A DNA stretch of 64,000 nt, from assembly GCA_030680805.1 (NCBI GenBank), contig JAUXUK010000060.1, positions 1 to 64,000 on the forward strand, written 5' to 3'. This DNA is from Sulfuritalea sp. GTDB lineage: Bacteria; Pseudomonadota; Gammaproteobacteria; Burkholderiales; Rhodocyclaceae. The stretch's first letter is position 1, and each line of letters opens with the position of its first letter. The translations under genes and the position numbers were made by a program. Shown piece after piece: positions 1 to 64,000 of this stretch. The notes under the pieces are model-generated. The model searched no databases and was not told the DNA's origin. It saw nothing but the letters and a program-made list of their open reading frames with translations.

Positions 1-1
1 A

Positions 2-139
2 ATGGTCATGCCGGGCGACAACATTGCGATGACGGTGCGGCTGATTGCCCCGATCGCAATGGAAGAAGGTCTGCGCTTCGCCATCCGTGAAGGCGGTCGT
101 ACCGTCGGCGCCGGTGTCGTTGCCAAGGTCATCGAATAA
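2..139 (+). CDS. tuf: Elongation factor Tu, C-terminal fragment (partial, starts outside window)
   Basis: The last 45 codons of EF-Tu enter from the left edge. EF-Tu is the GTPase that delivers aminoacyl-tRNA to the ribosomal A site. Only the end of beta-barrel domain 3 is visible, including [19 protein letters not shown] and the terminal [15 protein letters not shown], both typical of bacterial EF-Tu. The reading frame is open from the first bases and stops at TAA. It lies 79 bp before rpsJ, the normal junction between the str operon and the S10 operon in betaproteobacteria. Confidence 0.95.
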
Positions 140-145
140 CATTTG

Positions 146-174
146 TTGCAATACGGCGAAAAGGGCGATAAAAT
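146..174 (+). promoter_or_regulatory. Predicted sigma70 promoter of the S10 operon
   Basis: TTGCAA, a 17-bp spacer, then TAAAAT, followed by the GC-rich discriminator CTCGCC. The predicted start is near 181, and rpsJ has an AAGGA Shine-Dalgarno at about 208. The -10 lies in the loop of a 9-bp inverted repeat (AAAGGGCGA at 160-168 with TCGCCCTTT at 176-184). The 12-mer TAAAATCTCGCC recurs exactly at the spc promoter (5545). Read from sequence only. Confidence 0.6.
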
Positions 175-218
175 CTCGCCCTTTCGCGATTTGCGACCCC
201 GCTCTTTAAGGATTTGTA

Positions 219-530
219 ATGCAAAGCCAAAAGATTCGCATCCGCCTCAAGGCCTTCGACTATCGTTTGATTGATCAGTCGGCGCTTGAAATCGTAGAGA
301 CGGCCAAGCGCACCGGCGCAGTTGTACGTGGCCCGGTGCCGCTGCCAACGCGTATCGAGCGCTTTGACGTTCTTAGGTCGCCGCACGTCAATAAGGCTTC
401 GCGGGATCAGTTCGAAATTCGTACACACCTGCGCCTGATGGACATCATCGATCCGACTGACAAGACGGTCGATGCGCTGATGAAGCTGGATCTTCCCGCT
501 GGAGTGGACGTCGAGATCAAATTGCAGTAA
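219..530 (+). CDS. rpsJ: 30S ribosomal protein S10
   Basis: 103 residues, the usual S10 length. S10 sits in the 30S head and doubles as NusE in transcription antitermination with NusB. Diagnostic segments are [19 protein letters not shown] at the N-terminus and [20 protein letters not shown] in the middle. The ATG at 219 has AAGGA six bases upstream. It is the first gene of the S10 cluster and is separated from rplC by 106 bp that contain an 8-bp hairpin. Confidence 0.98.
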
Positions 531-541
531 TTCGCAGCAGG

Positions 542-563
542 GACGCCGGCTTTTTCTGGCGTC
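542..563 (+). promoter_or_regulatory. Hairpin in the rpsJ-rplC intergenic leader
   Basis: GACGCCGG pairs with CTGGCGTC (one G-U) around a C/T-rich loop, in the unusually long 106-bp gap between rpsJ and rplC. It is not followed by a uridine run, so a plain terminator is unlikely. It could be a processing site or a regulatory leader structure, since L4 autoregulates S10 operons in enterobacteria. Function is inference. Confidence 0.35.
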
Positions 564-636
564 TGTCGTGGTGACGTTTGTCGCCGAATCTTGAAAGTGG
601 GCCCGGCCAATCGTAGCTGGGGTTTAGGAGAATAAA

Positions 637-1281
637 ATGAGTCTAGGCCTTGTTGGACGCAAGGTCGGCATGACGCGCGTGTTCGCCGAAGATGGAACTT
701 CCATTCCGGTGACCGTGCTCGATGTGTCGAACAACCGCGTCACACAAATAAAGACGCCTGAAACGGACGGCTATGCCGCTGTTCAGGTGACCTTTGGCAA
801 ACGTCGTGCCAGCCGGGTAAGCAAGCCGGCGGCGGGGCATCTCGCCAAGGCCGGCGTCGAAGCCGGTGAAGTTCTCAGGGAATTCCGCGTTGCGCCGGAT
901 CAACTCGCCAGTTTCAAGCCGGGCGACGTGGTCGCTGCCAGTATTTTCAGCGTGGGTCAGAAAGTTGACGTAAGCGGCACATCGATCGGCAAGGGCTTTG
1001 CCGGTGCGATCACCCGCCACCATTTCTCGTCGAACCGTGCGTCTCACGGTAACTCCTTGTCGCATAACTCGGCGGGCTCCATCGGCATGGCGCAGGACCC
1101 GGGCAGGGTCTTTCCAGGGAAGAAAATGGCCGGTCACCTTGGTGACGTCGCTCGTACGACGCAGAATCTGGAAGTCGTGCGCATCGACGAAGCGCGCCAA
1201 CTCTTGCTCGTCAGGGGTGCAGTGCCTGGCGCCAAGGGGGGTGATGTGATCGTCGCCCCGGCCGTCAAGGCATCCAACTGA
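637..1281 (+). CDS. rplC: 50S ribosomal protein L3
   Basis: 214 residues, standard bacterial L3. L3 nucleates 50S assembly at the 3' end of 23S rRNA and reaches toward the peptidyl-transferase centre. The N-terminal [13 protein letters not shown] and the loop [21 protein letters not shown] are characteristic; the Gln in that loop corresponds to the residue methylated by PrmB in E. coli. TTTAGGAG precedes the ATG. It is 11 bp ahead of rplD. Confidence 0.98.
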
Positions 1282-1292
1282 GCGGGGATGAT

Positions 1293-1919
1293 ATGGAACT
1301 TAAACTAATCAACGCCCAAGGTCAGTCATCCTCCACCGTGACAGCGTCTGACGCGCTGTTCGGTCGCGACTTCAACGAAGCGCTGGTGCATCAGGTGGTG
1401 GTCGCCTATCAGGCCAACGCGCGCGCCGGCAATCGCAAACAGAAAGATCGTGAAGAGGTGCATCACAGCACCAAGAAGCCATTCCGCCAGAAGGGTACTG
1501 GTCGCGCTCGCGCCGGTATGACTTCCTCGCCTCTGTGGCGCGGTGGCGGCCGGATCTTCCCGAACACCCCCGAAGAGAACTTCACGCAAAAGGTCAATCG
1601 CAAGATGTACCGTGCGGGCTTGGCGGCAATCCTGTCCCAACTGGCTCGCGAAGACCGATTGGTGGTGATTGAGGACTTCGCCATCGAAGCCCCGAAGACC
1701 CGCCTCTTTGCGCAAAAACTGAAAGCTTTGGGTTTGGGCTCGGACCCGGTGCTGCTTGTGACGGATAGCCTTGATGACAATCTGGCGCTGGCGTCGCGGA
1801 ATTTGCCGAATGTGCTGGTGCTGGAAGCGCATCAGGCCGATCCGGTATCCCTGGTTCGCTTTCCCAAGGTGATATTCACCAAGGGGGCGGTGGCCAAGAT
1901 CGAGGAGATGCTGGCATGA
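1293..1919 (+). CDS. rplD: 50S ribosomal protein L4
   Basis: 208 residues, within the normal range for L4, which lines part of the nascent-peptide tunnel and in enterobacteria autoregulates the S10 operon. The basic tunnel loop [20 protein letters not shown] and the downstream WRGGGRIF are clear family signatures. The stop overlaps the rplW start by four bases (ATGA), which points to translational coupling. Confidence 0.98.
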
Positions 1920-2230
1920 GCAAGAACTTCAATCCGGAACGTCTGCTGCAAGTGCTGGTGGCCCCGCAGATTTCCGAGAAGGCCACTTACATTGCCGACA
2001 AGAACGAGCAAGTGGTGTTCATCGTGACACCCGACGCAACGAAGCCTGAAGTCAAGGCGGCGGTGGAAATGCTGTTCAAGGTCGAGGTCAAGTCAGTGCA
2101 GATCGCCAACCTCAAGGGCAAGGTCAAGCGTTCCGGTCGCAACGTCGGCCGCCGCAGCGACATCAGGAAGGCTTTCGTCTGCCTCAAGCCTGGTCAGGAA
2201 ATCAACTTTGCTGAAGGGGGGGCTGCTTAA
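1916..2230 (+). CDS. rplW: 50S ribosomal protein L23
   Basis: 104 residues. L23 sits at the tunnel exit and forms the docking site for trigger factor and SRP. Visible family features are [19 protein letters not shown] at the start and the [21 protein letters not shown] segment in the middle. It overlaps rplD by four bases and is directly followed by the rplB start, so three genes are tightly coupled here. Confidence 0.98.
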
Positions 2231-3064
2231 ATGGCTCTCGTAAAAGTCAAGCCGACCTCACCGGGTCGTCGTGGTGTCGTCAAGGTGGTTAACCCGAATC
2301 TGCACAAGGGCCGCCCGCACGACAAACTCGTTGAATCGAAGACCCGAACCGCGGGCCGCAACGCGCACGGCCACATCACCACGCGGCACATGGGTGGTGG
2401 CCACAAGAAGCTTTATCGCGTGATCGATTTCCGTCGCGACAAGGATGGAATCCCGGGCAAGGTCGAGAATCTTCAGTACGACCCGAATCGTTCCGCCAAT
2501 ATTGCGCTGGTGCTGTACGCTGATGGCGAGCGCCGTTACATCATTGCCACCAAGGGAATGGTTGTCGGTCAGGCGGTTCTCAGTGGTCCCGAGGCGCCGA
2601 TCAAGCCGGGCAATACCCTGCCGATTCGCAGCATTCCCGTCGGCACGACGATTCATTGCGTCGAAATGATGCCGGGCAAAGGTGCTCAGATTGCGCGTTC
2701 CGCAGGCACCTCGGCTCAGCTTCTGGCGCGTGAAGGTACCTATGCCCAGGTTCGGCTGCGGTCAGGCGAGATTCGCCGCATCCACGTTGAATGTCGTGCG
2801 ACGATTGGTGAAGTTGGCAACGAGGAACATAGCCTGCGCAAGATCGGCAAGGCCGGTGCGATGCGCTGGCGCGGTGTTCGCCCGACTGTTCGCGGCGTGG
2901 CGATGAACCCAGTCGATCACCCGCATGGTGGTGGTGAAGGACGTACCGGCGAAGGACGCGTTCCTGTCAGTCCCTGGGGTCAGCCGACCAAGGGCTATCG
3001 CACCCGCAACAACAAGCGCACGGACGTCATGATTGTCCAACGCAGGCCGAAAGGTAAGAGGTAA
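2231..3064 (+). CDS. rplB: 50S ribosomal protein L2
   Basis: 277 residues, normal for L2, a 23S-binding protein needed for subunit association and peptidyl-transferase function. The C-terminal motif [14 protein letters not shown] contains the conserved histidine region near the catalytic centre. The N-terminal part shows [17 protein letters not shown]-like RNA-binding sequence. It begins immediately after the rplW stop and is three bases ahead of rpsS. A 746-codon antisense ORF begins within this gene and is a codon-bias shadow. Confidence 0.98.
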
Positions 3065-3067
3065 GAC

Positions 3068-3349
3068 ATGGCACGTTCTATCAAGAAGGGCCCGTTCATC
3101 GATGCCCACCTGCTCAAGCGGGTGGATGCAGCACGCGCCTCCAACGACAAACGCCCGATCAAGACCTGGTCGCGCCGTTCGACCATTCTTCCGGATTTCG
3201 TGGGATTGACCATCGCCGTGCATAACGGCAAGCAGCACATTCCGGTCTACGTGTCGGAAAACATGGTCGGTCACAAGCTTGGCGAGTTCGCGCTGACGCG
3301 AACTTTCAAGGGCCACACGGGCGGCAAGAAAGCCGTCGCGAAGAAGTAA
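3068..3349 (+). CDS. rpsS: 30S ribosomal protein S19
   Basis: 93 residues. S19 is a head protein that contacts S13 and the A-site finger bridge. The start [19 protein letters not shown] and the segment [20 protein letters not shown] identify it. It is three bases after rplB and nine bases before the preferred rplV start, in uninterrupted operon order. Confidence 0.98.
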
Positions 3350-3358
3350 GGAGCGATG

Positions 3359-3688
3359 ATGGAAACCAACGCAAACCTGCGCGGTGTCCGGCTTTCCGCC
3401 CAAAAGGGTCGCCTCGTTGCGGACCTCGTGCGCGGCAAGCCGGTCGATCAGGCACTCAGCATCCTGGCTTTTTCGCCCAAGAAAGGCGCCGGTATCATCA
3501 AGAAGGTGCTCGAGTCGGCTATTGCCAACGCTGAACACAATGACGGCGCCGACATCGACGCATTGAAGATCACCCGCATCTATGTCGAAAAGGGCACGGT
3601 GCTCAAGCGCTTTACCGCGCGAGCCAAGGGACGCGGCAATCGCATCCTCAAGCCTACTTGTCACATATTTGTGACTGTTGGCGATTAA
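3359..3688 (+). CDS. rplV: 50S ribosomal protein L22
   Basis: 109 residues from the second of two tandem ATG codons (3356 and 3359). The later one is chosen because AAGGAG at 3348-3353 then has a five-base spacing, and because the protein begins MET like E. coli L22. L22 contributes the beta-hairpin that narrows the peptide tunnel; [20 protein letters not shown] is that hairpin region. [18 protein letters not shown] is the conserved helical signature. Confidence 0.96.
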
Positions 3689-3697
3689 GGAGGGCAC

Positions 3698-4594
3698 ATG
3701 GGACAAAAGATTCATCCGACCGGTTTTCGTCTTTCGGTCACGCGCAACTGGACTTCCCGCTGGTACGCCAACAGCAAGTCGTTTCCGCAGATGCTCAAGG
3801 AAGACCTTGAGGTTCGCGAATACCTGAAGAAGAAACTGGCGCACGCGTCTGTTGGTCGCGTCGTCATCGAGCGCCCGGCCAAGAACGCCCGCGTTACGGT
3901 TTATAGCGCCCGTCCGGGTGTGGTGATCGGCAAGAAGGGCGAGGACATCGAGCACCTGAAGGCCGAACTCCAGCGCAAGATGGGCGTACCGGTGCATGTC
4001 AATATCGAAGAGATTCGCAAGCCGGAGATCGACGCCCAGTTGATCGCCGACTCGATAGCCCAGCAGCTCGAGAAGCGCATCATGTTCCGCCGCGCCATGA
4101 AGCGCGCGATGCAGAATGCCATGCGACTTGGTGCCCAGGGCATCAAGATCATGAGCTCGGGTCGCCTTAACGGTGCTGAAATCGCCCGCAGAGAGTGGTA
4201 TCGCGAAGGGCGCGTGCCCTTGCATACCTTGCGCGCAGATATTGACTACGGAACTTCCGAAGCGAAGACCACGTACGGCATCATCGGCATCAAGGTATGG
4301 GTGTTCAAGGGTGAGATTCTGTCGCGTAGCGAAGCGCTGCTTGCTACTCCGGAGCAGCCCGCTGTCGACGATCAGCGGAAGCCGCGCCGCAGTCCCGGCA
4401 AGCCACGGACCGAGAGCGAGGGCGAAGCCAAGCCTGCTGCCCGTCGCACGTCCGCCAAGAAGGCTGATGAAGCCAAGCCGGAAGCCAAGCCGGAAGCTGT
4501 TGCTGCCGCGCCGAAGACCCCCGTCAAGCGTATTCGCAAGGCCCCGGCCAAAGCCGAGGGTGTCGATAGCGCAGCGAAAGAAGGCAAGGAGTAA
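3698..4594 (+). CDS. rpsC: 30S ribosomal protein S3 with long basic/acidic C-terminal tail
   Basis: 298 residues, against about 233 in E. coli. S3 forms the mRNA entry site and helicase region with S4 and S5. The N-domain and KH motif are ordinary ([34 protein letters not shown]). The final roughly 75 residues form a low-complexity Lys/Ala/Pro/Glu tail with tandem [10 protein letters not shown]. Betaproteobacterial S3 proteins often carry an extension, but its role is unknown. A normal Shine-Dalgarno (AAGGAGG) precedes the ATG. Confidence 0.97.
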
Positions 4595-4597
4595 AAC

Positions 4598-5011
4598 ATG
4601 CTGCAACCTGCCCGCAGAAAGTATCGCAAGGAACAAAAGGGCCGCAACACCGGGCTCGCTACCAGGGGTGCCAAAGTCAGCTTTGGCGAGTACGGCCTCA
4701 AGGCCATTGGCCGCGGTCGTCTTACGGCGCGCCAGATTGAGGCTGCCCGTCGTGCCATGACTCGTCACATCAAGCGTGGCGGCCGTATCTGGATTCGCAT
4801 TTTTCCGGACAAGCCGATTTCGAAGAAGCCCCTTGAAGTCCGGATGGGTAACGGCAAGGGTTCCCCGGAGTATTGGGTCGCCGAGATCCAGCCCGGCAAG
4901 GTTTTGTACGAGATGGATGGAGTGGACGAGGTGCTGGCACGGGAAGCCTTCCGCCTGGCAGCTGCCAAGCTTCCGCTCGAGACCACTTTCGTTACCCGTC
5001 ATTTGGGATAA
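4598..5011 (+). CDS. rplP: 50S ribosomal protein L16
   Basis: 137 residues, standard. L16 organises the A-site tRNA region of the 50S. Signature segments are [37 protein letters not shown] and [22 protein letters not shown]. The arginine near residue 81 in that last stretch is in the region hydroxylated by RoxA in E. coli; whether that happens here cannot be seen. It sits three bases after rpsC and three before rpmC. Confidence 0.98.
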
Positions 5012-5014
5012 GCC

Positions 5015-5209
5015 ATGAAGACAAGTGAGCTAAGAGCAAAGAACGACGAGGATCTGCAAAAGGAGTTGCTGGAATTGCGCAAGGCGCAGTTTGGGCTTCG
5101 CATGCAGGTCGCCACACAGCAGCTGACCAACACCAGTCAGGTCGGCAAGGTGCGCAAGGATATTGCGCGCGTTAAAACCATTCAGCGTGAGAAGGCGGCG
5201 GCGAAATGA
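5015..5209 (+). CDS. rpmC: 50S ribosomal protein L29
   Basis: 64 residues, two-helix protein next to L23 at the tunnel exit. The start [20 protein letters not shown] and the segment [22 protein letters not shown] match the family. The stop overlaps the rpsQ start by four bases (ATGA), consistent with coupling of L29 and S17 synthesis. Confidence 0.97.
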
Positions 5210-5478
5210 CGGATGCGACCACTCAAACCGTACGACGCACCCTTCAGGGCCGGGTCGTTTCGGACAAAATGCAGAAGACCGTGACGGTGCTGATTGAGCG
5301 CAAGGTAAAGCATCCCGTGATCGGCAAGATCATGACGCGCTCAAAAAAGTATCACGCCCACGTTGAGGGACTGGAAACGGCCGCTGGCGATCTGGTACAG
5401 ATCGAAGAATGTGCCCCAATTTCCAAAACCAAGGCATGGCGCGTTGCCAAGGTTATCGAGAAGGCACGCGCCGCTTGA
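5206..5478 (+). CDS. rpsQ: 30S ribosomal protein S17
   Basis: 90 residues, an OB-fold primary binding protein of 16S r[34 protein letters not shown] is the conserved core and [29 protein letters not shown] the C-terminal part. It is the last gene of the S10 operon; the following 184-bp gap holds the spc promoter. Confidence 0.97.
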
Positions 5479-5522
5479 TCGCTTGCCAGTATGGAGCGGC
5501 CAAGCGATATCGGAAATAGTTG

Positions 5523-5550
5523 TTGACAACAAGGTGGCGGGATGTAAAAT
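5523..5550 (+). promoter_or_regulatory. Predicted spc operon promoter
   Basis: Perfect TTGACA, a 16-bp spacer and TAAAAT, followed by CTCGCC. It lies in the 184-bp gap between rpsQ and rplN, where E. coli also places its spc promoter. The predicted start is near 5557, giving a leader of about 105 nt. The stretch TAAAATCTCGCC is identical to the S10 promoter at 169. Confidence 0.75.
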
Positions 5551-5662
5551 CTCGCCTCTTTACTCGGCCAGGGTAGTTCCTTCCTGGCATTCCAGCCCCT
5601 AGCGGGCTCCAAGACTGATCGCGAGAGTTGAGTCATTCGCGGATTAAGTTGGAGATGAAAAA

Positions 5663-6031
5663 ATGATTCAAATGCAGTCTTTGCTGGATGTCGCCGATAA
5701 CACTGGCGCGCGTTCGGTCATGTGCATCAAGGTGCTTGGTGGTTCCAAGCGTCGCTATGCGGGCATTGGTGACGTCATCAAGGTCAGCATCAAGGATGCC
5801 GCACCGCGCGGTCGCGTTAAAAAGGGCGAAGTCTATAGCGCAGTGGTAGTGCGTACTGCCAAGGGCGTGCGTCGTTCTGACGGATCGCTTATCAAGTTCG
5901 ATGGCAATGCAGCAGTATTGCTGAACAACAAGTTGGAGCCGATCGGCACGCGTATCTTCGGCCCGGTAACGCGCGAACTGCGCACCGAGCGATTCATGAA
6001 GATCGTCTCGCTGGCGCCCGAGGTTCTTTGA
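5663..6031 (+). CDS. rplN: 50S ribosomal protein L14
   Basis: 122 residues, exactly family length. L14 forms intersubunit bridges and binds the silencing factor Rsf[21 protein letters not shown] is the conserved start, and [23 protein letters not shown] follows. It is the first gene of the spc operon, preceded by TTGGAGATG and the strong promoter in the upstream gap. Confidence 0.98.
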
Positions 6032-6053
6032 ACCGGCAATCAAGGACTCGATC

Positions 6054-6371
6054 ATGAACAAGATTCGCAAAGGTGACGATGTAGTCGTCACCGCAGGCAA
6101 AGACAAGGGCAAGCGCGGTGTCGTGCTGAACTGGCTTGACGCAGACCGCCTTCTGGTCGAGGGCATCAACCGCGTCAAGAAGCACACCAAGCCCAATCCC
6201 ATGAAGGGTATTCAGGGCGGCATTGTCGAGAAAGAAATGCCGATCAATATTTCCAATGTGGCGCTGTTCAATCCTGCCACCCAGAAAGCGGATCGCGTCG
6301 GCTTCAAGCAACTCGACGATGGCCGCAAGGTTCGGGTGTTCAGGTCGAACGGCGAAGTTGTTGACGCGTAA
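6054..6371 (+). CDS. rplX: 50S ribosomal protein L24
   Basis: 105 residues, an assembly initiator that binds the 5' end of 23S rRNA. The KOW-type start [19 protein letters not shown] and [19 protein letters not shown] are diagnostic. It lies 22 bp after rplN and nine before rplE. Confidence 0.97.
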
Positions 6372-6380
6372 GGAAAACTC

Positions 6381-6920
6381 ATGGCGCGCTTGCAGGAGTA
6401 TTACAAACAGACGGTGGTCCCGGAACTTCTGACGAAGTTCGGTTACAAGTCCATCATGGAAGTTCCGCGCATCACCAAGATCACCTTGAACATGGGTGTT
6501 GGGGAAGCGGTAGGTGACAAGAAGATTCTGGATCATGCTGTCGCTGACATGACCAAAATCGCCGGGCAGAAGCCGGTAGTCACCAAGGCGCGCAAGGCGA
6601 TCGCCGGCTTCAAGATTCGTGAGGGTTATCCGATAGGCTGCATGCTGACGTTGCGCGGGAACCACATGTACGAGTTTCTTGATCGCCTGGTGACCATTGC
6701 CATGCCGCGTATCCGGGATTTTCGGGGTATCTCCGGCAAGGGCTTTGACGGGCGTGGCAACTACAACGTCGGGGTCAAGGAACAGATCATTTTCCCCGAA
6801 ATTGAGTACGACAAAATCGACGCGTTGCGTGGCATGAACATCAGTATCACCACGACCGCAAAGAACGACGAAGAAGCGAAGGCGCTTCTCGCCGCATTCA
6901 AGTTCCCCTTCAAGAACTGA
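6381..6920 (+). CDS. rplE: 50S ribosomal protein L5
   Basis: 179 residues, the 5S rRNA-binding protein that contacts P-site t[23 protein letters not shown] and the C-terminal [20 protein letters not shown] are conserved. Gene order L24-L5-S14 is intact and spacing is under ten bases on both sides. Confidence 0.98.
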
Positions 6921-6927
6921 GGGACGT

Positions 6928-7233
6928 ATGGCGAAACTAGCTCTTATTAATCGCGAGGAAAAGCGCGCAAAAACGGTGGCGAAGTACGCTGCCAAACGCG
7001 CCGAACTCTTTGCTGTGATCAACAACGTCAAGCTGTCGGATGAGGAGCGCATGGATGCGCGCCTGAAGCTCCAGCAGTTGCCCCGCAACGCGAGTCCGTC
7101 CCGTCAGCGCAATCGTTGCGCATTGACAGGCCGTCCTCGCGGCGTGTTCCGCAAATTTGGCCTGTGCCGCAACAAGCTGCGTGAGATTGCCATGCGCGGC
7201 GAAGTGCCTGGCATGACCAAGGCAAGCTGGTAA
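6928..7233 (+). CDS. rpsN: 30S ribosomal protein S14, zinc-free (C-) form
   Basis: 101 residues, the long form of S14. The zinc-ribbon CxxC pairs of the short form are absent: the core reads [22 protein letters not shown]14 assembles late into the 30S head. It lies seven bases after rplE. Confidence 0.97.
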
Positions 7234-7243
7234 GGAGAGCGAT

Positions 7244-7639
7244 ATGAGCATGACCGATCCAGTTGCCGACATGTTGACCCGCATCCGCAACGCGCAGATG
7301 GCGGAGAAACAGTCTGTTTCCATGCCTTCCTCCAAGCTCAAGGTGGCGATTGCCAAGGTGCTGAAGGACGAGGGTTACATTGATGATTTCGCCATTCGCG
7401 AGAACGGCGCCAAACCCGAGCTCGACATCGCGCTGAAGTACTACGCCGGGCATCCGGTGATTGAGCGCATCGAACGTGTTTCCAAGCCCGGCCTGCGTGT
7501 CTACAAGGGCAAGGACGAGTTGCCCCGCGTCATGAACGGGCTGGGTGTTGCCATTGTCTCCACGCCGAAGGGCGTGATGACCGACCGCCGGGCGCGGGCG
7601 GGCAACATGGGCGGCGAAGTTCTCTGCATCGTCGCCTAA
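7244..7639 (+). CDS. rpsH: 30S ribosomal protein S8
   Basis: 131 residues. S8 binds the central domain of 16S rRNA and in E. coli represses spc operon translation. The start [18 protein letters not shown] matches the E. coli pattern and is favoured over the second Met; AAGGAGA lies upstream. The C-terminal [20 protein letters not shown] is the RNA-binding signature. Confidence 0.98.
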
Positions 7640-7651
7640 GGAGCCGCTCTC

Positions 7652-8185
7652 ATGTCACGAATTGCAAAGTATCCGGTCGACGTGCCCAAGGGCGTCGAAG
7701 TCACGCTCTCCGATAGCGAGATTTCCGTCAAGGGCCCGCTGGGAACGCTCAAGCAGTTTCTGCTGCCGGCGGTGAAAATCGAGAGAGACGGCGAAAAGCT
7801 GCTCTGCCGCGCGATTGAGGGCGCTCCCAACGCCGGTGCCATGTCGGGCACCATGCGCGCGCTGCTGAATAACATGGTCATCGGGGTCACCAAGGGCTTC
7901 GAGAAGAAGTTGACCCTGGTTGGCGTTGGATATCGTGCCCAAGCCCAGGGAGCCAAGCTGAACCTTACGCTCGGCTTTTCGCACCCGGTGGCGCATGACA
8001 TGCCGAACGGTATCAAAGTCGAAACGCCGACCCAGACGGAGATCCTGATCAAGGGGATCGACAAGCAGGTGGTTGGTCAGGTGGCCGCTGAAGTGCGTGC
8101 TTACCGGTCGCCGGAGCCCTACAAGGGCAAGGGTGTCCGCTATGCCGACGAAGTGGTTGTCATCAAGGAAACCAAGAAGAAATAA
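7652..8185 (+). CDS. rplF: 50S ribosomal protein L6
   Basis: 177 residues, two similar alpha/beta domains near the sarcin-ricin loop. [20 protein letters not shown] begins the protein, and [20 protein letters not shown] is the family C-terminal motif. Preceded by AAGGAG and placed 12 bp after rpsH. Confidence 0.98.
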
Positions 8186-8200
8186 TCGAGGCGCTGAATC

Positions 8201-8554
8201 ATGGAAAAGAAACAGGCTCGTCTGCGCAGGGCGCGCAAAACCCGCGCCAAAATTGCGGAGCTCAAAGTGGTGCGCCTCGCGGTGCATCGCAGCAACTTGC
8301 ACATCTCTGCCCAGATATTCTCCGGGTGCGGCACTCGTGTTTTGGCTGCTGCTTCGACCATGGAGCCGGAAGTACGGAGCCAGGTGCCGAACGGCGGCAA
8401 TGTTGGTGCCGCCAAGACGGTTGGCAAACTTATCGCCGAGCGGGCCAAAGCGGCCGGCATCGAGCAGGTTGCGTTCGACCGCTCCGGTTTCCACTATCAC
8501 GGCCGCGTCAAGGCGCTGGCTGAAGCCGCCCGTGAGGGCGGTCTCAAGTTCTAA
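8201..8554 (+). CDS. rplR: 50S ribosomal protein L18
   Basis: 117 residues, 5S rRNA-binding protein of the central protuberance. [20 protein letters not shown] and the end [20 protein letters not shown] are typical. In normal spc order between L6 and S5. Confidence 0.97.
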
Positions 8555-8565
8555 GCGAGACGGAC

Positions 8566-9093
8566 ATGGCTAAACCTCAAGGCAGGAAACAGCACCAGGC
8601 CCAGGAAGAGCGCGACGATGGCATGCGCGAAAAGATGGTGTCGATCAATCGCGTCACCAAGGTGGTGAAGGGCGGCCGGATTCTCGGCTTTGCCGCACTG
8701 ACCGTGGTGGGTGACGGCGATGGCGGCATCGGCATGGGCAAGGGCAAGTCCCGGGAAGTTCCGGTTGCCGTGCAAAAGGCGATGGAAGAGGCGCGCCGCA
8801 AGATGTCCAAGATCAGCCTCAAGGACGGCACGCTGCACCACACAGTTACCGGCAAGCATGGCGCTACCACAGTGCTGATGTCCCCCGCATCTCCTGGTAC
8901 CGGCGTTATCGCCGGCGGCCCGATGCGCGCCGTGTTTGAGGTCATGGGGATTACCGATGTGGTGGCCAAGACCATCGGCTCGACCAATCCCTACAACGTA
9001 GTGCGCGCAACGTTGCATGGCCTGCTGGCCATGAGCACCCCGGCCGAGATCGCTGCCAAGCGCGGCAAGGCCATCGCTGAAATCCTGGAGTGA
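8566..9093 (+). CDS. rpsE: 30S ribosomal protein S5
   Basis: 175 residues. S5 is part of the mRNA entry tunnel and affects decoding accuracy. The N-terminal dsRNA-binding-like domain contains [20 protein letters not shown]; the C-terminal domain ends in [12 protein letters not shown]. It is three bases before rpmD. Confidence 0.98.
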
Positions 9094-9096
9094 GCC

Positions 9097-9279
9097 ATGG
9101 CTGACAAAACAATCAAGGTCACGCTGGTAAAGAGCGTCATCGGCACCAAGCAGGACCATCGTGCAACAGTGCGTGGACTTGGCCTGAAAAGGCTCAACAG
9201 CTCGGCGGTACTTGAGGATACGCCCGCAGTGCGCGGCATGATCCGCAAAGTGGCCTATCTGGTGAAGTGCGAAGGCTAA
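9097..9279 (+). CDS. rpmD: 50S ribosomal protein L30
   Basis: 60 residues, the single-domain bacterial L30. [20 protein letters not shown] and [20 protein letters not shown] are characteristic. It sits in the conserved S5-L30-L15-SecY order. Confidence 0.97.
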
Positions 9280-9289
9280 GGGGATATTG

Positions 9290-9742
9290 ATGAGCATGGA
9301 ACTTAACAACCTGAAGCCTGGTGCCGGCTCCAAGCATGCAGCCAAGCGCGTTGGACGCGGAATTGGCAGTGGCCTTGGCAAGACGGCTGGTCGTGGACAC
9401 AAGGGCCAGAAGTCGCGTGCCGGGGGATTCCACAAGGTGGGTTTCGAGGGCGGACAGATGCCGCTGCAGCGTCGCTTGCCGAAGCGCGGCTTCGTTTCGC
9501 TGACCGCCAGCCGCAATGTCGAAGTACGTTTGTCCGAGCTGGACAAGCTTCCCGTCGAGGAAGTTGATCTGCTGGTTCTCAAGCAGGCTGGAGTGATTGC
9601 CGGTGATGCCTTGTCAGCCAAGGTTATCCTGTCGGGCAAGCTCAACCGCAAGATCGCGCTGAAGGGTGTTGGTGCGACGAAGGGTGCTCGTGCTGCGATC
9701 GAAGCGGCCGGCGGCTCCGTAGCAGACATCGCCGCCGCCTGA
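9290..9742 (+). CDS. rplO: 50S ribosomal protein L15
   Basis: 150 residues from the ATG at 9290. The ORF track's TTG at 9287 is unlikely. AAGGGGA ends five bases before 9290. The next in-frame ATG (9296, [13 protein letters not shown]) fits typical L15 N-termini and is the alternative. L15 is a late 50S assembly protein; [20 protein letters not shown] is its Gly/Arg-rich rRNA-binding tail. Confidence 0.95.
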
Positions 9743-9763
9743 TAGCGAACGAGGATAGACCAC

Positions 9764-11092
9764 GTGGCAAGTCCCCAGGCAGCAGCTCTCGGCAAGACCG
9801 GCAAGTTCGGCGACCTTTGGCGCCGACTCTGGTTCCTGCTGGGCGCCCTGGTGGTATTCCGGATTGGCGCGCATATTCCCGTGCCCGGGATCGATCCGGT
9901 AAAACTGGCGGAGTTGTTCCAGAGTCAGCAGGGCGGGATTCTCGGTGTCTTCAACCTGTTTTCGGGCGGTGCGTTGTCGCGCTTCACCCTGTTTGCGCTG
10001 GGTATCATGCCTTACATCTCCGCGTCGATCATCATGCAACTGATGACGATCGCGGTGCCCACGCTTGAGGCGCTGAAGAAAGAAGGCGAGGCCGGACGGC
10101 GCAAGATTACCCAATATACCCGCTACGGCACCGTGGGCTTGGCTTTGTTCCAGGGACTGGGCATGGCTATTGCCCTTGAATCGCAGGCTGGACTGGTACT
10201 TGATCCGGGCCTGATGTTCCGTTTTGTTACCGTCCTTACGCTGCTTACCGGCACCATGTTCCTCATGTGGCTGGGCGAGCAGATCACCGAGCGCGGTCTG
10301 GGCAACGGCATTTCGATCATCATCTTTGCCGGTATCGTGGCCGGTTTGCCGAGCGCGCTGGGCGGTCTCTTCGAACTGGTCCGAACCGGTGCGATGCATC
10401 CGTTGTCCGCCTTGTTCATTTGTGGTGTTGCGGTTCTCGTGACAGGTTTCGTGGTCTTTGTCGAAAAGGGCCAGCGCAAGATTCTGGTGAATTACGCCAA
10501 GCGGCAGGTTGGCAACAAGGTCTACGGCGGTCAGAGTTCCCATTTGCCCCTGAAGCTGAACATGTCCGGCGTCATTCCCCCGATCTTTGCCTCATCGATC
10601 ATCCTGTTCCCGGCGACTGCCGCCGGCTGGTTCGGTTCGGGTGAGGGCATGACGTGGCTCAAGGACATTGCGGCGACGCTGTCACCGGGCCAGCCGATCT
10701 ACGTGTTGCTGTACGCAACGGCCATCGTGTTTTTCTGCTTCTTCTACACCGCGCTGGTGTTCAATTCCAAGGAGACGGCGGACAACCTGAAGAAGAGCGG
10801 TGCCTTTGTTCCCGGCATTCGTCCCGGCGACCAGACGGCGCGCTACATCGACAAGATCCTGACCCGCCTCACTCTGGCCGGCGCAATTTACATAACTGCG
10901 GTTTGCCTGCTGCCCGAATTCCTTATTCTGAAATGGAACGTTCCGTTCTACTTCGGCGGCACGAGCCTGCTGATTATTGTTGTGGTGACGATGGATTTCA
11001 TGTCGCAGGTCCAAGCGTATGTAATGTCGCACCAGTATGAAAGTCTTCTGAAAAAGGCCAACTTCAAGGGGGCCGGTTTCCCGGCTCGCTGA
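9764..11092 (+). CDS. secY: Protein translocase channel subunit SecY
   Basis: 442 residues, starting at GTG with GAGGA upstream. SecY is the ten-helix inner-membrane pore of the Sec translocon. Features include the plug/TM2 region [15 protein letters not shown], the loop [30 protein letters not shown]-like TM5 sequence and the cytosolic arginine loop [19 protein letters not shown]. It is coupled to infA three bases downstream. Confidence 0.98.
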
Positions 11093-11095
11093 CCC

Positions 11096-11314
11096 ATGTC
11101 CAAGGAAGATGTCATTGAAATGCAGGGAGAGGTCGTCGAGAATCTCCCGAACGCCACGTTCCGGATCAAACTTGAAAACGGGCATGTGGTTCTTGGCCAT
11201 ATCTCCGGGAAGATGCGCATGCACTACATACGCATCCTGCCGGGTGACAAGGTTACCGTGCAACTGACGCCTTACGACTTCTCCAAAGCTCGTATCGTGT
11301 TCCGCGCAAAGTAG
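11096..11314 (+). CDS. infA: Translation initiation factor IF-1
   Basis: 72 residues, an OB-fold factor that occupies the A site during initiation. [20 protein letters not shown] and [20 protein letters not shown] are the family core. Its location between secY and rpmJ is usual in betaproteobacteria; in E. coli infA is elsewhere. Confidence 0.98.
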
Positions 11315-11336
11315 TTAACAATTCCGGAGAAATCCA

Positions 11337-11450
11337 ATGAAAGTTCTGGCTTCGGTCAAACGTATCTGTCGCAATTGCAAGGTCATCCGCCGCAAAGGCG
11401 TGGTCAGGGTCATCTGTACCGACCCGCGCCACAAGCAGCGCCAGGGTTGA
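11337..11450 (+). CDS. rpmJ: 50S ribosomal protein L36, zinc-binding (C+) form
   Basis: 37 codons, too short for the ORF track. The protein begins [20 protein letters not shown] and ends [10 protein letters not shown]. The Cys pair CRNC plus a later Cys and His make the zinc-ribbon of the C+ form. CCGGAGAAATCC upstream supplies the ribosome site. Its stop codon lies inside the predicted -35 element of the alpha operon promoter. Confidence 0.96.
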
Positions 11451-11475
11451 TACAGCGATTCAGATCAGATAGAAT
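11447..11475 (+). promoter_or_regulatory. Predicted alpha operon promoter overlapping the rpmJ stop
   Basis: TTGATA, a 17-bp spacer, then TAGAAT. Both boxes match the sigma70 consensus at five of six positions. The -35 starts one base before the rpmJ TGA. The predicted start near 11482 leaves a 60-nt leader before rpsM, containing a small AGATTC/GAATCT-type dyad. Confidence 0.6.
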
Positions 11476-11542
11476 CTACGGTTCGCATTTTTCAGCTAGC
11501 CCACCACACCGCATTCACTAACGGCGACGAACAGGTAAGCAC

Positions 11543-11908
11543 ATGGCTCGTATAGCAGGCGTCAACATCCCGAATCACCAGCACGCGGAGATTGCTTTGA
11601 CCGCGATCTACGGTATTGGCCGCACTCGCGCACAGAAAATCTGTGACGCCGTCGGCGTCAAGCGTTCGGCCAAGATCAAGGAACTCACGGACACCGAGAT
11701 GGATCGTCTGCGGGAAGAGGTAGGCAGGTTCACCGTCGAAGGCGATTTGCGCCGCGAAACGACGATGAACATCAAGCGCCTCATGGATCTTGGCTGCTAT
11801 CGCGGAGTGCGTCATCGGCGTGGTCTGCCTGTGCGCGGTCAGCGTACCCGCACCAACGCGCGTACCCGCAAGGGGCCGCGCAAGGCTATTTCGATGGGCA
11901 AGAAGTAA
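11543..11908 (+). CDS. rpsM: 30S ribosomal protein S13
   Basis: 121 residues. S13 contacts tRNA and the 50S bridge. [20 protein letters not shown] is the conserved start, and the basic tail contains [20 protein letters not shown]. First gene of the alpha operon, 92 bp after rpmJ. Confidence 0.98.
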
Positions 11909-11923
11909 ACCAGGAACCTCTAC

Positions 11924-12313
11924 ATGGCTAAGACCGCAACCAAAGTTCGCAAGAAGGTAAAGAAGAACGTCGCTGAAGGCATTGCGCACGTTCACGCTTC
12001 CTTCAACAACACCATCATCACCATCACCGACCGCCAGGGCAATGCCCTGTCATGGGCAACTTCCGGTGGCGCCGGTTTCAAGGGTTCGCGCAAGTCGACT
12101 CCGTTTGCCGCGCAGATTGCTGCAGAAGCTGCCGGCAAGGCTGCTCAGGAATGTGGTGTCAAGAATCTCGAAGTTCGCATCAAGGGCCCTGGCCCCGGGC
12201 GCGAATCAGCGGTGCGTGCGCTCAATGCGCTTGGCATGAAGATTACCAGCATTACCGACATTACCCCGATTCCCCACAACGGATGCCGGCCGCCCAAGCG
12301 CCGCCGCATCTAA
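11924..12313 (+). CDS. rpsK: 30S ribosomal protein S11
   Basis: 129 residues. S11 lies on the 30S platform near the mRNA exit. [20 protein letters not shown] and the C-terminal [18 protein letters not shown] are highly conserved. The Asn in PHNG is the position known for isoaspartate modification in E. coli. Confidence 0.98.
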
Positions 12314-12333
12314 GGCAATAAGGATACGACACC

Positions 12334-12963
12334 ATGGCCCGCAACCTAGACGCCAAGTGCCGCCAGTGCCGCCGCGAGGGCGAGAAGCTCTTCCTCAAAG
12401 GCGAGAAGTGCTTCACTGACAAATGTTCCGTCGAGCGCCGCGCATACGCGCCCGGCCAGCACGGCCAAAAATCCGGACAGCGGCTGTCCGGTTACGGCAC
12501 GCAACTGCGTGAAAAACAAAAGATCCGTCGTATTTACGGCGTGCTTGAACGGCAGTTCCGCAAAGTGTTCGGCGATGCCGAGCGCAAAAAGGGACAGACC
12601 GGCGAGAATCTGCTGAAGCTTCTGGAAGGCCGCCTCGATACCGTGGCGTACCGCATGGGGTTTGGCGTCTCGCGCGCGGAAGCCCGCCAGGTAGTTCGCC
12701 ACAACGGAGTGCTGATCAACGGCCGGCGTGTTGATATCCCGTCGTATAGCGTGCGTCCCGGCGATGTCATCCAGTTGCTCGACAGCACTCGCGGCCAGCT
12801 ACGCACCAAGGCTGCTCTGGAAGCGGCCGAGTCCCGCGGCTTCCCCGCATGGCTCGAAGTGGATGTCAAGGCCGGCAAGGGTGTATTCAAGTCATACCCT
12901 GCACGCGAAGACCTGCCGCCCTCGATCAATGAGGGTCTGGTCGTCGAACTGTATTCGCGCTAA
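12334..12963 (+). CDS. rpsD: 30S ribosomal protein S4, cysteine-containing (C+) form
   Basis: 209 residues. S4 is a primary 16S binder and in enterobacteria the repressor of the alpha operon. Four cysteines (CRQC near residues 9-12, and Cys about 26 and 31) make a zinc-binding N-terminus that E. coli S4 lacks. [20 protein letters not shown] and the S4 RNA-binding domain [20 protein letters not shown] follow. A perfect 13-bp hairpin lies directly after the stop. Confidence 0.98.
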
Positions 12964-12974
12964 TTAGTAGTTTT

Positions 12975-13003
12975 GCACCTGGCGTCCACCGGACGCCAGG
13001 TGC
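12975..13003 (+). promoter_or_regulatory. Perfect 13-bp stem hairpin between rpsD and rpoA
   Basis: GCACCTGGCGTCC and its exact complement GGACGCCAGGTGC are separated by ACC. It lies 12 bp after the rpsD stop and 21 bp before the chosen rpoA start. No clear uridine run follows (CTTCCATTTG), so it is more likely an attenuator, RNase site or mRNA 3'-end stabiliser than a complete terminator. Confidence 0.7.
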
Positions 13004-13024
13004 CTTCCATTTGAAGGAATGCAC

Positions 13025-14002
13025 ATGCACACACTTCTGAAACCCCGGAGTATCGATGTCCAGCAGCTTTCGCCGCTGCATGCCCGCGTGGTCATGGAGC
13101 CGTTTGAACGCGGCTACGGCCACACGCTGGGCAATGCCTTGCGCCGCATCCTGCTGTCCTCGATGGAAGGCGTTGCCCCGACCGAGGTGTCGATCGAAGG
13201 CGTCCTCCACGAGTACTCGACGCTGGATGGCGTTCGCGAGGATGTGGTTGACGTTCTGCTGAATCTCAAGGGTGTGGTGCTGAAGATGCACAATCGCCGC
13301 GAGGCTACGCTCACCCTCTCCCGCAATGGCGAGGGCGTGGTAACGGCGCGCGACATCGAGACCACGCATGACGTCGAGATCGTCAATCCCGATCACGTCA
13401 TTGCCCACATTGCACCCGGCGGCAAGCTCAACATGCAGATCCGCGTCGAGTCCGGCCGCGGCTACGTGCCGGCCAACCAGCGCGAAATCGCCCGCGAGAA
13501 CCGCGCCATTGGCCAGATCATGCTTGACGCGTCGTTCAGCCCGGTGCGTCGTGTCAGCTATTCGGTTGAGTCCGCCCGCGTCGAGCAGCGCACCGACCTC
13601 GACAAGCTGATTCTCGACATCGAGACCAACGGCGCCATCGACAATGCCGAAGAAGCAGTGCGCACGGCAGCCCGCATCCTGATGGAGCAGCTGTCGGTGT
13701 TTGCCGATCTCGAAGGCACGCCGATGTCCGCCGAAGCGCCGAAGCAGACTTCGGTTGACCCGGTTCTGGTGCGTCCGGTGGATGACCTGGAACTCACGGT
13801 CCGTTCCGCAAATTGCCTCAAGGCTGAGAACATCTATTACATCGGCGACCTGATTCAGCGCACCGAAACCGAATTGCTGAAGACCCCGAACCTGGGGCGC
13901 AAGTCGCTCAACGAAATCAAGGAAGTGCTGGCTTCACGCGGCCTGACCCTGGGCATGAAGCTCGAAAGCTGGCCGCCCGCCGGACTGGAAAAGCTGGCCT
14001 GA
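13025..14002 (+). CDS. rpoA: DNA-directed RNA polymerase subunit alpha
   Basis: 325 residues from the ATG at 13025. The ORF track's ATG at 13019 abuts the GAAGGA ribosome site with no spacing, so the second ATG with a six-base gap is preferred. The N-terminal assembly domain contains [20 protein letters not shown]. The C-terminal domain, which contacts UP elements and activators, contains [17 protein letters not shown] and [12 protein letters not shown]. Placed in normal alpha operon order between S4 and L17. Confidence 0.97.
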
Positions 14003-14103
14003 TTGGTTTAACACCGGGCTTCGACCCGGTTGCGTCATTTGCCATATTTGTCTGATTTGTTTCACTTGCTGCACTGATTTACAAACTCTCGATAACCATT
14101 AAC

Positions 14104-14129
14104 CGGCCACTTGCATCGCGCGGTGGCCG
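14104..14129 (+). promoter_or_regulatory. Hairpin upstream of rplQ
   Basis: CGGCCAC pairs with GTGGCCG around a 12-nt loop, followed by a run of seven A. It lies in the 148-bp rpoA-rplQ gap. A second short dyad (ACCGGG/CCCGGT, 14013-14030) follows the rpoA stop. Neither has a T-run on the plus strand, so read-through into rplQ is expected. Confidence 0.35.
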
Positions 14130-14150
14130 CAAAAAAACGAGGACATCAAA

Positions 14151-14543
14151 ATGCGTCACGGTAACGGACTTCGCAAACTCAATCGAACCTCTGCGCATCG
14201 CCAGGCGATGCTGCGCAACATGGCGGTCTCCCTGCTGCGTCATGAGGCCATCAAGACCACTCTGCCCAAGGCCAAGGAATTGCGCCGCGTGGTCGAGCCC
14301 CTGATCACCCTGGGCAAAAAACCCAGCCTGGCCAATCGTCGGCTGGCATTCGATCGCACGCGCGATCGCGACATCGTCGGCAAGCTGTTCGATGTGCTCG
14401 GCCCGCGCTACGCCACACGCAACGGCGGCTACCTGCGGATTCTCAAGATGGGTTTTCGCGACGGCGACAATGCGCCGATGGCCTTCGTCGAATTGCTGGA
14501 TCGTCCCGCTGAGGAAGCGGTCGAGGCTGTCGCCGCCGAATAA
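14151..14543 (+). CDS. rplQ: 50S ribosomal protein L17
   Basis: 130 residues. L17 lies near the tunnel exit on the 50S surface. [20 protein letters not shown] and [20 protein letters not shown] are diagnostic. Preceded by CGAGGACATCAAA. It ends the ribosomal super-operon and is followed 16 bp later by a strong terminator. Confidence 0.98.
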
Positions 14544-14559
14544 GCTGGTTGCGGCATTG

Positions 14560-14587
14560 AAAAAGCCAGGCGATGCCTGGCTTTTTT
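14560..14587 (+). terminator. Bidirectional intrinsic terminator, rplQ / cysN
   Basis: GCCAGGC, loop GAT, GCCTGGC, then six T. Five A lie on the other side, so it can also serve the convergent minus-strand cysN operon that ends at 14608. It closes the alpha operon. Confidence 0.92.
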
Positions 14588-14607
14588 GCTTTCAGGACAG
14601 CCCTTCC

Positions 14608-15891
14608 TCAGAGGATCATTCCCGCTCCGACAGTGTTGTTGGTCGATTCGTCAATCACGATGAATGCACCGGTACTGCGGTTTTCGGCGTAAGCATCGAC
14701 GCACAGGGGCTGCGCCAGCTTGAAGGCAACACGCGCAATGTCGTTCATGCCCAGACGTTCGGCGGGCATCTGCTTCAGGGTGTTGATGTCCAGTCGGTAG
14801 CCAATCGTCTCCAGCGCAGCCTTGCTTTCCCTTGTGGTCTGGCGGATCAGATATTTGCGTTGCGGGTCAAGCGGGGTTTCGCCCAGCCAGCAGAGCATGG
14901 CCTCGATTCGCCGTGTCACCAGCGCCGAGTTTTTGTGGCGGACGATCATGTCGCCGCGGGACACATCAACCTCGTCTTCCAGCAGCAGCGTGACCGACTG
15001 CTCGGCGATCGCCCGCGGCAGTGAAGTGCCGTAAATCTCGATTGCCTTGACGCGCGTCCTTTGTTCCGATGGCAACACCAGCACTTCGTCGCCCACCGCA
15101 ATCTCGCCCGATTCGACGCGACCCATGAAGCCGCGATAGTCATGCAGTTTCGGATCGCCTGCCTTCTGCGGCCGGCAGACAAACTGTACCGGGAAGCGGA
15201 AGGCTTCATCACGCTCACTGTGCGCCGTGGGGGCATTTTCCAGGATGTCGAGCAGCGTCGGTCCCTGGTACCAGTCGAGTCGATCGCCGCGATCGACGAT
15301 CATGTCGCCGGTCAAGGCCGACAGCGGAATGAAACTGACGTCGCCAATGCCCAGTGTCGCCGCGAACTCGAGGTACTCGCTACGAATGCGTTCGTAGGTG
15401 GTTTGATCGTAGTCCACCAGATCCATCTTGTTGATCGCCACGATGATGTGCGGGATGCCGACCAGATGAGTGAGATACGAATGGCGCCGGGTTTGGGTCA
15501 GCACCCCCTTGCGGGCGTCGATCAGGATGATCGCCAGATTCGCGGTCGACGCCGCGGTGACCATGTTGCGGGTGTACTGCTCGTGGCCGGGCGCGTCGGC
15601 AATGATGTACTTGCGCCGTCCCGTGGTGAAGTAGCGGTAGGCGACATCGATGGTGATGCCCTGTTCGCGCTCGGCCTGCAGGCCGTCGGTCAGCAGTGAA
15701 AGATCAACGCTCTCGAGGCCGCGCCGCTCGGAGGTGCGTGCAATCGCGTGCAGGGTGTCGGCAAGAATGGTCTTGGTATCGTAGAGCAGCCGTCCGATCA
15801 GTGTGCTCTTGCCATCGTCCACGCTGCCGCAGGTGAGGAAACGCAGCAGCCCGTTGTCGATTTCCGGCAGGCGTTCAATGGCGCTCATCAA
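14608..15891 (-). CDS. cysN: Sulfate adenylyltransferase GTPase subunit CysN
   Basis: 427 residues. CysN is the GTPase subunit that drives ATP sulfurylase (sulfate + ATP to APS) with CysD. GTPase motifs are clear: GSVDDGKSTL (P-loop), DAPGHEQYTRN (G3) and NKMD (G4). The C-terminal half is EF-Tu-like barrels. It ends after these, so no APS kinase (CysC) domain is fused. The start overlaps the cysD stop by four bases. It is the last gene of the six-gene operon. Confidence 0.96.
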   Translation of the reverse strand: MMSAIERLPEIDNGLLRFLTCGSVDDGKSTLIGRLLYDTKTILADTLHAIARTSERRGLESVDLSLLTDGLQAEREQGITIDVAYRYFTTGRRKYIIADAPGHEQYTRNMVTAASTANLAIILIDARKGVLTQTRRHSYLTHLVGIPHIIVAINKMDLVDYDQTTYERIRSEYLEFAATLGIGDVSFIPLSALTGDMIVDRGDRLDWYQGPTLLDILENAPTAHSERDEAFRFPVQFVCRPQKAGDPKLHDYRGFMGRVESGEIAVGDEVLVLPSEQRTRVKAIEIYGTSLPRAIAEQSVTLLLEDEVDVSRGDMIVRHKNSALVTRRIEAMLCWLGETPLDPQRKYLIRQTTRESKAALETIGYRLDINTLKQMPAERLGMNDIARVAFKLAQPLCVDAYAENRSTGAFIVIDESTNNTVGAGMIL

Positions 15892-16811
15892 AAATATCCT
15901 TCCTTCTTGCGTTGTTCCATCGAGGCTTCGGAGGTCTGGTCGTCCAGACGGGTCTCGCCGCGCTCGGTAATGGTCGTGGTTGCCGTTTCCTCAATGATGC
16001 GGGCCACCGTGTCGGCGTCGGATAAAACCGGCGCGGTACAGGTGATGTCGCCAACCGTGCGGAAGCGCACGGTCAGTTCCTCGACGACATCACCCGGGCG
16101 AGCCGGCGTCAATTCGGTGACCGGTTGCAGCAGTCCGTTCTTTCGCACTACCGAGCGTTTATGCGCAAAGTAGATCGACGGCAGATCGAGTCCTTCGCGT
16201 TCGATGTACTGCCACACGTCGAGTTCGGTCCAGTTGGAAATGGGGAAGGCGCGAATGTTCTCGCCCTTGTGCACCCGTGCATTGAACAGGTCCCACAATT
16301 CCGGTCGCTGGTTCTTCGGATCCCACTGGCCGAACTCGTCGCGGAAGGAAAAAATCCGTTCCTTGGCCCGTGCCTTTTCCTCGTCGCGTCGCGCGCCGCC
16401 GATGCAGCAGTCGAAACCGAATTCCTCGATCGCTTCGAGCAGCGTCACCGACTGATGTTTGTTGCGCGACTCGTTGGCCGACTTGAGCACGACGCTGCCG
16501 CGTCGCATCGAGTCCTCGACCGAACGCACGATCAGCCGCTCGCTTAACTGGCAGGCGCGAAAGTCGCGAAAATCGATGACTTCGCTGTAGTTGTGGCCGG
16601 TGTCGATGTTGAGCAGCGGAAAAGGAAAGCGCCCCGGGCGGAAGGCTTTTTCCGCCAGGCGCAGCAAGACCAACGAATCCTTGCCGCCGGAGAACAGCAG
16701 AGCGGGGTTGGCGCACTGTCCGGCCACTTCGCGCAGGATGTGGATGGACTCTGACTCCAGCCAATCCAGATGCGACAGCGTGGCGTGCTGCTGCAGGGCC
16801 AGCGTACTCAT
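15888..16811 (-). CDS. cysD: Sulfate adenylyltransferase catalytic subunit CysD
   Basis: 307 residues from the ATG that overlaps the cysH stop (ATGA). The ORF track's longer start adds 20 non-family residues. The protein begins MSTLALQQHATLSHLDWLE. The PP-loop LLFSGGKDSLVLLRLAEKAF binds ATP, and RRDEEKARAKERIFS is conserved. With CysN it makes APS from sulfate. Confidence 0.96.
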   Translation of the reverse strand: MSTLALQQHATLSHLDWLESESIHILREVAGQCANPALLFSGGKDSLVLLRLAEKAFRPGRFPFPLLNIDTGHNYSEVIDFRDFRACQLSERLIVRSVEDSMRRGSVVLKSANESRNKHQSVTLLEAIEEFGFDCCIGGARRDEEKARAKERIFSFRDEFGQWDPKNQRPELWDLFNARVHKGENIRAFPISNWTELDVWQYIEREGLDLPSIYFAHKRSVVRKNGLLQPVTELTPARPGDVVEELTVRFRTVGDITCTAPVLSDADTVARIIEETATTTITERGETRLDDQTSEASMEQRKKEGYF

Positions 16812-17695
16812 GTGCCGATTCCTTGCCTGGCAATGCGCTGCAACTTGCCGTCGACCAGATGCAGGCCGCATTCCTCGGTCTCTTCGGTTTGGCTTCGGCC
16901 GGCACCTGACGGTGCCTTAACCCCGGCTTCGCCGACGTTAGCCTCCGCCGAAGCGCGAACAAATGTTCCGTCCGGCCTCCTGTGGAGGCCGCACTCTTTG
17001 GTGTCCGCGCTTTCCCACCACCAGCGGCCGGCGCGCACGTCTTCGCCGGGCTGAATAGCGCGGGTGCAGGGGGCGCAGCCGATGCTCGGATAGTTGCGGT
17101 CGTGCAGTCGGTTGTAGGGCACCTTGTTGGCTCGCAGGTACACCCAGACTTCCGCCTCGCTCCAATCCGACAATGGACTTGCCTTGACGAGGTTGTTCGT
17201 GGTGTCCTGGGCGATCACTTTCAGCTTGTCGCGGGTGGTCGACTGCGCGGCGCGCAAGCCGGTGACCCAGGCGCCCTTGCCGGCCAGTGCGCGTTGCAGC
17301 GGTTCGACCTTGCGCGCATGGCAGCAGGCCTTGCGTGCTTCGACCGAATCGTAAAAGCCGTGGCTGCCGTGGGTGCGGGCGTAGGCTTCGACAGCGTCAT
17401 GTCGCGGAAAGAAGATGTCGAGCTTGCGGCCGTAGTGTTTTTCGGCCTGGTGGATCAGCTCGTAGGTTTCGACCGGCAGGCGGCCGGTGTCGAGCGAGAA
17501 CACGCCGATGTTGATGTCGTTGTGCCAGATCAGGTCGGTCAGCACCATGTCCTCGGCTCCCAGGCTGTTGGCAAAGACCACGGGAGCGTAGTCGCGCGCA
17601 ATGTTGCGCAGGAGCAGGGCGGCACGCGCGGCCTTCTCGGCCACGATGTCGATCAGCTCGGGATTGGCCAGGTCAGGCAGGGATTCTCGGATCAT
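16808..17695 (-). CDS. cysH: Adenylylsulfate (APS) reductase, Fe-S type, with duplicated C-terminal motif
   Basis: 295 residues from MIRESLPDLANPE; the ORF track overextends by 85 codons. The PP-loop-like NSLGAEDMVLTDL binds the nucleotide. The pairs KACCHARK and GCAPCTR are the four cysteines of the [4Fe-4S] cluster that marks APS rather than PAPS reductases, which fits the absence of cysC. The catalytic ECGLH motif occurs twice, about 45 residues apart, with a linker unlike the family between them. Which cysteine is active cannot be told from sequence. Confidence 0.93.
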   Translation of the reverse strand: MIRESLPDLANPELIDIVAEKAARAALLLRNIARDYAPVVFANSLGAEDMVLTDLIWHNDINIGVFSLDTGRLPVETYELIHQAEKHYGRKLDIFFPRHDAVEAYARTHGSHGFYDSVEARKACCHARKVEPLQRALAGKGAWVTGLRAAQSTTRDKLKVIAQDTTNNLVKASPLSDWSEAEVWVYLRANKVPYNRLHDRNYPSIGCAPCTRAIQPGEDVRAGRWWWESADTKECGLHRRPDGTFVRASAEANVGEAGVKAPSGAGRSQTEETEECGLHLVDGKLQRIARQGIGT

Positions 17696-17705
17696 GGCGT
17701 TCTCG

Positions 17706-18233
17706 TCAGGCAGTACGGCGACGGAAAAGAGGTTCGGGGAGGTCGGTGCCGGCTTGATACACCTCGGGGAAGTCGTCGAAGGCGGCAAGAGCTTCCTCGG
17801 TGTTGCGGCCTTCACCGAGCACGAAGCTGTCGAAGCCCACGCGATTGAGGAAGAAGATCTGGTCGCGGCCGATGTCGCCAAAGGCGCGCAGTTCGCCGTC
17901 GTAGCCGTAGCGTTCGCGCAGCAGGCGCGCAGTGGAGTAGCCGCGGCCATCGGCAGCCTTGAGGAAATGCACGGCGATCACGGTGAAGTCGTCGATATCC
18001 TTGGCGATCTCGGCCACGTCGTCCTCCGGCGAGAGCCAGATGCCGAGCGGCGTGCCGTGCTCGTACTCACGGGCAATCAGGCAGGCCTTCTTCGATTTCC
18101 ACACCGAGACGGGCACCAGCAACGGGCCGACCGGCAGGCAGACATCGAACGGCGCCACGCCGTCGACCAGGGTCACGACTTTCCATGCGTCATCCTGCAG
18201 GCGACGCTCCTTGATGATCTGTTTGTTAGCCAT
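17706..18233 (-). CDS. DUF934 family protein of the sulfite reductase operon
   Basis: 175 residues from MANKQIIKERRLQDD, preceded by AAAGGAGA; the longer ORF start is rejected. The stretch WLSPEDDVAEIAKDIDDFTVIAVHF and the end RVGFDSFVLGEG are typical of the DUF934 family, which is regularly found beside cysI and cysH. Its biochemical role is not established; a partner or electron-transfer role for CysI is inference from context. The first codons overlap the cysI stop by eight bases. Confidence 0.85.
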   Translation of the reverse strand: MANKQIIKERRLQDDAWKVVTLVDGVAPFDVCLPVGPLLVPVSVWKSKKACLIAREYEHGTPLGIWLSPEDDVAEIAKDIDDFTVIAVHFLKAADGRGYSTARLLRERYGYDGELRAFGDIGRDQIFFLNRVGFDSFVLGEGRNTEEALAAFDDFPEVYQAGTDLPEPLFRRRTA

Positions 18234-19908
18234 TTGCGACTCTCCTTTGTTGGGTGGCTTGGGGATATGCAGCGTTGCGGAAGACTTCTTCGCCGATGCG
18301 GTCGAAGGTGTCGATGAAGCGTTCGTCGGCATGACGGTGCGCGAGATAGGCGCCGATCAGGCGCTCGATTGCGTCGGGCACTTCGGCCGCGGCGAAAGCG
18401 CGGCCGATTACTTCGCCGATGCGGGCGTCATTGCCCTGGCGGCCGCCGACGGTGACCTGGTACCACTCCTCGCCGTTCTTATCGACGCCGAGGATGCCGA
18501 TCGCGCCGAGGTGGTGGTGGCCGCAGGAGTTCATGCAGCCGGAGATGTTGAGCTCCAGCTCGCCGATGTCGTGCTGGTAGTCGAGATCCTCGAAGCGTTC
18601 CTGGATCGCGGTGGCGATGGGTAGCGAACGCGCATTGGCCAGGCCGCAGAAGTCGCCGCCGGGGCAGGCGATCAGGTCTTGCAGCAGGCCGACCGTGGGT
18701 GAGGCGAGGCCGGTTGCCTTGGCCCGATGCCAGACGGTGTAGAGCTCGCGCTGGGGTACGTCGGCGAGGATCAGGTTCTGTTCGTGCGAGACGCGCAGTT
18801 CACCGAAACTGAAGCGCTCGGCCAGCTTGGCGGCCGCCTCCATCTGGTCGCTGGTGGCATCGCCGGGGGCGGTGCCGGGTTTTTTCAGCGACAGTGTGAC
18901 GGCAGCGTAGCCGGCCACCTTGTGCGCCTGTACGTTGCGCTGGACCCAGCGTGCGAAGGGCTTGTCCTCGCGCAGGTGGGCGAGATGGCAGAGGTCGTCG
19001 GGCGCGAGGGTTTCATACTCCGGCGCAGCGAATTGCGCCGAGACGCGAGCGACTTCGGTAGTGGTCAGCGTCGACGGACCATCCTTCAGGTGCGACCATT
19101 CTTCGTCGACCTGCCGGGCGAACTCTTCGCGCCCGAGTGCCTTGACCAGGATCTTGATGCGCGCCTTGTAGGCATTGTCGCGGCGGCCGTGGCGGTTGAA
19201 GACGCGCACCAGCGCCTCGGTGTAGGTCAGCAGATGTTGCCAGGGCAGGAACTCGCGTACCACTTGGCCGAGCAGCGGGGTGCGGCCGAGGCCGCCGCCG
19301 GCATAGACCTTGAAACCGATCGCGCCGTCAGCATCCTGCAGCAGCTGAAGGCCCAGATCATGCACCTGGATCGCCGCGCGATCTTCAGTGGCGCCGGAGA
19401 TCGCGACCTTGAATTTACGTGGCAGGTAGGCGAACTCCGGGTGGAAGGTCGACCATTGGCGCAGGATCTCGGCCCAGGGGCGGGGATCGGCGATCTCGTC
19501 GGCGGCGATGCCGGCGAAGTGATCGGTAGTGACATTGCGGATGCAGTTGCCCGAAGTCTGGATCGCATGCAGTTCGTCCTGCGCCAGTTCGGCGAGGATA
19601 TCGGGAACGTCGGGCAACTTGACCCAGTTCAGTTGCAGGTTGTGGCGTGTAGTGAAGTGGCCAAAGCCGCGGTCATAGCGCCGCGCAATGTTCGCGAACT
19701 TGCGTAGTTGTTTCGCCGAGAGCAGGCCGTAGGGGACTGCAAGGCGCAACATCGGGCCGTGGCGCTGGATGTAGAGGCCGTTTTGCAGGCGCAGCGGGCG
19801 AAATTCGTCATCCGTGAGTTCGCCGGCGAGATAGCGCCGGGTCTGGCCGCGAAACTGGGCGACGCGGGCCTGGACAATGGCGTGGTCGTAGTCGTCGTAT
19901 TGGTACAT
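18226..19908 (-). CDS. cysI: Sulfite reductase hemoprotein (siroheme/4Fe-4S nitrite/sulfite reductase family)
   Basis: 560 residues. It should reduce sulfite to sulfide with six electrons. Siroheme and cluster ligands are visible as CPGGDFC and NISGCMNSCGHH near residues 430-480. The N-terminal half shows the family's RLQNGLYIQRHGPMLRLAVP and HFTTRHNLQLNW. No CysJ flavoprotein is encoded nearby, so the electron donor is probably a ferredoxin or another reductase. Nitrite reduction is possible but the cys context favours sulfite. Confidence 0.92.
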   Translation of the reverse strand: MYQYDDYDHAIVQARVAQFRGQTRRYLAGELTDDEFRPLRLQNGLYIQRHGPMLRLAVPYGLLSAKQLRKFANIARRYDRGFGHFTTRHNLQLNWVKLPDVPDILAELAQDELHAIQTSGNCIRNVTTDHFAGIAADEIADPRPWAEILRQWSTFHPEFAYLPRKFKVAISGATEDRAAIQVHDLGLQLLQDADGAIGFKVYAGGGLGRTPLLGQVVREFLPWQHLLTYTEALVRVFNRHGRRDNAYKARIKILVKALGREEFARQVDEEWSHLKDGPSTLTTTEVARVSAQFAAPEYETLAPDDLCHLAHLREDKPFARWVQRNVQAHKVAGYAAVTLSLKKPGTAPGDATSDQMEAAAKLAERFSFGELRVSHEQNLILADVPQRELYTVWHRAKATGLASPTVGLLQDLIACPGGDFCGLANARSLPIATAIQERFEDLDYQHDIGELELNISGCMNSCGHHHLGAIGILGVDKNGEEWYQVTVGGRQGNDARIGEVIGRAFAAAEVPDAIERLIGAYLAHRHADERFIDTFDRIGEEVFRNAAYPQATQQRRVANG

Positions 19909-19917
19909 GGTGTTTCC

Positions 19918-20718
19918 TCAGGCGAGAATCAGCTTGCCGCCAACCAGCAGCAGCACGGAAGCCAAGAGGCCGCGCAGTGCGCGTTCCGGAACCCTGGCGG
20001 CGAAATGGGCGCCCAGCGCGATGCCGGGCAGCGACCCGATCAGCAGCGAAACCAGAAGCACCACATCGACCGTGCCCAGCCACCAGTGGCCGAGGCCGGC
20101 GACCAGAGTCAGCGGCACGGCGTGGGCAATGTCGGAGCCGACAATGCGGCGCGTGGCGAGTTGCGGGTAGAGGAAAGTCAGGGCCGTGACGCCAAGCGAG
20201 CCGGCACCGACCGAGGTGATCGTCACCAGCACACCGATCACGGCGCCGGCCAGTATCGTGAGCGGCGCGCGGTGCTTTGAAGAGTCGGCGCTGGCGCTGC
20301 GGCGCTTGGCCAGGTCGAGCAGGCGCTGGCGGAAGAACAGGGAAAGGGCAGTCAGCAGCAAGGCGACGCCGAGCAACACCGAGATCAAGCTCGTGGTGCC
20401 GTGGCCCTGCACGCCGAGTTGCGCCAGCAGCAGCAGGGTCAGGCCGGCGGCGGGCACGCTACCCAGCGCAAGTCGACCGGCGATGGTCCAGTCGATGTTG
20501 TCGTGACGATGATGCACCCAGGAACCGCCGCTCTTGGTGATCGCCGTGTAAAGTAAGTTAGTACCCACTGCGGCTGCTGGCTTGAAGCCGAAGAGCAGTA
20601 CCAGTAGCGGTGTCGTCAGCGAACCGCTGCCGACGCCGGTCAGGCCGACGAGGAGGCCGACGGCAAAGCCGGACAAGGGAAGCAGGGGATTGAGTGCGAA
20701 TTCCATGATGCAGTGCAT
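19918..20718 (-). CDS. TSUP (TauE/SafE) family membrane permease
   Basis: 266 residues, about eight predicted membrane helices in two halves. GFAVGLLVGLTGVGSGSLTT at the N-terminus and AGAVIGVLVTITSVGAGSLG at the start of the second half are the paired family motifs. TSUP proteins move sulfite, sulfoacetate and related sulfur anions. As first gene of the cys operon it is a candidate sulfate importer or sulfite exporter; direction is inference. It ends nine bases before cysI. An internal ATG at 20706 is an alternative start. Confidence 0.85.
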   Translation of the reverse strand: MHCIMEFALNPLLPLSGFAVGLLVGLTGVGSGSLTTPLLVLLFGFKPAAAVGTNLLYTAITKSGGSWVHHRHDNIDWTIAGRLALGSVPAAGLTLLLLAQLGVQGHGTTSLISVLLGVALLLTALSLFFRQRLLDLAKRRSASADSSKHRAPLTILAGAVIGVLVTITSVGAGSLGVTALTFLYPQLATRRIVGSDIAHAVPLTLVAGLGHWWLGTVDVVLLVSLLIGSLPGIALGAHFAARVPERALRGLLASVLLLVGGKLILA

Positions 20719-20729
20719 CGTAGCGACTT

Positions 20730-20777
20730 CTTATAGTCCAGAAAAATACCTTATGGCTATTTGTATATAACTATAAG
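20730..20777. promoter_or_regulatory. Divergent cys operon / cysB control region with inverted CTTATAGT arms
   Basis: CTTATAGT (20730-20737) and its complement ACTATAAG (20770-20777) are 32 bp apart, with another CTTAT at 20750. They lie in the 72-bp AT-rich gap between the TSUP gene and cysB in a GC-rich genome. This is the expected place for CysB half-sites; the assignment is inference. Confidence 0.5.
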
Positions 20778-20778
20778 A

Positions 20779-20784
20779 TATAAT
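20779..20784 (+). promoter_or_regulatory. cysB -10 element, leaderless start predicted
   Basis: A perfect TATAAT ends seven bases before the cysB ATG, so the transcript would begin at or next to the start codon. No Shine-Dalgarno is visible in TATAATTGGCCC. The -35 is poor, as often seen for regulated LysR promoters. Confidence 0.45.
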
Positions 20785-20790
20785 TGGCCC

Positions 20791-21732
20791 ATGAAGCTCC
20801 AGCAACTACGTTATCTGGTGGAAGTCGAGCGGCGCGGCTTGAACGTCTCGGCGGCGGCCGAGGCGCTGTTCACTTCGCAGCCAGGGGTGTCCAAGCAGAT
20901 CGGCCTGCTCGAGGACGAACTGGGTCTGACGATTTTCGAGCGCAGCGGCAAGCGGCTTACCGCTATCACGGCACCCGGCCGCATCGTGCTGGCCATGGCG
21001 CAGCGCATGCTCGTGGAAGCGCAGAACATGAAGCGGGTGGGCGAGGACTATGCGGCGGAAAGCAGCGGCACGCTGTCGATCGCGACCACCCACACCCAGG
21101 CGCGCTACACGCTGCCGCCAGTGATCCGGCGCTTCGTTCAGCGCCATCCGGCAATTCGGCTGCACATCCAGCAAGGCAGTCCGTTGCAGGTTGCGGAGTG
21201 GGTCATGGATGGCAGTGCCGATCTCGGTATCGCCACCGAGGCGCTGGACCGGCACGAGGAACTGCTGACCCTGCCCTGCTTCCAGTGGGCGCATCTGGTG
21301 GTTACGCCTGCGGACCACCCCTTGCTGGCCAGCCATCCGCTAAGCTTGACGGCACTCGCGGAGTATCCGTTGATCACCTACGACGCGACTTTTACCGGCC
21401 GCTCGCGCATCGACCGGGCATTCGAGCGCCAGAACCTCCGGCCCCAAGTGATGCTGACGGCGATCGATTCGGATGTGATCAAGACGTACGTTGCGCTCGG
21501 CCTCGGTGTTGGCATCATCGCCGAAATGGCCTTCGATCCGGCGCGCGACGAAGCGCTCGCCGCTATGCCGGCACGCCATCTGTTCGAGGGCAATACGACG
21601 CGCGTGGGCTTTCGCCGCGACGTCTGGCTGCGAGGCTACGAATACGATTTCATGGAACTGCTGGCACCGCAACTGACGCGGGGCATGGTCGAGGCCACGC
21701 TGAAGGGTGAAGGCGCCGATCCCGGCCTCTGA
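20791..21732 (+). CDS. cysB: LysR-family sulfur regulator, CysB type
   Basis: 313 residues from MKLQQLRYLVEVERRGLNVS; the TTG upstream start is rejected. The winged HTH contains AAEALFTSQPGVSKQIGLLE. The effector domain reads SIATTHTQARYTLPPVIRRF, close to CysB/Cbl proteins, which sense N-acetylserine, thiosulfate or APS. Divergent position next to the cys operon supports a role as its activator. Confidence 0.92.
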   Translation: MKLQQLRYLVEVERRGLNVSAAAEALFTSQPGVSKQIGLLEDELGLTIFERSGKRLTAITAPGRIVLAMAQRMLVEAQNMKRVGEDYAAESSGTLSIATTHTQARYTLPPVIRRFVQRHPAIRLHIQQGSPLQVAEWVMDGSADLGIATEALDRHEELLTLPCFQWAHLVVTPADHPLLASHPLSLTALAEYPLITYDATFTGRSRIDRAFERQNLRPQVMLTAIDSDVIKTYVALGLGVGIIAEMAFDPARDEALAAMPARHLFEGNTTRVGFRRDVWLRGYEYDFMELLAPQLTRGMVEATLKGEGADPGL

Positions 21733-21844
21733 TTCCGTTCGACTCGGGAGATTTCCTTGTCGGCGAACACGATGTTCGCGAGTCCGGAAGCTAGAATGGC
21801 GTCAGTCCGCGATTGCCGTACATTCCAGAGAGCGAGGTTTGACC

Positions 21845-22102
21845 ATGCCCTATACATCTGATCTTGTCCATGAACTGAACACCCTGATACGTTTCAATCT
21901 GGAGACCAGTCAGCAGGGCATCAAGGTGCACAAGACCGCCGATCCCGCGGTGATCGAAGCAGTTCGCCGCCTGCACGCCAAGGGCTTGCTGACACAGGTG
22001 GACGGCGGCTATCTGACGGGTCTCGGCAGGGACGCGGCAGAGCATGCCCAAGCCATGCTGACCATACTGACTTCGGACGCCACCGCTGCGGCAACCCCGT
22101 AA
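21845..22102 (+). CDS. TIGR02647 family small protein
   Basis: 85 residues from MPYTSDLVHELNTLIRFNLE; the ORF track extends too far upstream. SADPAVIEAV-like and GLLTQVDGGYLTGLGRDAAEHAQ segments match the TIGR02647 family, a conserved gammaproteobacterial and betaproteobacterial small protein suggested to bind DNA; function is not established. GAGCGAGGTTTGACC precedes the ATG. Convergent with darP, 11 bp apart. Confidence 0.75.
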   Translation: MPYTSDLVHELNTLIRFNLETSQQGIKVHKTADPAVIEAVRRLHAKGLLTQVDGGYLTGLGRDAAEHAQAMLTILTSDATAAATP

Positions 22103-22113
22103 CGGAATATCGC

Positions 22114-22653
22114 CTAAGGACTTTCGTCGGCGGCGTCGCCGGTTTCGGGCCTGCCTTCGAGCTCGCGCAGTTCCCGGAACAATTCGCGGTAAGCCCGCGG
22201 TGGCTTGCCCTGCTGCGCTTCTTTCAGTGCGTTGCGGCGCAGCTGGCGCAGGTGCTGCATATCCGCATGCGGATAGTCGCGGGCAAGTTCACTGAACACC
22301 GCTTCGTCTTCCATCAAGCGCGTGCGCAGCCTTTCCAGTTGGTGCTGACGGATGTTGGCCGCTTCGGACTTTCCCTTGATTTCGTTCATCGCCGCCTGTA
22401 ACGGAGCGGCATCGATATCGCGCATGATCTTGCCGATGTACTGCATCTGGCGCCGCTTGGCCTCGTGCTTGGTGAAACGCTGGGCATCAAGCAGCGCTTC
22501 GCGCAGCCGTTCCGGCATGTCGATCTTCGCCAGTCGGTCTTTCGACAGCGCCACCAGTTCCGCGCCCAGATCCTGCAGCGCGGTCATCTCCCGCTTCAAT
22601 TGCGATTTGCTGGGGCCGGAATATTCGTCCGGCTCGTTATAGATATCTTCCAC
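22114..22653 (-). CDS. darP: Ribosome-associated protein DarP/YjgA (DUF615)
   Basis: 179 residues, highly charged and helical. DEYSGPSKSQLKREMTALQD and FTKHEAKRRQMQYIGKIMRD are the family hallmarks. DarP promotes late maturation of the 50S subunit peptidyl-transferase region in E. coli. It is divergent from pmbA, a neighbour it also has in many proteobacteria. Confidence 0.93.
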   Translation of the reverse strand: MEDIYNEPDEYSGPSKSQLKREMTALQDLGAELVALSKDRLAKIDMPERLREALLDAQRFTKHEAKRRQMQYIGKIMRDIDAAPLQAAMNEIKGKSEAANIRQHQLERLRTRLMEDEAVFSELARDYPHADMQHLRQLRRNALKEAQQGKPPRAYRELFRELRELEGRPETGDAADESP

Positions 22654-22704
22654 GGTTATGATTATAGCTTCGCGATTCGAGTACCACTCTTAAAGGGTTC
22701 CTGC

Positions 22705-24042
22705 ATGTCCCAAGCTTTTGCTCACTCCCAGGAGACATTGCGCGCATTGGCGCAGGCTGTTCTCGATCATGCCGCCGCCAAGGGCGCCACAGCCTGCGAG
22801 GTTGATGTCTCGGAGGGCTTCGGCCAGTCGGTCAGCGTGCGCCGGCAGGAAGTGGAAACCATCGAATACAACCGCGACAAGGGGCTTGGCGTCTCGGTGT
22901 ATATCGGCCAGCGACGCGGCCATGCCAGCAGCTCGGATTTCTCGCCGGCAGCGCTGAGAGCCTCGGTCGAGGCCGCGCTCTCCATTGCACGATTCACTGC
23001 CGAAGACGATTGCGCCGGCCTGCCCGATGCCAAGCTTCTGGCGAAGCGGAGCATGGATCTGGACCTGTTTCATCCCTGGGACATTTCCGTGGAGGCGGCG
23101 ATCGACATCGCGCGCCGCTGCGAGCAGGCCGCCTTCGATGTCAGCCCGCTGATCAAGAACTCTGAAGGCGCCAGTGTTTCCGCGCAAACTTCCCATTTTG
23201 TTTCCGCCAACAGCCTGGGCTTCATGGATGGCTTTGCCACGTCGCGGCACTATGTGTCCTGCTCGGTGATCGCCGGAGAAGGCGAGGACATGCAGCGCGA
23301 CGATTGGTATACCACCCGTCGCAATGCCGATGGATTTCCCGATGCGGCGCTGATTGGCGACTACGCGGCGCGACGGGCGCTGTCGCGTCTCGGCGCGCGC
23401 AAGCTGAAGACCCGCAAATGCCCGGTAATTTTCGAAGCCCCGCTGGCGTCGGGATTGATCGGCAGTTTTGTGCATGCGGTCTCCGGCGGCGCACTCTATC
23501 GCAAGACATCCTTCCTGCTCGATAGCCTTGGTCGGCAGCTGTTCCCGGAGTTCGTCCAGATCAGCGAACGGCCGCATATCCGCGGTGCTTTCGCGTCCTC
23601 GCCCTTCGACGACGATGGGGTCGCGACCCACGATCGCGAGGTGGTGAAGAACGGTGTGCTGCAAGGCTACTTCCTGTCCACCTACTCGGCGCGCAAGCTG
23701 GGCATGGAGACCACCGGAAACGCCGGTGGCGCACACAATTTGCTGGTTCAGCCCGGGAAGAACGACCTCAAGGGGCTGTTGCGCGAAATGGGCACGGGGC
23801 TGCTGGTCACCGAACTGCTCGGCCAGGGAGTGAATTACGTAACCGGCGACTATTCGCGCGGGGCGGCGGGGTACTGGGTGGACAAGGGCGAGATCGCCTA
23901 TCCGGTGGAAGAAATCACCATAGCCGGCAACCTGCGCGAGATGTTGCGTGGCATTGTCGATATCGGCAATGACATCGAGGTGCGGGGTTCGAAGCAGGTG
24001 GGTTCGGTTCTGGTCGATCGCATGACGATCGCCGGCAACTGA
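22705..24042 (+). CDS. pmbA: Metalloprotease-related protein PmbA (TldE)
   Basis: 445 residues from MSQAFAHSQETLRAL; the 525-codon ORF overextends into the divergent promoter. PmbA is the non-catalytic partner of TldD, and the heterodimer cleaves unfolded peptides such as microcin precursors and CcdA. SGGALYRKTSFLLDSLG and the C-terminal EVRGSKQVGSVLVDRMTIAGN are typical. No HExxxH metal site is visible, as expected for the E subunit. tldD is not in the window. Confidence 0.93.
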   Translation: MSQAFAHSQETLRALAQAVLDHAAAKGATACEVDVSEGFGQSVSVRRQEVETIEYNRDKGLGVSVYIGQRRGHASSSDFSPAALRASVEAALSIARFTAEDDCAGLPDAKLLAKRSMDLDLFHPWDISVEAAIDIARRCEQAAFDVSPLIKNSEGASVSAQTSHFVSANSLGFMDGFATSRHYVSCSVIAGEGEDMQRDDWYTTRRNADGFPDAALIGDYAARRALSRLGARKLKTRKCPVIFEAPLASGLIGSFVHAVSGGALYRKTSFLLDSLGRQLFPEFVQISERPHIRGAFASSPFDDDGVATHDREVVKNGVLQGYFLSTYSARKLGMETTGNAGGAHNLLVQPGKNDLKGLLREMGTGLLVTELLGQGVNYVTGDYSRGAAGYWVDKGEIAYPVEEITIAGNLREMLRGIVDIGNDIEVRGSKQVGSVLVDRMTIAGN

Positions 24043-24188
24043 GTCGGCGCCTGAGAGAAACCGAAAGCCGGCGCTTGCCGGCCCGCGTCCCTGGATACCG
24101 TCCCTTGAGGGACATAAAGCGGAATCCCCGGCAGACAGAGTCCGATATGGCGAAGCAACGCCGCCCGGCAAAATCCCGGCAATCCGGC
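24043..24188. other. pmbA-PilZ intergenic region with stem-loops, no gene
   Basis: No convincing ORF. It holds two hairpins: GCCGGC-GCTT-GCCGGC just after pmbA (about 24067-24082) and GTCCC-TTGA-GGGAC near 24100-24113. Neither is followed by a T-run. They may stabilise the pmbA 3' end. Confidence 0.4.
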
Positions 24189-24216
24189 TTGACCGCAAAG
24201 CAGGGTTTGATATGCT
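24189..24216 (+). promoter_or_regulatory. Predicted promoter of the PilZ gene
   Basis: TTGACC, a 16-bp spacer and TATGCT (five and four of six matches). The predicted start near 24223 gives a leader of about 158 nt up to the CTG start. Confidence 0.45.
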
Positions 24217-24380
24217 AATAGCCCCATTTCCGGTAGAGTTCGGGACGCAGTCTTTGATCCGCCTCCTTTGGAGCCGCCGCCATACGAGCCGCGGGCCATG
24301 TCCGATCCCGCCACAGGAGTTTCCCGAACAATCTCGCTGCATCGCCGTGTTGATAGCAGCATGCTGGAAGGTAGAACGCC

Positions 24381-25295
24381 CTGAAATCATTTCTTGGAAT
24401 CTCTCTTGGGGAACACGCTTCGCAAAACGATGACGCGGAAGCGGTCAGTGCCCCGCGGAAGCTGGACCTCAACAAGCTGAAGACGCTGATCGATTTTTTC
24501 CCGATCGGGAAGAAGCTCTCCTATTCCCCCGAGTACAAGAAGGAAATAGTTTTCGACACGCTTGTGGTCGCCTACTGCGTGAACGGGAGTTTTGTCTATT
24601 CCGGGGAGTCGATCGATCGCGATTCCGATGGTTATCCGACCATGTTCCACACCGACGAAAACAAGGAGCGCATCCCGGTTTCGCGTGTCAAGCTGTTGCA
24701 ACTGCTGGTTCCGGATACGACCGAGCTTGAACTGAAGCTCGATTACGCGCGGCGAGCGCTTATCGGCCGCGGGCGGCAATTCATCAAGGGCAACTCCATC
24801 TCCCTGATTTCCAAGGCGGGGACCCGGGGGGTGTCGACCATCGATACCGAGGTGGCGAAGAATTTCATTCTGAAGGATGGTCCTTACGCCAACACGCAGA
24901 TGATCCTGCTTACGCCGGAACTGTCCAGCCTGACGGTTACCGATCAGCGGAAAAAGGCTCGCGCAAAAACATCCGTTCCCGTCAGGGTGTCGTTGGCGGA
25001 CGGGAGGTTGCCGGGGTCCTACACGATTGCCGATATTTCCGATGGCGCCGTGCGCATCCGGGTGCGAGACCGAGATACAACGATGCCGGAAGTGAACCGG
25101 GGCGACGAAGTGTTTCTTGACATCGATCTGGGTGAGTCGGAACGGCACTACACCATCAAGGGATCAGTCTTTCGTCGCTCGGCGGAGACGTGCATCATCC
25201 AGTTGGAAGGGCTCCTGAACGACGGCCGATTTGGCAGTTTCAGTCCGCTCGACATGCTGGAGCTGAAGGCGGGCTTGCTCAACTACGGCGAGTGA
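24381..25295 (+). CDS. PilZ-domain protein, probable CTG start
   Basis: 304 residues if translation begins at CTG 24381. No ATG, GTG or TTG exists in frame between the upstream stop (24372) and GTG 24564, yet the frame upstream of 24564 reads as protein (LDLNKLKTLIDFFPIGKKL). GGAAGG ends eight bases before CTG. The C-terminal PilZ-like domain has RKKAR (RxxxR) and DISDGAVRI, a near match to [DN]xSxxG, so c-di-GMP binding is likely but not certain. Starting at GTG 24564 would remove 61 residues. Confidence 0.7.
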   Translation: MKSFLGISLGEHASQNDDAEAVSAPRKLDLNKLKTLIDFFPIGKKLSYSPEYKKEIVFDTLVVAYCVNGSFVYSGESIDRDSDGYPTMFHTDENKERIPVSRVKLLQLLVPDTTELELKLDYARRALIGRGRQFIKGNSISLISKAGTRGVSTIDTEVAKNFILKDGPYANTQMILLTPELSSLTVTDQRKKARAKTSVPVRVSLADGRLPGSYTIADISDGAVRIRVRDRDTTMPEVNRGDEVFLDIDLGESERHYTIKGSVFRRSAETCIIQLEGLLNDGRFGSFSPLDMLELKAGLLNYGE

Positions 25296-25353
25296 ACCGT
25301 AGCTGATTGCATCCCGCAGTTTCCCGCGGTTTCCCGAAGTTTTCCGCAGGCCC

Positions 25354-26694
25354 TCAGGGTGAGCGCGCGCTGTCGACATCAGCCAGGTTCCGCTCGTCGA
25401 CGTAGACCCTCGCGGACTCGACCTCCTCGCGCGCGAAGCAGGTCACAATGACGTTGCTGTGCACGGCTGCCTTTGAGAGAACCTCGACGGCGCAGCGGCC
25501 GTAGGCGCTTTCGATGGTGGCCAGCAAATTGCGGGCATAGGGGCTGGCAAGTTTTCCGTCAAGAATCAGGTTGGCCAGCATCACGCCGCCCGGCTTCAGT
25601 GCGCGGCGCGTGTCGCGCCAGAATTCGCGCGTGACGAGATGGCCGGGGATCGAGGTACGCGCGCTATAGACATCCACCACCAAGGCGTCATAACGGCGCG
25701 CGGTCTCGATCACGAAGCGGCGCGCGTCGGCGGCGACGAACTCGCCACGCGCCGCTTCGCGCAGGAAATCGCGTTCGGCGATTTCGCGGATGGCCGGGTC
25801 GATGTCTACGTAGGTGTAGCGGTTGGCGGGCTCGCGGTGGGACAGCGTGAATCCGCCCGCGCCCAGCACCAGAATGTCGCGGTCGCGGAAACCAAGATCG
25901 TCGAGCAGGACATGCCGCAGGTGCCGCACGTAGCGCGTATAGAGGGGCGGCTCGCTGCTGTCCATCAGCGACGCCACCTGATTGTTCACGCGGAAGACGC
26001 GAGGCGACCGCATGCCTTCCCGCGTCACGATTTCGACCTCGTAATCGGCATAGGCCGTGTCGGCACGCTGGCGGTCACCGAGATTTGCGGCGATGCTGAT
26101 GCCGGTCACGCCCGCCAGCAAGCCCGCTGCCAGCGGTCGAGGACGCTGTACCAGTGCGGCGCCGCCGACCAGCATCACCGCGCCGAGCAGCACGGCAGCC
26201 CACACGCCGAACAATTGCATGACGCCCAGCGAGAGGGTGACCGAGCCGAGAAATGAACCGAGGGTCGACCAGTAGAGCGCCCGGCCCGCGGCTTCTCCGC
26301 TGCGCTGCGCGTGCATCAGGTTGGTCAGTATCGGCACCGTCTGTCCCAGCAGCCAGGCCAGCGGACACAGTATTGCACCGACAAAAATCAGGTAGGCCAT
26401 GGCCGCCGGCGCATTGGCAAAGATGGCGTTGACACTGCCTCCCGCGAGACCGGCGCCCATCAGTGCCGCGGAGATCAGGAAATTGCGCGCCACAACCGTT
26501 CGGTAGCCTGCCGCGACGCGGCTGCCGGAGTGGTAGCCGAGAGCGAGGGCCAGCAGGAACAGGCCGATGGTCGGTGCCGTGATGACGATGGAACTGCCGA
26601 CATGGGGAATCAGCCGCCGCAGGGCGATGATTTCGGCGCCGAGCGAGCAATAGCCCTCGATGAAAACGATGGTGAACAACAAGCGTGGCGACAT
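25354..26694 (-). CDS. Membrane protein fused to spermidine-synthase-like domain
   Basis: 446 residues. The N-terminal about 215 residues form roughly six or seven hydrophobic helices (SLGAEIIALRRLIPHVGSS near the start). The C-terminal half is a SpeE-like Rossmann domain with LVLGAGGFTLSHREPANRYT and VDIDPAIREIA, and DALVVDVYS. Such fusions are annotated as aminopropyltransferases, but substrates are not established. It is divergent from the methyltransferase gene with a 189-bp shared upstream region. Confidence 0.8.
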   Translation of the reverse strand: MSPRLLFTIVFIEGYCSLGAEIIALRRLIPHVGSSIVITAPTIGLFLLALALGYHSGSRVAAGYRTVVARNFLISAALMGAGLAGGSVNAIFANAPAAMAYLIFVGAILCPLAWLLGQTVPILTNLMHAQRSGEAAGRALYWSTLGSFLGSVTLSLGVMQLFGVWAAVLLGAVMLVGGAALVQRPRPLAAGLLAGVTGISIAANLGDRQRADTAYADYEVEIVTREGMRSPRVFRVNNQVASLMDSSEPPLYTRYVRHLRHVLLDDLGFRDRDILVLGAGGFTLSHREPANRYTYVDIDPAIREIAERDFLREAARGEFVAADARRFVIETARRYDALVVDVYSARTSIPGHLVTREFWRDTRRALKPGGVMLANLILDGKLASPYARNLLATIESAYGRCAVEVLSKAAVHSNVIVTCFAREEVESARVYVDERNLADVDSARSP

Positions 26695-26883
26695 GGGGAC
26701 GATACGGGTAGCGAGGTTTGCGACTTTACCCCAACTAAAACTCGGCGCTGGCGATACGGCGATACGGCGTAGCGGTTCTCTGCGCCGTAAAATGCAGTGC
26801 CATGCCCATTTCGATCAACTCCCCGTCAGTCAAGGTATCCATCGTGCTGCCATTTCCCTGCGCCGAGAGTGGCTGACCTTGCC

Positions 26884-28023
26884 ATGAGCAGTTTGCCGCT
26901 CGTTGAGTGGACCGAGGACGGCGCGGCGCGGTCTGCCCGCTGGCATTCCGAAGGCGGGGCGCCGGCGCCGAAACGCGTGGTCGTTGCCGATGATCGCATC
27001 ACGGCCGACGCTGCCTATCGATTGGCGTGCGAAGGCACTGCCTTGCTGTGGCGGGGCGATTTCAACAATGCGCGCCAGTTGCTGCAGGCCATGGCGCGGC
27101 GCGTCGATCGCAAGCCGCGCAAAGCGGCGGCATCGACAACGGCTCCGGCCGAGGCTTTCCATTTCTACCGTCAGGCGCAATCGCTGCGTGCACGCACCCT
27201 GGGCATGCTGTTGCTGCCCTTCGATGGCGACTACCGGCTGCCGCTGCGACGGGCGCCCGACGTGCGTCAGGCCTGCGTCGAAGCCTATGGCGATGGTGCC
27301 GCGCCATTCGTCGCGTCGTTGAGGGAATTGCTGGGCCTGATCGGTGCGCACGAATGGCGCAAGAAGGGTGTCGAGGTGCCGGCACTGGGCCAGCGTATCC
27401 ATCCGCATTACGGCGTCTTTGCTCCGGTGCGCGGCGAGTATGTCGGCCTGGTGGCCGCGGCGCCGCTGCCGTCCGGATGCACGCTGGCTTTCGACATTGG
27501 CACCGGCACCGGCGTCCTCGCCGCGGTGCTTGCGCGGCGGGGCATCGCGCGCATCGTTGCCACCGACCAGGATCCCCGGGCGCTGGCGTGCGCTCGCGAG
27601 AATATCGAACGCCTCGGGCTGGCGGCGCAGGTGGACGTGGTGGCGGCCGATCTGTTCCCGCCGGGCCGCGCGTCGCTGGTGGTGTGCAACCCGCCATGGG
27701 TTCCGGCCCGCGCCGGTTCTCCGCTCGAGCGCGCCGTCTACGACCCCGACTGCCGCATGCTGATGGGATTCATCAAGGGCCTTGCGGCGCATCTGGAGCC
27801 GGGCGGCGAAGGCTGGCTGGTGCTCTCCGACATTGCCGAGCATCTGGGTTTGCGCTCGCGCGCCGAACTGCTGGCTGCCTTCGATGAGGCAGGCCTCGAC
27901 GTGGCGGGGCGGATCGACGCCAAGCCCGGCCATCCGCGTACCGCAGACACCACCGATCCGCTGCATGCCGCACGTGCCGCGGAACTGACTTCGCTTTGGT
28001 GCCTGACGGTGAGGAACGGGTAG
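26884..28023 (+). CDS. Class I SAM-dependent methyltransferase
   Basis: 379 residues from MSSLPLVEWTEDGAARS; the longer ORF start is rejected. DIGTGTGVLAAVLARRG is the SAM-binding motif, TDQDPRALACARENIERLG is motif II, and CNPPWVPA is the NPPW catalytic motif seen in N-methyltransferases of the HemK/PrmC and RsmC type. The N-terminal about 170 residues are not recognisable. Substrate unknown. Confidence 0.8.
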   Translation: MSSLPLVEWTEDGAARSARWHSEGGAPAPKRVVVADDRITADAAYRLACEGTALLWRGDFNNARQLLQAMARRVDRKPRKAAASTTAPAEAFHFYRQAQSLRARTLGMLLLPFDGDYRLPLRRAPDVRQACVEAYGDGAAPFVASLRELLGLIGAHEWRKKGVEVPALGQRIHPHYGVFAPVRGEYVGLVAAAPLPSGCTLAFDIGTGTGVLAAVLARRGIARIVATDQDPRALACARENIERLGLAAQVDVVAADLFPPGRASLVVCNPPWVPARAGSPLERAVYDPDCRMLMGFIKGLAAHLEPGGEGWLVLSDIAEHLGLRSRAELLAAFDEAGLDVAGRIDAKPGHPRTADTTDPLHAARAAELTSLWCLTVRNG

Positions 28024-28043
28024 AATCGATCAGACCTAAAGCA

Positions 28044-31000
28044 ATGCAAGAGATGATGCCGCTCGAGGACAGCAAGCAACTCTTTCCGCGCAAGTTCTGG
28101 CCGACGCTGGTCATGTTCCTTGTGCTGGTCATTGTTTTTGGCGTCTACGTCGACTCCGAAAAGCAGATTGATCGTGCCAACGATCAGCGGCATTTTTCCC
28201 TGTTGCTCGCCCAGCAACTGCGGCAGTCGTCGGATGATCTGACCCGCATGGCCCGCACCTATGTGGTCACCGGTGACCCGCGCCACAAGAAGTACTACCA
28301 GGACATACTGGATATTCGCAACGGTAAAGCGCCGCGGCCGGAAGGCTATCTTTATGCTTACTGGGATCTGGTGCTGGCGGCAGGAAGGGCCCCGCAGACG
28401 AGTAGTGGGCCGGCGATAGCCTTGCTCGAGCTGATGCGTCAGGCGGGATTTACTGAAGTCGAATTGCAGAAGCTGGCCGAGGCCAAGTCGAATTCCGACG
28501 GGCTGACGGTCATCGAGTTCGAGGCCATGAAACTGGCCGAGGGCTCGGGTCCCGCTGCCGCGGTAGCCCGTACCAGAGCGCTCATGATGATGCACGACGC
28601 CAGCTACCATCAAGCCAAGGCGGCCATCATGAAGCCGATCAACGAGGCCTATCGGATGATGGACACGCGCACCGCCGATCAGGTGCTGGCGGCTGAGCGC
28701 ACCGCCGTTCTGTTCCGCTTCGTGTTCATTTTTTTCTTTCTCGGCGCTGCGTTCATGCTCTGGCGGGCGCGTGCCGCCCTGCACGCGACGCTGGGAGGAT
28801 CGGCAGACGAGATTCACGCGCACATCTTCGGAATCGGCCGGGGTAATTTTTCTTCGTCCATCATGGTCCCTGCCGGAATGGAGGAAAGCGTGCTCGCTGG
28901 TTTGTCTGCCATGCAGGACAGGCTGAAGGCGGACCAGACGGCGCGCGAAGTGGCCAATACCGAATTGCGCCTGTCGCAGGAGAGGTTTTTGACGGCCTTC
29001 AGTTCCTGCCCGGTCGCGGCATCGATAGCCGCAGCGGACGACGGGCGTTTCATGGAGGCCAACGACAATTACGAACGGGATTTCGGCTGGCCCAGAAGCG
29101 AGCTGATCGGCAGGACCTCGGTGGAGGTCGGCATCTGGCCGGATCAGGCGACGCGCGCACCGTGGGCCGAGGCGATTCGCCGCGAAGGCCGGCTGGTCAA
29201 CTACGAGACGGTCTGGATGCACAAGAATGGCGAGCGGCGCAATGTCAGCCTGTCGGCCGAGACTACCGAGCTCAACGGCAAGACCTGCATCCTGGCCTAT
29301 GCCACCGATATCACGGCGCGCAAGCGGGCCGAGCAGGCACTGGTGTCCAGCGAAACGCGGTTGCGCGCCGTGCTGGATGGCGTGCAGAGCGGTGTGGTGA
29401 CGATTACCGAGAACGGCATCGTCGAATCCTTCAACCAATCCGCCGAACGGATGTTCGGTTACGGCGCGGACGAGGTCGTCGGCAGGAATGTCGCCATGCT
29501 GATGCCGGCGCCTTACAGTGCGGCGCACGACGGGTATCTCGAGAACTACCGCCGCAGCGGCATCCGCAAGGTCATCGGCTTCAGTCGCGATGTTATCGCC
29601 CGACGCAAGGACGGCTCAACATTTCCGATCGAGCTGGGCGTCACCGAGACGTTCCTGAACGGGACGAGGTTCTTCATCGGCAGCGTCAGCGACATCAGTT
29701 TTCGCAGGAAGGCCGAGGCCGAGCTGCGCATCGCGGCGACGGCCTTTGAATCCCAGGAGGGCATGGTCGTCACCGATCCCGCCGGCGTGATCCTGCGGGT
29801 CAACAAGGCGTTCACGGAAATATCGGGCTACACCGCCGAAGAGGTCATCGGTCAGACGCCGCGCCTGCTGAAGTCCGGCCGCCACGACGCCGCGTTCTAT
29901 GCCGCGATGTGGGAGAGCCTCGCCAGCACGGGAGCATGGCAGGGAGAAGTCTGGGACCGGCGCAAGAACGGCGAGATATATCCAAAGTGGCTGACCATCT
30001 CCGCGGTAAAGGGCGATGACGGGGTCGTAACCCACTATGTCGGCACGCATCAGGACATCACCGAGCGCAAGAATGCGGAGGAAAGAATCAAGGAACTGGC
30101 CTTCTTCGATTCCCTTACTCGCCTGCCCAACCGCACGCTTCTGATGGATCGCCTGAAGCAGGCCATGACCGCCGGTAACCGCAACGGGACGTTCGGTGCC
30201 GTGCTGTTCATCGACCTCGATCATTTCAAGACGCTGAACGATACCCTGGGCCATGACAAGGGCGACCTGCTGCTGCAGCAGGTGGCGCAGCGTCTCGCGG
30301 CCAGCGTGCGCGAGGGTGACACCGTGGCGCGGCTGGGCGGCGACGAGTTCGTGGTGGTGCTGGGCAGCCTGAACAAGACCGCCGGGGAGGCCGCCAACGA
30401 GACCGAAGCCGTGGGAGAAAAGATTCTCGCTGTCCTCAATCAGACCTATCTGCTCGGGGATATTGATTACCGCAGCACGGCGAGCATCGGCGCCACCCTG
30501 TTTCGCGGGCATGAGACCTCCATTGAGGATTTGCTGAAACAGGCCGACCTCGCCATGTACAAGTCCAAGGCAACCGGGCGCAATGGCCTGCATTTTTTCG
30601 ATCCGGCGATGCAGACGGTGGTGGTCGAGCGAGTCGCACTGGAAATGGGTTTGCGCACGGCCATCGAGGGCAATCAGCTCCTGCTCCATTACCAGGCCCA
30701 GGTGGGCGCAGCGGGACGCGTCACGGGGGCCGAAGCCCTGGTGCGCTGGCGGCATCCCGAGCGCGGCATGGTGTCTCCCGCCGAGTTCATCCCCCTGGCC
30801 GAAGAAACCGGGCTGATCCTGCCTTTGGGCCAATGGGTGCTGGAAACCGCCTGCGCCCAGCTTGCGCAGTGGGCAATCCGGCCGGAAATGGCCCATCTCA
30901 CGCTGGCCGTGAATGTGAGTGCGCAGGAGTTCCGCGACCCCGACTTTGTCTTGAAGGTGGTGGCGATCCTCAATCAGACCGGCGCCAACCCGAATCGGCT

Positions 31001-31394
31001 CAAGCTGGAACTGACCGAAAGCCTGCTGGTGGACAATGTGGAGGACGTCATCGAAACGATGTTTGCGCTGAAGGCCCGGGGCGTGGGCTTTTCGCTGGAC
31101 GATTTCGGCACCGGCTATTCCTCGCTGTCCTATCTGAAGCGCCTGCCGCTGGACCAGTTGAAGATCGACCAGTCGTTTGTGCGCGACATCCTCATCGACC
31201 CGAACGACGCCGCGATTGCCCGGACCATCGTGGCGCTGGCCGAAAGCCTCGGACTGGGCGTGATCGCCGAGGGCGTCGAGACTGAAACGCAGCGCGCCTT
31301 CCTCGCCAGTGCGGGCTGCCAGGCTTACCAGGGCTATTTCTTCAGCAGACCGCTGCCGGTCGAGGGCTTCGAGGAGTTTGCGCGCCGGGTTTGA
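28044..31394 (+). CDS. Membrane PAS-PAS-PAS-GGDEF-EAL cyclic di-GMP signalling protein
   Basis: About 1116 residues from ATG 28044; the TTG at 27996 would overlap the methyltransferase. TM1 at about 18-36 and TM2 at about 221-244 flank a helical periplasmic sensor. Three PAS domains follow from about 311, 435 and 561. The GGDEF motif (RLGGDEFVVV, about 764) and EAL motif (GAEALVRWRHPERG, about 896) are both intact, as are NVSAQEF, ELTES, DDFGTGYSS and EGVE. Both diguanylate cyclase and phosphodiesterase activity are possible. Confidence 0.92.
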   Translation: MQEMMPLEDSKQLFPRKFWPTLVMFLVLVIVFGVYVDSEKQIDRANDQRHFSLLLAQQLRQSSDDLTRMARTYVVTGDPRHKKYYQDILDIRNGKAPRPEGYLYAYWDLVLAAGRAPQTSSGPAIALLELMRQAGFTEVELQKLAEAKSNSDGLTVIEFEAMKLAEGSGPAAAVARTRALMMMHDASYHQAKAAIMKPINEAYRMMDTRTADQVLAAERTAVLFRFVFIFFFLGAAFMLWRARAALHATLGGSADEIHAHIFGIGRGNFSSSIMVPAGMEESVLAGLSAMQDRLKADQTAREVANTELRLSQERFLTAFSSCPVAASIAAADDGRFMEANDNYERDFGWPRSELIGRTSVEVGIWPDQATRAPWAEAIRREGRLVNYETVWMHKNGERRNVSLSAETTELNGKTCILAYATDITARKRAEQALVSSETRLRAVLDGVQSGVVTITENGIVESFNQSAERMFGYGADEVVGRNVAMLMPAPYSAAHDGYLENYRRSGIRKVIGFSRDVIARRKDGSTFPIELGVTETFLNGTRFFIGSVSDISFRRKAEAELRIAATAFESQEGMVVTDPAGVILRVNKAFTEISGYTAEEVIGQTPRLLKSGRHDAAFYAAMWESLASTGAWQGEVWDRRKNGEIYPKWLTISAVKGDDGVVTHYVGTHQDITERKNAEERIKELAFFDSLTRLPNRTLLMDRLKQAMTAGNRNGTFGAVLFIDLDHFKTLNDTLGHDKGDLLLQQVAQRLAASVREGDTVARLGGDEFVVVLGSLNKTAGEAANETEAVGEKILAVLNQTYLLGDIDYRSTASIGATLFRGHETSIEDLLKQADLAMYKSKATGRNGLHFFDPAMQTVVVERVALEMGLRTAIEGNQLLLHYQAQVGAAGRVTGAEALVRWRHPERGMVSPAEFIPLAEETGLILPLGQWVLETACAQLAQWAIRPEMAHLTLAVNVSAQEFRDPDFVLKVVAILNQTGANPNRLKLELTESLLVDNVEDVIETMFALKARGVGFSLDDFGTGYSSLSYLKRLPLDQLKIDQSFVRDILIDPNDAAIARTIVALAESLGLGVIAEGVETETQRAFLASAGCQAYQGYFFSRPLPVEGFEEFARRV

Positions 31395-31498
31395 GATGCC
31401 CCGGGCACACTGCCGGGTGGTCGGCGGTTCACTGATGTCCTAAGGTTTCTCCGCAAAGTGCCGTAACAGTAGTACTGACTACGCAGGAGCGCCGGAAC

Positions 31499-31645
31499 AT
31501 GAAATTCAAGGTGAATTACAAGGGAATCCAGAAGTACATCGGCCAGTTGGAATTGGCCAATGCTTATCTGGCGAAGCACTGGGGCTCGGTTTCGAGGGCC
31601 TATGAACTTGGAGTCAAGCTGGAGCTTGTGCAGCAAGGCAGATAA
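31499..31645 (+). CDS. Small unrecognised protein (48 aa)
   Basis: Too short for the ORF track. It reads MKFKVNYKGIQKYIGQLELA... and ends LELVQQGR, with CAGGAG nine bases before the ATG. The composition is basic and helix-prone, without membrane segment or cysteine. It lies between the GGDEF-EAL gene and a strong terminator, so it may be transcribed alone or by read-through. Function unknown. Confidence 0.5.
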   Translation: MKFKVNYKGIQKYIGQLELANAYLAKHWGSVSRAYELGVKLELVQQGR

Positions 31646-31686
31646 AGGAGCCCCCGGTCTTGCGCGCAGAAGCATTCCCCGAGCCC

Positions 31687-31724
31687 CCAAAAACAAACCC
31701 CGCCATGGCGGGGTTTGTTTTTGG
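31687..31724. terminator. Perfect 38-bp palindrome, bidirectional terminator
   Basis: Two exactly complementary 19-base arms meet at CCATGG with no spacer. The GC core ACCCCGCC/GGCGGGGT is flanked by AAAAACAA and TTGTTTTT, giving a T-run on either strand. It separates the plus-strand small ORF from the minus-strand dctP end. Confidence 0.93.
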
Positions 31725-31754
31725 CGCCGGCCATTGCTGACCGGATCAATCGCC

Positions 31755-32873
31755 TTACTTCTTCTTCGCCGGCGCTGCCTTGGCCTTGGCAAAACGACCG
31801 GTCTGCATGAAGTTGTCGAAGCCGGCTTCGGTGAAGCGGAACCACAGGTGCTGCTCGTCGCGAAATGCGGCGTAGTCCGAATAGACCTTCTTCCACGCCG
31901 GATTCTTGTTCGACAGATCGTCGTAAAGCGCCATGGCGGCCTCGTAGGCGGCCACCATGATGCTCTTGTCGAACTGATGCAGCTTGGCGCCGGCGGCGAC
32001 CAGACGCTTGAGCGCCGCCGGGTTCTTGGCGTCATATTTGGCCTGCATCACCACGTGGGCATGGGAGGCGGCAGACGCGAGAACAGCCTTGTAATCCGCC
32101 GGCAGCGCGTCATAGGCTTTCTGGTTCACGTAGAGCGAGAGCTGCGGACCGCCTTCCCACCAGCCGGGGTAGTAGTAGTGCTTGGCGACCTTGACGAAGC
32201 CCAGCTTCTCGTCGTCGTAGGGGCCGACCCACTCGGTGGCGTCGATGGTGCCTTTTTCCAGGGCCTGGTAGATTTCGCCGCCGGGGATGTTCTGCGGCAC
32301 ACCGCCGATGGCCGACAGCACCTTGCCGCCGAAGCCGCCGATGCGCATCTTGAGGCCCTTGATATCGGCCAGCGACTTGATTTCCTTGCGGTACCAGCCG
32401 CCCATCTGGGCGCCGGTGTTGCCCATCGGGAAATTCACGATGTTGTAGTTGGCATAGAACTCGCGCAGCAATTTCATGCCGTTGCCTTCGTACATCCAGG
32501 CGGTCATCTGGCGGCTGTTGAGGCCGAAGGGAATCGCGCAGTCGATGGCGAAGGTGTCATCCTTGCCGAAGAAGTAATACGGGGCGGTGTGGGCGCACTC
32601 GACGGTGCCCTGCTGCACGCCATCCACCACGCCGAAAGCCGGCATCAGTTCGCCGCCGGCATGGACGGAAATGACGAACTTGCCGCCGGTCGCGTCCGAG
32701 ACCGCCTTCGAAAAGGTTTCGGCCGCGCCGTAAATGGTGTCGAGCGCCTTGGGGAAGCTCGATGCCAGGCGCCAGCGAATGGCGGGGGCGGCTTGCGCGT
32801 GAACCGCCGGTGCGGCACCGGCAGCCAGGATGCCGGCAATACCGGCATTTTGCAGAAACTTGCGACGTTCCAT
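31755..32873 (-). CDS. dctP: TRAP transporter solute-binding protein (DctP family, Tat-exported)
   Basis: 372 residues from MERRKFLQNAGIAGIL; GAGGAGA precedes it. ERRKFLQ is a twin-arginine signal motif and AHAQA-like sequence marks the cleavage region. The mature protein resembles the TakP/SmoM subgroup (ADIKGLKMRIGGFGGKVLSA; DATEWVGPYDDEKLGF), whose known ligands include alpha-keto acids. Ligand here is inference. It is the third gene of dctQMP and ends at the palindromic terminator. Confidence 0.9.
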   Translation of the reverse strand: MERRKFLQNAGIAGILAAGAAPAVHAQAAPAIRWRLASSFPKALDTIYGAAETFSKAVSDATGGKFVISVHAGGELMPAFGVVDGVQQGTVECAHTAPYYFFGKDDTFAIDCAIPFGLNSRQMTAWMYEGNGMKLLREFYANYNIVNFPMGNTGAQMGGWYRKEIKSLADIKGLKMRIGGFGGKVLSAIGGVPQNIPGGEIYQALEKGTIDATEWVGPYDDEKLGFVKVAKHYYYPGWWEGGPQLSLYVNQKAYDALPADYKAVLASAASHAHVVMQAKYDAKNPAALKRLVAAGAKLHQFDKSIMVAAYEAAMALYDDLSNKNPAWKKVYSDYAAFRDEQHLWFRFTEAGFDNFMQTGRFAKAKAAPAKKK

Positions 32874-32955
32874 GTATGGATCTCCTCGTTGTTGTTTAAA
32901 CATGACGACTGGGCCGGATTGGTCCGTCGCCAGATGCTACACCACAAAACCTTTC

Positions 32956-34743
32956 CTATTTTCCCTTCCTGAGCGACTGCTCCAGGGCCTTGGCGGGATC
33001 GTCCTCGGCCTCTTCCGCTTCCGCCTTTTTCTCTTCCTCGCCCTCGGCATTTTCACCCTCTTCGGCCGCGGCTTCGAGATCGACGGGCGGGGCTTCGAGC
33101 TGGGGATCCGATGCGCTGGCCACCGGCGGCTTGTCCAGGCTATCCAGCACCAGGTTGGGATAGATCACCACGGCAGCGACCATGATTACCTGCAGCACGA
33201 TGAAGGCGATCGCGCCGCTGTAGATCTGGTTGGTGGTCACGGCCGGGATGCGCTCGCCGGTAATGCGGTCGTTGTAGTCGCTCTTGGCAGCGACGCTGCG
33301 CAGGTAGAACAGCGCAAAGCCGAAAGGCGGCGTCAGGAAGGAGGTCTGCAGGTTCATCGCGATGATGACGCCGAACCAGATCAGCGCATCGCTGCCGGCC
33401 GGCAGCAGCGCGGGCAGCAGCTTTTCGGCCACCGGCACCAGCAGCGGCACGACGATGAAGGCGATCTCGAAGAAGTCGATGAACATGCCGAGAATGAAAA
33501 CCAGCAGGTTCACCACAATGAGGAAGCCCATGGCGCCGCCCGGCATCTTGCTGAACAGGTGCTCGATGAAGATGTGGCCGTCGGCGGCGTTGAAGGTGAA
33601 GGAAAACACCGTCGAGCCGATCAGGATGAAGAGTACGAAGATCGCCAGCTTGGTGGTGTTTTCCAGCGCTTCCTTGAGCAGCCGCATTTCCAGCTTGCGC
33701 CGCGCCAGCGCCATGATGAAGGCGCCCAGCGCGCCCATGGCGCCGCCCTCGGTAGGGGTGGCGAGGCCGAGGAAGATGGTGCCGAGCACGAGGAAGATCA
33801 GCACCAGCGGCGGGATCAGGACGAAGGTTACGCGCTCGGAGAGCTTCGACAGCAGGCCGAGCTTGAGCACATGGTTGACGATGGCCAGCGCCAGGGCGAC
33901 AAAGGACGCGATGGTCATTGACAGGATCAGCACCTCGTCGCCCGGCGCTGCATTTTCACGGCCGGTCCAGCCCCGGATCAGGCCGTCATGGACCTGGCTC
34001 CAGGCGAAGCCCGCCGCCGCGGCAATCACCAGCAGCACGAGCAGCGATCGGTGGCCGGAAGAGCCGTTGGCTTCCTTGTAGATGCGCGCTTCGGGCGGCA
34101 ATGCCGGCACCCAGGCCGGCTTGACGATGGCGACCAGGATCACGAACCCCGCATAACAGCCAACCAGCATCAGGCCCGGGACCAGCGCGCCGGCATACAT
34201 GTCGCCGACGCTGCGGCCGAGTTGGTCGGCCATCACGATCAGCACCAGCGAGGGCGGAATCGCCTGCGCCAGGGTGCCCGAGGCGGTAATGACGCCGGTG
34301 GCGATGGTGCGGTTGTAGCCGTTGCGCAGCATGATGGGCAGGGAGATCAGGCCCATCGAGATCACCGCGGCGGCGACCACGCCGGTGGTCGCCGCCAGCA
34401 GCGCACCGACGAAGATGACGGCCAGCGCCAGGCCGCCGCGCACCGGGCCGAACACCTGGCCGATGGTTTCCAGCAGATCCTCGGCCATGCCGCTCTTTTC
34501 GAGGATGATGCCCATGAAGGTGAAGAAGGGAATCGCCAACAGCGTGTCGTTCTGCATGATGCCGAATACGCGCAGCGGCAGTGCCTGGAACAGGGAAGCC
34601 GGGAACAGCCCGGCTTCCATGCCGAGAAAGCCGAAGAACAAGCCCGTCGCGGCAAGCGCGAAAGCCACCGGGAAGCCGGTGAGGAGGAACAAAAGCAGGC
34701 CGCCGAACATCAGCGGCACGAAATTCTGGGCGATGAATACCAT
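32956..34743 (-). CDS. dctM: TRAP transporter large permease DctM with acidic C-terminal tail
   Basis: 595 residues. Typical DctM is about 430, so this is the long subtype with an extra hydrophilic and membrane insertion near residues 220-270. Many hydrophobic helices are present; SGTLAQAIPPSLVLIVMADQ and the ATPTEGGAMGALGA segment are conserved. The last about 55 residues are highly acidic (EEGENAEGEEEKKAEAEEAE) and lie beyond the last helix. The start overlaps the dctQ stop (ATGA). Confidence 0.92.
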   Translation of the reverse strand: MVFIAQNFVPLMFGGLLLFLLTGFPVAFALAATGLFFGFLGMEAGLFPASLFQALPLRVFGIMQNDTLLAIPFFTFMGIILEKSGMAEDLLETIGQVFGPVRGGLALAVIFVGALLAATTGVVAAAVISMGLISLPIMLRNGYNRTIATGVITASGTLAQAIPPSLVLIVMADQLGRSVGDMYAGALVPGLMLVGCYAGFVILVAIVKPAWVPALPPEARIYKEANGSSGHRSLLVLLVIAAAAGFAWSQVHDGLIRGWTGRENAAPGDEVLILSMTIASFVALALAIVNHVLKLGLLSKLSERVTFVLIPPLVLIFLVLGTIFLGLATPTEGGAMGALGAFIMALARRKLEMRLLKEALENTTKLAIFVLFILIGSTVFSFTFNAADGHIFIEHLFSKMPGGAMGFLIVVNLLVFILGMFIDFFEIAFIVVPLLVPVAEKLLPALLPAGSDALIWFGVIIAMNLQTSFLTPPFGFALFYLRSVAAKSDYNDRITGERIPAVTTNQIYSGAIAFIVLQVIMVAAVVIYPNLVLDSLDKPPVASASDPQLEAPPVDLEAAAEEGENAEGEEEKKAEAEEAEDDPAKALEQSLRKGK

Positions 34744-35342
34744 CAGCGGACTTCCTCTCGAACGTGGGCGGCGTGTTCCTCGATCTCGTGACCGATTTCG
34801 TCCTTGGCCGCGGTTTCGATGTGGCTGATGACATCCGGACCGGCGCCGCTGAGAAAGGCGGCGCGCTTGATCAATTCGGACAGGCCCTGCAGCGCCAGCA
34901 GGGTAAAGCCGAGGGGAATCAGGCCGTACATCGGCCAGCGGATCAGGCCGCCGGCGTTCTGCGACATTTCACCGCTTTTCCATGCGTTCGCGAAGGTCGG
35001 CCAGGAGAGCGTGACGAGTATGTAGCACAGCGGAAACAGGAAGACGACGATGCCGACCACGTCGATGAGGTTGCGCGTCTTCGCCGAAAGATGGTTGGAG
35101 ATGAAGTCGATGCGGACATGGGCGTTCTTGAGGAGGGCGAAGCCGGAACCGAGCATGAAGACCGAGGCGAACAGATACCACTGGATTTCCAGTAGGGCGT
35201 TCGAGCTCATGTCGAAGGCCTTGCGCACGATGGCATTGCCGGCCGAAATCAGCACGGCGGCGAGGATCAGCCACATCAGGCCGCGACCGAGACGGTCGTT
35301 CAGGCCATCGATCAGGTGCGACACTTTCAGCATGGCGTTCAT
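34743..35342 (-). CDS. dctQ: TRAP transporter small permease DctQ
   Basis: 199 residues from MNAMLKVSHLIDGLNDRLG, with GGAGG upstream; the ORF track adds 13 residues. Four hydrophobic segments are visible, including LMWLILAAVLISAGNAIVRK and IQWYLFASVFMLGSGFALL, and the conserved NAHVRIDFI. It pairs with DctM in the membrane. First gene of the operon, preceded by a leader of about 220 nt. Confidence 0.9.
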   Translation of the reverse strand: MNAMLKVSHLIDGLNDRLGRGLMWLILAAVLISAGNAIVRKAFDMSSNALLEIQWYLFASVFMLGSGFALLKNAHVRIDFISNHLSAKTRNLIDVVGIVVFLFPLCYILVTLSWPTFANAWKSGEMSQNAGGLIRWPMYGLIPLGFTLLALQGLSELIKRAAFLSGAGPDVISHIETAAKDEIGHEIEEHAAHVREEVR

Positions 35343-35503
35343 GCGCGAACCTCCGGGGTTGCCAAATGACCGCGCCGACAACGCAAGGAGGCATTGCCGT
35401 GGGGTGCGCGGACATGGCTGCGGAGCATATTAACCCGGGCCTTGAACATTTGTTGATTCAAGCGCTTCTCCTCGTTTGCCGCTTTCGGCATCTGTGTGCC
35501 GGA

Positions 35504-35524
35504 TAAACCCTCGACGAGGGTTTA
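35504..35524. promoter_or_regulatory. 21-bp perfect inverted repeat in the dctQ leader
   Basis: TAAACCCTCG, central A, CGAGGGTTTA. It lies about 45 nt inside the predicted dctQMP transcript and about 160 nt before dctQ. It could be a protein-binding dyad or an RNA hairpin (seven-bp stem after loop relaxation). It is unlike the TGGT/ACCA operators. Confidence 0.5.
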
Positions 35525-35549
35525 CGCAGGAATCCTGAGTCGTGGATCA

Positions 35550-35562
35550 TTGGTAAGACCAA
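35550..35562. promoter_or_regulatory. GntR operator 1 (dctQMP side)
   Basis: TTGGTAAGACCAA, a perfect TTGGT-N3-ACCAA dyad of the form known for FadR-type GntR proteins such as PdhR and LldR. It covers about +4 to +16 of the predicted minus-strand transcript, so binding would block elongation or initiation. Confidence 0.75.
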
Positions 35563-35572
35563 AAGATGAGAA

Positions 35573-35601
35573 ATAATACGGGCCGATATAAGCGCTGTCA
35601 A
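35573..35601 (-). promoter_or_regulatory. Predicted dctQMP promoter
   Basis: On the minus strand: perfect TTGACA (35601-35596), a 17-bp spacer and TATTAT (35578-35573). The start is expected near 35566, directly before operator 1. Confidence 0.7.
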
Positions 35602-35639
35602 TAGGTGTTTCAGATTTTTGCTGCCTGACCGCATGGCTA

Positions 35640-35669
35640 TTGATATTGTGGTCAGACCAATGTTATATT
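35640..35669 (+). promoter_or_regulatory. Predicted gntR promoter with operator 2 in the spacer
   Basis: TTGATA, an 18-bp spacer and TATATT with an extended-10 TG (TGTTATATT). Operator 2, TGGTCAGACCA at 35649-35659, fills the spacer, the classic arrangement for autorepression. The predicted start (about 35676) coincides with the gntR ATG. Confidence 0.7.
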
Positions 35670-35675
35670 TAACAA

Positions 35676-36407
35676 ATGGATGTCAAGATGATCGCCCCCA
35701 AGCTCGCCGACGTTGTCGCGCGGGAGATTGAACAGCGCGTGCTCGAAGGCCGCCTGAAGCCGGGCGACCGACTGCCGTCCGAGCGCGACTTGTCGGTGCA
35801 GCTCGGCGTTTCGCGCGCCTCGTTGCGCGAGGCGATCCAGAAGCTCGCCGCGCGCGGGCTGCTGGATAGCCGGCAAGGCGGCGGCACTTTCGTCACCGAT
35901 CGGCTGGATTCGAGCTTCGGCAACCCGTGGGAGGAAATCCTGCGCGATCACCCAGGCGTCCATGAGGACATGCTGGAATTTCGCCACATGCTGGAGGGGC
36001 GTGCTGCCGAATGCGCGGCGACGCGGGCCACGGTCGCCGACCGCGAGCGTGTGCGGCAATGCCTCGCGGCACTCGAGGACTCCTTCGGCGGCCAGGACCT
36101 GGATCTCCAGGTGGATAGCGATCTGGCCTTCCATCAGGCCATCGCCGAGGCCTCGCACAACGTCATCGTCGGCCACCTGACTGCCAGCCTGTTGCGCCTG
36201 ATGCGCGACAACCTGCGGCGCAACCTGAGCGAACTGATGCAGGTGCCCGCAGCCCGTGACGCCCTGCTCGACCAGCATCGGGCGGTGTGGCACGCCATCG
36301 AGCAAGGGGATGCCGAGCAGGCGCTGGCCGCTGCCGCCAGCCATATCGGCTACGTGCGGCAGAACCTGACCCGCATGCTGCGCAGCGACGCACGCCACAA
36401 GGCTTAA
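35676..36407 (+). CDS. FadR-subfamily GntR regulator (PdhR/LldR-like)
   Basis: 243 residues. The winged HTH has PSERDLSVQLGVSRASLREAI, and GGTFVTDRL is the wing. The C-terminal FCD domain shows EFRHMLEGRAAECAATRA and metal-binding His positions (DSDLAFHQAIAEASHN; DQHRAVWHAIEQGD). It most likely represses the divergent TRAP operon and itself in response to an organic acid. No Shine-Dalgarno is seen before 35676; ATG 35688 is an alternative start. Confidence 0.9.
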   Translation: MDVKMIAPKLADVVAREIEQRVLEGRLKPGDRLPSERDLSVQLGVSRASLREAIQKLAARGLLDSRQGGGTFVTDRLDSSFGNPWEEILRDHPGVHEDMLEFRHMLEGRAAECAATRATVADRERVRQCLAALEDSFGGQDLDLQVDSDLAFHQAIAEASHNVIVGHLTASLLRLMRDNLRRNLSELMQVPAARDALLDQHRAVWHAIEQGDAEQALAAAASHIGYVRQNLTRMLRSDARHKA

Positions 36408-36417
36408 AATCGGGGGC

Positions 36418-37062
36418 ATGACCTCGGCACACATCACCCGCTTTTGCCTCATCCGTCACGGCGAAACGGACTGGAACGGCGAAAAGCGCATCCAGGGACA
36501 CATCGACATTGATTTGAATGCGGCGGGCGAAGCCCAGGCGCGGGCCGTCGGACAGGGCCTGGCGGAACATTCCTTCGCCGCGGCATACAGCAGCGACCTG
36601 CAGCGCGCGTGGCGCACGGCGCAGATTGCTACCGCCGGCATGGGCCTCGCCGTGTCGCCAGCGCCGACTTTTCGCGAGCGACATTTCGGCGTGCTGCAAG
36701 GCGTCACCTCGCAAGAAGCGCGCGTGCAGTATCCGGACGTATTCCATCACCACCACGCGCGCACGCCGGACTATGACTACGAGAACGGCGAATCGCTGAT
36801 TGTTTTTGCGGCGCGCGTGAGGGCCGGGCTTGAAGCTCTGGCCGTGAGCCATCGCGGCCAGAACGTGCTGATATTCACCCATGGCGGCGTGCTTGATGTC
36901 GTTTATCGCGCGGCGACCGGCCGGCCGCTCGAGGCGCCGCGCGATTTCACGCTGCCGAATGCGGCCTTCAACTGGGTGGAACACGGACCCGATGGCTGGC
37001 GGCTGATTTCATGGGCCGATTGCCGTCACCTGAATCGGGCGCTCGACGAGGTGCTCGAGTAG
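36418..37062 (+). CDS. Histidine phosphatase family protein (phosphoglycerate-mutase-like)
   Basis: 214 residues. [20 protein letters not shown] carries the catalytic RHG motif, and [16 protein letters not shown] the second histidine. Similar to GpmB/CobC-type phosphatases rather than a true 2,3-bisphosphoglycerate mutase; the window has a separate gpmA. It starts 10 bp after the gntR stop, so it could be cotranscribed. Confidence 0.87.
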
Positions 37063-37103
37063 CCGGGTGGCGGGCGAATTGCGAAGCGGTAGGGGGCGGA
37101 TGC

Positions 37104-37109
37104 TAAAAT
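37104..37109 (+). promoter_or_regulatory. Predicted glyA -10 element
   Basis: TAAAAT followed by CGCGC, 33 bp before the glyA ATG. A TTGCGA lies 19 bp upstream, a slightly long spacer. The -10 and GC-rich discriminator resemble the ribosomal promoters in this window. Confidence 0.4.
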
Positions 37110-37141
37110 CGCGCATTCCCATCCACCTACGGATTTCCGCC

Positions 37142-38386
37142 ATGTTTGCCAAGCAGAACACCCTCGCCAAGAGCGATCCCGAACTCTGGGCCGCGATCCA
37201 GAACGAAAACCGCCGCCAGGAAGACCACATCGAACTGATCGCCTCGGAGAACTATGTTTCCTGGGCGGTGATGGAAGCGCAGGGTTCGCAACTGACCAAC
37301 AAATACGCCGAAGGCTATCCCGGCAAGCGCTATTACGGCGGCTGCGAACATGTCGATGTGGCCGAACAATTGGCCATCGATCGCGCCAAGAAACTGTTCG
37401 GCGCCGATTGCGCCAACGTCCAGCCCCATTCCGGCTCCCAGGCCAACCAGGCCGTATTTTTCGCCTTCCTCAAACCGGGCGACACCATCCTCGGCATGAA
37501 TCTGTCGATGGGCGGGCACCTGACCCACGGTATGCCGCTCAACATCAGCGGCAAGTGGTTCAGCATCGTCCCCTACGGCCTCGACGAGAACGAGGAAATC
37601 GATTACGCGGAAATGGAGCGGCTCGCCCACGAGCACAAGCCCAAGCTGATCATCGCCGGCGCCTCGGCCTATGCGCTGAAGATCGACTTCGAGCGCTTCG
37701 CCAAAGTGGCGAAGGCGGTCGGCGCCATCTTCATGGTGGACATGGCGCATTACGCCGGGCTCGTCGCGGCCGGCTTCTACCCCAATCCGGTGCCGCATGC
37801 CGACGTGGTGACCTCGACCACCCACAAGACCCTGCGCGGCCCGCGCGGCGGCCTGATCCTGATGCGCGCCGAACACGAAAAGGCGATCAACTCGGCGATC
37901 TTTCCCGGTTTGCAGGGCGGCCCGCTGGAACACGTCATCGCGGCCAAGGCCGCGGCCTTCAAGGAGGCGATGACGCCCGAGTTCCGCAACTACCAGGAAC
38001 AGGTGATCGAAAACGCCCAGGTGATGTGCAAGGTGCTGAAGTCGCGCGGCCTGCGCATCGTTTCCGGGCGCACCGAGTCGCATGTCTTCCTGGTCGATTT
38101 GCAGGCCAAGAACATTACCGGCAAGGACGCGGAAGCGGCTTTGGGCCGCGCCCACCTCACGGTGAACAAGAACACGATTCCCAACGATCCGCAGAAGCCT
38201 TTCGTCACCTCCGGCATCCGTCTTGGCACGCCGGCCATGACTACACGCGGCTTCACCGAGATCGAAGCCGAGCAGGTCGCCAATTTGATCGCCGACGTGC
38301 TCGATGCGCCGCACGATGAAGCGGTCTTGGCGCGGGTGCGCGGCGAAGTATCGGCGATGTGCAAGAAGTTTCCGGTGTATGGCTGA
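37142..38386 (+). CDS. glyA: Serine hydroxymethyltransferase
   Basis: 414 residues from [16 protein letters not shown]; the ORF track's extra 25 residues cover the promoter. A PLP enzyme that converts serine and tetrahydrofolate to glycine and 5,10-methylene-THF. [17 protein letters not shown] holds the PLP lysine; [18 protein letters not shown] and [12 protein letters not shown] are family motifs. A repeat palindrome separates it from nrdR, a common glyA neighbour. Confidence 0.98.
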
Positions 38387-38408
38387 CCGGCATGAATCCC
38401 ATAATTCC

Positions 38409-38514
38409 ACCGCAGAGGCGCAGAGGCGCAGAGAAAGGCGACGCAGAGAAATTCAACCAGGAGCCTTGCTTCTGCTTTCTCTGCGTTACCTCTGTGCCTC
38501 TGCGCCTCTGCGGT
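38409..38514. repeat. Palindromic CCGCAGAGGCG repeat element
   Basis: The left arm CCGCAGAGGCGCAGAGGCG and right arm CGCCTCTGCGG-type sequence form a roughly 106-bp imperfect inverted repeat; within each arm GCAGAGGC is itself iterated. This looks like a dispersed REP/MITE-like intergenic repeat, also able to fold as a hairpin between glyA and nrdR. Short ORFs across it are shadows. Confidence 0.75.
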
Positions 38515-38549
38515 AAAGTCTTTTCCATTTCCGACTAGTCCGGCTTAGG

Positions 38550-39023
38550 ATGAAGTGTCCTTACTGCTCCGACGAGAACACCCAGGTTGTTGACACCCGG
38601 GAGAACGAAGACGGCGACACGGTGCGCCGCCGCCGTCGCTGCCTGGCTTGCGACAAGCGCTTCACCACCTATGAGCGCGTCGAACTCAATCTGCCGCAGG
38701 TGGTGAAGAAGAACGGCAGCCGCACCGATTACGACCGCGACAAGCTCAAGGCCAGCATGATGCTGGCGATGCGCAAGCGCCCGGTCACCACCGAAAGCAT
38801 CGACCTGGCGCTCGATCGCATCGAGGAAAAACTGGTGCAGCTGGCGCTGCGCGAAGTGGCGTCGGACCGCATCGGCGAGCTCGTGATGCGCGAACTGAAG
38901 AGGCTCGACAAGGTGGCCTACATCCGCTTTGCTTCGGTCTATCGCAACTTCGAGGACGTCGATGAATTTTCCGACGCGATCCGCGAAATCAAGAAGCCGC
39001 GGCAGCCCCGGGCCAAATCGTGA
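38550..39023 (+). CDS. nrdR: Transcriptional repressor NrdR
   Basis: 157 residues. A zinc ribbon (CPYC near 3-6 and [12 protein letters not shown] near 31-42) is followed by an ATP-cone ([20 protein letters not shown]). NrdR represses ribonucleotide reductase genes according to nucleotide state. glyA-nrdR-ribD order is common in proteobacteria. Confidence 0.97.
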
Positions 39024-39058
39024 TCGGCGCGTGATCGACTGCGGTACATGAGAGCCGC

Positions 39059-40192
39059 ATGAACTTTTCAGCCGCCGATCACACCTTCATGGCGCGCGCC
39101 CTGCAACTGGCGCAGCGCGGCCTGAACAGCACCACGCCGAATCCCCGCGTCGGCTGCGTCGTCGTCAGGAATGGCTGGGTGATCGGCGAGGGCTGGCACG
39201 AACAGGCTGGCCTGCCGCACGCTGAAGCCGTCGCGCTGAATGAAATAGTCGGCGCTGGCTCGCTCTGCGTACCTGGGAATCCGCTTCGCGGGCAGGCAAC
39301 GGCGAAAGGTGCCACGGTCTACGTCACGCTGGAACCCTGCAGCCATTTCGGCCGCACGCCGCCCTGTGCCGATGCGCTGATCGAGGCCGGCGTTGCTCGC
39401 GTCGTGGCCGCGATGCCCGACCCGAATCCGCTGGTGGCCGGCCAGGGTCTGGCGCGCTTGGCCGCCGCCGGCATCGAGGTTGGCAGCGGCCTGCTGGCAG
39501 CCGAGGCGACGGAACTCAACATCGGTTTTGTGTCGCGCATGACGCGCGGCCGCCCGTGGCTGCGGCTGAAGGTGGCCGCGAGCCTCGACGGCAAGACGGC
39601 ACTCAACAATGGCGTTTCGCAATGGATCACCGGGCCGGATGCCCGACGCGACGCCCATGCGTGGCGCGCCCGATCTTGCGCGGTGCTGACCGGCATCGGC
39701 ACGGTGAGGGACGACAATCCGCGACTTACCGTGCGCGAGGTGCCGACCACGCGCCAGCCGCTCAGGGTGGTGGTCGACAGCCGCCTCGAAACGCCACTGG
39801 ATGCGGCCGTACTGGAGGGAGGCAATGTGCTGATCGCCGCCGCGCAGGACGATGCGATTCGCAGTGCCGCCTTGCGCCAGCGCGGCGCCGAGATCGTGCT
39901 GCTGTCCAATGCGCAGGGCAAGGTGGAACTTGCCGACCTGATGCAGGAGCTCGGCCGGCGCGGCATCAACGAAGTGCTGGCCGAAGCCGGTACCCGGCTC
40001 AACGGATCATTGCTGCGCGAAGGCTGCGTCGACGAACTGCTGATCTACCAGGCGCCGATCCTGATCGGCGATGCCGCACGCGGCATGTTCGGTCTGGCGG
40101 AACTCACCGACCTGGCCGGCGCCATGCGTTTGAACATCATCGAGCGCCGTGCCGTCGGCGCCGACTTTCGCATCCGAGCCCGCTTTGCGTGA
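39059..40192 (+). CDS. ribD: Bifunctional riboflavin biosynthesis protein RibD
   Basis: 377 residues. The N-terminal deaminase has zinc ligands in HAEAVAL and TLEPCSHFGRTPPC; the C-terminal reductase has RLKVAASLDGKTALNNG and GIGTVRDDNPRLT. It performs the second and third steps of riboflavin synthesis. A roughly 16-residue segment (about GAGSLCVPGNPLRGQATAKG) is inserted between HAE and PCxxC compared with usual RibD. Confidence 0.95.
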   Translation: MNFSAADHTFMARALQLAQRGLNSTTPNPRVGCVVVRNGWVIGEGWHEQAGLPHAEAVALNEIVGAGSLCVPGNPLRGQATAKGATVYVTLEPCSHFGRTPPCADALIEAGVARVVAAMPDPNPLVAGQGLARLAAAGIEVGSGLLAAEATELNIGFVSRMTRGRPWLRLKVAASLDGKTALNNGVSQWITGPDARRDAHAWRARSCAVLTGIGTVRDDNPRLTVREVPTTRQPLRVVVDSRLETPLDAAVLEGGNVLIAAAQDDAIRSAALRQRGAEIVLLSNAQGKVELADLMQELGRRGINEVLAEAGTRLNGSLLREGCVDELLIYQAPILIGDAARGMFGLAELTDLAGAMRLNIIERRAVGADFRIRARFA

Positions 40193-40571
40193 CGGAGAAG
40201 ACGACGGGCATCGCGACTTTCCGGGGCGCGGACTGCTGATCAATGTCCTGCGCGTGTTTCACATCGCCGGCCTCGCGGGGATTTCCGCGGTGATTCTGGC
40301 GGGCATGGGCGGCGCCGAACGCTGGGGCGCGCTGATGCTGATCTCGGGGCTGGGCATCGTCGCCCTCGATGCCTGGGCCAACCCTGTTTACTTCAGGCAG
40401 GCCAAGGGCCTGGGTACGCTGCTGAAGATCGCGCTGGTCGCGCTGCTGGTGGTTTGGGAGGCGGGGCGTCTGCCACTGTTCTGGTTCGTGCTGGCGTTTT
40501 CGGTCGCGCTCAGTCATGCGCCCGGACGCTTGCGCCACCGCGTATTGATTTCGGGCTGCAAGGGGCTGTAG
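40185..40571 (+). CDS. Small hydrophobic membrane protein of unknown function
   Basis: About 128 residues if the TTG at 40185, overlapping the ribD stop, is used; the GTG at 40149 is the ORF-track start. Three or four hydrophobic stretches are present (VFHIAGLAGISAVILAGMGG; ALMLISGLGIVALDAW; LLKIALVALLVVWEAG). Codon use and position suggest a real gene coupled to ribD. Not recognised. Confidence 0.6.
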   Translation: MRDGEDDGHRDFPGRGLLINVLRVFHIAGLAGISAVILAGMGGAERWGALMLISGLGIVALDAWANPVYFRQAKGLGTLLKIALVALLVVWEAGRLPLFWFVLAFSVALSHAPGRLRHRVLISGCKGL

Positions 40572-40694
40572 CAATTCTCACGGCGTGCGCTTTTGCACGG
40601 CGCCGGATTGCGGTCGCGCCTATGCTATATTCACCACGCGGTGTCCGCCCCCGGCAACGGGAACGCGCAGGCGGAACATGAGGAGGCTGGGGCA

Positions 40695-41213
40695 ATGGCG
40701 ATTTGCGAAGTGCACAGCCACGGCATGGCTGGCAAGCGCATGCGGGACGATGCCAGGCGAGGAAGGCAAGCCGCATTCACACTGACCGAGTTGTTGATCG
40801 TTATCGCCTTGATCGGAGCGCTTGCGGCGATCGCGATCCCCAACTACCGGGAATACCGGGAGCGCGCCAACGTCGCCAAGGCCATCACTGACATCACGAG
40901 CATAGCCCAGGCGCTCAAGGCCTACGAAAACGACAATAGAACCTACCCGGCCAGCCTCACGGCATTGGGCATCACGCTCCCCACCGATCCGTGGGGGCGT
41001 GCATATGTATATCTGGCGATCGACATAGTCCCGCCACCCAATACCGGCCAGAAGCGCAAGGACAAGAACCTAAATCCGCTGAACAGCGATTACGACCTCT
41101 ACAGCATGGGACCGGACGGCCAGACGCAGAAACAACTCACCGCCGCCAAGGCGAGGGACGACATCGTGCGTGCCGACAATGGGCGCTTCATCGACGTGGC
41201 CTCGAAGCATTGA
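40695..41213 (+). CDS. Orphan type II secretion / type IV pseudopilin, GspG-like
   Basis: 172 residues from ATG 40695, eight bases after AGGAGG. A 27-residue basic leader ends at QAA before FTLTELLIVIALIGALAA, the prepilin N-methylation helix; the cleavage residue is Ala, not the usual Gly. The C-terminal YDLYSMGPDGQ and ARDDIVRADNG resemble GspG calcium-loop sequence. No other secretion genes adjoin it. Confidence 0.8.
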   Translation: MAICEVHSHGMAGKRMRDDARRGRQAAFTLTELLIVIALIGALAAIAIPNYREYRERANVAKAITDITSIAQALKAYENDNRTYPASLTALGITLPTDPWGRAYVYLAIDIVPPPNTGQKRKDKNLNPLNSDYDLYSMGPDGQTQKQLTAAKARDDIVRADNGRFIDVASKH

Positions 41214-41258
41214 GGCCTGCCGGCGCTTCGGCGCGGCACGGGCTTGCTTCGTGATGTC

Positions 41259-44054
41259 ATGAATTGGATTCGCGGATTCGGTCTGGGCAGTCGCGTCGCG
41301 CGGCGGTTGTTCGTCCTCTTCCTGCTGGCTTCGTTGATTCCCGTGGGCGGATTGGCCTATTTCGCGTACACCGAGGTCAGTCACCTGTTGACCGAACTCA
41401 ACTACCGCCGCCTGCAGCAGGATGCCAAGGCATCCGGCATGGGCCTCATCCAGCGCCTGAATTGGCGCGAGCAGGCCCTCAAGCGTCTGGCCGAGCGATT
41501 GACCGGCCGGGAGGGTTCCGGCGGGTGGATGGAGATTCCGTCGCAGATCGAAGGCATTCAGCATCTGGAAATCGTGGGACAGGAGGTGCTCGGCGAACTC
41601 GGGCCGACTCAGAGCGAGCATCTGCGCAGGTCGGGTGTCGTGTTGCGCCTGACGCAAGGGCTGGAGCCCTTCATGCTGGTCGCCATACCGGGCTCGTCCA
41701 GGCTGATACGGGCGCGACTGGAGCCAGCTTCGTTGTGGCGCGACGAGGAAGCGGCTGATCGCTACTGCATTTTGACCGCGGGCGGAGCGTCCCTCTACTG
41801 CACGGCAGATCTGGCCGCACCGTCCGGGCAATGGCTGGCCAGTCTTGCCGGGCAGAATTCCGGTGTGTTTCCCTGGCAGGTGGGGGGCGAGGATCATATC
41901 GCCGCATACTGGCGCGCGGGTTTGCAGGCAAACTATGCCAATGACGGCTTCATTGTGGTGGTGAGCGAGGCCAAAAAGGATGTGCTGGCTATTCTGACGC
42001 GCTTCCGGCAGACGCTGCCGGCCATCATGGTCCTTGCCTTGGCTCTGGCGGCGTGGTTCTCCATCGCCCAGATCCGCCGCCAGATGCGCCCCCTGGAGCG
42101 TCTCGAGGCCGGTACGCGGCGCTTGGCGCAGGGCGATTTCGGCGGCCGGGTGGAGGTGAAAGGCAACGACGAGTTCGCCAGCCTGGCGGAGTCCTTCAAT
42201 CACATGGCGGAGAGTCTCAACCACAAGTTCCACCTGCTGCGGGCCCTCGGCGAACTCGATCGCGCCATACTCGCCGTATCCGAGATGGATCGCGTCGCTG
42301 CAATGCTGCTCGCGCATGTCCCGCTGGCTGTGCCCTGCGACGGCGCCGGCATATTGCGCCGCGATCCGAAGGGCGGGAACCGCTTGTTAACCATGGACAC
42401 TGAAGCGCCGACTTTGGAGACCGTCGAGCGGATCTGCCCGGAAGGTTCCGCAATGGCGGACTGGAGCGATGACCGACCCTGGTTCGCGCTGGATCTCGCG
42501 CTGCCCGGTAATGACTGCCTGCGGCACTTTGCCGACAAGGGGGCGACGGTCGCGCTGGCTTTCCCCGTGCGTGCCAGAGAGCACATCGAAAGCGCGTTGA
42601 TTCTGGCCTACCGGCAACTGCCACAGGATGCGGGAGACATGGTTCAGGCAGGGCGAAGCCTGGCGGACAGGCTTGCGGCGGCGGAATCCAGCATCGCCTG
42701 GGAGGGCAAGCTCTATCGCCAGGCGCACTATGATGCGCTGACCGACCTTCCAAATCGCGTCATGTTGCGCGACCGGATGGAGCAGGCACTGTTGCGCGCC
42801 GACCGCGAAGGCCTGTCGGTTGCCGCAATGCTGGTGGATCTGGATGACTTCAAGCAGGTCAACGACAGCCTCGGGCACAACGCAGGCGACCGGCTGCTGG
42901 TATTGATCGCAGAGCGTCTGACCAGCCAGGCGCGTGGCACCGACACGGTGGCGCGGCTGGCCGGCGATGAATTTGTGGTATTGATCACCGACCTGAAAAA
43001 GGACAGTGCGATTTCGGTTGTCGACCGCATCGCCAGCAAGATCAGCGCGGAACTGGCCCGCCCGGTGGACCTGTCCAGCCGTCGCGTAAGCGCGCCTGCA
43101 AGCATCGGCATCGCCCTGTATCCGGAAAACGCCGCAGGGGGCGAGGACCTGCTGATAGCCGCCGATGCGGCAATGTACGAATCGAAGCGGAACCGGCGCG
43201 GCGGCTACCGGTTCTATTCCGCCAGCATGAATGCGGCGGTGCGCCAGCATTTCGATCTCGCCCAGGAGCTGCGCGAAGCGATGGACCGGAAGGAGTTTTT
43301 TCTGGTCTATCAGCCGAAGGTCGAGGCAGCCACCGGGCGCGTTGTCGGCGCCGAGGCGCTGGTGCGATGGGCATCGCCGAAGCGCGGGTTGGTTCCACCG
43401 ATGCAATTCATCCACGTGATTGACGAAATCGGCCTGCAAGGACGTTTGGGCGAGTGGGTCCTCGACACCGCCTGCGCGCAGGTGGTCGCCTGGGACAGGA
43501 TGGGTTATCAGTCTCTCTCCATTTCGGTCAATGTTTCACCGGCGCAGTTCCACAACGGAGAAATCATGGTGCACGTGCGGGAAGCGCTTCTGCGACACGG
43601 GCTTGATTCCCGGCATCTCGAGCTGGAGGTTCTGGAGTCGATGGCGGTCCACGATTTTGCGGGCACCAACTCGATCCTGGCCGAATTGCGGGAGATGGGC
43701 GTCGGCATCGCCCTGGACGATTTCGGGACAGGCTATTCCTCGCTCGTCTATCTGACGCAATTGCCCGCCAATGTGCTGAAAATAGATCGCGGTTTCATCA
43801 TCGCCCTGCTTTCAGGAAGGCGGCAGCAAGCGATCGTCGAGGGCATCATCTCGCTGGCGAAGGCCCTGGACTATGTCGTGGTTGCGGAGGGCGTGGAAGA
43901 GCAGGCGCAGGTGACGATGCTCGCGGCCATGGGCTGCGATTTGTTCCAGGGCTACCTGTTCAGCCGGCCATTGAGCGCCAAGGATTTTGTCGCGTTTCTC
44001 GATGGGGCGGCGGCACATACGGCGATCGCGGAACTTTCTCGCCCGCAGTCGTAG
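41259..44054 (+). CDS. Membrane HAMP-GGDEF-EAL cyclic di-GMP signalling protein
   Basis: 931 residues from MNWIRGFGLGSRVARR. TM1 at about 17-36 and TM2 at about 252-270 flank a periplasmic sensor of about 215 residues. A HAMP domain (RLEAGTRRLAQGDFGGRVEV) and a GAF-like region follow. The cyclase signature is AGDEF (RLAGDEFVVL, about 567), a common active variant. EAL motifs are intact: GAEALVRW (about 697), NVSPAQF, DDFGTGYSS, EGVEEQ. It follows the pseudopilin by 45 bp. Confidence 0.92.
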   Translation: MNWIRGFGLGSRVARRLFVLFLLASLIPVGGLAYFAYTEVSHLLTELNYRRLQQDAKASGMGLIQRLNWREQALKRLAERLTGREGSGGWMEIPSQIEGIQHLEIVGQEVLGELGPTQSEHLRRSGVVLRLTQGLEPFMLVAIPGSSRLIRARLEPASLWRDEEAADRYCILTAGGASLYCTADLAAPSGQWLASLAGQNSGVFPWQVGGEDHIAAYWRAGLQANYANDGFIVVVSEAKKDVLAILTRFRQTLPAIMVLALALAAWFSIAQIRRQMRPLERLEAGTRRLAQGDFGGRVEVKGNDEFASLAESFNHMAESLNHKFHLLRALGELDRAILAVSEMDRVAAMLLAHVPLAVPCDGAGILRRDPKGGNRLLTMDTEAPTLETVERICPEGSAMADWSDDRPWFALDLALPGNDCLRHFADKGATVALAFPVRAREHIESALILAYRQLPQDAGDMVQAGRSLADRLAAAESSIAWEGKLYRQAHYDALTDLPNRVMLRDRMEQALLRADREGLSVAAMLVDLDDFKQVNDSLGHNAGDRLLVLIAERLTSQARGTDTVARLAGDEFVVLITDLKKDSAISVVDRIASKISAELARPVDLSSRRVSAPASIGIALYPENAAGGEDLLIAADAAMYESKRNRRGGYRFYSASMNAAVRQHFDLAQELREAMDRKEFFLVYQPKVEAATGRVVGAEALVRWASPKRGLVPPMQFIHVIDEIGLQGRLGEWVLDTACAQVVAWDRMGYQSLSISVNVSPAQFHNGEIMVHVREALLRHGLDSRHLELEVLESMAVHDFAGTNSILAELREMGVGIALDDFGTGYSSLVYLTQLPANVLKIDRGFIIALLSGRRQQAIVEGIISLAKALDYVVVAEGVEEQAQVTMLAAMGCDLFQGYLFSRPLSAKDFVAFLDGAAAHTAIAELSRPQS

Positions 44055-44096
44055 CACCCGACCGGGGCCGACCGGCGGTCGACGGCGCAAAGGGCG

Positions 44097-44846
44097 TCAG
44101 GCGCGACCGCACACGCTGCAGCCCGGATCCTTCGGCACGCGAATCTCGCGCCATTCCATGCCGAGACCATCGAGCAGCAGCAGTCGACCGGCAAGGCTGG
44201 CGCCGCAGCCAATCACCAGTTTCAGGGCTTCGGCCGCCTGCACCGTGCCGATAATCCCGGTGATCGGGGCGAAAACGCCCATCACCGCGCAGCGCACTTC
44301 CTCGACATCCTGACCTTCGGGAAACAGGCAGTGGTAGCAGGGCGCGTTCGGCTGGCGTGAATCGAACACGGCCACCTGCCCGTCGAAGCGGATCGCCGCA
44401 CCCGACACCAGGGGCTTGCCGAGTTTGACGCAGGCGCGATTGACGGCATGGCGCGTGGCAAAGTTGTCGCAGCAGTCGAGGACGATGTCGGCCAGCGCGA
44501 CTTCCTCTTCCAGCCGCTGGCCGGAAAGTCGTTCGGTCAGCGCGATGACATGGCATTCGGGGTTCAATTCGCCCAGCGTGCGCTGGCCGGATTCGCTCTT
44601 GGCCATGCCGACGGCGTCGGTGCGATGCAGGATCTGGCGTTGCAGGTTGGTCAGGTCGACCGTGTCGCCGTCGGCCAGCACCAGCGTGCCGATGCCGGCC
44701 GAGGCCAGGTAGTAGGCGGCGGGGGAACCCAGGCCGCCGGCGCCGATGACCAGCGCGCGCGCATTGACGATGTTGTCCTGGCCTTCGATGCCGATCTGCG
44801 GCAGCAGGATGTGGCGGCTGTAGCGCAGCAGTTGGTCGTCAGTCAC
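44097..44846 (-). CDS. moeB: Molybdopterin-synthase adenylyltransferase MoeB / ThiF-type E1 enzyme
   Basis: 249 residues, starting at GTG. VIGAGGLGSPAAYYLASAGIG is the ATP-binding motif, and CYHC with CSVC near the end are the zinc ligands. It adenylates the C-terminus of MoaD or ThiS; no MoaD or ThiS gene is near to decide which. It is eight bases after the 160-aa gene. Confidence 0.88.
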   Translation of the reverse strand: MTDDQLLRYSRHILLPQIGIEGQDNIVNARALVIGAGGLGSPAAYYLASAGIGTLVLADGDTVDLTNLQRQILHRTDAVGMAKSESGQRTLGELNPECHVIALTERLSGQRLEEEVALADIVLDCCDNFATRHAVNRACVKLGKPLVSGAAIRFDGQVAVFDSRQPNAPCYHCLFPEGQDVEEVRCAVMGVFAPITGIIGTVQAAEALKLVIGCGASLAGRLLLLDGLGMEWREIRVPKDPGCSVCGRA

Positions 44847-44854
44847 TGCCGCGG

Positions 44855-45337
44855 CTACCGTTCCTGGCGCAGCTCCGGCGGGGTTTCGTCGTGGTCGCCG
44901 TGCGGGTGATGTTCCCAGGCCTTGGAATAGACCTCATGCGATTTCTTGATCAGGCGTTCGGGAACGCGCATGTTGCGCATCTGGGTTTCCTCGCAGAAAT
45001 ACACGACGGCGCGCATCACCTTGCTGTACACGCTGCCGTCGAGATGAAAACCCTGCCTCACCAGCGCAGACTCGAGTCCTTCCAGCGAGTAGTCGCTGAT
45101 CTCGTACCAGATCGACAGGCTGTAGGGCGCAAGTCCGGTATCGATTTCCATGCCCTCGAGTCCGGCGAGGAGTTTGCGGGCTTCCTCGACATGCTCCGGG
45201 TGACGATGGTCGAAGCGCAATTCGCGATGCTTGCGCGTACCGGGTTGCGGGACGAAGGCCGCCGGACGCACGCGGTGCTTGCCGTCGCGCTTTTCATCGC
45301 GCAGCTCGCGTGCCTTCTCCGGAGTCATCTTGGTCAT
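44855..45337 (-). CDS. Conserved-looking hypothetical protein (160 aa) upstream of moeB
   Basis: Soluble and charged. Visible stretches are HPEHVEEARKLLAGLEGMEI and YSLSIWYEISDYSLEGLESA, and the tail is His-rich (EHHPHGDHDE). I do not recognise it. MTPEKARELRDEK (three codons in) is an alternative start. It probably forms an operon with moeB, suggesting a link to cofactor or sulfur transfer, which is only inference. Confidence 0.7.
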   Translation of the reverse strand: MTKMTPEKARELRDEKRDGKHRVRPAAFVPQPGTRKHRELRFDHRHPEHVEEARKLLAGLEGMEIDTGLAPYSLSIWYEISDYSLEGLESALVRQGFHLDGSVYSKVMRAVVYFCEETQMRNMRVPERLIKKSHEVYSKAWEHHPHGDHDETPPELRQER

Positions 45338-45373
45338 TGTGCGTGACTCGCCATCAAAGCTTGTGAAGAAATC

Positions 45374-45455
45374 GTAGCGAGCGGGCCGCAGCGGGGTGCG
45401 GCCGGAGCGCAGCTACCGGAATGTACGTGTCTGTACATGAGGATAGCGAGCACCG
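45374..45455. repeat. REP-like cluster of palindromes
   Basis: A nested stem GTAGC...GCTAC enclosing GGCCGCA-GCGGGG-TGCGGCC (45384-45403) is followed by ATGTAC-GTGTCT-GTACAT (45421-45438). TAGCGAGC occurs at both ends. This has the look of a dispersed intergenic palindromic element rather than a promoter. Confidence 0.55.
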
Positions 45456-45499
45456 CCCAATCCCCGATCCGGCACGCGCAGTAGATTTATTCATAAGCG

Positions 45500-46906
45500 T
45501 TAACGTTTGATGATCTGCCAGACCTTGAGCAGATTAACCGCCTGTCCCAACTGGTAGTCTTTGGGCGAGGCGAACTCAAGTGGCGCGCGCGGCGCTTCCT
45601 CCGCTTCGTCGGTCTTGCCCTTCTTGCCATTCTTGGTCTGCGGCTTGGGCGGCGCGGGCTCTGCAGGTTTGTCCTTGTCGCCGCCGAGATGGCGTTCCAG
45701 GTCGGCCTCGCGCACGCGCTCGCGTGATTCCCCGTTGGCTGTTTCCTCGACGATGACGTCGGGCGTGATGCCCTTGGCCTGGATCGAACGTCCCGACGGG
45801 GTGAAGTAGCGCGCCGTGGTGAGCTTGATCGCCGCGTTGTTGGACAGCGGCAGGACGGTTTGCACCGAGCCCTTGCCGAAAGTCTGGGTGCCCATGATCA
45901 CGGCACGTTTGTGATCCTGCAGCGCGCCGGCGACGATTTCCGAAGCGGAGGCCGAGCCGCCATTGACCAGCACCACGATCGGCGTGGTCTTGGCGAAGGC
46001 AGGCAGGTTCTTCATGAAGTCATCCTTGTAGCCGCGCTGATAGTCTTCGGGGCTTGCCGTGTAGCGGCGCTTGGCGTCTTCGGTGCGGCCATCCGTCGAG
46101 GTGACCAGCGTCTTGGGCGGCAGGAAGGCGGCCGAAACCCCCACCGCGCCGTTGAGCAGGCCGCCGGGGTCGTTGCGCAAATCGAGCACCAGACCCTTGA
46201 TGCCATCGCCCTTGGCGTCCTTGTCTGCCTTCGCCAGCTTTTCAAGGTGCTTCACCACGTCCGGGGCGGTTTCCTCCTGGAACTGGGTGACCCGCAAATA
46301 GCCGTAGCCGCCTTCGAGCAACTTGGACTTGACGCTGGTAACCTTGATTTTCTCCCGCGTCAGCGTGACTTCGAAGGGCTTGGTTTCGCCCTTGCGCACG
46401 ATGGTCAGGCGGATCTGTGTCTTCGGTTTGCCGCGCATCTTTTTCACGGCGTCGTTCAGCGTGAGGCCCTTGACCGGGGTATCGTCCAGCTTGATGATCA
46501 GATCGCCCGGCTTCAGGCCGGCCCTTTGCGCCGGGGTGTCGTCGATCGGCGCCACGACCTTGACGTAACCGTCCTCCATGCCGACTTCGATGCCGAGGCC
46601 GCCGAACTCGCCCTGCGTACTGACCTGCAGGTCCTTGAACGAATCGGCATCGAGATACGCGGAGTGCGGATCGAGATTGGCCAGCATGCCGCTGATGGCA
46701 TGGGTGATGAGTTTCTTGTCCTCGACCGGTTCGACGTAGCCCTGCTTGATGGCGTTGTAGACATCGGCGAAGCTGCGCAGCTCCTCGATCGGCAGGGCTG
46801 ACGTGGCCGCATCCTTGCCGGCGCTGGCGGAAAAGTTCAGGCTGACGAGGATTCCGGCGATCAGACCGGACGCTACCAGACCCACTTGTTGCAGCTTGCT
46901 GCTCAT
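45500..46906 (-). CDS. ctpA: C-terminal processing protease (S41 family), CtpA/Prc
   Basis: 468 residues from MSSKLQQVGLVASGLIAGIL, whose hydrophobic start is a signal or anchor. A PDZ domain (about 95-180, DTPAQRAGLKPGDLIIKLDD) precedes the S41 core. Catalytic Ser lies in NGGSASASEIVAGALQ and the Lys in TFGKGSVQT. The C-terminal about 70 residues are Lys/Pro/Glu-rich. It acts in the periplasm on envelope proteins; next to EnvC it probably serves cell-wall turnover. Confidence 0.94.
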   Translation of the reverse strand: MSSKLQQVGLVASGLIAGILVSLNFSASAGKDAATSALPIEELRSFADVYNAIKQGYVEPVEDKKLITHAISGMLANLDPHSAYLDADSFKDLQVSTQGEFGGLGIEVGMEDGYVKVVAPIDDTPAQRAGLKPGDLIIKLDDTPVKGLTLNDAVKKMRGKPKTQIRLTIVRKGETKPFEVTLTREKIKVTSVKSKLLEGGYGYLRVTQFQEETAPDVVKHLEKLAKADKDAKGDGIKGLVLDLRNDPGGLLNGAVGVSAAFLPPKTLVTSTDGRTEDAKRRYTASPEDYQRGYKDDFMKNLPAFAKTTPIVVLVNGGSASASEIVAGALQDHKRAVIMGTQTFGKGSVQTVLPLSNNAAIKLTTARYFTPSGRSIQAKGITPDVIVEETANGESRERVREADLERHLGGDKDKPAEPAPPKPQTKNGKKGKTDEAEEAPRAPLEFASPKDYQLGQAVNLLKVWQIIKR

Positions 46907-46955
46907 AGGAACTCCGAAGGACTCAAAGGCAATTTGAACACCCCCACCCCCCATG

Positions 46956-46971
46956 CCCCGCCCGGGCGGGG
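46956..46971. repeat. 16-bp GC palindrome between envC and ctpA
   Basis: CCCCGCCCGGGCGGGG, perfect, in the 119-bp gap. On the minus strand it is followed by G-rich sequence, so it is not an intrinsic terminator. It may attenuate read-through or be chance in a GC-rich gap. Confidence 0.35.
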
Positions 46972-47025
46972 GCTACTGGTTGGCTCGCTACGCTCGAAAA
47001 TCAAGGGCGACTCGTGTGAAGCATA

Positions 47026-48243
47026 CTAGCGATTGCTGGCCCATTTCAGGGGATCGAACGGTTGGCCCCGGTGCCTGAGTTCAAAGTATAAACCCGAGTC
47101 CGGGTTGCCGCCGCTGTTTCCCACCGTGGCGATGGATTCGCCACTTTTGACTGCGGCCCCCACGGCGGCCAGCAGGGACTCGTTGTTGCCATAGACGGAC
47201 AGGAAGTCGTCACCGTGATCGATGATCAACAGGTTGCCGAAGCCGCGCAGCCAGTCCGAGAACACCACGGCGCCTGGGGCCACGGCCTTGACCTCGGCGC
47301 CTTCGGCGGCGCGGATGAAGACGCCTTTCCAGCTCGCGCCGCCTTCCGCGCGCGGGCTGCCGAAGCGGCCGGCAATGGTGCCCTTGACCGGCAGGCGGAG
47401 CTGACCGCGCAAGGCCGCAAAGGCGCCGCCGACATTGCCCGGATCATGGCTTTTGATCTTCGGGCCTCTCGCGGTCGCCGTACCGCCAGCGCCGAGTTTT
47501 TGGGAAGGTTTCTTCGTTGCGGCGATGCGGGCCAGTCCTTCGATCAGTTTCGCCAGCCGCTGCTCGTCGCGCTTCAGGGTGGTGATTTCACGGCGCTGCG
47601 CCTTGAGGCGGTCGGCAATCGCGGCCAGGGTCGTCAAGCGCTGCTTCTTGCGGTCGAGCAGTTGGGCGCGGCTTTCCTGTTGCCGGCGTTCGATCTCGGC
47701 CAGTTGTTCCTGCCGTTCGCGGGCCGCCTCCGCAAGGCGCTTTTTCTCGGCGGCGACGGCGCGCAACTGCTGGATCAGGTCGGCCTTGGCACGCGAGAGT
47801 TGGGTCAGGAAATACTTGTCGCGCGCCGACTGGTTGGGGTCGCGGCCTGACAGCAGCAGCTTCAGGGCATCGGAATCGCCGCCGACAAACTGGCGATTGA
47901 GGAGGCGCGCCAGCTGGTTCTGCTGCGCACCGGTCTGGCGGTCCAGCCGCTGGCTCTGCACATCGAGATCGGCCAGATCGGCTTTCAGGTTGGCGCGTTC
48001 GCCGCCCAGTTCATGCAATTGCCGGTTGACGTTGGAGATCGCCGATTCGGTTTCGCGCAACTGGTCGGCGGCGTAGGTTTTGGATTCCTCGGCCGCCGCC
48101 ATGTCGCGGCGCAGGGCCTCGATGCGGCCTTTCAGGTCCTGCAGTTCGCCCTTCTTCGAGTCGACGCTGGCGGCGAATGCCGTCGCAGCGAAGAGAGCAG
48201 CAAAACATAGAGCATTGACGCAAATTTTGCGTCCGGGAATCAC
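47026..48243 (-). CDS. envC: EnvC-like murein hydrolase activator (coiled coil + degenerate LytM)
   Basis: 405 residues, starting at GTG with GTGA overlap to the gpmA stop. A signal peptide ([14 protein letters not shown]) is followed by long coiled coil (about 30-235) and a C-terminal M23 domain. The metal-binding residues are missing: YGN replaces the usual YAH and LYFELRHRG the HLHFE motif. That matches EnvC, which activates amidases during division instead of cleaving murein itself. Confidence 0.9.
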
Positions 48244-48989
48244 GCCTTTGCTTTGCCCTGATTCGCCACTGCCTGCATGGCCGCCTTGATGGCGTCTGCA
48301 TCGCCCAGGTAGTAATTGCGGATCGGTTTCAGGTCGGCATCCAGTTCGTACACCAAGGGCTGCGCGGTGGGGATGTTGAGGCCGACGATGTCGGCGTCCG
48401 ATACCTTGTCGAGGTACTTGATCAGCGCGCGCAGGCTGTTGCCATGCGCGGCAATGACCACCTTCTTGCCCGACTTCACCATCGGCGCGATGGTTTCATG
48501 CCAATACGGCAAAAAACGCTCCACGGTGTCCTTGAGGCATTCGGTGCGCGGGAACTGGTCGGGCGGAAGGTCGGCGTAACGTGGGTTGCCGGTCTCCAGG
48601 CGCGGATCGTCCTCGGCCAGCGGCGGCGGCGGCGTGTCGTAGGCGCGGCGCCAGACCAGCACCTGCTCGTCACCGTACTTGGCCGCGGTTTCGGCCTTGT
48701 TGAGTCCCTGCAGTGCGCCGTAGTGGCGTTCGTTGAGGCGCCAGGAGTGCTGTACCGGAATCCACATGCGGTCCATTTCCTCGAGCACCGTCCACAGCGT
48801 CTTGATCGCGCGGCGCAGCACCGAGGTGTAGGCGATGTCGAAGGCATAGCCTTCCTTTTTCAGCAACTGGCCCGCGGCGACCGCCTCGGCCATGCCTTTT
48901 TCGGTGAGGCCGACGTCGGTCCAGCCGGTGAAACGGTTTTCCTGGTTCCAGGTGGATTCGCCGTGGCGAAGCAGAACGATCTTGTACAT
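48240..48989 (-). CDS. gpmA: 2,3-bisphosphoglycerate-dependent phosphoglycerate mutase
   Basis: 249 residues from [20 protein letters not shown]; the ORF track extends 102 codons into the divergent gene. The phosphohistidine RHGE and [15 protein letters not shown] are characteristic. It interconverts 3- and 2-phosphoglycerate. gpmA-envC-ctpA is a frequent betaproteobacterial order. It shares a 90-bp upstream region with the ArsR gene. Confidence 0.96.
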
Positions 48990-49020
48990 GGTGAAAGCCT
49001 TAACGCAGAGCAATAGCAGT

Positions 49021-49039
49021 ATTCTATAATATTCAGAAT
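49021..49039. promoter_or_regulatory. Dyad over the arsR -10 element
   Basis: ATTCT-N9-AGAAT, with TATAAT at 49025-49030 inside it. On the minus strand TATTAT (49031-49026) could serve gpmA. A candidate operator for the ArsR protein 41 bp downstream. Confidence 0.45.
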
Positions 49040-49079
49040 TGCCGCCACAACCGACACCACAACCTGGGACCCGCATGGC

Positions 49080-49397
49080 ATGCATACCGCAATCAACGAT
49101 CTGATAGGCAAGCAGGAGCATATTGAAACCGCGGCGCGGGCGCTGAAGGCGATTTCGCATCCCTTGCGCCTGAAAATTCTCTGTGTCGTGGGTGACCAGG
49201 AAACCTGCGTGCAGGACATTGTCGAAGCGGTGGGAACCTCCCAGAGCAATATCTCGCAGCACCTCGCGATTCTGCGCGACAAGGGCGTCCTGCAAACCCG
49301 CAAGGACGCCAACCGGGTTTTTTATCGCATCGCCGATCCGCGCACCCTCCAGCTCATCGCTTTGATGCGCGAGGTGTTCTGCGGCATCTCAGCCTAG
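49080..49397 (+). CDS. ArsR/SmtB-family regulator, BigR/SqrR-like
   Basis: 105 residues. The winged HTH has [20 protein letters not shown]. There are cysteines near residues 35, 43 and 101. Positions 43 (ETCVQDI) and 101 (REVFCG) correspond to the cysteine pair that senses persulfides in BigR/SqrR proteins; the metal-site ELCVCDL of ArsR/SmtB is absent. Directly followed by rhodanese and glutaredoxin genes, which supports sulfur sensing. Ligand is inference. Confidence 0.85.
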
Positions 49398-49412
49398 AGG
49401 GAATAGACCACA

Positions 49413-49823
49413 ATGGAATTTCTGCAGGAGAACATTATTTGGGTGGCCTTGGCTTTCGTCAGCGGCGGCATGCTGGTGTGGCCGATGGTGGCTGGCGGTA
49501 CGGTGGCGCATCTGACGCCGGCGGAAGCCACGCTGATGATGAACCGGGAAGACGCACTGGTGCTGGATGTGCGTGAAACCGGCGAGTGGGGCTCCGGCCA
49601 CATCCACGGCGCGCGCCATATCACCCTGGGCCAGCTCGGCACTCGCATGTCCGAGATAGAGAAGTTCAAGGAGAAGCCGATCATCGTCGTCTGTGCCTCC
49701 GGCAACCGCTCCGCGTCTGCCTGCGGCCAACTCAAGAAGGGAGGCTTCGGAAAAGTGTATAGCCTCGGCGGCGGGATCTCGTCCTGGATCGGCGCCAATC
49801 TTCCCCTGACGACCAAGTCCTGA
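49413..49823 (+). CDS. Membrane-anchored rhodanese-like sulfurtransferase
   Basis: 136 residues. An N-terminal hydrophobic anchor (IIWVALAFVSGGMLVWPMVA) is followed by a single rhodanese domain: ALVLDVRETGEWGSGHIHGA and the active loop VVCASGNRSA with its catalytic cysteine. Likely handles persulfide sulfur. It lies 15 bp after arsR and 14 before grxC. Confidence 0.92.
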   Translation: MEFLQENIIWVALAFVSGGMLVWPMVAGGTVAHLTPAEATLMMNREDALVLDVRETGEWGSGHIHGARHITLGQLGTRMSEIEKFKEKPIIVVCASGNRSASACGQLKKGGFGKVYSLGGGISSWIGANLPLTTKS

Positions 49824-49837
49824 GCACGGAGTTTCAA

Positions 49838-50095
49838 ATGTCCAAGGTTCTGATGTATTCGACAGCGGTGTGTCCCTTCTGTGTGCGCGCCGAACAGCTG
49901 CTGACGCGCAAGGGCGTGACGGATATCGAGAAGGTGCGCGTCGACCTCGAGCCCGCGCGGCGCGAAGAAATGATGCAGCGGACCGGCCGCCGCACGGTGC
50001 CGCAGATCTATATCGGCGAGACCCATGTCGGCGGTTGCGACGAGCTTTATGAACTGGAACACCAGGGCAAGCTCGATTCACTGCTGGCCGCGTAG
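49838..50095 (+). CDS. grxC: Glutaredoxin 3
   Basis: 85 residues with the dithiol active site CPFC, the TVPQIYIGETHVGGCDEL glutathione-binding region and the usual single thioredoxin fold length. It reduces disulfides with glutathione. The grxC-secB pair is widespread in proteobacteria. Confidence 0.95.
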   Translation: MSKVLMYSTAVCPFCVRAEQLLTRKGVTDIEKVRVDLEPARREEMMQRTGRRTVPQIYIGETHVGGCDELYELEHQGKLDSLLAA

Positions 50096-50130
50096 AATTA
50101 CTCTTTTTCCACCTTACCGATCAATTCATC

Positions 50131-50586
50131 ATGAGCGACGAGCAGCCGGTTTTCAGCATCGAAAAAATTTACGTCAAGGATCTCTCCATCGAGGTGCCCA
50201 ACGCACCCCAGATTTTTCTGGAGCGCGAGACGCCAAGCATCGAAGTGCAGATCCAGAGCGCGGCGAAGACCATTGGCGACGGCATGTATGAAGTGGCGCT
50301 GACGGTCACGGTGAATGCGAAGGAAGGCGAAAAGGCCTTCTTCCTGGTGGAGGTGGTGAAGGCCGGGATCTTCCAGATCCGCAACGTGCCGGAGCAGGAT
50401 CTGGAGCCGATTCTCGCCGTGGCCTGCCCGAACATCCTGTTCCCCTATGTCCGCGAAACGGTTTCCGACGCGATCAATCGCGCCGGTTTCCCGCCGGTGA
50501 TTCTTGCCCCGGTCAACTTCGAGTCGCTCTACCAGCAACGCCTGATGGAACAGCAGCAGGGCGAGAGCAAGATCCAATTGCAGTAA
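50131..50586 (+). CDS. secB: Protein-export chaperone SecB
   Basis: 151 residues. SecB holds preproteins unfolded and hands them to SecA. FSIEKIYVKDLSIEVPNAPQ and ACPNILFPYVRETVSDAINR are the family signatures. It is 35 bp after grxC in the same operon. Confidence 0.97.
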   Translation: MSDEQPVFSIEKIYVKDLSIEVPNAPQIFLERETPSIEVQIQSAAKTIGDGMYEVALTVTVNAKEGEKAFFLVEVVKAGIFQIRNVPEQDLEPILAVACPNILFPYVRETVSDAINRAGFPPVILAPVNFESLYQQRLMEQQQGESKIQLQ

Positions 50587-50593
50587 GTCGGCG

Positions 50594-51034
50594 ATGGCGA
50601 CACGGCGATTTCTTGCGGTAGTGACGGTGCTGGCTGCGACATCGCCGGCATTCGCGCTTGACTACCGCAGTGTCACCGAGGCGGCGCCTGCCTACGACGC
50701 GCCTTCGGCCAAGTCGAAACCCTTGTTCGTGGTGCTGGCCGGTACGCCGGTCGAAGTCGTCGTCAGCCTCGACGGCTGGTCCAAGGTGCGCGACGGCAAG
50801 GGGGATCTGACCTGGATCGAAAAGAAACATCTGTCGGACAGGCGCACGGTCATGGTGCGCGCCGACCGTACCCAGGTTCGTGCGGCGGCCGATGACAAAG
50901 CTGCGCTGACATTCGAGGCGGAGCGCGACGTGGTGCTGGAACTCCTCGAAGCCGCTCCCGGCGGCTGGGTGAAAGTGAAACACCGCGACGGCCAGACCGG
51001 TTTTCTCAAGGCGCCCCAAGTCTGGGGCCTGTAG
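50594..51034 (+). CDS. Exported bacterial SH3-like domain protein
   Basis: 146 residues. A signal peptide (RRFLAVVTVLAATSPAFA) is followed by two SH3-type repeats, each with the pattern of a small beta barrel (GTPVEVVVSLDGWSKVRDGK and ELLEAAPGGWVKVKHRDGQTGF). Such proteins probably bind cell wall in the periplasm. It starts eight bases after secB and precedes gpsA, a conserved arrangement in betaproteobacteria. Confidence 0.85.
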   Translation: MATRRFLAVVTVLAATSPAFALDYRSVTEAAPAYDAPSAKSKPLFVVLAGTPVEVVVSLDGWSKVRDGKGDLTWIEKKHLSDRRTVMVRADRTQVRAAADDKAALTFEAERDVVLELLEAAPGGWVKVKHRDGQTGFLKAPQVWGL

Positions 51035-51076
51035 GGCTCGCGACGGGCACGCCATGATCATGATGGAGCGTGCGCG

Positions 51077-52057
51077 ATGCGGATAGCGGTGCTTGGCGCG
51101 GGGGCCTGGGGTACCGCGCTGGCCATTGCGTTTGCCGGCCGGCATGCAGTCAGCCTGTGGGCGCGCGATGCGGCGAGCGCTGCGGCCATGGCGAGCCAGC
51201 GTGAAAACCAGCGTTACCTTCCGGCCTGCCATTTCCCCGATGCCTTGCAGGTTACGACCGACATGAAGGCCGCACTGGCCGACGCCGATCTGGCGATCCT
51301 CGCCGCCCCACTGGCCGGCCTGCGACCTCTGCTGGAGCAGTTGAAGATCATCGCCCCGACCCTGCCCTTCCTCTGGGTGTGCAAGGGGCTGGAAGCCGGC
51401 AGCGGCTTGTTGCCGCATCAGGTGGTGGCCGAGGTGATGGGCGATGCGGTATGTGGCGTTCTGACCGGACCGAGTTTTGCCCTTGAGGTGGCGCGCGGCC
51501 TGCCTACCGCCGTGACGCTGGCGGCGACGGATGCCGCCTTTGCCGAGGCGACTGCGCAGAATTTGCACGGCGGTAACTTGCGCATCTATGCCAACGAAGA
51601 CCTGATCGGGGCCGAAGTCGGCGGCGCGGTGAAGAACGTACTGGCGATCGCCACCGGCATTTGCGATGGTCTCGGACTGGGGCTCAATGCGCGCGCCGCC
51701 CTGATCACCCGCGGACTGGTGGAGATCACGCGGTTTGGCGAGGCGCTCGGCGCGCGGCGCGAAACCTTCATGGGGCTGGCCGGCATGGGCGACCTGATTC
51801 TCACCTGCACCGGCGAGCTTTCGCGCAATCGCCGTGTTGGCTTGTTGCTGGCGGAAGGGAAGGCGCTGCCCGACATTAGTCGTGAGCTCGGCCACGTCGC
51901 CGAGGGTGTGCCGGCCGCGCGTGAAGTCGCCCGCCGCGCGGCTGAACTGGGAATCGAGATGCCGATCACGCGGGCCGTGGCGGCCGTGCTCGATGGCCGC
52001 ATCACTCCTCGCGCTGCCGTGGAACAACTGATGGCGCGCGATCCGAAGCACGAATGA
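51077..52057 (+). CDS. gpsA: NAD(P)-dependent glycerol-3-phosphate dehydrogenase
   Basis: 326 residues. [14 protein letters not shown] is the nucleotide-binding motif, [20 protein letters not shown] contains the catalytic lysine, and [20 protein letters not shown] is conserved. It makes sn-glycerol 3-phosphate for phospholipids. Convergent with trmL, five bases apart and without a visible terminator. Confidence 0.97.
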
Positions 52058-52062
52058 AGTCG

Positions 52063-52527
52063 CTACGAGCCGCCGGCGAATCCCTGCTGCCGCCATGCTT
52101 CATACACCATGATGGCGACGGCATTCGACAGGTTCAGGCTGCGGTTCCCGGGTATCAGGGGCAGGCGCAGGTGGCGGTTTTCATCGATGTCGGCCAGCAC
52201 GCTCGCCGGCAGCCCGCGCGATTCCGAGCCGAAGACGAAGACGTCGCCGGGGAAAAACTCGGCGCTGGCGTGACGGCGATTGGCCTTTGTCGTCAGGGCG
52301 AACAGTCGGGCGTCGCCCAATGCCGTGCGGCACGTGGGCCAATCCGGATGCACCGTGACACAGGCCATCTCGGCGTAGTCCAGTCCCGCGCGGCGCAACT
52401 GCGCGTCGGACAGATCAAAGCCGAGCGGTTCGATCAGATGCAGTTTTGCACCGGTATTCGCGCAAAGCCGAATCACATTCCCTGTATTGGGCGGGATTTC
52501 CGGGGCCACGAGAACGACATGGAACAC
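52063..52527 (-). CDS. trmL: tRNA (cytidine/uridine-2'-O-)-methyltransferase TrmL
   Basis: 154 residues, a SPOUT knot enzyme that methylates the wobble base of tRNA-Leu. VLVAPEIPPNTGNVIRLCAN, FVFGSESRGLP and NRSLNLSNAVAIMVYEA are the three SPOUT motifs. It is divergent from mshE across a 116-bp gap. Confidence 0.95.
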   Translation of the reverse strand: MFHVVLVAPEIPPNTGNVIRLCANTGAKLHLIEPLGFDLSDAQLRRAGLDYAEMACVTVHPDWPTCRTALGDARLFALTTKANRRHASAEFFPGDVFVFGSESRGLPASVLADIDENRHLRLPLIPGNRSLNLSNAVAIMVYEAWRQQGFAGGS

Positions 52528-52643
52528 GTACGGACACCTCCGAAAACGGCTGTTTCTGTAAAATCAGATGATTAGCTTATGACTTTCGTGCAAAATCACA
52601 GCCGCGAAGGCCCCGATTCTAAGGCCGCTTTGGAGATCGCCTG

Positions 52644-54350
52644 ATGGCACGCCCGGAAAAAATCCGCCTTGGTGACATGCTGGTGCAGCAAAACCTCGTC
52701 ACCGGGGAGCAGCTCAAGCTCGCGCTTGACGAGCAAAAACGTTCGGGCCGCAAACTCGGTCGCGTTCTGGTCGAAAGCGGCTACGTTACCGAAGAGGGTA
52801 TTTCGATGGGCCTGGCGCGCCAGCTTGGTGCCGATTTCGTCGACCTCAAGACCTTCAAGCCCCAGCCGGAACTGATCAAGCTGCTGCCGGAAGCCCAGGC
52901 GCGCAGGCAGCGGGCGCTGGTGCTGAGCGAGCGCGCCGGCATGCTGGTGGTCGGCATGGCCGACCCGACGGATCTCACGGCCTTCGACGAAGTGGCGCGT
53001 GTGGTCAAGCGCGAGATCGACCTTGCCGTGGTGACCGAGAGCCAGTTGCTCTCTGCGATCGATCGTGTCTACAGTCGCGCGGCGGAAATCAGCGGTCTGG
53101 CCAAGGAACTCACGGCCGACATGGGTGACATCTCGACCGAGTTCGGCAACATTCTCGGCCTCACCGCCGGCGCCGAGGATGCGCCGGTCGTAAAACTGCT
53201 CAACACGGTGTTCGAAGAGGCGCTGAAGCTGCGTGCTTCGGACATCCACATCGAACCGCAGGAGAGGTCGCTCGTGATCCGCTTCCGCATCGATGGCGTG
53301 CTGCACGTGCAGACCGAAGCCGATGCGAAGATTTCCACGGCGCTGGTCTTGCGCCTCAAGCTGATGTCGGGCCTGGACATCTCCGAGAAGCGCCTGCCGC
53401 AGGACGGCCGCTTCGCCATCAAGTTGCGCAACACGTCGATCGACATTCGTATCTCGTCGATGCCGACCCAGCATGGCGAATCTGTCGTCATGCGCTTGCT
53501 GGCGCAGAACACCGGCCTGCTGCAACTCGACAAGCTGCAGATGCCGCCGCGCGTCCTCGAGCGCTTTCGCCATTCCATTGCGCGCCCATCCGGCATCGTA
53601 TTGGTCACCGGCCCGACCGGATCGGGCAAGACCACGACGCTGTATGCCGCGCTCAATGAACTGAACACCCCCGAAAAGAAGATCATCACCGTCGAAGACC
53701 CGGTCGAATATCGGCTGCCCGGCATCAACCAGGTGCAGGTGCATGAGAAGATCGACTTGTCCTTCAGTCGCGTGCTGCGCAGTGCATTGCGGCAGGATCC
53801 GGACATCATCCTGCTGGGTGAAATGCGCGATCAGGACACCGCCGAGATCGGCATGCGCGCCGCCATGACCGGTCACCTGGTGTTGTCGACTTTGCATACC
53901 AACGATGCGCTGTCCACGCCGATTCGCCTGCTCGACATGGGCGTGCCGCGTTACATGGTCGCCTTGTCGATCCAGATGGTGCTGGCGCAACGGCTGGTGC
54001 GCGTGATCTGTGAAAACTGCTCCGCTCCCCACACCCCGGCCCCGCACGAACATTTGTGGCTCAAGACAGAGCTCGGCGACCAGGTGGACCGCTCTTCGTT
54101 CAGAAGTGGCCAGGGCTGCAGCCACTGCGCCAACACCGGCTATCAGGGCCGCCAGGCCGTCTATGAAATTCTCGACATGAACAACGCGCTGGTCGAAGCG
54201 GTCAACCGGGGCGACCCCAACGAATTCATGCAGATCGGTCGCGAACAGATGGCCGGCAACACCCTGCGTCGGGATGCCGTGCGCCTGGTCGTCAGCGGTC
54301 GCACCACCATCGAGGAAGCGATGCGCATCAGCACGCAACTGGACGAGTAG
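52644..54350 (+). CDS. mshE: MSHA/type IV pilus extension ATPase
   Basis: 568 residues, GGAGA upstream. The N-terminal region (KIRLGDMLVQQNLVTGEQLK ... KLGRVLVESGYV) resembles the MshEN domain that binds c-di-GMP in Vibrio MshE. The core has Walker A GPTGSGKTTT, an Asp box, Walker B ILLGEMRD, and a zinc site CENC...CSHC. It drives pilus assembly. GspE and PilB are close relatives; the downstream gene order favours MshE. Confidence 0.88.
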   Translation: MARPEKIRLGDMLVQQNLVTGEQLKLALDEQKRSGRKLGRVLVESGYVTEEGISMGLARQLGADFVDLKTFKPQPELIKLLPEAQARRQRALVLSERAGMLVVGMADPTDLTAFDEVARVVKREIDLAVVTESQLLSAIDRVYSRAAEISGLAKELTADMGDISTEFGNILGLTAGAEDAPVVKLLNTVFEEALKLRASDIHIEPQERSLVIRFRIDGVLHVQTEADAKISTALVLRLKLMSGLDISEKRLPQDGRFAIKLRNTSIDIRISSMPTQHGESVVMRLLAQNTGLLQLDKLQMPPRVLERFRHSIARPSGIVLVTGPTGSGKTTTLYAALNELNTPEKKIITVEDPVEYRLPGINQVQVHEKIDLSFSRVLRSALRQDPDIILLGEMRDQDTAEIGMRAAMTGHLVLSTLHTNDALSTPIRLLDMGVPRYMVALSIQMVLAQRLVRVICENCSAPHTPAPHEHLWLKTELGDQVDRSSFRSGQGCSHCANTGYQGRQAVYEILDMNNALVEAVNRGDPNEFMQIGREQMAGNTLRRDAVRLVVSGRTTIEEAMRISTQLDE

Positions 54351-54357
54351 GCGCGAG

Positions 54358-55587
54358 ATGCCCAGCTTCGCCTATCGCGGCCGCAACGACGCCGGGGACA
54401 TCGTGCAAGGCGTCATGGAAGGCGCTACTGCCGGGGCGGTGGCCGACCTGATCGTCGGCAGCGGCGTCACGCCGATGGAAATCAAGCCGACAACGGCTTC
54501 GACGGGCAAGGCCGGGTCGGGTATCGACCTCCAGTTGTTCAAGCAACAAGTCGAGCACATGGACGTGCTGCTGTTCTCGCGGCAGATCCATACCCTGTTG
54601 CGCGCCGGCGTGCCCATCATGCGTGCACTGGCCGGCTTGCAGGAATCCAGTACCAATTCGGCAATGCGGGATGTGCTGCAGGACGTGCGCGAAAGCCTCG
54701 ATTCCGGACGTGAGTTATCCTTGTCGCTGGCTCGCCATCCCAAGGTTTTTTCGCCCTTCTATCTGTCCATGGTCCGCGTCGGCGAAATGACCGGACGGCT
54801 GGAAGAGGTCTTCATCCGCCTGTTCGACCACCTTGCATTCGAGCGTTTCATGCAGGAGCAGGTCAAGTCGGCGCTGCGTTACCCATCATTCGTCGTTGCC
54901 GCCATGGGCATCGCCATCGTCATCGTCAACATTTTCGTGATCCCGGCTTTCGCCAACGTGTTCAAAGGGCTCGGCGCCGAATTGCCCCTGATGACGCGCC
55001 TGCTGATCGGCTTTTCCGACTTCATGGTGAACTGGTGGCATGCGATGCTTGTCGGCGTGATTGGTGCCTTTTTCGGCTTCAAGGCATGGCTGGGGACGTC
55101 CAGCGGCCGCTACACATGGGATCGCTACAAGTTGAAGATTCCGATTGCCGGAAAAATCATCCGCAAAGCCACCCTGGCCAGATTTGCGGCCAGCTTTGCG
55201 CTCGCCTCGCGTAGCGGCGTACCGATCATCCAGGCCCTGACCAATGTCGCCGAGACGGTGGACAACGCCTACATTTCGGACAAGGTCGAAAAGATGCGCG
55301 ACGGCGTTGAGCGCGGCGAAAGCATCCTGCGCACCTCGATTTCCGCTGGCGTGTTTACCCCTGTGGTGCTGCAGATGATTGCCGTGGGCGAAGAATCTGG
55401 CGCGCTCGACGACATGATGAAGGAAGTCGCCGACATGTACCAGAGCGAGGTCGAATACGAACTGAAGACCCTGGCGCAGCAGATCGAGCCGATCCTTATC
55501 ATTGCGCTGGGCATCATGGTCCTGATTCTCGCGTTGGGCATCTTCCTGCCCTTGTGGGATCTGGGCAAAGTATCGCTGAGGAAATGA
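54358..55587 (+). CDS. mshG: MSHA pilus inner-membrane platform protein (GspF/PilC family)
   Basis: 409 residues from MPSFAYRGRNDAGDIVQGVM; the ORF track overextends. Two T2SF domains are visible, each with the FSRQIHTLLRAGVPIMRAL or FAASFALASRSGVPIIQAL motif, and three strong membrane helices. It recruits the ATPase and scaffolds the pilus. It starts seven bases after mshE and overlaps the next gene (ATGA). Confidence 0.87.
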   Translation: MPSFAYRGRNDAGDIVQGVMEGATAGAVADLIVGSGVTPMEIKPTTASTGKAGSGIDLQLFKQQVEHMDVLLFSRQIHTLLRAGVPIMRALAGLQESSTNSAMRDVLQDVRESLDSGRELSLSLARHPKVFSPFYLSMVRVGEMTGRLEEVFIRLFDHLAFERFMQEQVKSALRYPSFVVAAMGIAIVIVNIFVIPAFANVFKGLGAELPLMTRLLIGFSDFMVNWWHAMLVGVIGAFFGFKAWLGTSSGRYTWDRYKLKIPIAGKIIRKATLARFAASFALASRSGVPIIQALTNVAETVDNAYISDKVEKMRDGVERGESILRTSISAGVFTPVVLQMIAVGEESGALDDMMKEVADMYQSEVEYELKTLAQQIEPILIIALGIMVLILALGIFLPLWDLGKVSLRK

Positions 55588-56087
55588 GCGAGGTAACGCC
55601 GCTTTCGCGCTCGCTGTTTCAAGTTTCGGTGGTGGTTGCCGTTATAGCCTTGCTGGCCGCCGTCTTGCTCAATTCGCTAAGCTATGTGCAGGAAAAGGCC
55701 GAGCGGACGATGGTCGAAGCGACGGTGCTGAACATGGAAAAGGGCCTGCAAATCGAGATCCAGACCCGGGAAATCCGTGGGCAGTCGGCGACCATCGGGG
55801 ACCTTGTCGGGGCCAATCCGGTGAACTGGCTGGCAAGTCCGCCGAAGGGGTACGCAGGGGTTTGCAAGAAGACAAAGGCGCCCGGCGAGTGGTGTTTTGA
55901 CGAGACGACGCGCGAAATTGCCTATCGGCCGCGGCTTGAAGCAAGCCTTGAATTCCGCGAGCCGGGAAGGCGGGACTTGCGCTGGCGCGTGGGGTCGGCC
56001 CAGGAAATCGCCGGGGGGCCGGCCGGAGATTCCGTCGTGGTGGGTGGAATCAGGGTGTTTTCCACTACCTCTTTCGTATGGCACTGA
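55584..56087 (+). CDS. mshF: MshF-like membrane protein of the MSHA locus
   Basis: 167 residues from MSEVTPLSRSLFQ. One N-terminal hydrophobic helix (VSVVVAVIALLAAVLLNSL) is followed by a helical and a small soluble region with two cysteines (GVCKKTKAPGEWCF). It has no prepilin FTLxE motif. Position between mshG and the pilin matches mshF; sequence similarity itself is weak by eye. Confidence 0.6.
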   Translation: MSEVTPLSRSLFQVSVVVAVIALLAAVLLNSLSYVQEKAERTMVEATVLNMEKGLQIEIQTREIRGQSATIGDLVGANPVNWLASPPKGYAGVCKKTKAPGEWCFDETTREIAYRPRLEASLEFREPGRRDLRWRVGSAQEIAGGPAGDSVVVGGIRVFSTTSFVWH

Positions 56088-56258
56088 TGGCGGGGTGCTG
56101 GTACACTCGACCCCCATGCGTTTTTCGATTTGAGCGCAATGCGCTGGTTGTGGGTACCGTTGGGGTACTTCAGGATTTTGCAGGAAACAACTGACGGTAT
56201 GGCCGTTTTCCCTCGTTGCCTCGGGCAGCATGGAGAGCGCAACTTTAAGGAGAGTCAA

Positions 56259-56840
56259 ATGAAACGCCAAACAGGTTTTACCCTGATCGAATTGATCGTG
56301 GTTATCGTTATTCTGGGCATCCTGGCGGCGACCGCGCTGCCGAAGTTTACCGATCTAGGGAGGGATGCGCGCGTCGCCAAGCTCCAAGCGGTGCGCGGTG
56401 CGGTGCAGGCGGCTGCCGGCTTGATTAACGGCACGGCGCAGGCGAGAGCGGGGGTCACCGACGCTGCTGCCTGCCCGGGCGGCGGCGCGGCCGCTACCAA
56501 TACTGTGAACGGGACTGTTTGTACGCAAGCGGGTACGGTTCTCCTTGCCAACTGGTATCCGACGGGTGCCGCCGCGATCAATGCAGCAGTAGGGGCCGGC
56601 GGAATTATTCCTGCCGCGGGGCTGACTACTCCTGTATTCGGTGCGGTCTTGGCGGATTTTAACCGGCAAGGATATGGCGTTGCGGTCGCAGGCACTACCA
56701 CTACGTTCTCGGTTATCGGCGGGCCAGGCACTGCGGCCGGCGTGAATCCAACCTGTTCGTTTACCTATACATCGGCTGCGGCGAATGGGGCTGCGCCTGT
56801 GGTCACAGGACCTACGGTAGCTACCACTGCGGGTTGCTGA
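56259..56840 (+). CDS. mshA: MSHA major pilin-like type IVa pilin
   Basis: 193 residues, AAGGAGAG upstream; the longer ORF start is rejected. The leader MKRQTG precedes [20 protein letters not shown], a canonical prepilin site. The C-terminal domain is Ala/Gly/Thr-rich with three or four cysteines ([24 protein letters not shown]), probably disulfide-bonded. Only one pilin precedes mshC here, so it may stand for mshA or mshB. Confidence 0.82.
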
Positions 56841-56863
56841 AAATAGCAATAGCAGAGATCAAC

Positions 56864-56978
56864 GGGGCCAGGCTCAATTGATCGACAGGCGCGGGGTTTG
56901 ACTCCGGCGACAAGAGCGGCTTCGGTCGCTTTTGTCATTTCTGCCGGCGGCTTTTTGCCGTTCGCTCGGCAAACTCAG
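56864..56978 (+). repeat. Direct repeat copy A with terminator-like hairpin
   Basis: The first 81 bp match copy B at 57932 with two differences, and similarity continues to about 115 bp. It starts 24 bp after the pilin stop. It contains an 11-bp stem (ACAAGAGCGGC/GTCGCTTTTGT, two G-U) with a TTCG loop at 56910-56935, likely a pilin terminator. Confidence 0.8.
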
Positions 56979-57087
56979 CATCTTCCCTTGCACATCACCT
57001 CTTTGCTTCGCGTCGGGCAAACGGGTGGTGGGTTCTAGTGCCCGATGTACAAAAGGGGACTCGAATTAGCCCCAGAATTCGGCTCCG

Positions 57088-57130
57088 ACAACACGGCGGC
57101 TCGGGATATTTCCCGGGCCGTTGTTGTTTT
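57088..57130. terminator. Terminator-like long hairpin
   Basis: ACAACACGGC and GCCGTTGTTGT pair with one bulge around an inner CGGGA/TCCCG stem, followed by TTTTGG. It lies in the gene-free part of the insert (56841-57444) between pilin and the small-gene pair. Confidence 0.4.
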
Positions 57131-57227
57131 GGATTCCGGCGATGGCGCAGCATATCGCTGTCAGCAGAGGGGCATTGAACGCGGCGGTTCAGGAGTGATG
57201 TCGGGGTATATTTGTTCTCCCCGTCCG

Positions 57228-57334
57228 CCGTCATTCCGGGCTTGACCCGGAACCCAGATTCGTTCATCTAATCAGGCCGTTAAAAAACCTGCCTTGATAG
57301 ACGAGATGGATTCAGGCCTGCGCCGGAATGACGG
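57228..57334. repeat. MITE-like element with 12-bp terminal inverted repeats
   Basis: CCGTCATTCCGG at one end and exactly CCGGAATGACGG at the other, 107 bp overall, without coding content. The internal GGGCTTGACCCGGAACCCAG is a familiar dispersed-repeat type in proteobacteria. No transposase is present. Confidence 0.75.
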
Positions 57335-57444
57335 AAATTCAACAGGTTAGCGGTAGAACAAATTTACCGTGGGAGTGATATCGGGCTGTGTTCGTCTGCT
57401 TGTGCCGGAGTGCTACACTCGCTCGCGTGACTTGGAGAGGGCGG

Positions 57445-57675
57445 ATGAAATTTGAAATCGTTGGGGAAATCACCCATGTCGAAACGATTGCCCAAGGCAA
57501 CGGCATTCGTGATCTCGCGCACCTCCGAAGCCAGCACGGGCTGGGTAAATGGCGAAAAATGAAGGGCATTGCGCATGTGAAGTTGTCGGACGGCAGTACC
57601 TTGACAGCGGAAGTTCACTGGTATGAGGCTCATGGTATCGGCAAGGTGAAGCTGAAGATAAAGGAGTGGCTATGA
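57445..57675 (+). CDS. Small hypothetical protein, first gene of a coupled pair (76 aa)
   Basis: From ATG 57445 with GGAGAGG upstream. It reads MKFEIVGEITHVETIAQGNG, then RDLAHLRSQHGLGKWRKMKG and ends GIGKVKLKIKEWL. Basic, beta-rich appearance, with HWYEAHGIGK near the end. It looks like a small family found near other small ORFs in betaproteobacteria, but I cannot name it. The stop overlaps the next start (ATGA). Confidence 0.7.
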   Translation: MKFEIVGEITHVETIAQGNGIRDLAHLRSQHGLGKWRKMKGIAHVKLSDGSTLTAEVHWYEAHGIGKVKLKIKEWL

Positions 57676-57899
57676 TCAAATTTGTTGTGTGTGTCTCGCG
57701 AGAGGACTGCGGGGATATTTCCACGGGCGACCTGATGCTTGGCCGCCTGTACGAAGTCATGGCGCCGGTCGACAGTCACGGCATGATCAGGGTGGTTGAT
57801 GACAGCGGCGAGGATTATCTTTATCCCGCCGACTTGTTTGAAGCAGTCGAGGTACAGGAGCAAACGGCGTCACGCCTGCATGAATTGTTGGTGGCATAA
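57672..57899 (+). CDS. Small hypothetical protein, second gene of the pair (75 aa)
   Basis: ATG 57672 has AAGGAG five bases upstream. The protein is acidic: MIKFVVCVSREDCGDISTGD, then IRVVDDSGEDYLYPADLFEA. The last motif (xIRVxDxSGEDYLYP) is a pattern I associate with a common small SH3-like hypothetical family. The acidic-basic partner pair with coupled starts is reminiscent of toxin-antitoxin layout, but nothing in either sequence supports that function. Confidence 0.7.
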   Translation: MIKFVVCVSREDCGDISTGDLMLGRLYEVMAPVDSHGMIRVVDDSGEDYLYPADLFEAVEVQEQTASRLHELLVA

Positions 57900-57931
57900 G
57901 GAATGGCGTTTATCAGCCGAAAGCGCCGAAA

Positions 57932-58046
57932 GGGGCCAGGCTCAATTGATCGACAGGCGCGGGGTTTGACTCCTGCGACAAGAGCGGCTCCGGTCGCTTT
58001 TGTCATTTCTGCGAGCGCCATTTTGCCGTTCGCTCGAAGAACTCGG
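57932..58046 (+). repeat. Direct repeat copy B with terminator-like hairpin
   Basis: Near-identical to copy A (56864). The hairpin stem ACAAGAGCGGC/GTCGCTTTTGT is conserved at 57978-58003; the only change there is in the loop (TCCG for TTCG). It starts 32 bp after the small-gene pair, mirroring copy A's place after the pilin. Confidence 0.8.
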
Positions 58047-58173
58047 CCCGTTCCATTGTGCACCAAGCCTTGAATTGGCGTCTGGCAAAAAAGAGTTGGC
58101 CTCTCGTAGCCCGTGAGTTGCTTTGCGGTTCTGGAATACACTGCACGGAAGCGTTGGCGAGGGGGATTCCTGA

Positions 58174-58455
58174 ATGGCGGCACCGTGCGGCGGAGATCCG
58201 CTCGTTTGTATCGAGTTCTTGGTTCTGGGCATCGGGGAATTTCTCAAGGACTGGACCACGATGGTCATGCTCGCGATCCTTCTTGGCCTGCTGCTGCGCT
58301 TTCGCGCGGATCGGGCAAAAGCGCGAGAAGACGCCTATGGCAGGCACCTCGCGGCATTTGATAGCCGGCGCAGCCAGGAGGCGCAAACCGGGCCGCCCGC
58401 CGAGCTATTTACCGCGGTCTCGACCCGCCGCGGTGCGGATCAACCCCGGCGCTGA
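58174..58455 (+). CDS. Possible small membrane protein (93 aa)
   Basis: One hydrophobic segment (VMLAILLGLLLRFRADRAK) followed by a charged tail. Other frames over this stretch are also open, and no good ribosome site is seen, so coding status is doubtful. An internal ATG at 58261 would give a shorter membrane peptide. The rest of 57900-58511 holds only repeat copy B. Confidence 0.3.
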   Translation: MAAPCGGDPLVCIEFLVLGIGEFLKDWTTMVMLAILLGLLLRFRADRAKAREDAYGRHLAAFDSRRSQEAQTGPPAELFTAVSTRRGADQPRR

Positions 58456-58511
58456 CCCGATGCCTGCCCTGCGCCGCCCCTTGCCATGTGTCTACCGGAC
58501 TGACTGATCCA

Positions 58512-59033
58512 ATGATCCAGCCGACATCTCGTCCGCCGCACGGCCTGTCCGGCTTCACCCTGGTGGAACTGATCACGGTGATGCTGATCATCGGCATCAT
58601 GGCCGCCGTGGCGGTGCCACGCCTGAATCTTTCGGGGTTCGACGCCACGGGCTATCGCGACAAGGTAAGGGCGACCCTCGAATTCGCACGAAAGTCGGCG
58701 GTGGCGCAACGGCGGATTGTCTGCGTCGCCCTGGCTGCCAACGGCCTGACCCTCACCATCGACAACGTCACGCCGGAGACGGTCGCGGGACTTGGCACCT
58801 GCCCGCGCGCGCTGCCGCTGCCGGCGACCGACGCCGCCTGCGGCGGCCCGGCCAACGCCATCTGCCCACCCCCCAACGCCACCGTTGCACTGGCGGGCCC
58901 CGCCGCGCTCGCGTTTGATCCACTGGGTCGCGCCGCGGTGGTGCCGGCGGCGCTCTTCTATGACTATACCGTCACGGATGCCATGACGAACCTCACGGTC
59001 CGCGTCGAAGCGGAAACCGGCTATGTACGCTAG
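58512..59033 (+). CDS. mshC: MSHA minor pseudopilin MshC-like
   Basis: 173 residues from MIQPTSRPPHGLSG (ATG 58488 is an alternative). The prepilin site G/FTLVELITVMLIIGIMAAVA is clear, and the body reads RATLEFARKSAVAQRRIVCV, as in GspH/FimT-type minor pilins. Several Cys and Pro residues lie in the C-terminal domain. The last 11 bases overlap mshD. Confidence 0.78.
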   Translation: MIQPTSRPPHGLSGFTLVELITVMLIIGIMAAVAVPRLNLSGFDATGYRDKVRATLEFARKSAVAQRRIVCVALAANGLTLTIDNVTPETVAGLGTCPRALPLPATDAACGGPANAICPPPNATVALAGPAALAFDPLGRAAVVPAALFYDYTVTDAMTNLTVRVEAETGYVR

Positions 59034-59571
59034 AAGTCGCCAGCACGGCGTCACGCTGATCGAACTGATTGTCTTCATCGTGATCGTGGGTGTCGCGCTG
59101 ACCGGGATGCTGACGGTGCTCAATCTCACCGGGCGCAGTGGCGCCGACCCGATGATCCGCAAGCAAATGCTGGCGATTGCCGAAGGCCTGATGGACGAAG
59201 TCGCCGCGCAACCCTTTACCTGGTGCGACCCCAACGATCCGGCCGCCGCGACGGCCATCAGCGCTGCCGTCTGCGCGACGCCGGAAGTCATGGGCTTCGA
59301 GGCTGGCGAAACGCGTGGTGGCGCGGTCACGCCCTTCGACAATGTCAATGACTACAACGGCCTAGCCGGCATCAGCACAAGCATTACCGGCACTGCCATG
59401 CCGGCCGGTTACACCGCCGCCATCACGGTCGCGCCAAGTGCGCTCGGGCCGGCGGCCAGCCTGGTCCCGGCCGCCGCTTCATTGCTCATTACAGTGACGG
59501 TCAGCTTCAACACCGAAAATCTCACCATCGAAGGCTATCGCACCCGCTACGCGCCGAACTCGTTGCCATGA
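59023..59571 (+). CDS. mshD: MSHA minor pseudopilin MshD-like
   Basis: 182 residues. A short leader ends HG before VTLIELIVFIVIVGVALTGM, an atypical V+1 prepilin site also seen in GspI/PilV-type minor pilins. MLAIAEGLMDEVAAQPFTWCD matches that family's early helix. It overlaps both neighbours, indicating a tightly coupled minor-pilin operon. Confidence 0.8.
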   Translation: MYARSRQHGVTLIELIVFIVIVGVALTGMLTVLNLTGRSGADPMIRKQMLAIAEGLMDEVAAQPFTWCDPNDPAAATAISAAVCATPEVMGFEAGETRGGAVTPFDNVNDYNGLAGISTSITGTAMPAGYTAAITVAPSALGPAASLVPAAASLLITVTVSFNTENLTIEGYRTRYAPNSLP

Positions 59572-60461
59572 CGCCCGCCATGACCCGCCGCCCGCCGCAT
59601 CGAACCGCCGGCTTCACCTTGGTCGAAGCCATCATCGCCATGGTCATCACCGGCATTCTGGCGGGCATTGTCACGGTCTTCATCAGCAAGCCGATACAGG
59701 GCTATCTGGATTCCGTGCGCCGCGCCGAACTCACCGACCAGGCCGACCTTGCCCTGCGCCGCATCACCCGCGACGCGCGCCTGGCGCTGCCCAACAGCCT
59801 GCGCGTCAACACGGTTGGTGGCGTGACGTATGTCGAGTTCATCATGACCAGCGCCGGCGGGCGCTACCGCGTCGAAGACGACGGATCGACCGGCGGCGAT
59901 TTTCTGAGCTATACCACCGTCGCCGATACGACCTTCGACGTGCTCGGGCCGGTGCCCGCCAGTCCGGCCATTGCCGCGGGTGATTTCATTGTGATTTACA
60001 ACCTCGGCCCCGGCAATGCGCCGGCCGATGCGTATACCGCTCCCGCGCCGGGCGGCAATCGCGCCACGGTGCAGGGCATTGCCGGCAACGTCATCACCCT
60101 GACCGCCAATCCCTTCGCTGCGCAAACCCCGCCGCTGCCTTCGCCCGATGCGCGCTTTCAGGTCGTGCCCGGAACGGTGCGCGCGGTGACCTACGCCTGC
60201 CCCGTTACCGGCACTCCGGCCAACAACCTGACGCGACAGTGGAACTACGGCTTCAATGTCGCGCAAGCCACCCCCCCGGCCGGCGGCACCACCGCAATCC
60301 TGGCCGGCGGTGCCACCTGCACCATCGAGTACGCGGCCAACGCGTCGGGGCGCAACGGTCTGTTGCTGGTCAACCTCACGCTGACTCAGGTGGACGCCGC
60401 GACCGGAATCGGCGAGAGCGTCAATCTGTCCCAGCAAATCCGCATCGACAACGCGCCATGA
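59568..60461 (+). CDS. mshO: MSHA minor pseudopilin MshO-like
   Basis: 297 residues. G/FTLVEAIIAMVITGILAGIV is the prepilin segment, followed by ADLALRRITRDARLALPNSL, as in PilW/GspJ-type minor pilins. The C-terminal domain is a beta-rich disulfide domain (YACPV; ATCTIEY). It overlaps mshD and mshP by four bases each. Confidence 0.8.
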   Translation: MTPAMTRRPPHRTAGFTLVEAIIAMVITGILAGIVTVFISKPIQGYLDSVRRAELTDQADLALRRITRDARLALPNSLRVNTVGGVTYVEFIMTSAGGRYRVEDDGSTGGDFLSYTTVADTTFDVLGPVPASPAIAAGDFIVIYNLGPGNAPADAYTAPAPGGNRATVQGIAGNVITLTANPFAAQTPPLPSPDARFQVVPGTVRAVTYACPVTGTPANNLTRQWNYGFNVAQATPPAGGTTAILAGGATCTIEYAANASGRNGLLLVNLTLTQVDAATGIGESVNLSQQIRIDNAP

Positions 60462-60964
60462 CACCGCAATTCGCTCAGCTCCGCGCCGGCCCCCGTGGTT
60501 TCGCCATCGTCTCGGCCATTTTCATCCTGGTCGTGCTGGGTGCACTCGGCGCCTTCATCGTCAACGTCTCGACCAACCAGCAGACCGGCTCGTCGCTCGA
60601 CATTCAGGGTGTGCGCGCGTATCAGGCGGCGCGGGCCGGCGTCGAATGGGGTATTTATCAGGTGCAAGCCACGCCTGCCTACAACTTCAGCTACGGCACA
60701 CCGGCCGTAGCCGTCGGCAGCGCCAATCCCAACACGCGCGCCTGCCCCGCCTCACCTTCCTCGTTCGTCCCCGCCGGGCCCACGCTAGCCGGCTTCACCG
60801 TTACCGTCACTTGCATCGCGACAGTCGACCTCGTCAACGGCGGCCCGACCGTTTACACCCTGCAATCCACTGCCTGCAATCAACCCGCCGCCGGCGCCTG
60901 TCCCCCCGCGGTGCCCGCCGCCAGTATTGACTATATCGAACGTCGGGTCGAGGTCACGCTATGA
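60458..60964 (+). CDS. mshP: MSHA minor pilin-like protein MshP
   Basis: 168 residues from MTPQFAQLRAGPRGFA; the 241-codon ORF starts inside mshO. GFAIVSAIFILVVLGALGAF is a PilX/GspK-like prepilin helix without the E5 of ordinary pilins. GVRAYQAARAGVEWGIYQVQ is the conserved following helix. Four cysteines lie further on. Confidence 0.78.
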   Translation: MTPQFAQLRAGPRGFAIVSAIFILVVLGALGAFIVNVSTNQQTGSSLDIQGVRAYQAARAGVEWGIYQVQATPAYNFSYGTPAVAVGSANPNTRACPASPSSFVPAGPTLAGFTVTVTCIATVDLVNGGPTVYTLQSTACNQPAAGACPPAVPAASIDYIERRVEVTL

Positions 60965-60987
60965 ACTCTCACACATGCATGTCTTTC

Positions 60988-61015
60988 GATGAATGACGGC
61001 GCCGCGTCATTGCAT
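60988..61015 (+). promoter_or_regulatory. Hairpin in the mshP-mshQ gap
   Basis: AATGACG and CGTCATT pair around GCGCCG, and the stem extends with GATG/CATC and one bulge. No T-run follows. It lies in a 205-bp gap that breaks the otherwise overlapping minor-pilin operon. Confidence 0.45.
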
Positions 61016-61169
61016 CAAGTGTCTGGGCCGGTTGCCTGACAAACCCCGGGGCCTGCTCTGCCGTTCGTCGCCCTTGAGATACCGCAGGACGGGAACACAT
61101 CTGGCGCTCTTGCCAGCGCGCTGAATCAGGCCGAGAATCAGCCAAGAACGTAGACTTCAGAGGTTCGTC

Positions 61170-64000
61170 ATGTCGCAATTGAGAAAACTTGTCTGGCTCA
61201 TGGTTCTGGCGCTCTATCCGTCGCTCGCCAGCGCTGTGACCTATGCCAACGCCGCGACGACCTTTAGCTGGATAAACGCCTCAAGCCACACCAAGTTGGG
61301 GCCCACCACCGGCGGTCTCTATTCCCCCCTATATAAGTTCAGCAACACCGGCGGCTGTGGCTCGAACGTGCCGTATATAGATGACAGCATGTCGGACAAC
61401 CTCCCTATTGGCTTCACCTTCATGTATGGCGGGGTGAATTTCACCCAAGTACGCATCATGGCCAACGGTCGCCTGCAGTTCAACAACAACATCACCTGCG
61501 GCTATGGCAGTCCCGTCACCCAGCTGCCTTACCCGAATGCTGGCCTGAACTACACCATGCGGATCTACGGCGGCGACCTTGATCCGTCCATGCAATCGGA
61601 AATTGGAGCCGCCTACGTTACCAATTGCGTCAGCCGCGCATCTTGCTACGTGAGCTATGCCACGATCGGCACCGCGCCCTATCGCAGCTTTGTCGTGACC
61701 TGGAACAACGTTCCGGAGTGGACTTCTTTCACTGCGGCTACCGGCAGCTATAACGTACAAGTCATCCTGCAGGAGAACGGCGAATTCATCTATCAGTATG
61801 GCGCCAACGTACCCGGCCCGGGCAACACCGTGGCGCAGGTTGGCTGGCAGGTGGATAGCAATGACTACAATGTGCCCGCGGTCGGCTACCCCCCCGCCAA
61901 CACCGCCACGAAGTTTTACATCGCCCGGCCGGTCGCTGAATATCGAATGGAGCAGGTGAGCTGGAGCGGCACCGCGGCTGAGGTGCTGGATACCAGCGGC
62001 AACGGGCGTCACGGCGCAGCGGTATTCGCCGGCGCCTCGACGCGGCCGGTCGAGGTGGCGACCGGGAAGGTTTGCCGCGGCGGACAGATAGCGGACAACG
62101 CCACTGCGGCGGACATCAGCGCCATCGACACCGGGGTGTCGATCCCGGCCACGGTGGGTAGCGTCGGCACGATCAGCTTCTGGTACAGCAATTCCAGCAA
62201 CGACCGCATGCTGTTCGATGCATCGGTGGCCAGCGGCCAATGGTTCTACCTGATGCGCACCAACAACCGTACGCTGCGTTTTGTCGTCACCGACAGCAAT
62301 GGCGTGCGCCGAGCCGTGGAAACGGCAGCCAACGCCATACCCAATGCCGGCTGGACGCATATCGCGGTCACCTGGAACTTCAACGCACTGGCAGCGGCCA
62401 ATAGCGATCGGCTGCGCATTTACGTAAATGGCATCTTGTCGACAACATCCGCCTTTTCAACGACGGGCGCCGTATCCGCCAGCGTCGGTACGCTCTACAT
62501 CGGAGACAACCGTAGCGGGTTCATTGATGCTACCGGCCCCGGTACGGGACGTTCCGCAGGGAATCCCGGCGGCGCCAGTGCTACCATCGACGAATTCCGC
62601 ATTTACAACTACGAAGGTGGCTTGGCCCTAGTGCAGCGGGACATGAATCAGGCGGGCGCCTGCCTCAGCCACTATTCCATCACCACCTCAGGGACGCCCA
62701 CTGTCTGCCCGCCGGTTCAGCCGGTGCAGGTCACGGTCACCGCGCACGACAACTCGCATGGCGTAGTCACCATGCCCAACAACACGACGCAGGTTGTGTT
62801 GTCGATCGCGTCCACTTCGACGCCCAGCACCACGCCCACCGCCATTGCCAATGGCGGCAACTGGAGCCTGGTGTCGGGTTACGGAACCTTCAACAACGGC
62901 GCCGCCGATGACGGTGTGGCCACCTACATCTTCAACGGCGAGTATCAGGCGGTGCTGAGTTACCAGCCGACCGTTCCCGGCAACGTCTACGCCCACGTTA
63001 CTGACGGGCAAATCGTCGAGTCTGAAAACGTGGTGCTCCCGGTAACCGGGTGCCCCCCGTCGAGCTTCAACGGGTGCGAGCCGGCAACGCCGCAATGCAC
63101 GCCGACGGCGGCGCCCGCGCTCGGCTATGCAGCCCTGTACACCAAGCTCGCGAGCACGAGTTTCGGCCTTGAGGCGGTGGCGCTTCAGCCCGCCGGCACA
63201 CTGGAGAACACCTTCACCGGCAGCGTCGCCGTGGACCTGCTGGCCAACATCAATACCGGTGTTGCGCTCGGCGCAAACAACTGCCCAGGCAGCCAGGATG
63301 CGACCATCGCTCTCGGCAACGCGACCTTCACTGCGGGACGCGCGACTGTCAGCGGCATCAGCGTCGCCAGTGCCTACCGCGACGTGCGGATGCGCTTCAC
63401 CTGCTCGGCCATTGTCTGCGGCAGCGCCATTACCCATTGTTCCAGCGACAATTTCGCCGTTCGCCCGCAATCGTTCGCGGTGACGGCCAATCTCGGCGGC
63501 GCCACGCTGGCGGCCGGCAACAATTTCACCATGACGGCGACAACTGCGGTGCCTTCCGGCTACACCGGAACGCCGGCGGTCAACGCTGCACTGGTGCAGG
63601 ACCACAACGCGGCGGCAGCGGGCGTGTTAAGCGGCAGCTTCGCCGCCGCAACCGGGAGCAGCGCCTCGGGCACCTTCCAGTACCATGACGTCGGCACTAT
63701 CACACTGCTGGCTGGCGCGGTGACGGACAGCGGCTACACCACCGTCGATCAGGCGGGAGGCGATTGCGTTGCTGCCAGCGCCTCCAATACGCTGGTCAGC
63801 GGCAAGTACGGGTGCAATGTGGGGTCTGCCGTTGCCGGCCCCTTCGGTCGTTTCTACCCGCATCATTTCACCTATGCGGCGACGCTGACGCCGGCCTGCG
63901 TCGGCGGCGGCTTTACCTACATGAGTCAGCCAGCACTGGGGCTCAACCTGAGCTTGTCGGCGAAAAGCGCCAACGAAACCACGACGGCGCGCTATACCGC
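61170..64000 (+). CDS. mshQ: MshQ-like large exported adhesin-type protein, LamG + DUF6701 (partial, runs off window)
   Basis: At least 943 codons open to the window end, missing from the ORF track because it has no stop here. A signal peptide (LVWLMVLALYPSLASA) is followed by a beta-rich N-domain, then a LamG/concanavalin-like domain (about 253-478, EVLDTSGNGRHGAAV to ATIDEFRIYN), then the start of a DUF6701 region marked by GRFYPHHFTY. Many cysteines suggest disulfides. MshQ closes MSHA loci and is thought to act at the pilus or surface. The C-terminus is not visible. Confidence 0.85.
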   Translation, partial: MSQLRKLVWLMVLALYPSLASAVTYANAATTFSWINASSHTKLGPTTGGLYSPLYKFSNTGGCGSNVPYIDDSMSDNLPIGFTFMYGGVNFTQVRIMANGRLQFNNNITCGYGSPVTQLPYPNAGLNYTMRIYGGDLDPSMQSEIGAAYVTNCVSRASCYVSYATIGTAPYRSFVVTWNNVPEWTSFTAATGSYNVQVILQENGEFIYQYGANVPGPGNTVAQVGWQVDSNDYNVPAVGYPPANTATKFYIARPVAEYRMEQVSWSGTAAEVLDTSGNGRHGAAVFAGASTRPVEVATGKVCRGGQIADNATAADISAIDTGVSIPATVGSVGTISFWYSNSSNDRMLFDASVASGQWFYLMRTNNRTLRFVVTDSNGVRRAVETAANAIPNAGWTHIAVTWNFNALAAANSDRLRIYVNGILSTTSAFSTTGAVSASVGTLYIGDNRSGFIDATGPGTGRSAGNPGGASATIDEFRIYNYEGGLALVQRDMNQAGACLSHYSITTSGTPTVCPPVQPVQVTVTAHDNSHGVVTMPNNTTQVVLSIASTSTPSTTPTAIANGGNWSLVSGYGTFNNGAADDGVATYIFNGEYQAVLSYQPTVPGNVYAHVTDGQIVESENVVLPVTGCPPSSFNGCEPATPQCTPTAAPALGYAALYTKLASTSFGLEAVALQPAGTLENTFTGSVAVDLLANINTGVALGANNCPGSQDATIALGNATFTAGRATVSGISVASAYRDVRMRFTCSAIVCGSAITHCSSDNFAVRPQSFAVTANLGGATLAAGNNFTMTATTAVPSGYTGTPAVNAALVQDHNAAAAGVLSGSFAAATGSSASGTFQYHDVGTITLLAGAVTDSGYTTVDQAGGDCVAASASNTLVSGKYGCNVGSAVAGPFGRFYPHHFTYAATLTPACVGGGFTYMSQPALGLNLSLSAKSANETTTARYT

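Follow-up and report, generated by a model that had tools for sequence, protein, structure and literature searches.

A perfect 13-bp hairpin occupies the junction between rpsD and rpoA in the alpha operon of a Sulfuritalea sp. contig, of which we analyzed a stretch of 64,000 nt (hereafter, the window). This hairpin is real and beyond chance, and, judged by evolutionary criteria, it is functional. The reading that best fits its geometry, which we put forward tentatively, is that it serves as a translational insulator between the two genes, in the manner of a ribosome termination structure (RTS).

A stable hairpin lies between rpsD and rpoA

The operon of the window runs rpsM, rpsK, rpsD, rpoA and rplQ, with intervening gaps of 15, 20, 55 and 148 nt. 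The original prediction was that a perfect 13-bp hairpin with a 3-nt loop and no T-run sits exactly between rpsD and rpoA, in the only sizeable gap inside the operon before rpoA; coordinates (Table 1), sequence and gap lengths (55 nt vs 15 and 20) all bear this out. The structure, GCACCTGGCGTCC-ACC-GGACGCCAGGTGC, begins 11 nt past the rpsD stop codon (TAA, 12961–12963) and ends 15 nt ahead of the first in-frame rpoA ATG (13019), or 21 nt ahead of a better-spaced ATG at 13025. The second ATG is likely the true start of rpoA, and in relatives the gene starts at that position or just past it.

Table 1. Features of the alpha operon around the rpsD–rpoA junction of the window.
Feature	Position	Strand	Basis or remark
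rpsD (ribosomal protein S4)	12334..12963	+	ORF of 209 aa; S4 homologues at the corresponding position in relatives
Spacer from rpsD stop to stem, 11 nt	12964..12974	+	GTAGTTTT-like motif kept within the genus
13-bp RNA hairpin, loop ACC	12975..13003	+	Folding, conservation and covariation
Spacer and rpoA Shine-Dalgarno (GAAGGA, 13013–13018), without U-tract	13004..13018	+	
rpoA (RNA polymerase alpha)	13019..14002	+	ORF
Covarying hairpin element directly 5' of rplQ, candidate rplQ leader	14092..14153	+	No Rfam match
Terminator-like hairpin with U-tract, operon end 3' of rplQ	14560..14586	+	Contrast to the rpsD–rpoA hairpin

The hairpin region folds at −36.7 kcal/mol, compared with −24.5 ± 3.2 kcal/mol for shuffled sequences (z = −3.84; 0/200 shuffles equally stable), and the rpsD–rpoA gap alone folds at −30.0 kcal/mol. 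Simulation at the composition of the window puts the chance expectation at about 0.03 perfect hairpins (at least 13 bp, loop of 3–8 nt) per 64 kb. The hairpin is single-copy in its own genome in a search allowing up to 3 mismatches, and only 30 stretches in 257 Gb of genome contigs match its exact stem pattern. The carriers are MAGs titled Sulfuritalea sp., Sulfuritalea hydrogenivorans sk43H, Rhodocyclales, Rhodocyclaceae and Betaproteobacteria, together with one Burkholderiaceae MAG and several uncultured beta proteobacterium bins. Rfam covariance models yielded no cis-regulatory family matching the hairpin, the sole match being a chance-level mir-124 on the other strand (17.1 bits vs a gathering score of 49), and a known RNA family was therefore rejected.

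The hairpin lacks the U-tract of an intrinsic terminator

It had originally been proposed that the hairpin could set the ratio of alpha to ribosomal proteins by partial termination or by RNA processing. A partial intrinsic terminator, or attenuator, would reduce transcription of rpoA compared with that of the ribosomal genes, and the strong, GC-rich stem-loop (10 G-C pairs out of 13) is what such a terminator requires, as are the five or more T within 8 nt that follow 11 of the 39 hairpins compared (e.g. L100, L101 and L103). However, the other 28 have fewer than five T in those 8 nt, and in the window the sequence 3' of the hairpin (CTTCCATTTG) has no T-run or U-tract, the place of the U-rich tract being taken by CTTCCATT; the terminator-like hairpin after rplQ differs in this respect. 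In addition, a scan of the window sequence revealed no promoter-like site near or before rpoA, so that an essential gene would be shut off if termination were complete. The missing U-tract and the missing promoter-like site together make an ordinary terminator unlikely, and we consider partial termination improbable. Of the proposal, the separate setting of rpoA output fits the position of the hairpin, while the partial-termination route is unsupported.

The stem is nearly invariant within the genus

The hairpin is present in 31/31 of the rpsD–rpoA junctions that we examined from the genus (Sulfuritalea-like, GTDB Rhodocyclaceae). Pairing is perfect or broken by G·U only in the 30 oriented junctions; the remaining one (L014) has the hairpin but was left out of the variation statistics because its rpsD stop codon is altered. 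In this locus (about 2490–2560, minus strand) the stop TAA reads TAT and the S4 frame continues past the hairpin as far as the start region of rpoA, a change found in a single MAG that may be an assembly error.

The mean pairwise difference per site is 0.028 in the stem, 0.55 in the loop and 0.43 at four-fold degenerate sites of rpsD and rpoA. The stem thus varies about 15-fold less than silent sites, and the loop is unconstrained. Within the genus, 20 of the 24 positions of the 12-bp stem are invariant, and the changes that do occur are one two-sided A-T/G-C swap and single C-to-T or A-to-G substitutions resulting in G·U pairs; pair thirteen, at the outer end, varies as well. Two loci, L004 and L011, carry a 65-nt insertion with hairpins of its own between the conserved hairpin, which is intact, and the rpoA Shine-Dalgarno sequence.

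The stem sequence is steadier in the genus than the structure obviously needs, which could mean that a protein binds it. Binding of a regulator of rpoA translation, be it S4, alpha itself or some other RNA-binding protein, would account for this near-invariance (20/24 positions), and the different near-invariant element that other families of the order carry at this place likewise suggests rpoA-specific control. The stem nevertheless differs between genera and the loop is free to vary, unusual features in a protein-binding site, and the hairpin has no Rfam match; the chances of this explanation appear slim.

Stem pairs covary between genera

Beyond the genus, we examined 134 rpsD–rpoA gaps of the family, 30 of which come from the window's own genus. 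A symmetric stem scoring at least 10 was found in 36% of them, compared with 0.04% of shuffled gaps, and one scoring at least 7 in 65/134, compared with 3% of shuffled gaps. The architecture is common to at least 14 genera whose stem sequences differ, as the examples ATGTCCATTGTCCA, ACGCTTGATGCCA, ATGCGCCCGGAGCC, GGCGATACGGGCT and TTGCCGCGCGCC illustrate. Stems are mostly 12–14 bp long (10 in one member of genus g53; 16–17, with mismatches, in g47 and one g70 member), and loops measure 3–5 nt (7 in one g70 member).

Since a single MAFFT alignment misaligned four stems, arms were compared in register counted from the loop. Among 27 distinct stems from 14 genera, 97.5% of pairs are intact, and this falls to 55% after swapping 3' arms between sequences and to 48% after swapping between genera. 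An ungapped alignment of 10 sequences shows two-sided changes in 7/13 pairs, with a covariation score matched by 0/500 shuffles; these sequences had been preselected for 13-bp stems and 3-nt loops, so that their paired percentage partly reflects selection. Better evidence for covariation than the percentage paired comes from the swap and shuffle controls, and with them the comparison of related genomes for compensatory changes is clearly positive.

The distances to both genes are maintained as well. Genus medians of the stop-to-stem spacer span 2–13 nt (median 10.5) and usually lie at 10–13 nt, with g53 at 7 and g47 at 2, and those of the stem-to-start spacer span 18–25 nt (median 21.5) and are mostly 20–23 nt, with g47 at 18 and g64 at 25; g47 is the low outlier for both. 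From the stem to the Shine-Dalgarno sequence the distance is 9–11 nt in most genera.

The hairpin is missing from many members of the family, whose gap is about 40 nt long; the genera concerned lie mostly in other parts of the tree. In a few genera (g7, g60) the gap holds unrelated hairpins of 8–9 bp. The tree was built on about 780 nt and several of its deep branches are weakly supported, so we do not claim a single origin of the hairpin.

The hairpin acts as mRNA-strand RNA

A hairpin formed in the mRNA itself accepts G·U pairs and not A·C pairs, a bias expected neither of an antisense RNA nor of a DNA palindrome. In 37 unique stems, a search scoring both mismatches alike returned 27 G·T vs 2 A·C (nominal p = 1.6e-6, related stems not being independent). 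The loop-register search favours G·T, and the strand claim therefore rests on this unbiased hairpin search. The large excess of G·U over A·C points to a hairpin that acts as RNA of the mRNA strand.

The perfect inverted repeat, a 29-bp palindrome-like sequence, could in principle work at the DNA level, as an operator, a recombination site, or a REP element or other dispersed repeat. This is very improbable, given one genomic copy, a fixed place between two cistrons and the 27:2 ratio. An operator was rejected on the G·T vs A·C asymmetry, and a dispersed repeat, REP or mobile element on the single copy in the genome.

The geometry of the junction fits translational insulation

A ribosome on a stop codon typically covers about 10–12 nt downstream, and a 30S subunit at a start codon about 20 nt upstream. 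Starting about 11 nt past the rpsD stop, the stem would abut the front of the terminating ribosome; at its other end, about 21 nt separate it from the rpoA start, which would put it just behind the initiating 30S. Being just outside both footprints, the stem could remain folded while rpsD and rpoA are translated. Ribosomes that have finished rpsD would then be kept from moving along to rpoA, which would be initiated independently and would be spared co-repression or co-induction with the coupled rpsM-rpsK-rpsD cistrons. We infer this insulating function, which the original prediction did not include, from the observed structure, conservation, covariation, strand specificity and geometry taken together; among the readings considered we rank it first, ahead of a barrier to decay or processing, with partial termination and protein binding sharing third place.

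Published work on E. coli is consistent with translational insulation. Chemla et al. (2020, PMC7518266) showed in a synthetic operon that re-initiation on the downstream cistron is reduced by a stable structure just past the stop codon, and post-stop structures were found to be enriched at gaps of at least 25 nt and depleted below that length; the natural function of RTSs is described there as unproven, with validation on native sequences still needed. The junction studied here has a gap of 55 nt to the first ATG. With short gaps of 15 and 20 nt along rpsM-rpsK-rpsD and a long, structured gap before rpoA, the alpha operon fits the RTS gap pattern. Moreover, E. coli S4 represses rpsM, rpsK, rpsD and rplQ while rpoA is exempt and regulated independently, and the review that describes this (PMC10931766) offers no mechanism for the escape of rpoA from S4 control. 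In the window, a match to the alpha operon leader RF00140 is seen before rpsM (11536–11575) at 29.2 bits, below the gathering score of 38, and S4 control of the first cistrons is thus uncertain in this genome. As a counterpoint, the many family members with a gap of 40-odd nt and no hairpin indicate that insulation is not universally needed.

Control of rpoA by occlusion of its ribosome binding site was also considered. Sequestration of the Shine-Dalgarno sequence by the stem was rejected, as that sequence lies outside the stem, and so was a weak CUUC/GAAG mini-hairpin over it in the window, which is absent from most congeners (these read CGTCC or TGCCC).

A possible but rather less likely role is that of a barrier to decay or processing, in which an endonuclease cuts beside the hairpin and the stem shields the 3' end of rpsM-rpsK-rpsD or the 5' end of rpoA, giving the two parts differing half-lives (SRPS). 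A stable stem between cistrons of different required output would suit this role. So would the AGTTTT kept just 5' of the stem throughout the genus, as RNase E-type sites have the consensus RN/WUU. This motif is nonetheless gone in other genera that retain the hairpin, and two constant spacers would be superfluous for a decay barrier. For RNase III, a stem of 13 bp is short. Intercistronic stem-loops in such a role are known, e.g. in puf and SRPS operons, puf of Rhodobacter being an example cited in PMC5927463; two papers with differential-decay data sets make no mention of rpsD or rpoA.

Other elements accompany rpoA and rplQ

A second covarying element lies directly 5' of rplQ (Table 1) and is a candidate leader for this gene, which encodes L17. 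It has 10 pairs, 99% of them paired, with two-sided changes in 6 pairs, and an invariant T..GC...GCG core; it has no match in Rfam. PMC7247131 mentions a predicted L17 leader in Actinobacteria and Proteobacteria. With a covariance model, the element was detected in 48/161 sampled family genomes, one copy each, just 3' of the rpoA match wherever coordinates were compared; under the stricter filters used for the order and phylum samples, the search gave, apart from the genome of the window, a single hit, in a member of the same family. It occurs in largely the same clade as the rpsD–rpoA hairpin, and the rpsD–rpoA gap is strongly folded in 38/40 genomes with the rplQ element, compared with 12/65 without. 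An analysis of coevolution gave up to 3 supported independent pairs (2 for and 0 against in most pairings). These independent changes on the tree are too few to establish a link between the two elements. In a number of congeners, a 6–7 bp GC-rich hairpin (ACCGGG..CCCGGT; at about 14013–14030 in the window) is also present about 10 nt past the rpoA stop, possibly as a second post-stop structure.

Other families of the order have a near-invariant 34-nt element, CAGCCTTATCGGTGTAACGAGCCGAGGGTATTGA, in the rpsD–rpoA gap, 8–16 nt before rpoA. It was found in 16/150 sampled members of the order, belonging to at least 6 families, with one copy per genome (loci L236–L243, L048, L056 and L060) and no match in Rfam. 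Its stem pair TCGG/CCGA is changed to CCGG/CCGG, a compensated change, in L241 and L242.

Taken together, these elements suggest that different lineages have re-invented control specific to rpoA and rplQ in the 3' half of the alpha operon. A bolder and rather doubtful extension is that this half has been re-wired in the Rhodocyclaceae clade: the hairpin would wall off rpoA and rplQ would have its own RNA leader, replacing the S4 coupling of E. coli, in which L17 is controlled and alpha skipped, while other families of the order would reach the same end with the unrelated 34-nt element. How RNA polymerase alpha is coordinated with the ribosomal proteins with which it is co-transcribed, and still kept apart from them, is an old question, for which a natural, conserved hairpin at the exact junction, with constant distances to both ribosomes, offers a convenient test case. 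If confirmed, the rplQ and 34-nt rpoA elements would be new cis-regulatory RNAs.

Comparison with known systems

The hairpin shares its perfect GC-rich stem and short loop with intrinsic (Rho-independent) terminators, but it has no U-tract and stands before an essential gene without a promoter-like site. Like the alpha operon leader RF00140, the S4 pseudoknot before rpsM, it is probably a cis-acting RNA of the same operon; it sits before rpoA rather than rpsM, however, and has a different fold. SRPS stem-loops, such as those of the puf mRNA and the cip-cel operon, likewise lie between cistrons of one polycistronic mRNA from which different output is needed, whereas the position of the present hairpin appears to follow ribosome geometry and not a nuclease site. 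Closest is the RTS (PMC7518266), with which it has in common a stable mRNA structure right after a stop codon, in a gap of more than 25 nt and near the edge of the terminating ribosome. RTSs are defined statistically, by folding energy in sliding windows, whereas we used the folding of the region and of the gap, and what we describe here is one specific hairpin with compensated changes, found in a single operon of at least 14 genera and held between two constant spacers.
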